Source: a virus. From it: a stretch of 24,785 nt of DNA. Both the position numbers and the translations under genes were made by a program. The DNA lies in the IMG/VR virus record IMGVR_UViG_3300043436_002337, positions 1-24,785 of that record. One strand, written 5' to 3'. The notes under the pieces were generated by a model that saw only the letters and a program-made list of their open reading frames with translations, did no database searches and had not been told where the DNA came from. Positions 1 to 24,785 of this stretch are shown in pieces. The stretch's first letter is position 1. Each line of letters opens with the position of its first letter.

Positions 1-1
1 A

Positions 2-3000
2 GATCGACTAAAACTCAAGACAGCAGTCTATGAAATTTTAGATGAAGCAATGGCGTATGTATTGCGTCGCGACCACATGGATTTTGTCACCGAACAAAAG
101 ATTGACCTTGATAATCCAACGGGACTGTTTGAGAAATTTGCAGAAAAACGCCCTGATAGCGAACAGTACGCCATTGCCTACAAAGCATTGACCGAAGCAT
201 TTGATGTACTTGTAGATGACCCGCAGACCTCAATGTTCATGCAGAACAAGATGATCTATCCCGCTGCAATGCGACCTGTGATGTTGGCAAGAGAACGCTT
301 AACGCAAGCAGCTCGCGCCGAAGACGTAACTTTTATGGCCGACGAGTTGGCGCAACTTGCTGTTCAAAACCAAGACTTAATCCCCGGCAGAACCTTGAAG
401 TCAATTGCTACTGCTATCAAGTTGGCTTTAGGTGAGCAGACTAAATACGACGTGCGAACCTGGGTTCGTGTTCAAGCAACTCTCAACCGTTTAGTCGCTG
501 AAGCACAAAAGGCTCAAGCCGAATACCAAGGTGCGGGAGCAAAACTTAGTGGTGGCATTGACAGTACAATGGCTCGACTTCAACAAATTGAACAGTTTGC
601 TGTCGCTGCTAACGCAATGATTGACCAAGTTATTGCTAACCCTGACATTGTTTTCCCTGACCTTGCTAACGGTTCACCACGACTTGTCGCAGCAAGACAA
701 GCGGAGCAAGCAAACCTGTCTCGCATTGACGCGATCCCCGACGAGATCGCTCAGGTTGATGCCGAGATTAAAGCCGAGATTGACCGTCAGAGAACCGCTA
801 ACGCCTATCTGCAACAGGAGTTGGACAATACTCAGGTCAGCCTTGACGAAGCTCGTACTCGCGCTACTGAAACAGCCGATGCCGAAGCCACGGTGCGCCA
901 GCAGTTAGACCAGGAGCAGGCGTACATTGATGCATACAACAAACTGACCGAAGAAGAACTTGCAGCGTTACAAACAGACTTTGAGACAGCACTTCGCATC
1001 CACGGCCAGTACGCAAGTGGTGACAAGTTTGTTAGCAAAGGCACAGCGCAAGCAGTTAAGCGTCGCCTAGTCGAAGAAGCCACACAACGCCTTGCTGTCG
1101 CCCAAGGTCTTGTAGATAGTTTGATGCCTTCACGGTTGCGTCGCTCGCGCACAATGACTATCGGTTTGGCAACCGATCCGAACGCAATGTCGTTTATGCA
1201 GGAAGACTTCCGTGCGCCATTTGAAAGTGCCGTCTACCAGGCTATTGGTGATCCAAAACTAGCTAAGAAGGCGTACAACGATTTTGTTAACTCTCGTACC
1301 GTCATGGATGAAGGTGTTGCCGTTGACCAACTCAGCATGGAAACAGGTCGTGACTTCGCATCAGATAGCGATTTCATGGCAGAACTTGGTCGCGCCTGGG
1401 CTGAACAATGGCAAGCCGAAAAAGACTTAGGTCGCGCCAAACAAAAAGGCGTAGAGGCTATTCGCAAAGAACTTGCTGCCGAAAATCAGGCCAACATTGA
1501 CCAGGCTATTGAAGCATCCACAGTTACACAGCAGAACCTGCCGTGGATTGAGCGCATGATCGAATTAGATGATCGCGCAACGCTTGCAGAAGCCACTCGC
1601 ACCGTTGAAGGTCTACGCCGTGATCTAGCCAAAGCCGAACAAGCAGCACAAAAAGCACAAGCCGACCTTAACCGTCTAGCGGCCAAAGTAGCCAAACTTA
1701 CCGACCAAGCACGACCCAAGGTTCCGAACGAACTACTGACACGCCGTAGCAAATTAGAAAAAGAATCCGCCACTACAAAGAAAGCAACTCGCCGTCTAGC
1801 CGGGGTCGTAGAACGCGCCCAAACAGCAGAACCTAAGACGATAGCCAGCCTTGTTAAGAGCGCACGCCTCGCGCGACTACAAGGTGTCGGCAAACTAAAC
1901 GCTGACGGATCAGCACAAATGCTCCCAGGTCTTGCTGGCAAATTAGATGCCGAACAACAAACGCTTCTAGTCAAGCAAGCCGAACTAGACGCAAAACTTG
2001 CCGATGTTCGACGCAGAGCAGCCGAGCAAGACGCGTTAGAACAACAAACACAGACGATCCAAGGCGAAGCACAAGCACTATCCGACCTACAAGGCCAGCC
2101 AATGGGGCCACAGTTACTTGCCCAAAGCGGAGCAGCACGACTCAATGTTGAAGGCGCAAGCCCTATTTACTACCCGGCAGGCGAAACATCGTCCGTTACA
2201 CCACAGGCTCGTATTGAAACTCGACTACGAAGCGAAGCAGCTGGTGCTGAACGGCAATCAGCGACCGAAGGTGTCAAGACAACCAACGTCATGGCAATGG
2301 ACTCAGGCAAATTTGCTGACCGCGTCAATGAGATCCTGGGTCAATTCGCGCGCAACGTCGTAATTCAAAGACTTATTCAGAACCGTGAGTTTGTTACTGA
2401 CGTGTCTTACCATTTTACTGATGAACAACTAGCACAATTTGATATTGACGCTCGTCGCAAACTTGGCAACCAGCGCACAAACTTAAACACTTACGAATTT
2501 GAACAGCTTGTCAAAAAAGAAGTCGGCAATACAATCCTACAAAAGTTGAAAGAAAAAGGTTTAGAGCCAATATCTAAAGTACAAATGCCCGACCCCGAAG
2601 ATATTTATACTGGTCGTTCTGCGCTGGATACATTCAAAGACATCGTCGAAGGTAAAGACATTGACGCAACAACGCTTGTCATGCCTATCGGTATGCGTGA
2701 CAGAGTCGCATCAAGTTTCGTAGCCAAGTCGGACGCTGCAATCCCTGACGGCGTAAAGAAGTTGTTCACCAAAATTGGCAAAGTAACATCGGGTTGGAAG
2801 TCGGTCATCTTGCCGATCTCAGTTCGCTGGCAAGTAGGCGACTACATGGGCAACATCATCAACGCTTGGGTGCGCGGAGACATTGACCCCAAAACAATGA
2901 TGGAAATGATGAAGTTGGTTGACGAACTCATCCGCGAAGACACCGGGACTGGCAAATTCAAGGCTCGCACCGGGGGCGCAACCAACCGCACATTCAATAA

Positions 3001-4120
3001 CCCCGTATTGCAAGCACTTATCGGTGAAGGTATCCAAGGTCGGTCACTACGCCTTGACGACATCCGTGACATCTTAGCTGCTAACAAGGGAGCAGTACCT
3101 ATCGGTGATGTCAATGCCAGGTTTGGTCGAGACTTCCGCAAGAAAGCGTTCAACTTCAACGAGTACATGAACACGCAACAAAAACTTGCTGTAGCAATGG
3201 TTAAGTTGCAAGAAGCGTTAGACAAACAAGGTCGCACAATGGCAGACATTGACCCTGTCACATTGCACAACGACCCCCAACTACAAGCCGCAGTAACCGA
3301 AGCAGTCCAATTCGCCAACGAAACCCTCGGATCGTTCAGCGAAATGACACCGTGGGAACGAAACGTCGTCCGACAAATATTTCCATTTTGGTCATGGATC
3401 AAATTCATCAACACCGCAGCAGCCAAACTATTACTAGATAGTCCTGACCGAGTCTTGTTCTACTCTCACCTTGGCTCGATGACAATGGATCCCGACTCCG
3501 AAGGTCTTTACAGTTGGCTACAAAACAAGACACCCATCGGTGGCCTGTTGTTTGACCTGTCATTTACTAACCCATACACCGACGCAATCCTGTTCCAAAA
3601 AAACCCATTTGAAGCAGGATTTGAACAAACAACATCATTTTCACCAGCCATAACTTTTACTTTAAGCGCGCTTGGAGAAACCGCCTACTACTTTACGGGA
3701 CGCAAATTCCCACCTTTAATCGCTGGATCCCGCCCCAGTTACCTTGAAGGTAGCCCTACAGCATCAAGCGCATCCTTTGGCGACTTTGTTGGTGGTGTTG
3801 CCTACCAAGGGCTAAAATCATTTGGCGGCCCAGCCCGAAACCTATTAGAACTTGGGCCTGCTGACACAAAAATTCCGTTCACCGATGTAGCCGTTGGGCC
3901 TGGCAAACGGTTCGGTCAAGGATCACTCCGCACCGAGGGACGATACGCAGAACTTGGACTGTCTCCAAACACGGCTCGACTATCGTCATTCCTACGCACA
4001 TTCGGTCTACCAGGGCCTATCATCAGCATGGAAGAAGCCAAACGGCAGGCAGAAGAACAACGAATTGCTGACGAGAAAGCCCGCCTACGCAAAATACAGG
4101 AGAGAATTAACGCTGGATGA
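2..4120 (+). CDS. Giant virion-associated protein, 5' end outside window
   Basis: The reading frame is open from base 2 with no stop, and the first ATG at base 50 has no ribosome-binding site, so the gene very probably starts upstream and is 5'-partial here. At least 1,373 residues are visible. Roughly the first 700 are alpha-helical, rich in Ala, Gln, Glu and Lys with heptad-like coiled-coil character. The C-terminal third is more globular and aromatic, with the motif WERNVVRQIFPFWSWIKF followed by predicted amphipathic segments, then a charged helical tail. This FPF-W motif recurs in very large proteins of uncultured phages that are often annotated as internal virion or polyvalent proteins. 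The exact role (ejected core protein, tail-tip component or other) is inference. It is the first gene of a rightward late cluster, and its stop overlaps the next start (ATGA). Confidence 0.8.
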   Translation, partial: DRLKLKTAVYEILDEAMAYVLRRDHMDFVTEQKIDLDNPTGLFEKFAEKRPDSEQYAIAYKALTEAFDVLVDDPQTSMFMQNKMIYPAAMRPVMLARERLTQAARAEDVTFMADELAQLAVQNQDLIPGRTLKSIATAIKLALGEQTKYDVRTWVRVQATLNRLVAEAQKAQAEYQGAGAKLSGGIDSTMARLQQIEQFAVAANAMIDQVIANPDIVFPDLANGSPRLVAARQAEQANLSRIDAIPDEIAQVDAEIKAEIDRQRTANAYLQQELDNTQVSLDEARTRATETADAEATVRQQLDQEQAYIDAYNKLTEEELAALQTDFETALRIHGQYASGDKFVSKGTAQAVKRRLVEEATQRLAVAQGLVDSLMPSRLRRSRTMTIGLATDPNAMSFMQEDFRAPFESAVYQAIGDPKLAKKAYNDFVNSRTVMDEGVAVDQLSMETGRDFASDSDFMAELGRAWAEQWQAEKDLGRAKQKGVEAIRKELAAENQANIDQAIEASTVTQQNLPWIERMIELDDRATLAEATRTVEGLRRDLAKAEQAAQKAQADLNRLAAKVAKLTDQARPKVPNELLTRRSKLEKESATTKKATRRLAGVVERAQTAEPKTIASLVKSARLARLQGVGKLNADGSAQMLPGLAGKLDAEQQTLLVKQAELDAKLADVRRRAAEQDALEQQTQTIQGEAQALSDLQGQPMGPQLLAQSGAARLNVEGASPIYYPAGETSSVTPQARIETRLRSEAAGAERQSATEGVKTTNVMAMDSGKFADRVNEILGQFARNVVIQRLIQNREFVTDVSYHFTDEQLAQFDIDARRKLGNQRTNLNTYEFEQLVKKEVGNTILQKLKEKGLEPISKVQMPDPEDIYTGRSALDTFKDIVEGKDIDATTLVMPIGMRDRVASSFVAKSDAAIPDGVKKLFTKIGKVTSGWKSVILPISVRWQVGDYMGNIINAWVRGDIDPKTMMEMMKLVDELIREDTGTGKFKARTGGATNRTFNNPVLQALIGEGIQGRSLRLDDIRDILAANKGAVPIGDVNARFGRDFRKKAFNFNEYMNTQQKLAVAMVKLQEALDKQGRTMADIDPVTLHNDPQLQAAVTEAVQFANETLGSFSEMTPWERNVVRQIFPFWSWIKFINTAAAKLLLDSPDRVLFYSHLGSMTMDPDSEGLYSWLQNKTPIGGLLFDLSFTNPYTDAILFQKNPFEAGFEQTTSFSPAITFTLSALGETAYYFTGRKFPPLIAGSRPSYLEGSPTASSASFGDFVGGVAYQGLKSFGGPARNLLELGPADTKIPFTDVAVGPGKRFGQGSLRTEGRYAELGLSPNTARLSSFLRTFGLPGPIISMEEAKRQAEEQRIADEKARLRKIQERINAG

Positions 4121-4491
4121 TCTACAAACTGGAAGTCCACGGTCGACGACCCACCACTCTGAACCAGGAACGCAAGACCAACAACTGGGGAGCCAGGGCC
4201 AGCGACACCAAATGGTGGCGAGCGCAGTACGCCGAACTAGCAGCCGACATCCCGCCGATGAAACGCATCCACATCTCGGTCACCCCCCTGCACAAGAACG
4301 GCAGGTCACCACAGGACGTTGGAGCCTGCTTCCCCGCTGCCAAAGCCGGGATAGACGGACTCGTAGACGCTGGGGTTATACCCGACGACACACCCGACAT
4401 CGTTGTTAGGCTAGACTTTTACGCACCGCACGTCTGTGGAGAAGACGGACTCAGAATCGAAGTTAGGAACGCCGATGAACCCAATGTATAG
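4117..4491 (+). CDS. RusA-like Holliday junction resolvase
   Basis: A 124-residue protein. Residues from about 62 read SPQDVGACFPAAKAGIDG and then LVDAGVIPDDTPDIV. This matches the RusA-fold pattern of an acidic residue, a Lys-x3-Asp helix (KAGID) and a double Asp after 'DAGVIP', which supply the metal-binding carboxylates in RusA endonucleases. Such enzymes cut four-way DNA junctions, and phages use them to resolve recombination intermediates or branched DNA before packaging. The length is typical of the family. The first acidic motif is PQDVG rather than the usual DxDN, so one metal ligand may differ. The start ATG overlaps the preceding stop (ATGA), so the gene is translationally coupled to the giant virion protein. 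Its place among virion-type genes, away from the RecT-like gene, is unusual. Confidence 0.7.
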   Translation: MIYKLEVHGRRPTTLNQERKTNNWGARASDTKWWRAQYAELAADIPPMKRIHISVTPLHKNGRSPQDVGACFPAAKAGIDGLVDAGVIPDDTPDIVVRLDFYAPHVCGEDGLRIEVRNADEPNV

Positions 4492-4768
4492 CAACGCACT
4501 CTCAGGTCTAGCCTCAGGTATGGCAAGTGGTGGTGGCGCACCTATGGGTGGCGACATGGCTATGGGTGGCATGGGTGAAGGCGAAGGCGAAATGGTTCCC
4601 TGCCCTATGTGCCAAGGTGTTGGCATGGTTCCTGCTGACATGATGGGTGGTGGCGCAATGCTCCCGCCTCGCCTCGCAGCCCGTGGTGGCGGTATGCCAA
4701 TGGGTGGCGACATGGGTGGAATGTCAATGGGTGGCGGTATGCCAATGCCATCCTCACCAATGAGCTAG
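4475..4768 (+). CDS. Gly/Met-rich protein with DnaJ-type zinc knuckle
   Basis: I chose ATG 4475, with an AGGA-like site just upstream, over an in-frame GTG at 4436 that lies deeper in the preceding gene. This gives 97 residues. The composition is extreme: runs of Gly and Met (GGDMAMGGMG, MGGDMGGMSMGG) with only a few charged residues. One knuckle, CPMCQGVGMV, fits the CxxCxGxG zinc-binding repeat of DnaJ, but a single knuckle would need a partner to bind zinc. The DNA contains internal direct repeats around ATGGGTGGCGACATGG (near 4545 and 4700). Small Gly/Met-rich proteins of this kind occur in phage structural cassettes, but I know of no assigned function. It overlaps the RusA-like gene by 17 bases. 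Confidence 0.7.
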   Translation: MNPMYSNALSGLASGMASGGGAPMGGDMAMGGMGEGEGEMVPCPMCQGVGMVPADMMGGGAMLPPRLAARGGGMPMGGDMGGMSMGGGMPMPSSPMS

Positions 4769-4770
4769 TC

Positions 4771-5100
4771 ATGGCAACGCCAGCATGGCAACGCAAAGAA
4801 GGTCAGAACCCTTCAGGTGGACTCAACGACAAAGGTCGAGCGTCGTACAAAGCACAGACAGGTGGCACTCTAAAAGCCCCGGTCAAAGGTCGCCCGTCTT
4901 CCCCCGATCAGATGCGTCGTAAAGGATCGTTCTTATCGCGCATGGGTGGTTCGCCAGGCCCAATGAAAGACGACAAAGGCCGTCCGACCCGCAAAGCGTT
5001 AGCACTCAAAGCATGGGGTGCATCGTCACCAGCCGAAGCCAAATCTATGGGTCGTCGTCTATTGGAGCAGTACGCCAAGCAGAAAGCTGACAAGAAATGA
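4771..5100 (+). CDS. Small basic conserved phage protein (DUF6321-like)
   Basis: A 109-residue, strongly basic protein starting two bases after the previous stop. Conserved-looking blocks are WQRKEGQNPSGGLNDKGRAS near the N-terminus, a central RRKGSFLSRMGG, and GPMKDDKGRPTRKALALKAW. From memory these match a family of small basic proteins (DUF6321) found beside structural genes in many environmental phages, often next to a tiny protein beginning KKPFW, which is also present here. The function is unknown; a DNA-binding or capsid-associated role would suit the charge but is inference. Its stop overlaps the next start (ATGA). Confidence 0.75.
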   Translation: MATPAWQRKEGQNPSGGLNDKGRASYKAQTGGTLKAPVKGRPSSPDQMRRKGSFLSRMGGSPGPMKDDKGRPTRKALALKAWGASSPAEAKSMGRRLLEQYAKQKADKK

Positions 5101-5249
5101 AGAAGCCTTTTTGGGAAACAAAGAACCCGAACAAGAAGTCAAGCAAACTTGGTGCTGAAGGTATCGCCCTTGCCAAGAGCATGGCATCTAAAGCTGGTCG
5201 ACCGTACCCAAACCTTGTAGACAACGCCGCAGCAAGCCGTAAGGTATAG
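5097..5249 (+). CDS. 50-residue basic phage protein
   Basis: A short frame of 50 residues starting MKKPFWETKNPNKKSSK and ending AGRPYPNLVDNAAASRKV. The ATG overlaps the stop of the preceding gene (ATGA), which argues for translation by coupling. A similar tiny protein with a KPFW start and an AGRPYPNLVDN end is, from memory, a regular companion of the preceding basic protein in environmental phages. It is rich in Lys and Ser with no membrane segment. The function is unknown. Confidence 0.7.
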   Translation: MKKPFWETKNPNKKSSKLGAEGIALAKSMASKAGRPYPNLVDNAAASRKV

Positions 5250-5256
5250 TAGTACC

Positions 5257-6669
5257 ATGCTTCCCCGTCGCGATGCCCCTGCTAGACGACTGCCGTATAC
5301 CACGGCAGATATGAGCGAACGCCTAGCCAGGCGCAAAGCCGACCAGGCCAATCAAGCATTACGATTCGGTGTCACCAATCCACCTATACCTGCCCAAGAA
5401 GATAAAGGTGGCGGTGGGGGCTTGTGGCCTAGCTGGGGCGAAATAGGTAACGCAATAAAATCGGTAGGTAACACAGCAAAATCGGTAGGCGGTATGGCTG
5501 TGGGAACAATTAACACAGTTGCAGCAACGCCAATAGATATGGCTGATTGGGCTAACCAACAGTTAGTAAAATATGTTGCTGGCAAAGAACCCGTAGATCA
5601 ATTTGATCCTGCATTAGTCGGGTCATTTAACCTTCTTGGAGAAACCAATCGAGGATTAGATGCTTCAACACGTCGACTTATAGGTGACATTACAGCAATT
5701 CCCCGTGTAGGTAAACCGTCTGCTTCACCAACGGCGACAGATATTAAACAACAAGGTTGGGTCAACGGGTTAGGCAATGCCGCACTTGACTACGGCAACC
5801 TGGCCGCAACAGTTGCACCGTTCGTAGGGCCAGTCGCTAGGGGTGGCATTAACTCTTATCGCCTTATCAAGTCAGGATTGGCTGATGATCTCGCACGATT
5901 CCAAGCTGGCAATGACGCAGGGGTTTTAGGTTACGGTGGACGAGAACGACCACGACTTAATTTGACAGGTCAACCTAAGCCTCGTCAAACAGCAGAATTT
6001 TTTAACCAGTTGCGTGGGCCTATAAATGAAGTTAGAGGCTTTGGTGATGTTGGCGGGCCGTTTGCTGAAGGTATTAGCGGGATCATTAGAAGTTCAGTAG
6101 AAAATGTGAACTTGCCTCGACCGGGTGCAGGAACTGTAGCAAGATCAGCAGATGCTATGGAGCAATACATCAACCAATTAACTTCACAACTTGATTCTGT
6201 CCCCGACTGGATGAAGCCCCCAGCTGAAACGAAGCCACTTACTGATCCGTTTGCTGACCCTAATTATCAGCCCCCGCCCTATAGAGAAATACCGATGAGT
6301 CCTCGTCGTGCTGAAATTAGTGCCACTCCTAGAGCAGGACAAAACCCTGTATGGCCTAAAGATTGGGATCAGGTTGATCTAACAAAAGAGCTAGACCTTA
6401 CTAAGAAATTTGACAACCCAAATCAATTGGACAATGTTGCACCTGAAATTCGCAACAAATGGTCAGCACAACAAGCATTCAAAGAAAATTTAATTAAACA
6501 AATTAACGAAGGCGATCTTTATTCATTCCCGAAAGATTTCTTCCCACCAGGTGCTAACACTCCAGCGCAACAAATACGTTGGCTTGAAGTTTCTTCGCTG
6601 AAAGATTTGTTAAGTAATCCCGTCTTAGCAAATGAGTACATAGATTTGATGCGGTTGTTCGGGCAGTAG
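5257..6669 (+). CDS. Virion-type protein of unknown function
   Basis: A 470-residue protein with no family I can name. The N-terminus is basic (LPRRDAPARRLPY). Residues of about 45-110 form a Gly/Ala-rich, mildly hydrophobic stretch with an internal repeat (IKSVGNTAKSVGG). The middle is Pro-rich (PPAETKPLTDPFADPNYQPP), and the C-terminal 100 residues are helical and charged. This layout and its place at the end of a row of late genes suggest a structural or ejected protein, but that is inference. The ribosome-binding site is weak: AAGG lies about 12 bases before the ATG. It may be read by re-initiation after the 50-residue protein, whose stop is 7 bases upstream. Confidence 0.7.
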   Translation: MLPRRDAPARRLPYTTADMSERLARRKADQANQALRFGVTNPPIPAQEDKGGGGGLWPSWGEIGNAIKSVGNTAKSVGGMAVGTINTVAATPIDMADWANQQLVKYVAGKEPVDQFDPALVGSFNLLGETNRGLDASTRRLIGDITAIPRVGKPSASPTATDIKQQGWVNGLGNAALDYGNLAATVAPFVGPVARGGINSYRLIKSGLADDLARFQAGNDAGVLGYGGRERPRLNLTGQPKPRQTAEFFNQLRGPINEVRGFGDVGGPFAEGISGIIRSSVENVNLPRPGAGTVARSADAMEQYINQLTSQLDSVPDWMKPPAETKPLTDPFADPNYQPPPYREIPMSPRRAEISATPRAGQNPVWPKDWDQVDLTKELDLTKKFDNPNQLDNVAPEIRNKWSAQQAFKENLIKQINEGDLYSFPKDFFPPGANTPAQQIRWLEVSSLKDLLSNPVLANEYIDLMRLFGQ

Positions 6670-6702
6670 CCCCTGCTCACAGCGTCATTTAGTCCCGGTG
6701 AC

Positions 6703-6730
6703 TTGACCGAAGGTTGCCGTACAGTAAACT
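6703..6730 (+). promoter_or_regulatory. Candidate promoter for the lysin gene
   Basis: TTGACC (6703-6708) and TAAACT (6725-6730) are separated by 16 bases, matching sigma-70-type hexamers at 5/6 and 4/6. A short inverted repeat GTGTT-GCC-AACAC (6733-6745) lies right at the expected transcription start and could be an operator or a stem in the leader. The hexamers are seen; activity is inference. Confidence 0.4.
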
Positions 6731-6797
6731 TGGTGTTGCCAACACAAACGTGATGTTGAAGGCTACGAGCCTCTATCACCCTTAACAAAGGAAATTC

Positions 6798-7364
6798 ATG
6801 CGGCAAATCACCAAAGCAATACTCATTATTTGCGTTATGTCATCGTGCGGATCGACAATGAAAGTCTCAACCGAGACACTCCCTGTTCTCCAGCTCGCAC
6901 CAGTCACAACACAACCAGTCATTTTGAATGCACACGAAGCATTGCAAGAAGACCTAGCAACCACAACCACAACAACAACCGAAGCACCGTTAGTGTCAGA
7001 TCCCCTTGATTACATTGACGAATCGCGTGCAATGTACGGCAAGTGTGGTGAATGGTACGAGACAGCGATCTCGGTTGGCTGGCCTAACGACCCTGACGTG
7101 TTGCAGACGTTAGGTCAAATTATGTGGCGTGAATCAAGATGTCAGCCCGACGCCTGTTCAAAGTCTGACAGTGGGAGACAATGCCGTGACTACGGGTTAA
7201 TCCAGGGCAATTGGTACGCCCACCACGAATGGTGGACAGAACTGGGCATCGAACCCCAAGATATGTTTGACCCTGCCACAAACCTAGGGTGGGCTTACCT
7301 GCTCTATTCGGGCCGTGAGGCTCAAGGCAAATGTGGATGGCAACCTTGGAGCTTGTCGTGCTAA
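6798..7364 (+). CDS. Lipoprotein-like lytic transglycosylase / lysin
   Basis: A 188-residue protein. The start ATG has a good AAGGA site 6 bases upstream. Residues 1-17 look like a lipoprotein signal: basic start, hydrophobic core ILIICVM, then SSC with Cys17. A Thr-rich linker (TTTTTTTEAP, about 55-64) follows, then a lysozyme-like domain. In that domain, Glu112 in MWRESRC is the likely catalytic acid. It is followed by DYGLIQGN (the GLxQ-N motif of SLT transglycosylases) and FDPATNLGWAYLLY, ending CGWQPWSLSC. The four Cys within the domain may form disulfides, fitting action outside the membrane. The role is to cut peptidoglycan, either for lysis or during entry. The lipobox has Met at -3, which is less usual. 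No holin is next to it. Confidence 0.8.
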   Translation: MRQITKAILIICVMSSCGSTMKVSTETLPVLQLAPVTTQPVILNAHEALQEDLATTTTTTTEAPLVSDPLDYIDESRAMYGKCGEWYETAISVGWPNDPDVLQTLGQIMWRESRCQPDACSKSDSGRQCRDYGLIQGNWYAHHEWWTELGIEPQDMFDPATNLGWAYLLYSGREAQGKCGWQPWSLSC

Positions 7365-7401
7365 TGCAATGGTGGGGTCACGCAATTTGTAAAAATATGC
7401 C

Positions 7402-7430
7402 TTGACTTCCATACACCCATGCTTCATAAT
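7402..7430 (+). promoter_or_regulatory. Strong promoter of the early/middle operon
   Basis: TTGACT (7402-7407) and CATAAT (7425-7430) match the sigma-70 consensus at 5/6 each with ideal 17-base spacing. The first gene of the following operon starts at 7491, which gives a leader of about 55 bases that ends in the strong site AAAGGGGAAA. No stop-type hairpin is visible between here and the lysin gene, so read-through from the late genes is possible. Confidence 0.65.
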
Positions 7431-7490
7431 CATTACTGTGCAACACCCCCGCCATAAGGTGAGGGTAACCAAAACAACAAAGGGGAAACC

Positions 7491-8006
7491 ATGACAGAGT
7501 TAGTTCCAGTACCGTTATCCAGCTCGCTTGAGCAACAAGGCCAAGACGGACTCCGCAATGCAATCATGCGTTCGGACACCAGTCGAGCAGAGTTAGCCGC
7601 AGCCGGGGAATACCCGCAACTGCTCAAAGGCTTGCTGTACCTCAAAGACATCAAAGCAGACCTAGACACGTTGATCCGTGCCACCGAAGATGACATCACC
7701 CGTCTCATGCCTGAGAAAAAGATGTTTATTGACGATGTCGGTACGGTCGAGCGTCGCACCACTTCCACCCGCAAATGGGAATCGGAAGACCTACTGAAGC
7801 ACATCACCCGATCAACGCTTGACCCCGAAGGTACGGGCGAAGTCAGCCTGAACAATGTCGTCATGTTGATTGACACACTCAAAGCCGTACTCCCATTCAC
7901 AGCGTCGCTGGGCTGGCGAGTCACCGCCTTAAAAGAACTGGGCATTGATGTCACAGAATATTCCGAAGCAACCTATGGTCGTCAGACCGTACAGATCACA
8001 AAGTGA
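7491..8006 (+). CDS. Conserved phage protein preceding recT-like gene
   Basis: A 171-residue protein with a strong ribosome-binding site (AAAGGGG). The predicted structure is mostly helical: a long helix pair around YPQLLKGLLYLKDIKADLDT, a KKMFIDDVGTVERR strand-turn, then FTASLGWRVTALKELGIDV and a C-terminal YGRQTVQITK. Proteins of this kind sit directly in front of recT-like genes in actinobacteriophages and may work in the same recombination or replication step, but I know no assigned function. It is the first gene of the operon and overlaps the possible GTG start of the next gene. Confidence 0.7.
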   Translation: MTELVPVPLSSSLEQQGQDGLRNAIMRSDTSRAELAAAGEYPQLLKGLLYLKDIKADLDTLIRATEDDITRLMPEKKMFIDDVGTVERRTTSTRKWESEDLLKHITRSTLDPEGTGEVSLNNVVMLIDTLKAVLPFTASLGWRVTALKELGIDVTEYSEATYGRQTVQITK

Positions 8007-8014
8007 GAAGCACC

Positions 8015-8941
8015 ATGTCCAATATTGAAGTAGCACGACCCCTGTCCCCGGCTGAAGTCAACTGGAAGACCGCACAAAAGATTGCGAACACACCGTTTGT
8101 ACCTAGTGCGTTCCGTGGCAAGCCCGAAGCAGTATTCGCTGCGATCCTTTACGGCGACGAACTGGGTCTAGGGCCGATGCAATCGCTCAACTCAATCCAT
8201 GTTATTGAAGGCAAGCCGAGCATGGCTCCCGAACTGATGCGAGCCTTGGTCGCCCGTGCTGGTCACCGCCTAGATGTCAAGCTCGCAAGCAACGACAAAG
8301 TTGTCCTATGGGGCAAGCGCGCCGACAACGACTCAGAAGCCACAGTCGAATGGTCAATGAAGGATGCACAGCAGGCTGGCCTCGCTGGTCGTGGTGCATG
8401 GAAGACCTACCCTCGTGCCATGCTGTTGGCTCGTGCTACATCAGAACTGTGTCGCATGATCTTCGCAGACGTTGTCGCTGGCTTGTCATACACGCCCGAA
8501 GAAGCATCGTCTATCGCTGGCGTGGAATGGACTGACACACCCGTTGATCCGTTGCAAAATATTTCAGCACCCGTACTGACCGCAGCACCACCAACGACAG
8601 CACCCAACGCTGAACCACAGAAGGTCGTCGTAGAAGCCGACTGGGTTGAAGACCCGCCGTACGAACCGACACTTGACTGGACAGAAGAATTCCCCGGTGC
8701 AGAAATCCAAGAAGCCGTCGTCGTACAGCCAGCATCAACCAGCACCAATGTGGCGACACCAAAGCAAATCGGAATGGTTCGCGCGCTCCTGCGTGAATGG
8801 GGAGTCAACGCCGAAGAAGCCCTGAGCCTTGCCTCGATGCAACTCGGTCGCGAGATCACCACATTGGGAACCTTGACCAAAGGCGACGCGTCAGCGTTCA
8901 TCACCTACTTGAAGGACAACCATCCTGGCGGTGTCGTATGA
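8015..8941 (+). CDS. RecT-like single-strand DNA annealing protein
   Basis: I chose ATG 8015, with GAGAAG just upstream, over an in-frame GTG at 8003. This gives 308 residues. The N-terminal half matches the RecT-type core of actinobacteriophages: FVPSAFRGKPEAVFAAILYG, then ELGLGPMQSLNSIHVIEGKP and SMAPELMRALVARAGH. Residues after about 180 are a low-complexity Pro/Ala/Thr linker. The C-terminal 60 residues (from TPKQIGMVRALLREWG to LTKGDASAFITYLKD) form a small helical module often found at the end of phage recombination proteins. RecT proteins pair complementary single strands during phage recombination. No partner exonuclease gene is visible in this window. The stop overlaps the next start (ATGA). 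Confidence 0.8.
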   Translation: MSNIEVARPLSPAEVNWKTAQKIANTPFVPSAFRGKPEAVFAAILYGDELGLGPMQSLNSIHVIEGKPSMAPELMRALVARAGHRLDVKLASNDKVVLWGKRADNDSEATVEWSMKDAQQAGLAGRGAWKTYPRAMLLARATSELCRMIFADVVAGLSYTPEEASSIAGVEWTDTPVDPLQNISAPVLTAAPPTTAPNAEPQKVVVEADWVEDPPYEPTLDWTEEFPGAEIQEAVVVQPASTSTNVATPKQIGMVRALLREWGVNAEEALSLASMQLGREITTLGTLTKGDASAFITYLKDNHPGGVV

Positions 8942-9177
8942 ACCTGGTAAAACTATTCATAATGCGTCGTCGCTCACGCCAAGGCCACCTCAACCTAATG
9001 TCTCGACACCTCATTGCTTGTGCCGATCAGATCACCGAACTACAGCGCGAAAACAAAGCGTTGCGTATCCGTGGCGAACGCCTAGCGCAAGCCATTGAGA
9101 ACAACGACTGGACAGTTGACTATGCGATAATCTTGAGCGACAGCGTGTCAGCCTGGCGGGAGTTTGACGAGTCGTGA
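8938..9177 (+). CDS. Small helical protein, possible leucine-zipper type
   Basis: A 79-residue protein starting at the ATG that overlaps the recT-like stop. The N-terminus is basic (MRRRSRQGHLNL) and is followed by a long charged helix, ITELQRENKALRIRGERLAQ, with heptad-spaced Leu/Ile residues typical of a coiled coil. The C-terminus is acidic. A basic start plus coiled coil would suit a dimeric nucleic-acid-binding or adaptor protein, but this is inference and no family is recognised. Both ends overlap neighbouring genes by 4 bases, which supports real translation. Confidence 0.6.
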   Translation: MNLVKLFIMRRRSRQGHLNLMSRHLIACADQITELQRENKALRIRGERLAQAIENNDWTVDYAIILSDSVSAWREFDES

Positions 9178-9854
9178 CAGGTGAAGCAGTTACATTCAAC
9201 TTCATACCCGTTCAAGACTGGGTTGAAAAAGCTCGTTGCCGTGGCATGGATCCCAACATCTTCATGCCCGAACCAGGCGACTCGACTACCGAGATCAAAG
9301 AGATCTGCAACGGCAATCAGACCCGCAAGTTCAACCGTGACAAACAACGGTACGAGATGGTCGGTGATCCCCCGTGTCCAGTTCGCAAAGAATGCTTACA
9401 GTACGCAATGGAAATTCCCGGCAAAGTCGTCGGGATCTTCGGTGGCACATCCGAGAAAGAACGACGTGCATTGAAGTCAGAGTTTCGCATAGAAGGCGTA
9501 GAACGACGCATCCAGCACGGAACCATCGGTGGCTACAAAGCTGAATGGCAATTCGGCTTAGAACATTGCGATGCTTGTATCGCGGCCAATGTAGAAACAA
9601 CTCGACGCAACAAAGCCCAACAGAAATCCAAAGTAAAACATGGAACATATGCTGGCTATCGGTCAGAGAAGCGACTAGGGTTACCGATATGCGAAGCCTG
9701 CCAGCAAGCGTACGAGGTAGAGAAAGCAGACTACCTAGCCAAGACGACAGCCCTAGAGACGGACTCACCGTTACGCCAGGTGCTGAACCTACTGCATTCA
9801 GTCACAACAGCCGACTGGCCGATAGCAAAGGACATAGCAAGTGAACAAAGCTGA
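9174..9854 (+). CDS. WhiB-like regulator with C-terminal CxxC repeats
   Basis: A 226-residue protein starting at a GTG that overlaps the previous stop (GTGA). Residues 16-98 match WhiB iron-sulfur regulators: ARC22RG, EIC45, PPC68PVRKEC74LQYAM and the GIFGGTSEKERRAL turn. WhiB proteins carry a 4Fe-4S cluster on four Cys and act with the main sigma factor at promoters. Normally the second and third Cys are two residues apart (CxxC); here 22 residues separate Cys45 and Cys68, a 20-residue insertion. After the WhiB part come two copies, 41 residues apart (115-139 and 156-180), of HGT-x2-GY-x7-GL-x2-CxAC, a putative zinc-binding unit common in actinobacterial proteins. It probably switches phage or host transcription. 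Confidence 0.8.
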   Translation: MTGEAVTFNFIPVQDWVEKARCRGMDPNIFMPEPGDSTTEIKEICNGNQTRKFNRDKQRYEMVGDPPCPVRKECLQYAMEIPGKVVGIFGGTSEKERRALKSEFRIEGVERRIQHGTIGGYKAEWQFGLEHCDACIAANVETTRRNKAQQKSKVKHGTYAGYRSEKRLGLPICEACQQAYEVEKADYLAKTTALETDSPLRQVLNLLHSVTTADWPIAKDIASEQS

Positions 9855-10002
9855 TATCTGTCCCGACTGCGACAAAAAAAAGTTGCTCGTTCATGTTGCC
9901 CTCAACCTTTCAGGTGGCGGATCAATGTGGCTATGCCGGGACTGCTGGGCGAAACGCGAAGCACCGTTCGTTCGTGGCAACTACAAAAGTCAATGGGATT
10001 GA
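9841..10002 (+). CDS. 53-residue zinc-ribbon protein
   Basis: A short frame starting at GTG 9841, with AAAGGA ending 8 bases upstream (9827-9832), inside the end of the WhiB-like gene. It has two knuckles, CPDC (residues 7-10) and CRDC (32-35), separated by 21 residues, which is a typical spacing for a treble-clef or zinc-ribbon fold. The knuckles are linked by a hydrophobic strand (KLLVHVALNLSG). It ends YKSQWD, and the next gene begins one base after its stop. The function is unknown; small zinc ribbons of this kind often bind nucleic acid or another protein. Confidence 0.65.
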   Translation: MNKADICPDCDKKKLLVHVALNLSGGGSMWLCRDCWAKREAPFVRGNYKSQWD

Positions 10003-10003
10003 C

Positions 10004-10180
10004 ATGGGATCTTCATACTTTGAACCACCAGTCGAGGGTGACTGCGACACCTGTGGAGAATTCATTGAAGCCTGGGCGATCCCGCACAGTTTTAACAAGC
10101 AGACCGGGTATCTACGGTGCGCCCGATGCCAAGAGTTAGAAAACAAATACACACAAACAAAGGGGAAATACAATGATTAG
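10004..10180 (+). CDS. 58-residue zinc-ribbon protein
   Basis: A short frame starting at ATG 10004. Knuckles CDTC (residues 14-17) and CARC (about 41-44) are joined by a helix-strand segment (EFIEAWAIPHSFN). It lies in tandem with another zinc-ribbon gene of similar size and spacing, but the sequences are too different to call a recent duplication. The end overlaps the next gene by 8 bases, and the ribosome-binding site of that gene (AAGGGG) lies within this one. The function is unknown. Confidence 0.65.
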   Translation: MGSSYFEPPVEGDCDTCGEFIEAWAIPHSFNKQTGYLRCARCQELENKYTQTKGKYND

Positions 10181-10394
10181 AACATGGATACCAATAACCA
10201 TCCCAACAAGGATCGTGCTTGAATGGACAAATCCTGACGGCACATCCACATATACGCGCCGAGCAGTCATCGCATTCTGCATTGACGATGCTGGCGTACT
10301 GACATACATGAGTTGTGGTGGCCTTGATTACACAAGCAAGCCACGCCAGTTTGCATTCGTTGAGCAGTTACAGAACGGTGTGTGGCAGTCGTGA
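10173..10394 (+). CDS. Small beta-rich protein of unknown function
   Basis: A 73-residue protein behind a strong site (AAAGGGGAAA) much like that of the first gene of the operon. The sequence alternates hydrophobic strands and turns: WIPITIPTRIVLEW, then YTRRAVIAFCIDD, GVLTYMSCGGLDY and ending LQNGVWQS, suggesting a small beta barrel or sheet. There are two Cys but no paired knuckle. No family is recognised. Confidence 0.6.
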   Translation: MIRTWIPITIPTRIVLEWTNPDGTSTYTRRAVIAFCIDDAGVLTYMSCGGLDYTSKPRQFAFVEQLQNGVWQS

Positions 10395-10732
10395 TTATCC
10401 CATTCGCACCTGCTGTCCGTGCAGACGATCCCGTGACGTGCATTGAACCAAAGTCGCGCGCCAACGGTGCAGCGCGCCTACTAGACATCTACGCACTACA
10501 CGATGTCACCGACGAAGAAGCCGTACGACTGCTCCTGGGCCGACCCGCAACACTTGCCGATGAAGGTATCCGCCGTCGAGCATCCGACCTGCGAGCTTTA
10601 GGCTGGATCGCACCGACCGGGGAAACCCGTGCCAATGACCGTGGACGGCAGCGCATTATTTGTGCAATCACCGACAAGGGCAGAGATGCCCACATGAAAC
10701 TATTCGTAAACGATGAAGGAGACAACAAATGA
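10391..10732 (+). CDS. Winged helix-turn-helix DNA-binding protein
   Basis: I chose GTG 10391, which overlaps the previous stop (GTGA), over an in-frame GTG at 10382. This gives 113 residues. The central region, from LLDIYALHDVTDEEAVRLLL through GIRRRASDLRALGWIAPTG to the wing RQRIICAITDKGRDAH, has the helix-turn-helix plus beta-wing pattern of MarR/PadR-like or phage winged-helix proteins. The helix with RRRASDLRALGW is the likely recognition helix. It probably controls transcription or helps replication of the phage; the target is unknown. It sits in the middle of the regulatory cluster and is coupled to the next gene by ATGA. Confidence 0.7.
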   Translation: MIIPFAPAVRADDPVTCIEPKSRANGAARLLDIYALHDVTDEEAVRLLLGRPATLADEGIRRRASDLRALGWIAPTGETRANDRGRQRIICAITDKGRDAHMKLFVNDEGDNK

Positions 10733-10977
10733 ACCGTGAACCAATAGAAGACCCACGACCCAAGATCACACCACGCCGACCCGACTTTGGAATGGGCGAC
10801 CCCGTAGTACGCGAATCACAACACGACATGGTCGAATACTTGACTGAGGTAACGCGTGACATGAAACGAATCATGGACGAACACACCATCGAACTTAAGA
10901 AGCTCGTCGTAGTCCTGACAGCGATCCGGGACGCTCAACAGCAAGACCGCTGGAACCAACAAAGGTACGGACGATGA
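10729..10977 (+). CDS. Small charged helical protein
   Basis: An 82-residue protein. The first 30 residues are Pro/Arg-rich and probably unstructured (DPRPKITPRRPDFG). The rest is one long helix (MVEYLTEVTRDMKRIMDEH, then IELKKLVVVLTAIRDAQQQD) with heptad hydrophobics, so it may form a coiled coil. No family is recognised. It is coupled at both ends by ATGA overlaps, the second with the methyltransferase gene, so it could be a partner of either neighbour. Confidence 0.6.
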   Translation: MNREPIEDPRPKITPRRPDFGMGDPVVRESQHDMVEYLTEVTRDMKRIMDEHTIELKKLVVVLTAIRDAQQQDRWNQQRYGR

Positions 10978-12593
10978 CACTCACCTATGGCAGCCTTTTC
11001 GCCGGGGTTGGTGGCTTTGACATGGGCATGGAGCAAGCAGGCTACGAGCCTGTCTTCCAGGTCGAATGGGATAAGAACTGCCAAAAGATCCTGCACCACC
11101 ATTGGCCGACCGTCCCCAAATGGGGCGATGTATGCGATGTCAACGGCGCAGACCTACCACCATGCGACGTGCTGATCTTCGGATCACCATGTCAAGACCT
11201 ATCAGTAGCAGGCAAGCGAGCTGGACTCCAAGAAGGAGACAGATCATCAATGTTCTTTGAAGCAGTACGAATCATCAAGGAGATGAGAGATGCAACTAAC
11301 TCTGTTTACCCAAGAGCCACCATATGGGAAAACGTCCCAGGAGCCTTGTCAAGCAACAAAGGAGCCGACTTCGGTGTCGTCCTCTCAAGTTTGGCTGACA
11401 TCGGGGCGATTACACAAGAGTACGCCGTGCTGGACGCGCAATACTTCCGAAGCACCCCGCAACGACGACGAAGAATATTTCTCGTCTCTATCTTCGATTC
11501 TGCAGCCAGCGACCGATGTCCCGACCCGCTACTACCTGTCATCCAAGGCAGCCGAGGGGATTTTGCGAAGGGCCGAAAGGCGCGGAAAGACGCTACCCGA
11601 TTTGCTTCGACAAGCATTGATCCAAGTGATGGAAAAGAAATAGTTCATACATCGTCATCATTTGGTGACTTCAGCGTCATTGGTTTCGGCACTCTCAGAT
11701 CAACCGGTGGTGACTTAGGTGGTGGTTCAGAAACACTTGTTACTGCAATAGATCAAGTTAATATGCCTATTTCTGAACTTGGACCGACATTGACAACAAC
11801 CTACGGTGCAAAGAACTATTCCAACCACCAAGAAGTAATGTCAGGTTCTGTCATCCCTGTCGCATATTCGATTCGTGAAGATGCCAAAGCAAACAACTTC
11901 AGCGCAACCGAAACCGATACAGCCCTATGCCTCAACGGTCTAGTGCCATCAACACAGTCACACCATGCACAAATCTTTATTGCCGAACCACAACCACCGT
12001 ATGTATTTGATGCCACGCGCCATGACGACTTCCGTATGGACACCGAAACCGTTCCGACCCTCAAGCAACGCATGGGAACTGGGGGCGGGCAAGTACCAAT
12101 GCTTGCAGAAGCAGTTGCCTACGATGATCTTAACGGTACGCTCAACACAGTACATGGCACGCTACGCGTAAAACGCAATGGCGATTTTATTGCAGAACCA
12201 ATTGTTTACGATGGCTACAACCAAAAGCTGGACGACAGCGGAATTCACCGTTCGTTGAGGATCGGTCGAGATAGTAGCGACTTCATAGCACAACCTATCT
12301 ATTCATTTGATACCCAGTTTGGTAGCAATGCAGCCGTCCTTGAAGACACGTCGCCAACAATTAAATCATCTCAGCAACCACCGTCAGTATCTCCACCGGG
12401 ACTAGCAGTACGTCGACTTACCCCGTTGGAATGCGAGCGTTTGATGGGATGGCCTGACGACCACACCCGCTGGACAGCAGACGGCAAAGAACAAGCCGAC
12501 ACCAACCGTTACAAGCAATGCGGAAATGGTGTAGCGTCGCCCGTAGCACGCTGGGTGGGCGAACAACTACGATCCGTACTGGAGATAAAATGA
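10974..12593 (+). CDS. DNA cytosine-C5 methyltransferase
   Basis: A 539-residue protein. It has the conserved motifs in order: SLFAGVGGFD (I, cofactor binding, 7-16), GSPCQDLS with catalytic Cys73 (IV), WENVPG (VI, 118-123), TPQRRRRIFLV (VIII, 161-171), RRLTPLECERLMGWPDD (IX, 480-496) and YKQCGNGVASPVARW (X, 513-527). The enzyme transfers a methyl group from S-adenosylmethionine to C5 of cytosine in a specific site. No restriction enzyme is next to it, so it is an orphan methyltransferase, probably protecting phage DNA. The stretch 230-478, where target recognition lies, is unusually long and made of degenerate 30-40-residue repeats ending in forms like DFIAEP. A second open frame overlaps residues 106-223. 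The start overlaps the previous stop (ATGA). Confidence 0.9.
   Translation: MTLTYGSLFAGVGGFDMGMEQAGYEPVFQVEWDKNCQKILHHHWPTVPKWGDVCDVNGADLPPCDVLIFGSPCQDLSVAGKRAGLQEGDRSSMFFEAVRIIKEMRDATNSVYPRATIWENVPGALSSNKGADFGVVLSSLADIGAITQEYAVLDAQYFRSTPQRRRRIFLVSIFDSAASDRCPDPLLPVIQGSRGDFAKGRKARKDATRFASTSIDPSDGKEIVHTSSSFGDFSVIGFGTLRSTGGDLGGGSETLVTAIDQVNMPISELGPTLTTTYGAKNYSNHQEVMSGSVIPVAYSIREDAKANNFSATETDTALCLNGLVPSTQSHHAQIFIAEPQPPYVFDATRHDDFRMDTETVPTLKQRMGTGGGQVPMLAEAVAYDDLNGTLNTVHGTLRVKRNGDFIAEPIVYDGYNQKLDDSGIHRSLRIGRDSSDFIAQPIYSFDTQFGSNAAVLEDTSPTIKSSQQPPSVSPPGLAVRRLTPLECERLMGWPDDHTRWTADGKEQADTNRYKQCGNGVASPVARWVGEQLRSVLEIK
11290..11643 (+). CDS. Out-of-frame ORF inside the methyltransferase gene
   Basis: A 117-residue frame, +1 relative to the methyltransferase and fully inside it. 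Its ATG has a full AAGGAG (11277-11282) 7 bases upstream. The protein begins MQLTLFTQEPPYGKT and ends with RYYLSSKAAEGILRRAERRG followed by KTLPDLLRQALIQVMEKK. From memory, small phage proteins with this same C-terminal signature (SLSxIL, then RYxLSxKAxxGILRRAExRGKxLP) exist in many databases beside or within dcm genes, which suggests a real overlapping gene rather than a shadow. In the methyltransferase frame this tail falls between motifs VIII and IX, where constraint is weaker. Function unknown; a regulator or partner of the methyltransferase is conceivable. Coding status is not proven from one genome. Confidence 0.5.
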   Translation: MQLTLFTQEPPYGKTSQEPCQATKEPTSVSSSQVWLTSGRLHKSTPCWTRNTSEAPRNDDEEYFSSLSSILQPATDVPTRYYLSSKAAEGILRRAERRGKTLPDLLRQALIQVMEKK

Positions 12594-12715
12594 ATCAACT
12601 ATCGCCTGAGGAGCAACGATTCGTGGACAAAACAGTTGAAGTCATCTACTTCACGGGATTAACAGCAACGTGTGTTGCCATCCTGTGGTGGGTCATCGGC
12701 AAGATCACGAAATAA
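12590..12715 (+). CDS. 41-residue single-pass membrane peptide
   Basis: The ATG overlaps the methyltransferase stop (ATGA). The peptide MNQLSPEEQRFVDKTVEVIY is followed by a hydrophobic span FTGLTATCVAILWWVIG and a short basic end (KITK). The charge pattern predicts one membrane helix with the basic end in the cytoplasm. It is the last gene of the operon, and its end overlaps the end of the convergent integrase gene by 11 bases. A holin-like, superinfection-exclusion or accessory role is possible, but nothing in the sequence decides this. Confidence 0.6.
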   Translation: MNQLSPEEQRFVDKTVEVIYFTGLTATCVAILWWVIGKITK

Positions 12716-13604
12716 CTGAGTCAGGTGCTGAACCCGACCCGAACCGATCCCCATCAGGCTCGACAACAATCTGAGCTATCACATCAGCCTGGCTAACCAG
12801 CGACACAGGATTTAGTAGGCGCAAAGTCTGCCGAACATACCTATCGTTCGTGTGGCCGAGCCACTTCGCAATGACCGGGACAGGAACACCACGCTGAAAC
12901 TGACGCTGGACAGCCCACCGACGCATATCCTGCACCGTGAGCCGACGACCAACAGCATCCGAAGCGACATCATTGATCGTCTCAGTCGCGTGCTTAGAAC
13001 CAAACGTCCCACCGAGCGTAGTAGTCGCAGCGAACACCGCTGTCAGACCTAAAGTCAGCACTTCAAGCCGACCGTCCACCGGGATCTCGCGCCTGTTGCC
13101 TCGACGAGAACGCACCGTGACTAGCGTCTTCCCTTCCCATGTCCGAACATCCGTCTTCCGAATTCGGAGAGCTTCAGCGCAGTCACAGCCACCCCAGGCG
13201 ACCATCGCAGCGAGCCATTCCCAACGAGGCCCACGCTTAGAGAACGCTGACATGACCAACACCATCTCATCATCGGACGGCACAGTCGAATTGTCAAGCA
13301 CGATGACACGCTTCGGCATCTTCACCGAATGCAAACCGTGAACCTTAAGAACACCAGCCTCGACCAGCGCGTCCATCCACTTCGCGACCCCACAAACACG
13401 GGACGCAACCGAGGTTGACGTGTACTGCGAAGCCATCCAATCCACAAACAGTTGAGCATTCACCGCCGTGCAATCCAGCGGATGGATATCCACAAGAAGA
13501 CACCACCGTTGCCAGGTCATAATGTCCTTCTTATACCGTTTACGAGTATGAATCGAGGCATAACCCCCAAGATGATGAGCAGTAATTGATCGTACGGAAG
13601 CCAT
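12705..13604 (-). CDS. Tyrosine-recombinase-family protein, catalytic residues altered
   Basis: A 299-residue protein using ATG 13604 (an in-frame TTG lies two codons upstream). The N-terminal 100 residues resemble the SAM-like core-binding domain (RKRYKKDIMTWQRWC). The C-terminal domain follows the phage integrase layout: GGCDCAEALRIRKTDV (box I), VRSRRGNRREIPV (beta-hairpin), LTVQDMRRW (box II) and KWLGHTNDRYVRQT. However, box I Arg is Asp141, the hairpin Lys is Arg, the box II His is Gln225, and no Tyr lies 9-10 residues after His251 (Tyr255 is at +4). Only Arg228 and His251 remain in place. It may be a non-cutting DNA-binding derivative, or an integrase with displaced residues. It is convergent with the early operon. 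Confidence 0.75.
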   Translation of the reverse strand: MASVRSITAHHLGGYASIHTRKRYKKDIMTWQRWCLLVDIHPLDCTAVNAQLFVDWMASQYTSTSVASRVCGVAKWMDALVEAGVLKVHGLHSVKMPKRVIVLDNSTVPSDDEMVLVMSAFSKRGPRWEWLAAMVAWGGCDCAEALRIRKTDVRTWEGKTLVTVRSRRGNRREIPVDGRLEVLTLGLTAVFAATTTLGGTFGSKHATETINDVASDAVGRRLTVQDMRRWAVQRQFQRGVPVPVIAKWLGHTNDRYVRQTLRLLNPVSLVSQADVIAQIVVEPDGDRFGSGSAPDSVIS

Positions 13605-13846
13605 AAACAATGTTTACCACACATAATCGGAATTATTCGCCTGCAACGCACGCTGTCGGGCCATATCTGCGAAAATATTTTGCGATCACGCACGCTGTCA
13701 ACCCACACCCAGCATCCGGTTGGCCGTCGGCAGACTTCGATCGTGGCCAGCTCGCCAACCCCAGCCAGGTATCCGGCTGCAAAACACCCCAAACGCCCGC
13801 ACCTATGACACCCCCCGAATTTCGTCACCGACGAAATAGGTACAAC
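13605..13846 (-). promoter_or_regulatory. Integrase upstream region with promoter and repeated operator
   Basis: No gene is supported here. Read on the minus strand, TTGACA (13696-13701, perfect -35) and TATTTT (13672-13677) lie 18 bases apart. A 12-bp direct repeat, ACGCACGCTGTC on the plus strand, occurs at 13646-13657 and 13688-13699, start to start 42 bp (four helical turns). One copy overlaps the -35 and the other lies about 15-26 bases beyond the -10. A 10-bp palindrome AAAATATTTT (13672-13681) sits between them and includes the -10. This suggests a looped or cooperative repressor site. An attachment site may also lie here but cannot be recognised without the host sequence. Confidence 0.45.
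13819..13837. repeat. Perfect 8-bp inverted repeat
   Basis: ATTTCGTC and GACGAAAT are separated by ACC. There is no T-run on either side, so it is not a standard terminator. It lies 10 bases from the leftward terminator, on the integrase side. It could be an operator, a recombinase arm site or an RNA stem. Confidence 0.5.
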
Positions 13847-13877
13847 AAAAAACCCGCGCACATCGGCACGGGCTTTT
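13847..13877 (-). terminator. Intrinsic terminator of the leftward operon
   Basis: On the minus strand, GCCCGTGC (13873-13866) pairs with GCGCGGGT (13859-13852) in an 8-bp stem that includes two G-U pairs and has a 6-base loop. The run TTTTTT (13852-13847) follows directly. The A-run before the stem also allows weak termination of rightward transcripts. It begins 23 bases after the stop of the last leftward gene, which supports that gene being real. Confidence 0.75.
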
Positions 13878-13899
13878 CGTTCTCGGTATGTCGGCGCGC

Positions 13900-14184
13900 T
13901 TACTCGATGACACCCCGCGCGCCTTGGGCGTACGCATGAATTACCGCGACCAACTCGCGCGCCGATTCGGCAGCCGGGCGATCAAGAACAAACCAACGAC
14001 CGCCCCCACCCCCGATCTTCTCAAGCCACAACGACCAGCACCCGCGCGCCGTAGAGCCATATCGCCAACGGTAACCAGGCACCGGGGGAAGACCCCGCGC
14101 CACTATCGGCAAACAGCCCGACCCGCACCGATGCCCCAAAGGATCAAGCCCCGAACACGGGAGACGGTCTACCCGACTAGTCAC
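13900..14184 (-). CDS. Small conserved-looking protein, last gene of leftward operon
   Basis: A 94-residue protein from GTG 14184. It contains DRLPCSGLDPLGHRCGSGCL with three Cys, then VPGYRWRYGSTARGCWSLWL, GGGGRWFVLDRPAAESARE and the ending LVAVIHAYAQGARG. The Cys-rich start suggests zinc binding, and the rest looks like a small alpha/beta fold. The ribosome-binding site is weak. The frame is the same as that of the preceding Gp88-like gene, separated by its TGA and 17 sense codons, so read-through could in principle fuse them. Support for coding comes from the protein-like composition and the terminator immediately after it. No family is recognised with confidence. Confidence 0.6.
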   Translation of the reverse strand: MTSRVDRLPCSGLDPLGHRCGSGCLPIVARGLPPVPGYRWRYGSTARGCWSLWLEKIGGGGGRWFVLDRPAAESARELVAVIHAYAQGARGVIE

Positions 14185-14235
14185 GGCACACCACCACGAG
14201 CGCGCACATCCAACAAACCCAACACGCGAACACGA

Positions 14236-15222
14236 TCACAACGCCACCAGCCCACGACGAACACGAACCGACACCGCCGCACCCAACCGACCCGCCGACC
14301 GTCCGCGATTCTTCCCGCCGTGCAACAAGAACGTCACACCGCGCACCGCCCCAGTCGGCAAACAAACACGGCAAGACGGACACGCACCCGCACCCAATTC
14401 ACCACGCCGAGCCGTCGACCGCCGACCATCCGCGCCCACAACATGAGACGACACGCCAACCGAATCGCGCGCCCATTTACCTGTCGCCGGGCATTCAATA
14501 GGAGCAACCACGGGAGCAACCGCCACGGCACGCGCCCAAAGTTCTACCGCGTGCGCTTGATCATCGGCAAGCATGGCAAGCGGCAAACCAAGTTTGTGAC
14601 CCGCCCGCGCCATCTTCGCGACGTTCTCCGAATCCGCCGACAACATGACCCGCAAGTTGTCGGGAGCAGGTAGCAGGCTCTTCACCTTGACCGCGTCCCG
14701 CGTATAGATCCAATGGGCTACACCTGGCGAAGCCACAACAGCCGACCGAATCGCGCGCCCATACCAGCCCGCAAAAATATCACCAGCAGAATGCCAACGG
14801 AACGACGGGCGAGCAACACCGCGCGCCCGTTGCTGAACTTCCGAATGACGGACACACGCCACCAGCGCATCGATGACAGCCCGTTGACCCCCGCACGCTT
14901 TCAAGTGTTCAAGGTTCGCAAGGTTGACCGATGCACCTATAGCAAGATTCTTGTAAAGGTTCTCTAACCCTGCCGCGTAGCAGTCAACACACGCCGATGT
15001 CGTGGCATCACACGACCCGCCCGTATCCAATGGGCCAACCGGCAACGGAAACGCGTTCGCAACCAAAGCAGACGCGCCACCCTTAGCCGATATCTTCACC
15101 GCTGGCGAAGTCTTCGCGTCATGGTGCAACATGAACCGCAACGCCTCGCCACAACGGCAAGAAACAAAAACCCCGCCACCTGGCTGGGCGTGAACAGTAG
15201 GCAACCAGTCCGCGCCACTCAT
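14236..15222 (-). CDS. Gp88-like cysteine-rich protein
   Basis: A 328-residue protein. The core resembles the 'gene product 88' family first named in mycobacteriophages: C71-x6-C78-x2-C81-Y (CDATTSACVDCYAAG), then SFRWHSAGDIFAGWY (140-154), WIYTRD (171-176) and LRVMLSADSEN (190-200). A C-terminal cluster follows: C244 (ECPATGKW) and CPSCRVC (281-287), then VTFLLHGG. The first Cys group has the look of a metal or Fe-S site, as in radical-SAM-like proteins, but the family's activity is not known to me. An extra CxC (22-24) lies near the N-terminus. The start overlaps the stop of the preceding gene (ATGA). The DNA is more GC-rich than the rightward genes, with a strong preference for GCG/CGC codons. 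Confidence 0.7.
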   Translation of the reverse strand: MSGADWLPTVHAQPGGGVFVSCRCGEALRFMLHHDAKTSPAVKISAKGGASALVANAFPLPVGPLDTGGSCDATTSACVDCYAAGLENLYKNLAIGASVNLANLEHLKACGGQRAVIDALVACVRHSEVQQRARGVARPSFRWHSAGDIFAGWYGRAIRSAVVASPGVAHWIYTRDAVKVKSLLPAPDNLRVMLSADSENVAKMARAGHKLGLPLAMLADDQAHAVELWARAVAVAPVVAPIECPATGKWARDSVGVSSHVVGADGRRSTARRGELGAGACPSCRVCLPTGAVRGVTFLLHGGKNRGRSAGRLGAAVSVRVRRGLVAL

Positions 15223-15632
15223 ACGACCACCACCGACGAACCATTACCGCAACCGTCACAAACAAACGCGAACGAACGCGCGTCGCCCATGACATCCCAC
15301 GGAACGACCAACGCCGCCAACGGCCAAACAGTCGGGACGGGATGCACGCCCGCAGATTCACAAGACGCGCACCGAAAATAAGTCAAAGCCGCCCGCAATG
15401 TTGAACCTTGCGCGTCGGGAGAATTTACGAACGCGTCCCAGCGCGCCGCATCGACCGCGTCCGGAATCGGAATCCCGAGCCGTTGGGCGATCTCATCCAT
15501 GACGCTGTCGTCGTAGTAGTCGTCACCCGATAGGCGCGCCATATCGTGATCATCTAAATTCTCATCATTAATTAACACACACTCGGACGCGTCAAAGATC
15601 ACGCCCGACTCATGCACGATATATCTAGTCAC
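15219..15632 (-). CDS. Acidic protein with paired CxxC
   Basis: A 137-residue protein, coupled at both ends by ATGA overlaps. The first 70 residues are very acidic (INDENLDDHDMARLSGDDYY and DDSVMDE). The C-terminal half carries two knuckles, CASC (FRCASCES) and CDGC (FVCDGCGNG), about 35 residues apart, a plausible zinc ribbon. No family is recognised. It lies between another acidic protein and the Gp88-like gene and may work with them. Confidence 0.65.
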   Translation of the reverse strand: MTRYIVHESGVIFDASECVLINDENLDDHDMARLSGDDYYDDSVMDEIAQRLGIPIPDAVDAARWDAFVNSPDAQGSTLRAALTYFRCASCESAGVHPVPTVWPLAALVVPWDVMGDARSFAFVCDGCGNGSSVVVV

Positions 15633-15889
15633 GATTCCACCCCCGCAAAATGAACGCGCAATAAGTCCGCGAACTCTTCAACAGTTCCCAAAACCCACAA
15701 CAAAAGCGGGTCGGTGTAGTCGTCGTCTTCGTCTATGATCCCCTGAGCAATTTCCACGCGCTCATTAATCCAGTTCAAGCGATCCCGCACGCTGAGATCA
15801 AGCACGCTCGGATCATGCACGCTGAACCCGCACGCTGGCGCGTCTCCGGACGGCGCGCCCGTCGACGTTGGTTTATTAACGGTCATCAT
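15629..15889 (-). CDS. Small acidic protein A (unknown function)
   Basis: An 86-residue protein starting ATG ATG, with AGGGG 3-4 bases upstream. The first 30 residues are Ser/Pro/Thr-rich. The rest is helical and acidic (IIDEDDDYTDPLLLW, then TVEEFADLLRVH), with a net charge of about -11. No family is recognised. Its leader holds one copy of the paired structured element (15933-15973). The stop overlaps the next start. Confidence 0.6.
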   Translation of the reverse strand: MMTVNKPTSTGAPSGDAPACGFSVHDPSVLDLSVRDRLNWINERVEIAQGIIDEDDDYTDPLLLWVLGTVEEFADLLRVHFAGVES

Positions 15890-15932
15890 TAACCCCTATC
15901 TGTTTAGGTGATTCCCCAACGGAACCACAGCA

Positions 15933-15973
15933 CCCAGCCGAGTTACGAACTCGGAAAACCCCGCAGGGCTGGG
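15933..15973 (-). promoter_or_regulatory. Structured leader element, copy 2
   Basis: An outer 5-bp stem (15933-15937 with 15969-15973) directly abuts an inner 7-bp stem (15938-15944 with 15948-15954) closing the loop ACG. A 14-base strand AAAACCCCGCAGGG (plus-strand sense) joins the inner stem to the outer 3' arm. Copy 1, about 345 bases away, has the same architecture, loop and linker length, with compensating base changes in both stems. On the transcribed minus strand the linker reads CCCTGCGGGGTTTT, which could itself act as a short terminator-like hairpin. It lies in the leader of the 15629-15889 gene, about 45 bases before its start. Confidence 0.65.
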
Positions 15974-15981
15974 CCAACAAC

Positions 15982-16236
15982 TCAAGAAACGTACTTGAGC
16001 CAGTCCTGAGCCATGCGAACCGTCAGCGCGACCAGTTCGCCGTCGTTGTACATACCGACCAACTCAGGGAACAGATCCGAAGCCAGGTCGGCGATCTCAT
16101 AACCAACCGCCACGGGATCATCGTTCGCCTCTTCTAGAAATTCTTCCCACGTCTTGCCCACGCTGCGAGGATCGCGCACGATCTTCTCGTAGTCACAAAC
16201 CGCCTGACAGACTTTCGCATATGTTGATAATTCCAT
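15982..16236 (-). CDS. Small acidic protein B (unknown function)
   Basis: An 84-residue protein with AAGGGG in its leader just before the start. It is mostly helical: TYAKVCQAVCDYEKIVRD, KTWEEFLEEANDD, then YEIADLASDLFPELVGMYND and a final amphipathic helix. The net charge is about -10. No family is recognised. The short size, acidity and leftward early-type position would fit an anti-host or anti-defence protein, which is inference. A structured element precedes it (16278-16320). Confidence 0.6.
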   Translation of the reverse strand: MELSTYAKVCQAVCDYEKIVRDPRSVGKTWEEFLEEANDDPVAVGYEIADLASDLFPELVGMYNDGELVALTVRMAQDWLKYVS

Positions 16237-16277
16237 TGTGAACCCCTTATTTATGAACCCACCAAGTAGCGGGTAGC

Positions 16278-16320
16278 GCGTAGTCAGGTTACGAACCTGA
16301 TAAACCCCGCAGGGCTACGC
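16278..16320 (-). promoter_or_regulatory. Structured leader element, copy 1
   Basis: The outer stem GCGTAG/CTACGC (16278-16283 with 16315-16320) abuts the inner stem TCAGGTT/AACCTGA (16284-16290 with 16294-16300) around the loop ACG. The 14-base linker TAAACCCCGCAGGG matches copy 2 except for one base. Relative to copy 2, three inner pairs and two outer pairs differ by compensating double changes. That favours a selected RNA (or cruciform) structure over a conserved protein-binding sequence. It lies in the leader of the 15982-16236 gene. Confidence 0.65.
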
Positions 16321-16328
16321 CAGCCAGG

Positions 16329-16679
16329 TCACGCGTTAATGTTCACCATTCCGTGATCACCCCATGAAGAATGAATATCACGAAACCGAATCGCGTCATC
16401 TTCATAATCCCACAACGACCAAGCATCAACCCACGCGTCATTCTCCGCGTCACTCATCCCCTTAGGACGATCCCCGCTAGGAGTCGTATCAGCATCAACC
16501 GAACAAACATAAAGCCGACCCCAGTCAGCCCCGTCGTCATTCATTAAATCTGTATCAAGTCCCTCGGCGATCCATTCGCGCACTTGCTCAACCGCATCCC
16601 ACATAAAGTCAAAAGCGTAGTAGTCCGAATCCGAGGCAGAGTCATAAACCGCAAAATAGATCTGAGGCTTCGCACTCAT
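16329..16679 (-). CDS. Strongly acidic protein C (unknown function)
   Basis: A 116-residue protein whose ATG directly follows the stop of the preceding gene. It contains about 26 Asp/Glu against about 7 Lys/Arg, spread along the chain (SDSDYYAFDFMWDAVEQ, DTDLMNDDGADWGR, SLWDYEDDAIRFRD), with many aromatics. The alternation of acidic patches with Trp/Tyr recalls DNA-mimic proteins such as anti-restriction proteins, but no specific family (ArdA, Ocr) is recognised. It is probably translated by coupling from the first gene of the operon. Confidence 0.65.
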   Translation of the reverse strand: MSAKPQIYFAVYDSASDSDYYAFDFMWDAVEQVREWIAEGLDTDLMNDDGADWGRLYVCSVDADTTPSGDRPKGMSDAENDAWVDAWSLWDYEDDAIRFRDIHSSWGDHGMVNINA

Positions 16680-17036
16680 TCAGATCACCCCCGCGAAACA
16701 TTGAGCAATCGCCGAACCGTCAGGACGAACCATCAACGACGCGACCAATTCCGCGAAATCTTCGGCATTGCACACATCGTTCAGATCTACGTCCGAATAC
16801 TCAGTATCAATAAACAAATTAGACGTCTCAAACGCCAACGCCGCGAAACTCATTTCAGGATGAAAAAAATCCACGCCAGCCTGACCGTCAGTCAAAAAGA
16901 CGCGCCCAATATTGCCGTTAATCAATGCAGGACACACAAGAGCTTCACAGCCCCCACCCGTTGGAATCCGCTCCCAACTCCCACCGGTCACCGCGTCAAG
17001 TTCGCGAATCACCTCGTTCACCAATTGCTGATTCAT
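16680..17036 (-). CDS. Acidic protein D, first gene of leftward operon
   Basis: I chose ATG 17036 because AAGGGG (in the leader ATAAGGGGTTCGAA) lies 6 bases upstream; a longer frame up to 17105 would run through the leader hairpin. This gives 118 residues: NEVIRELDAVTGGSWERIP, GGGCEALVCPALINGNIGRV, VDFFHPEMSFAALAFETSNL, then an acidic SDVDLNDVCNAEDF. It looks like a small alpha/beta domain with acidic surface. No family is recognised. The next gene starts right after its stop. Confidence 0.65.
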   Translation of the reverse strand: MNQQLVNEVIRELDAVTGGSWERIPTGGGCEALVCPALINGNIGRVFLTDGQAGVDFFHPEMSFAALAFETSNLFIDTEYSDVDLNDVCNAEDFAELVASLMVRPDGSAIAQCFAGVI

Positions 17037-17042
17037 TTCGAA

Positions 17043-17124
17043 CCCCTTATAAGTTGACCGCCGAAGCGGGCGAGACCGCACGGACTCACCCCCTGATTCT
17101 TCCACATCGGAGCCGACTAGTCAA
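17043..17124 (-). promoter_or_regulatory. Leftward operon promoter and leader
   Basis: On the minus strand, TTGACT (17119-17124) and AAGAAT (17096-17101) lie 17 bases apart (5/6 and 4/6 to consensus). The perfect palindrome GACTAGTC (17115-17122) overlaps the -35 and may be an operator. The leader then has a hairpin CCGC-TTCG-GCGG with a very stable UUCG-type loop, followed by ATAAGGGG. The same AAGGGGTTC ribosome-binding block recurs before the 16236 start, and a shortened form (AGGGGTTA) precedes the 15889 start, so the operon uses a common leader ending. Confidence 0.5.
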
Positions 17125-17289
17125 GTGTTAACCCCTGAAATATTTAAAGCCACCAACCGAGACCGCCGAACCGAAACTATTCGGAGCAAGACCCGCACCG
17201 CCACCGCGTCCCTGTCGGTAAGCACGCTGACCGCACCGCCTTGGTGCCAACCGAGCGAAGCGAGGACGGCAGACCCCGACGCTCCCCGA

Positions 17290-17397
17290 GTAGACCGAAG
17301 TCCTAGACGGCATGACTAGACCGACGCGCTAGACCGAGTACCTAGACCGTGAGACTAGACGCATCGCCTAGACCACGGGACTAGACCGCTAGTCTGT
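17290..17397. repeat. Iteron array: eight 13-bp-period CTAGACCG repeats
   Basis: Copies start at 17290, 17303, 17316, 17329, 17342, 17355, 17368 and 17381, exactly 13 bp apart. Each has an 8-base core CTAGACCG (copies 1, 2, 6 and 7 differ at one or two bases) followed by five bases that vary freely. The last copy ends in a perfect 6-bp inverted repeat GACTAG-ACCG-CTAGTC (17379-17394). The period is not a multiple of three and no convincing ORF spans it, so it is a DNA or RNA element. It lies between the leftward operon and the packaging genes, where replication origins or packaging-initiation sites are found. CTAG is usually rare in bacterial DNA, which makes the cluster more striking. Confidence 0.8.
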
Positions 17398-18014
17398 TAT
17401 GCCCCACCAGCTACCTCGTGGCCGTGCCCACAACCGACCGACCCCACCCACCGCCCACTGGGGGGCCCCACCCCCCTCTCCCTATTCACTCTCCCGTATT
17501 TTTCGACCTTTTTCAAAGGGTGTCCTTGCCGGGGGCTTGGCGTCTTCGACGTTGGAAGGTCAAGGGATGTTCCGCCGTTGGCGGCTAACGCCTCACCATC
17601 GCCAGCGTGGCTGTCGAAGTGAGTTGTTGTCATCCGTGTGTTGTCACATCGGTGACTTTAACTTCGTCTCAGACCTTTCGGTCTGCCCCAATGCCCTACC
17701 GTTGGCGGCCCTACACCGTACCAACACCCGAACCTTAACGATGTTCACTCGTTTCATTATTTAACTACCTACCCACGGCTTACTAGCTGGCATCCGATTC
17801 GACTGTCGGCTTGACTCTATGCATGGGATCCGAACCCCCTTTCAGGTCACGTTTCCCTACGCTCCTGGTTAGACAGGCTTACTACGGGCGAGTTCCGCTG
17901 GTGTGTCATCCCGACATGACCAGCTTCGTAAGTTCGGTGACATGACAATACCATGGGGCTGTATGGTGATAGTGTCAGTTTTTGTAACAGGACAAAGTTT
18001 ATTTGGGAGAAGAT
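17398..18014. other. Gene-free region rich in hairpins
   Basis: No convincing gene is present. Visible elements: a G/C-tract block (GGGGGGCCCCACCCCCC near 17460-17477, with G-runs on the minus strand); CCGCC-GTT-GGCGG (17572-17584); GTCAC-ATCG-GTGAC (17643-17656); CAGACC-TTTC-GGTCTG (17670-17685); an 11-bp direct repeat CCGTTGGCGGC (17575 and 17699); and a 9-bp repeat GGCTTACTA (17777 and 17876). Near the right end, GACATGAC occurs twice (17913 and 17939), the first copy also pairing with an upstream GTCAT. Long-range pairing such as GACCTT with AAGGTC is also possible. This could be a large structured RNA, a packaging site or an origin region; the strand is uncertain. Confidence 0.5.
17937..17967 (+). 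promoter_or_regulatory. Weak candidate promoter of the packaging/head operon
   Basis: GTGACA (17937-17942, 5/6) and TATGGT (17962-17967, 4/6) are 19 bases apart, longer than ideal. The -35 overlaps the second GACATGAC repeat, and ACCAT/ATGGT form an inverted repeat that includes the -10. If real, the repeats would be natural activator or repressor sites for late genes. Confidence 0.3.
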
Positions 18015-18299
18015 ATGGCAACTGTTGATGATTTGATGCGAACTGTTACAAGATTAGGTAACGACGCTTTGGTTGCTCAAGCCCGATTCGCGTTGGAGTC
18101 CGCCGGGATCTTCCTAACACCTGATATGTGTAAGGCAGCTTTCTGTGCGGCAGCGCACATTGTCGAGCTTGCGGAGCGTTCTTATGACGTAAACTCGTTG
18201 ACAGCAGGCGAAATGGTTGCTACGCAGTCGGTTGGTTCGCTTGCAATGCAGATTTGGGCCACCCTTCATGATCTGACATCAGGCAAAGACTTGATATGA
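18015..18299 (+). CDS. Small helical protein at head of packaging operon
   Basis: ATG 18015 has GGGAGAAG just upstream; an in-frame TTG at 18003 is less likely. The protein has 94 residues and is all-helical: VDDLMRTVTRLGNDALVAQA, then FLTPDMCKAAFCAAAHIVEL and MVATQSVGSLAMQIWATLHD. It lies two genes before the terminase large subunit. Its size and position allow it to be part of the packaging machinery (for example a small-terminase-like DNA-recognition protein), but no motif proves this. The stop overlaps the next start (ATGA). Confidence 0.6.
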   Translation: MATVDDLMRTVTRLGNDALVAQARFALESAGIFLTPDMCKAAFCAAAHIVELAERSYDVNSLTAGEMVATQSVGSLAMQIWATLHDLTSGKDLI

Positions 18300-18847
18300 C
18301 AATGAGAAAAGCGTTTGATGACGCAGATGACATCCTTGAAGGCATCAAAGGTCGCCGCCCTACCCAGGCTAAGTCAACTCGTGTGGTCGAAGACATGGAT
18401 GAGATCGTAATTATTTCTAAAGGCGAGGCTCAACAAGCCAAAAGAGCGCACCGTGCAGCCGACATTGAAGAAGTTCGGGTCAAAAAGGTGTTGGAAAAAG
18501 AAGAACGACGCAAGTCTGCCGAACAATTAAAGGTGTTGGGGCAAGATCTGCTCGCTTCAGGGGTCGCATCACGGGAAATACTGCCCAAATTGGCTCAATC
18601 CATCATTGTTGACCTCGGTTTACGCCTGGTAAGCAACGAATGGGAGATTAAGTCTGCCGAAGAAGCTACTAAGGTGGCGAAGATTTGGTATGACATCCTC
18701 AGGTTGGAGTCAGGCCAGGCAACAACGATTAACGAGAACCGTACCGGGAATCCCGAAGACCGTCTGTCGCGCTTAGAAGAGTTAAGATCAGAAGCGAAAG
18801 CCCGTGTCGAGGCTGGTCTGCGAGCAATAGGGGACGGAAATGCCTGA
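18296..18847 (+). CDS. Possible terminase small subunit
   Basis: A 183-residue, highly charged helical protein. The N-terminal part is Lys/Glu-rich (VRVKKVLEKEERRKSAEQLK). The middle is a compact helical domain (LGQDLLASGVASREILPKLA) followed by LGLRLVSNEWEIKSAEEATK, and the C-terminal helix is RLSRLEELRSEAKARVEAGL. A helical core with a long oligomerising helix, close to the large terminase gene, fits small terminase subunits, which bind the packaging site and form rings. These proteins are poorly conserved, so the assignment is inference from context. Start and stop both overlap neighbours. Confidence 0.45.
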   Translation: MTMRKAFDDADDILEGIKGRRPTQAKSTRVVEDMDEIVIISKGEAQQAKRAHRAADIEEVRVKKVLEKEERRKSAEQLKVLGQDLLASGVASREILPKLAQSIIVDLGLRLVSNEWEIKSAEEATKVAKIWYDILRLESGQATTINENRTGNPEDRLSRLEELRSEAKARVEAGLRAIGDGNA

Positions 18848-19472
18848 ATTAAACGCCAACATACCTGCAATCGAATGTTATGTACGAGGCAACTATCTAC
18901 GCAACCAGGTTGACTCACACGACCAATACTTCCCATGCATGATCTTTGGTGTGGCCTCAATGCAAGGTCGGTCGCCGTTATTCCACTTCCTAATGGAAGA
19001 CGGTGGTGTTTGGTGGAGAATGCCCATATCAGCGTTCTGTGCCGAACCAGGCGTACCCGAAGTAGATATTCACGACCTAGTGCTTTGGAACTCGTTTAGT
19101 TCACAAATCTCTGTTACAGAGTTTGAAGCGATGCGCCATATGCGAATGACCTATGTTGCTCGATCAGGCGAATTTGTTAACGGCAAATACCTGTTTACTC
19201 TTGACTGGCATTCCCCCGAAGCCAACACAATCAACGTAGGGTTCAGCGAAAACCCCGGTCAACACAAATGTGGCCATGTAATCCTCAGAGACGACGGCAA
19301 CTACGCCATCCAACCAAACAACAGAGTCAGACTGTTTGACCCGTCGTTCACCACCAAAGACGGAACCCTCATCCAAAGACTTATCAACACTCGCCTATGG
19401 GATGTCGAAGACGCAGATAAGTGGCGCACCTCAGACGACGACAGGTACGAGTACGGTATTGAAACCAAATGA
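18840..19472 (+). CDS. Conserved phage protein next to terminase
   Basis: A 210-residue protein with a recognisable aromatic pattern: FPCMIFGVASMQGRSPLFHF, GGVWWRMPISAFC, LVLWNSFSSQISVTEFE, GKYLFTLDWHS, QHKCGHVILRDDGNYAIQPN-NR, and a WRTSDDDRYEYG ending. From memory, homologues with the same 'FTLDW...HKCGH...DGNYAxQPNNR' order lie directly upstream of the terminase gene in many marine and freshwater phages. The function is unknown; the His/Cys pair (HKCGH) could bind a metal. It is coupled to terL by an ATGA overlap. Confidence 0.75.
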   Translation: MPELNANIPAIECYVRGNYLRNQVDSHDQYFPCMIFGVASMQGRSPLFHFLMEDGGVWWRMPISAFCAEPGVPEVDIHDLVLWNSFSSQISVTEFEAMRHMRMTYVARSGEFVNGKYLFTLDWHSPEANTINVGFSENPGQHKCGHVILRDDGNYAIQPNNRVRLFDPSFTTKDGTLIQRLINTRLWDVEDADKWRTSDDDRYEYGIETK

Positions 19473-21040
19473 ACTTCCTATCCGATGACGAATTCGGTCA
19501 ACTCACAGGGTCAGAACAAGACGAATACCTACGCCTACTAGAGATTGACCTACAAGCATGGAAACTCACAGGCAACAAACGCCAAGAGAAAGCTCACGCC
19601 CTAGTAAAGAAAGTTGACTGGCTTCTTTATGGTGGTGCAGCTGGTGGTGGCAAATCCGAACTACTCGCCTACCACGCCCACGAACTATCAGAGAAATATC
19701 CCGGTCATCGCACACTCCTAGTGCGAACCGCACTCCCCGAACTACGCCGATCACTCATCATCCGATCCCAAGTCCGATACGCCCAACTAAACGTGGATGC
19801 AGCCCTACGATCCATTGACAACGTCAAAGCCTGGTGGTACGGCAACGGATCAGTTATTGAATACGGATTCTGCGCCCGCGACGAAGATGTTGGACAATAT
19901 ATGTCTGCCGAGTACGACTTCATCGGTTTTGACGAAGCAACCCAATTCACCCCCTACCAAATGCTCATGATGTCGGGCCGACTCCGAACCAGCCGAAAAA
20001 TGACTGCATTAGGCGTAAGAACCCACGTTATGTTTGCAACGAACCCTGGCGACCGTGGACACACATTCCTATACAAAATGCTGGTACAACCCACCCAACA
20101 CGGCAAATACGCTGTTGTCTACGACGTACGAGAAGGATTTGAGAATCCTGACATTGTGCGCCGAGTCGAACTCCCCGACGACCCAACAGAGATCGACAAA
20201 CTAGAAATACCCCACGACCCCACCGACCACCTCATCGTCGCGTTCGTACCGTCAACCGTGGACGACAACCCCCACATTGACCCCACATACCGCAAACACC
20301 TATCCATGCTCCCCGAAACAGAACGCAAACAAAAACTGTTAGGCGACTGGGACACCTTCACCGGGCAATACTTTTCCGAATTCAACAGAGAAACCCACGT
20401 CATACCACCATTTGAAATCCCAGCAGAATGGCCACGCTACCGAGGAATCGACTTCGGAACAGCAAACCCCTACTGCTGCCTATGGGGAGCATGGGATCCA
20501 GCCGACGGAACCTGCTACGTCTACCGAGAGGCATACCAAAAAAACCTGACAGCAGCACAACAAGCCATGCAAATCAAAGAAATGTCCAAAACCAGCGACG
20601 GCAAAAACGAACGCATCACCGCCACCGTTATTGACCCATCCACATACAGCAACGTCCAAGGCTTAGGGCAAACCGTCGCAGGCGTATACAACTCACTAGG
20701 AGTCTCCACCAGCCGAGCCAAAAACGCCCGTATCTCAGGATGGCAAAACGTCCACCGCTACCTGCAACCAGGCGTTATCAACGATGAGCCAAAATTAAAA
20801 ATTTTCTCTACTTGCGAGCATCTGCTCCGCACCCTGCCCGCGATGCGCCACGACAAAACCAAAGTGGAAGACGTAGACACCGACGACGAAGACCATGCAG
20901 TAGACGCACTCCGATATCTGCTAGCCTGCCGTCCGTACAATGAAATCACCCGCAAACATAAACACGCCACATATGATGCTGAGGGTAGAGTACAAAGGTT
21001 CATGGAGAAGTTGGACAAAACAAAAAAGCGGAGATGGTAA
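19469..21040 (+). CDS. terL: Terminase large subunit
   Basis: A 523-residue protein with the full ATPase-nuclease layout. It has Walker A LYGGAAGGGKSE (about 53-64), Walker B DFIGFDEATQ (about 150-159), a coupling motif FATNPGDRGH, and a nuclease domain with three acidic sites: GIDFGTANPYC, ATVIDPSTYS and DEDHAVDALRYLL near the end. The enzyme drives DNA into the capsid with ATP and cuts the concatemer at the end of packaging. Length is typical. The start overlaps the previous stop (ATGA), and the next gene starts within its TAA stop (TAATG). The portal gene follows two genes later. Confidence 0.95.
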   Translation: MNFLSDDEFGQLTGSEQDEYLRLLEIDLQAWKLTGNKRQEKAHALVKKVDWLLYGGAAGGGKSELLAYHAHELSEKYPGHRTLLVRTALPELRRSLIIRSQVRYAQLNVDAALRSIDNVKAWWYGNGSVIEYGFCARDEDVGQYMSAEYDFIGFDEATQFTPYQMLMMSGRLRTSRKMTALGVRTHVMFATNPGDRGHTFLYKMLVQPTQHGKYAVVYDVREGFENPDIVRRVELPDDPTEIDKLEIPHDPTDHLIVAFVPSTVDDNPHIDPTYRKHLSMLPETERKQKLLGDWDTFTGQYFSEFNRETHVIPPFEIPAEWPRYRGIDFGTANPYCCLWGAWDPADGTCYVYREAYQKNLTAAQQAMQIKEMSKTSDGKNERITATVIDPSTYSNVQGLGQTVAGVYNSLGVSTSRAKNARISGWQNVHRYLQPGVINDEPKLKIFSTCEHLLRTLPAMRHDKTKVEDVDTDDEDHAVDALRYLLACRPYNEITRKHKHATYDAEGRVQRFMEKLDKTKKRRW

Positions 21041-21537
21041 TGAGAATCGTTGACAACTACAATTATCTGCCAGGTTGCTGTTGGATCTGTCGAGGGGTCG
21101 CCAAGCCGATCATTGACATGGAACTAGACCTAGACGGACACAACAGTCCCGACGACGCAAACCCGTCAGCAAACACCCGTCTCTACATCTGTGCCGACTG
21201 TGCGCTTGAACTAGCTCGCATGGTTGCACCAGCCCGTGCAATAGAAATGCACCGTTACGGAGAATTCGCAGCAATGTCAGCAGTCGCCAAAGAAATGGGT
21301 GACCGGGCAGAAATAGCAGAAGAACGCCTAGCCTTAATCGCAGGAGCAATTGTGGGTGTAGACTCACAACCTGTAGAGCAGGCAGGCCCTACAAGTCAAC
21401 TCGACGAGGATGATCCGCCGTTAGGCTCCGCACGGCCCGATGTAGCAGGTTCACCCCTTACCAGCAAGCGAGGTCGTCCTCGTCGGGAAGACACCCCCAA
21501 ACCCGAAATAGATACTGATTTCGTTGGTGATCTGTGA
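21040..21537 (+). CDS. Zinc-knuckle protein with charged tail
   Basis: I chose ATG 21040 (TAATG overlap with terL; GGAG 6 bases upstream) over the ATG at 21034, which would leave no spacing to that site. This gives 165 residues. The N-terminal half has CWIC (residues 14-17) and CADC (about 52-55), likely one zinc site. A helix follows (AAMSAVAKEMGDRAEIAEER), then a disordered acidic/Pro tail with a basic patch (KRGRPRRED, resembling an AT-hook GRPRR core). The function is unknown; contact with DNA during packaging would fit the AT-hook-like patch but is inference. Confidence 0.65.
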   Translation: MRIVDNYNYLPGCCWICRGVAKPIIDMELDLDGHNSPDDANPSANTRLYICADCALELARMVAPARAIEMHRYGEFAAMSAVAKEMGDRAEIAEERLALIAGAIVGVDSQPVEQAGPTSQLDEDDPPLGSARPDVAGSPLTSKRGRPRREDTPKPEIDTDFVGDL

Positions 21538-21743
21538 TATTCGCAGCGTTCAGCCTCGTCGCCCTACTGGGAATTGTCCTGTTGTTACTACGCGAGAACC
21601 GTAGATTGACTAATCTATTGTTGGCAAAGAATCCATCAGCAGCTATCGCCGCCGAAAAATTCTCTAAGTCAACAAAGAAAGAACAAGTCGATCCTCGGTC
21701 ACGAACAGCGTGGCAGTCACCAACTGAAGGCGTAGGGCCATGA
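21534..21743 (+). CDS. Small single-pass membrane protein
   Basis: A 69-residue protein from a GTG overlapping the previous stop (GTGA). Residues 2-18 form one hydrophobic helix (IFAAFSLVALLGIVLLL), followed by a short coiled-coil segment (RENRRLTNLLLAKNP) and a polar tail. It is oriented like a protein anchored by its N-terminus. No family is recognised; the place between terminase and portal is unusual for a membrane protein. The stop overlaps the portal start. Confidence 0.6.
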   Translation: MIFAAFSLVALLGIVLLLLRENRRLTNLLLAKNPSAAIAAEKFSKSTKKEQVDPRSRTAWQSPTEGVGP

Positions 21744-23686
21744 AACCTTGGGAACCACCCAAACCAACAGATGTCATTGACCTATGGAACAAGGCTGACC
21801 GCTATCTCCTAAAAGAACGACGCGACTACTGGATGAACGCGTCCTACAACAGCGGTCAACAATGGATTTGGTGGGATCAGACCCGCAACATTGTGCAAGA
21901 ACTGGACTATGCCAACGACAACGAACGGTACACGCGTATCACCGTTGATAAGTTTGGGCCTCGTACAACAAACCTTTTATCTCGTATGACGCGCTCCCCA
22001 CTCGTATGGGAGATCGAGCCATCAGGAACAGACGACGCGTCAGCTCGTCGCCAACGTCTACAAGAACAACTTCTCTTATCGGAAGCCACAGAACAAGACT
22101 GGGCTGACATTCGTGAAGAACACCTTCTTCAAGTCCTATATGGTGGATCAGCAGCCGTTTCTATTGAATGGGATCCTCAACTAGGCAAGATCGTTGCCAC
22201 CGACCCCGTGACCGCCATCCCGATCCCCGCTGGTGGTGTACGCCTCACACCCCTCGGTATCAGCGAATTCTGTCTAGAACCAGGTTCACAGTCAGTTGAT
22301 GACGCTCGCTACTGGATCAAATGTGTCGCTCTACCCCCTGAGCAGGTTAAAGAACGCTACGACCTTGACTTTGATCCCGTACCTGACGCTGAAGCATCAT
22401 TGTCATCGCGCCACCGCACATTGCTGTCGCGTCGACCACAAGGTCAACCACCCCGCTTAACCCTTGTCTACTGCTACTACGAACGCCCAACCAACCGTAC
22501 CCCTGGTTGCGTCGTACACGTCGTAAACAACAAGCAGGTATACGCCTACGGCGACGGTCAAGGCTGGCCATTCCCATTCCAACGCCTCAACATCGCTATC
22601 GGTATCCAGCGCAAAATCCCTCGTACATGGGTCGGAAACACACTTCTTACCCCGGCACGAGACATCCAGTACGCCTACAACCGTGCGCGCTCAACCATCC
22701 TTGAACATATGCGTAAAGCAGCTAACGCTCGACTGATGGTTCCCGCAGGATCAATTGAAGACTCCGACACCATTACGACCGACCCAGCCGACGTTCTTGA
22801 ATACAACGCCGAACTGGGCGAACCGCATTGGCAGTCAGCACCCGAAGTCCCCCGCTGGATCAGTAACGAGGCTGCACAACTAGAAGCAGAGATGGACGAC
22901 ATCTTCTCCACCCACGCTGTTTCTCGCGGTCAAGCACCTGGCGACCGCAACTCAGGACTTGCCCTATCAGTATTGGCTGAAAAGGACGACGGCCCACTAG
23001 CACCAATGGCACGAAACCAGTCTGCTGTTTGGGCGCGTATCGGTCAAATGACGTTGCAGTTGTACCGTGCCTACGCCCAGCAATCAGGCATGGTGCGATC
23101 ACAAACGATCACTACCCAGCAAGGATCGACCGTCCAGTTTGAATGGACAGCCGAAGACATTGACGAAACCCCACAAGTCAAAGTCCCGCTAGACGCGACC
23201 GCACCACGATCCAAGATTGCAACCCAATCCGTCATCACATCGCTGGCACAAACCTTCCCAGCAGCATTCCAAAACATTGACGGCCCAAGCCTGTCAAGAC
23301 TGCTCGACCTTCCCGACCCCAAAGGTTTCATGGCATCAGCAGATCCCGATGTTGCCAAAGCCGAATGGGAAAACGGACTACTCATGCAGGCCACCCCTGT
23401 TATGCCAGCCGACTTTGACGACCACGCCAAACATATTGCCCAACACAACCGTGAGCGCAAATCCCCTGCATACGAGCTTGCAACACCCGATGTTCGACAA
23501 GCAATTGACGTTCACGTTCAAGCGCACCAAAAGCTGGCCGCTGACGAAGCAGCCGCACAACTCGCAGCACAGCAACAGATGCCGGGATCAGAAATGCTCC
23601 CGCAAGCCAATGAAGCACCTGGATCATTGGTTCCACAAATACAAAACGGACAGCCAGGACAACCACAGGAGATGCCACCACAATGA
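21740..23686 (+). CDS. Portal protein
   Basis: A 648-residue protein. The N-terminal part (KERRDYWMNASYNSGQQWIW, then TVDKFGPRTTNLLSRMTR), the mid-region (GWPFPFQRLNIA, TPARDIQYAYNRARSTI) and the long central helix-turn region (SNEAAQLEAEMDDIFSTHAV, then DRNSGLALSVLAEKD) match large portals of P22-like and environmental podovirus-like phages. The portal is the ring at the capsid vertex through which DNA enters and leaves and to which terminase docks. The C-terminal 60 residues are Gln/Pro-rich and probably flexible. The start overlaps the previous stop (ATGA), as does the scaffold gene start at its own stop. Confidence 0.85.
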   Translation: MKPWEPPKPTDVIDLWNKADRYLLKERRDYWMNASYNSGQQWIWWDQTRNIVQELDYANDNERYTRITVDKFGPRTTNLLSRMTRSPLVWEIEPSGTDDASARRQRLQEQLLLSEATEQDWADIREEHLLQVLYGGSAAVSIEWDPQLGKIVATDPVTAIPIPAGGVRLTPLGISEFCLEPGSQSVDDARYWIKCVALPPEQVKERYDLDFDPVPDAEASLSSRHRTLLSRRPQGQPPRLTLVYCYYERPTNRTPGCVVHVVNNKQVYAYGDGQGWPFPFQRLNIAIGIQRKIPRTWVGNTLLTPARDIQYAYNRARSTILEHMRKAANARLMVPAGSIEDSDTITTDPADVLEYNAELGEPHWQSAPEVPRWISNEAAQLEAEMDDIFSTHAVSRGQAPGDRNSGLALSVLAEKDDGPLAPMARNQSAVWARIGQMTLQLYRAYAQQSGMVRSQTITTQQGSTVQFEWTAEDIDETPQVKVPLDATAPRSKIATQSVITSLAQTFPAAFQNIDGPSLSRLLDLPDPKGFMASADPDVAKAEWENGLLMQATPVMPADFDDHAKHIAQHNRERKSPAYELATPDVRQAIDVHVQAHQKLAADEAAAQLAAQQQMPGSEMLPQANEAPGSLVPQIQNGQPGQPQEMPPQ

Positions 23687-24411
23687 CCGACTTTAACCCC
23701 GAAGGTGTAGTGGATACTGCGCCATTAGAAGGTTCAGAAGCCAGTTCCACCGATGTCAATTGGGAAGACAAATACCGATCAGAAGTAGCCGACCGTGTCA
23801 AAGAACGCGAACGCTACAAGCCGATTGCACAAACATTCGCCAAAATGCATCCCGACGATGCCCGTGCAGTACAAGAGTTTGCTAACGCTTTCGCGTCAGG
23901 AGACACCGACACCGCAGTCCGATGGATGGTTGACAACGCCAAGACCCTCGCCGGGGAACGCTTTGACAATTTCATCAGCCCCCAAGCACAAGCCGCCATT
24001 GGTCAGCAAGCAGTTCAAGACGGCCAGTCGGCAGGTCTGACCCCCGGTCAGGTTGAACAACTCGTCGAGCAACGGATGAACCAGTTCGCCCAAGCTCAGG
24101 TACAAACACAGTACGAACGACAAATTGAGGAGACGCTCGCACAACATGGACTTCAACCCGATACGCCGTTGGCGACAGCAGCAATCGTCGCAGCATCCCG
24201 CCGATCCGACCTTGATCTTTCCCTGGCAATACGCGAAATGGAAGATCAAGTTCTCGCTCAGGCAACGCAGATCGCAGCGAAGCGTTCAGAGGCAGGTAGC
24301 CAAATGGCGACACCCATCGTCAATGGGCAAGCCTCAACCACCTTCGCAGGACAGAACATGAGTCCTCGCGAACGGGCTATGGCTCGACTGCAACAGCACG
24401 GTCTTAGCTAG
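23683..24411 (+). CDS. Capsid scaffolding protein
   Basis: A 242-residue acidic, helical and Gln-rich protein between portal and major capsid, the usual place of scaffolds. The N-terminus is acidic and disordered. A charged helix (VADRVKERERYKPIAQTF) and coiled-coil segments (VEQLVEQRMNQFAQAQVQTQ) follow. The C-terminus ends in a short basic helix (SPRERAMARLQQHGLS), the kind of segment that contacts capsid subunits in other scaffolds. No protease motif is seen. The role is inferred from order and composition. Confidence 0.75.
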   Translation: MTDFNPEGVVDTAPLEGSEASSTDVNWEDKYRSEVADRVKERERYKPIAQTFAKMHPDDARAVQEFANAFASGDTDTAVRWMVDNAKTLAGERFDNFISPQAQAAIGQQAVQDGQSAGLTPGQVEQLVEQRMNQFAQAQVQTQYERQIEETLAQHGLQPDTPLATAAIVAASRRSDLDLSLAIREMEDQVLAQATQIAAKRSEAGSQMATPIVNGQASTTFAGQNMSPRERAMARLQQHGLS

Positions 24412-24582
24412 CCATTTGACAAACAGGTGTTGTAGTGGTGTAGCATTTCGTCTGTACCTCGGATGAGGCGCACCACATACAACCACTTAACATCGGAAGA
24501 TGCAAGGCAACGCTGGATGGCGTGAACCATTGACAAGGTTGTGAACCCCCACATTCACCCACCCTCTTAAAGGAACCCCATC
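24412..24582 (+). promoter_or_regulatory. Intergenic region with capsid promoter candidate
   Basis: 171 bases without a gene. TTGACA (24416-24421, perfect -35) is followed after 19 bases by TAGCAT (24441-24446, 4/6). A hairpin CCTC-GGAT-GAGG lies at 24457-24468. A second TTGACA occurs near 24530 without a good -10. The leader ends with AAAGGA before the capsid ATG. A separate promoter here would raise capsid expression over portal and scaffold. Confidence 0.45.
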
Positions 24583-24785
24583 ATGCCCGCAACACTCTCA
24601 ACAGTCGATGCCATTCTCAAGGACGACTACAAGGAATATCTCGACAACCTCAACAATGCGAACTTCATTCTTTCGCAAGTTGAAACCCGCAAAGACACCG
24701 TCCAGGGTCGTATTGCCCGCCACGCCGTCCACCTCGGACGCTCAAGTGGTGTAGGCGCACGAGCCGAAAACGGAACCTTGCCAAC
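24583..24785 (+). CDS. Major capsid protein, 3' end outside window
   Basis: Only the first 67 residues are present. The ATG has AAAGGA about 9 bases upstream. The fragment begins MPATLSTVDAILKDDYKEYL and continues with FILSQVETRKDTVQGRIARH, then GRSSGVGARAENGTLP. The N-terminal helix and the GVGARAEN-type segment are typical of a group of HK97-fold capsid proteins in actinobacteriophages and environmental phages. Position directly after portal and scaffold supports the call. The rest of the gene lies beyond the window. Confidence 0.8.
   Translation, partial: MPATLSTVDAILKDDYKEYLDNLNNANFILSQVETRKDTVQGRIARHAVHLGRSSGVGARAENGTLP

Follow-up and report, generated by a model that had tools for sequence, protein, structure and literature searches.

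Each of the two real gaps in an operon of small phage genes holds one copy of a folded RNA element that is, judged by its own sequence and that of its relatives, a tRNA mimic without an anticodon arm, made of an acceptor-like stem of 6–7 bp, a D-arm-like hairpin and an abutting T-arm. The element combines a conserved structure, tRNA-like identity signals, a constant placement and recurrence in phages of unrelated gene content. We consider that RNase P, possibly along with RNase Z, probably uses it as a tag for mRNA processing, by which a long phage message would be split.

The window, by which we mean the whole 24,785-nt stretch analysed, is a 24.8-kb virus record that carries genes for WhiB, RecT, a terminase and a GP88-family protein. 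Its minus-strand operon encodes small, mostly acidic proteins, and runs from a promoter-like site (TTGACT-17-AAGAAT, with TG; 17096..17124, identified from a consensus match only) to a GP88-family gene (PF17338; 14236..15222), a homologue of mycobacteriophage gp88. Upstream of the promoter lies an iteron- or operator-like array in which GTCTAG-containing units keep an exact 13-bp spacing (17302, 17315, 17341, 17354, 17367 and 17380, within 17302–17387, minus strand); SGTCTAGK has 11 matches in the window against 1.8 expected, and GGTCTAG repeats of similar kind occur in L110 and L203. A leader hairpin (17052..17091, minus strand) lies 5' of the Shine-Dalgarno of the first gene (118 aa; 16680..17036) and is kept in at least six relatives; its stem varies while the CGUGCG loop region is invariant, and a second hairpin and the Shine-Dalgarno come next. 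Most genes of the operon abut or overlap, the two real gaps being 16328–16237 and 15981–15890. The stop codon of a 116-aa acidic protein gene (16329..16679), whose product had no Pfam or PHROG match, falls 8 nt before copy 2 of the element (16278..16320). After copy 2 come GCU, at positions 73–75 of the tRNA numbering, and a second hairpin, ACCCGC-tacttg-GTGGGT (together 16257..16277), then the Shine-Dalgarno AAGGGG (16248–16243) of an 84-aa acidic protein gene (15982..16236). This gene lies between the copies, its stop codon 7 nt before copy 1 (15932..15974), which is likewise followed by GCU and a second hairpin, GTGGTTCC-gttgg-GGAATCAC (together 15908..15931). Both second hairpins were identified by shuffle test and centroid fold. 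Downstream of copy 1 are an 86-aa acidic protein gene (15629..15889; Shine-Dalgarno AGGGG at 15897–15893) and a 137-aa gene (15219..15632) that overlaps its stop. All of these features are on the minus strand. Neither the small acidic proteins nor the element could be identified with Rfam, ARAGORN, Pfam or PHROGs.

On the transcribed strand, copy 2 (16320–16278) reads GCGTAG-CCCTGCGGGGTTTA-TCAGGTTCGTAACCTGA-CTACGC and copy 1 (15974–15932) reads GCCCAG-CCCTGCGGGGTTTT-CCGAGTTCGTAACTCGG-CTGGGT. The acceptor-like stem of copy 2 is 16320–16315/16283–16278, its D-arm-like linker 16314–16301 and its T-arm-like hairpin 16300–16284; the corresponding parts of copy 1 are 15974–15969/15937–15932, 15968–15955 and 15954–15938. 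A preliminary description had placed two co-varying hairpin elements here, and both fold on the minus strand as it claimed, copy 1 being one G-U pair longer than described. Its other structural points also held: the 14-base linker is identical at 13 of 14 bases, and pairwise comparison of the copies gives compensating double changes at three inner-stem and two outer-stem pairs. One further pair shows a G-C/G-U change. A descriptor of this design (at least five Watson-Crick pairs, a linker of 12–16 nt, and an abutting 7-bp stem with 3-nt loop) matched the two copies and one isolated plus-strand site in the window, compared with a mean of 0.02 matches per dinucleotide shuffle. The plus-strand site, near 13819 (linker TGACACCCCCCGAA) and upstream of the integrase gene, is a chance-level match that could be an attachment-region hairpin. 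Folding energies of the copies did not separate them from shuffles (z of −1.4 and −2.0), so the case for the element rests on covariation, between the copies and across relatives, which supports a folded, cis-acting RNA well.

The preliminary description had listed an attenuator and a processing site among possible roles, and of these the processing site survives, while the attenuator found no support. A transcription attenuator or riboswitch would suit a structured RNA in an intergenic leader, but neither copy is followed by a U-tract, and scanning 15890–15980 and 16240–16330 on the minus strand gave no terminator-like site. Across relatives the stems are the variable parts, and the linker lacks the conservation expected of a ligand pocket. 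That no known riboswitch class would be recognised also proved correct: no Rfam riboswitch matched, and the scan gave only a chance mir-996 match (E 5.6) elsewhere in the region. We rank this reading as the least probable of those weighed. The element was also rejected as a terminator, since a GC hairpin with a direct U-tract is absent at either copy.

One close relative, IMGVR 3300044568_001728, was reached by way of the 14-base linker and the 84-aa protein; it has a homologous operon with a 90% identical 84-aa protein. Both copies are at the same places there, and copy 2 has one A-U pair of its inner stem replaced, in compensating fashion, by G-C. As this operon was found through the linker and protein rather than through pairing, it provides an unselected comparison. 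The linker by itself is not diagnostic; in viral contigs it matched at least 119 stretches, with the structure in one related phage. Terminase and GP88 anchors gave about 95 further loci, in which elements of the same design occupy the same place and carry a canonical tRNA T-arm. L129, for example, is GCGCGG-CCCTGGGGGCTTGT-TCGGG(TTCAATT)CCTGA-CCGCGC-ACT, and L217 is GCCCCCG-...-CCGGG(TTCGAAT)CCCGG-CGGGGGC-ACT. The relatives thus identify the inner stem as a T-arm that abuts the 3' strand of the outer stem, itself an acceptor stem, and the linker as a reduced D-arm. Outside the window's subgroup most relatives keep a canonical T-loop, TTCRANY, with TTCAATT, TTCGATT and TTCGAAT among the forms seen. 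The window copies have a derived loop, TTCGTAA, and together with the close relative (L110/L122) and L126 they form a YTCGTAR subgroup (TTCGTAA, TTCGTAG, CTCGTAG) that has lost A58. Two extra pairs in these loops (T-A/T-A, T-G/T-A or C-G/T-A) may close a CGU triloop on a 7-bp stem. The acceptor stem is 6 bp rather than 7 in most copies of the window's group. Some of the related records, G007 and G008 among them, have the GP88 region, and no copy was found in them.

Covariance models R1 (10 sequences) and R2 (17 sequences) were built for covariation analysis and searching (SIGNIFICANCE). Pairs changed on both sides numbered 9 of 14 in set A4, 11 of 14 in A6 and 13 of 14 in A8, and across 25 sequences the acceptor and T-stems showed compensatory changes at 13 of 14 pairs (70 cells). 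The observed covariation score was reached by none of 500 shuffles for each set, and by no slid version. Across relatives 98–99% of cells were paired, a percentage inflated by the choice of many relatives with a pairing descriptor. R1 and R2 matched copy 2 at 61–65 bits and copy 1 at 60–62 bits. R2 gave 19 matches at 27–65 bits, placing the element in 16 of 49 related records, many of which are fragments; in 50 unrelated records it gave three weak matches, the best at 25.4 bits.

Placement of the element is nearly constant. In 25 of 27 curated elements, position 1 comes 6–9 nt after the stop codon of the preceding gene. Small acidic-protein genes do follow the window copies, as first described, but given this closeness to the stop codon, the end of the preceding gene has at least as strong a claim to the element as the gene that follows. 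A ribosome seated on a stop codon reaches some 7–8 nt beyond it with its leading edge. The gap matches this distance, so the element would be expected to stay folded during termination. Position 1 is G in 24 of the 27 curated elements, and R73-C74 follows the element in 26, usually as RCU, position 75 being mostly U and not C. A 3–5-bp hairpin can form in the linker in all 30 elements examined, with GG within or at the edge of its loop in 24; this is often GTTGG, GTCGG or TGGT, as in a D-loop. In 19 of 26 elements the CU runs directly into a hairpin whose stem has at least 6 bp, compared with 2.8% of shuffles; a Shine-Dalgarno (AAGGGG in the window family) and the next gene come after. From the element to the next start codon is about 30–60 nt, and the ribosome-binding site is not covered.

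Strong folds directly behind a stop codon could be passive mRNA 3' ends or barriers that block exonucleases or Rho, tRNA-likeness serving only stability. Simple hairpins would suffice for that, however, and the conserved T-loop, R73-C74 and D-loop-like GG would be left unexplained; we give such a passive role only a slim chance. Alternatively, the mimic could be bound, uncut, by a tRNA-binding protein and regulate the neighbouring genes at the level of translation or stability. EF-Tu, the CCA-adding enzyme and T-loop modification enzymes all read the acceptor/T-arm half of tRNA and would be candidates, as would a phage protein. The change of the T-loop in the window's subgroup, with both stems kept, is what a co-evolving binder might produce. 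Against this, the elements sit 6–9 nt after a stop and some 30–60 nt before the next start, off the ribosome-binding site, and they recur in phages that share no neighbouring gene. We regard regulation by an uncut mimic as unlikely.

The spread of the element was surveyed with homology-independent pattern scans. The same layout was found amid other gene content in L312, L362 (a 167-kb record), L363, L394 (two copies), L507 (three copies), L515/L570, L601, L679, L593 and L463, in L294, where GCCA follows the element, and in the Gordonia-phage-like L408, whose terminase belongs to a different PHROG. Replication and terminase genes differ among the phages with this layout, and no neighbouring gene is shared. 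It is also present in A-rich contigs that lack Shine-Dalgarno sites (L467, L509 and L491), which hints at other host phyla. In a control that shifted the 3' strand by 3, 4 or 8 nt, short elements behind a stop codon dropped from 13–20 to 0–1. A reversed 3'-strand control was not clean (16 short elements against 27), probably owing to palindromes in G/C runs. Several search patterns required RCT and a D-loop-like GTTGG/GTCGG, so these motifs are not independent evidence in the subset of broader finds. A 76-kb phage record with ordinary tRNAs (L246) has three acceptor-plus-T-arm elements with linkers of 14–21 nt (minus strand, 3452, 3674 and 8053), which may be truncated tRNAs or members of the same class. 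It is plausible that the elements form a widespread RNA class, so far unlisted.

Several of these finds connect to cultured actinophages, namely L408 and the isolated mycobacteriophages SWU1 (L392), where an element at 50606–50651 on the minus strand separates ORF96 from ORF95, the GP88 homologue, and Phaded (L399), with one at 52557–52604. In the isolated mycobacteriophages Bactobuster, IronMan and NothingSpecial the short form precedes the first right-arm operon gene and shows compensatory changes; at that place D29, DBQu4n, Jsquared, TipsytheTRex, Elephantoon and Phonnegut have a longer tRNA-like form, with a linker of 36–75 nt and the same acceptor, T-arm and RCU end. The sequence in D29 (L686; 47981–48084 of its record, minus strand) and DBQu4n has acceptor GGGTAG/CTACCC, T-arm CCAGG-TTCGATT-CCTGG, an ACT end and a 75-nt linker, and no tRNA is annotated there. 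No convincing short element was found in Gordonia phages Ruthy, Ailee and Barsten, in Streptomyces phages Naboo and Wakanda, or in the gap before D29 gene 88. BLAST of the regions from L312, L362, L363, L394, L507, L509 and L468 against named phages gave no match. The sole match to the window's terminase in bacterial genomes was an approximately 3.2-kb contig of a planctomycete MAG (L450, CAIWVZ010000243.1); its terminase has 79% identity to that of the window, and it is probably a mis-binned phage contig.

Copy number and placement bear on two further readings. Up to three copies in one phage (L507), and an architecture that would fit excision at both ends as for mascRNA, might suit a source of small trans-acting RNA, cut out and serving as a decoy that draws off tRNA enzymes or host defences aimed at tRNA. 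But a decoy needs no constant position at gene boundaries, and there is no anticodon arm to draw anticodon nucleases; we consider this very unlikely. Phages carry tRNAs and integrate into tRNA genes, and the window has an integrase gene (12705–13610), so the elements might be remnants of decaying phage tRNA genes or of attachment sites, where attP duplicates the 3' end of a tRNA. The 5' and 3' acceptor strands covary, however, and an attP copy would carry no covarying 5' strand. Two or more copies per genome, regularly placed after stop codons, also speak against remnants of either kind. We set both aside as highly improbable.

As a processing tag, the element would work as follows. RNase P, recognising the stack of acceptor and T-arm together with the R73-C74 end, would cut just before G+1, about 6–9 nt past the stop codon, and RNase Z would possibly cut after R73. 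CCA blocks RNase Z, and RCU avoids this block. The downstream mRNA would then begin with CU and a protective hairpin ahead of the next gene's ribosome-binding site, and a long early transcript would become separately stable, translatable pieces, in a compact version of mitochondrial tRNA punctuation. Features that count against RNase P include the derived T-loop of the window, the 6-bp acceptor, a position 75 that is mostly U, and the lack of U at position −1 in all 27 curated elements. Many RNase P substrates carry U(−1). In the window's subgroup the loss of A58 and the CGU triloop could weaken recognition by RNase P.

A broader proposition, which we hold to be evenly balanced, is that anticodon-armless tRNA mimics, arisen by convergence or spread by exchange, are common to phages of several host groups and punctuate polycistronic mRNAs one ribosome edge (6–9 nt) behind stop codons, where host RNase P and probably RNase Z would cut to leave hairpin-protected 5' ends. 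Cutting of phage operons, where it occurs, is usually credited to RNase III or RNase E. If the proposition holds, many phages shape their mRNAs through essential tRNA-maturation enzymes, and bacteria have a natural, repeated class of mRNA substrates for RNase P, a question reviewed as open (PMC11143913). The processing-tag idea can be tested in laboratory mycobacteriophages. Annotators should be aware that a 'partial tRNA' in an intergenic gap of a phage may have a function and not be debris.

The element was compared with known RNA classes. ARAGORN found no tRNA or tmRNA in the window. An acceptor stem with an abutting TTCRANY T-arm is present in the relatives, in derived form (TTCGTAA) in the window, and linkers of 12–19 nt leave the elements without an anticodon arm, compared with at least 34 nt in real tRNAs of the same records. 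No Rfam family fits the element at its threshold, and the window copies were unmatched. For five relatives the best match, below threshold, was mascRNA-menRNA (RF01684; best 29.1 bits in L217, with two copies, and 24.9–28.0 in L548, L593 and L601, against a gathering threshold of 42.5); for two others it was tmRNA or tRNA-Sec. A copy in L394 scored 20.6 bits as tmRNA, against a cut-off of 47. No account of such elements between phage genes turned up in our search of the open-access literature.

The stacked acceptor/T-arm domain with its T-loop, derived in the window's subgroup, is that of an RNase P substrate. Bacterial RNase P cleaves model substrates consisting of an acceptor stem and T-stem-loop and prefers G+1, and the 5'-GGU of its RNA pairs with positions 73–75 (PMC11143913). 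These substrates (such as AT1) have the same minimal recognition domain, but they are laboratory constructs with a 3' CCA, whereas the phage elements are natural, have a D-arm-like hairpin and mostly end in RCU. Host RNase P is also listed as processing phage RNAs, namely phi80 M3 RNA, P1/P7 C4 RNA and T4 gene 32 mRNA (PMC11143913); unlike the elements described here, these are individual cases without a recurrent intergenic design, and Rfam scans gave no C4 match.

Like the phage elements, mascRNA and menRNA, from the MALAT1 and MEN-beta lncRNAs, have an acceptor stem, a T stem-loop and a reduced D-loop with two Gs, are non-translating and lie within a longer transcript. In mascRNA, mimicry of the tRNA elbow by the two D-loop Gs and T-loop recruits RNase P and RNase Z, which cut at its ends (PMC11693755). 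It differs in being vertebrate, in keeping an anticodon-arm equivalent and in its single-copy position at an lncRNA 3' end, while the phage elements lack the arm and lie between protein genes; the likeness implies no common descent. The t-elements of plant mitochondria tag the ends of mRNAs with a tRNA-like sequence, and cuts there by RNase P and RNase Z define transcript ends (PMC11658184). T-elements and mitochondrial tRNA punctuation share with the phage elements tRNA-like sequences at mRNA ends, but t-elements are full-length, tRNA-like homologues of organelle tRNA genes, whereas the phage elements are 43–50 nt long and sit within operons, 6–9 nt after stops. Members of neither group by any threshold applied, the phage elements may nonetheless, we infer, act like mascRNA and t-elements, and would then be a bacterial-virus counterpart of mascRNA and of mitochondrial tRNA punctuation.
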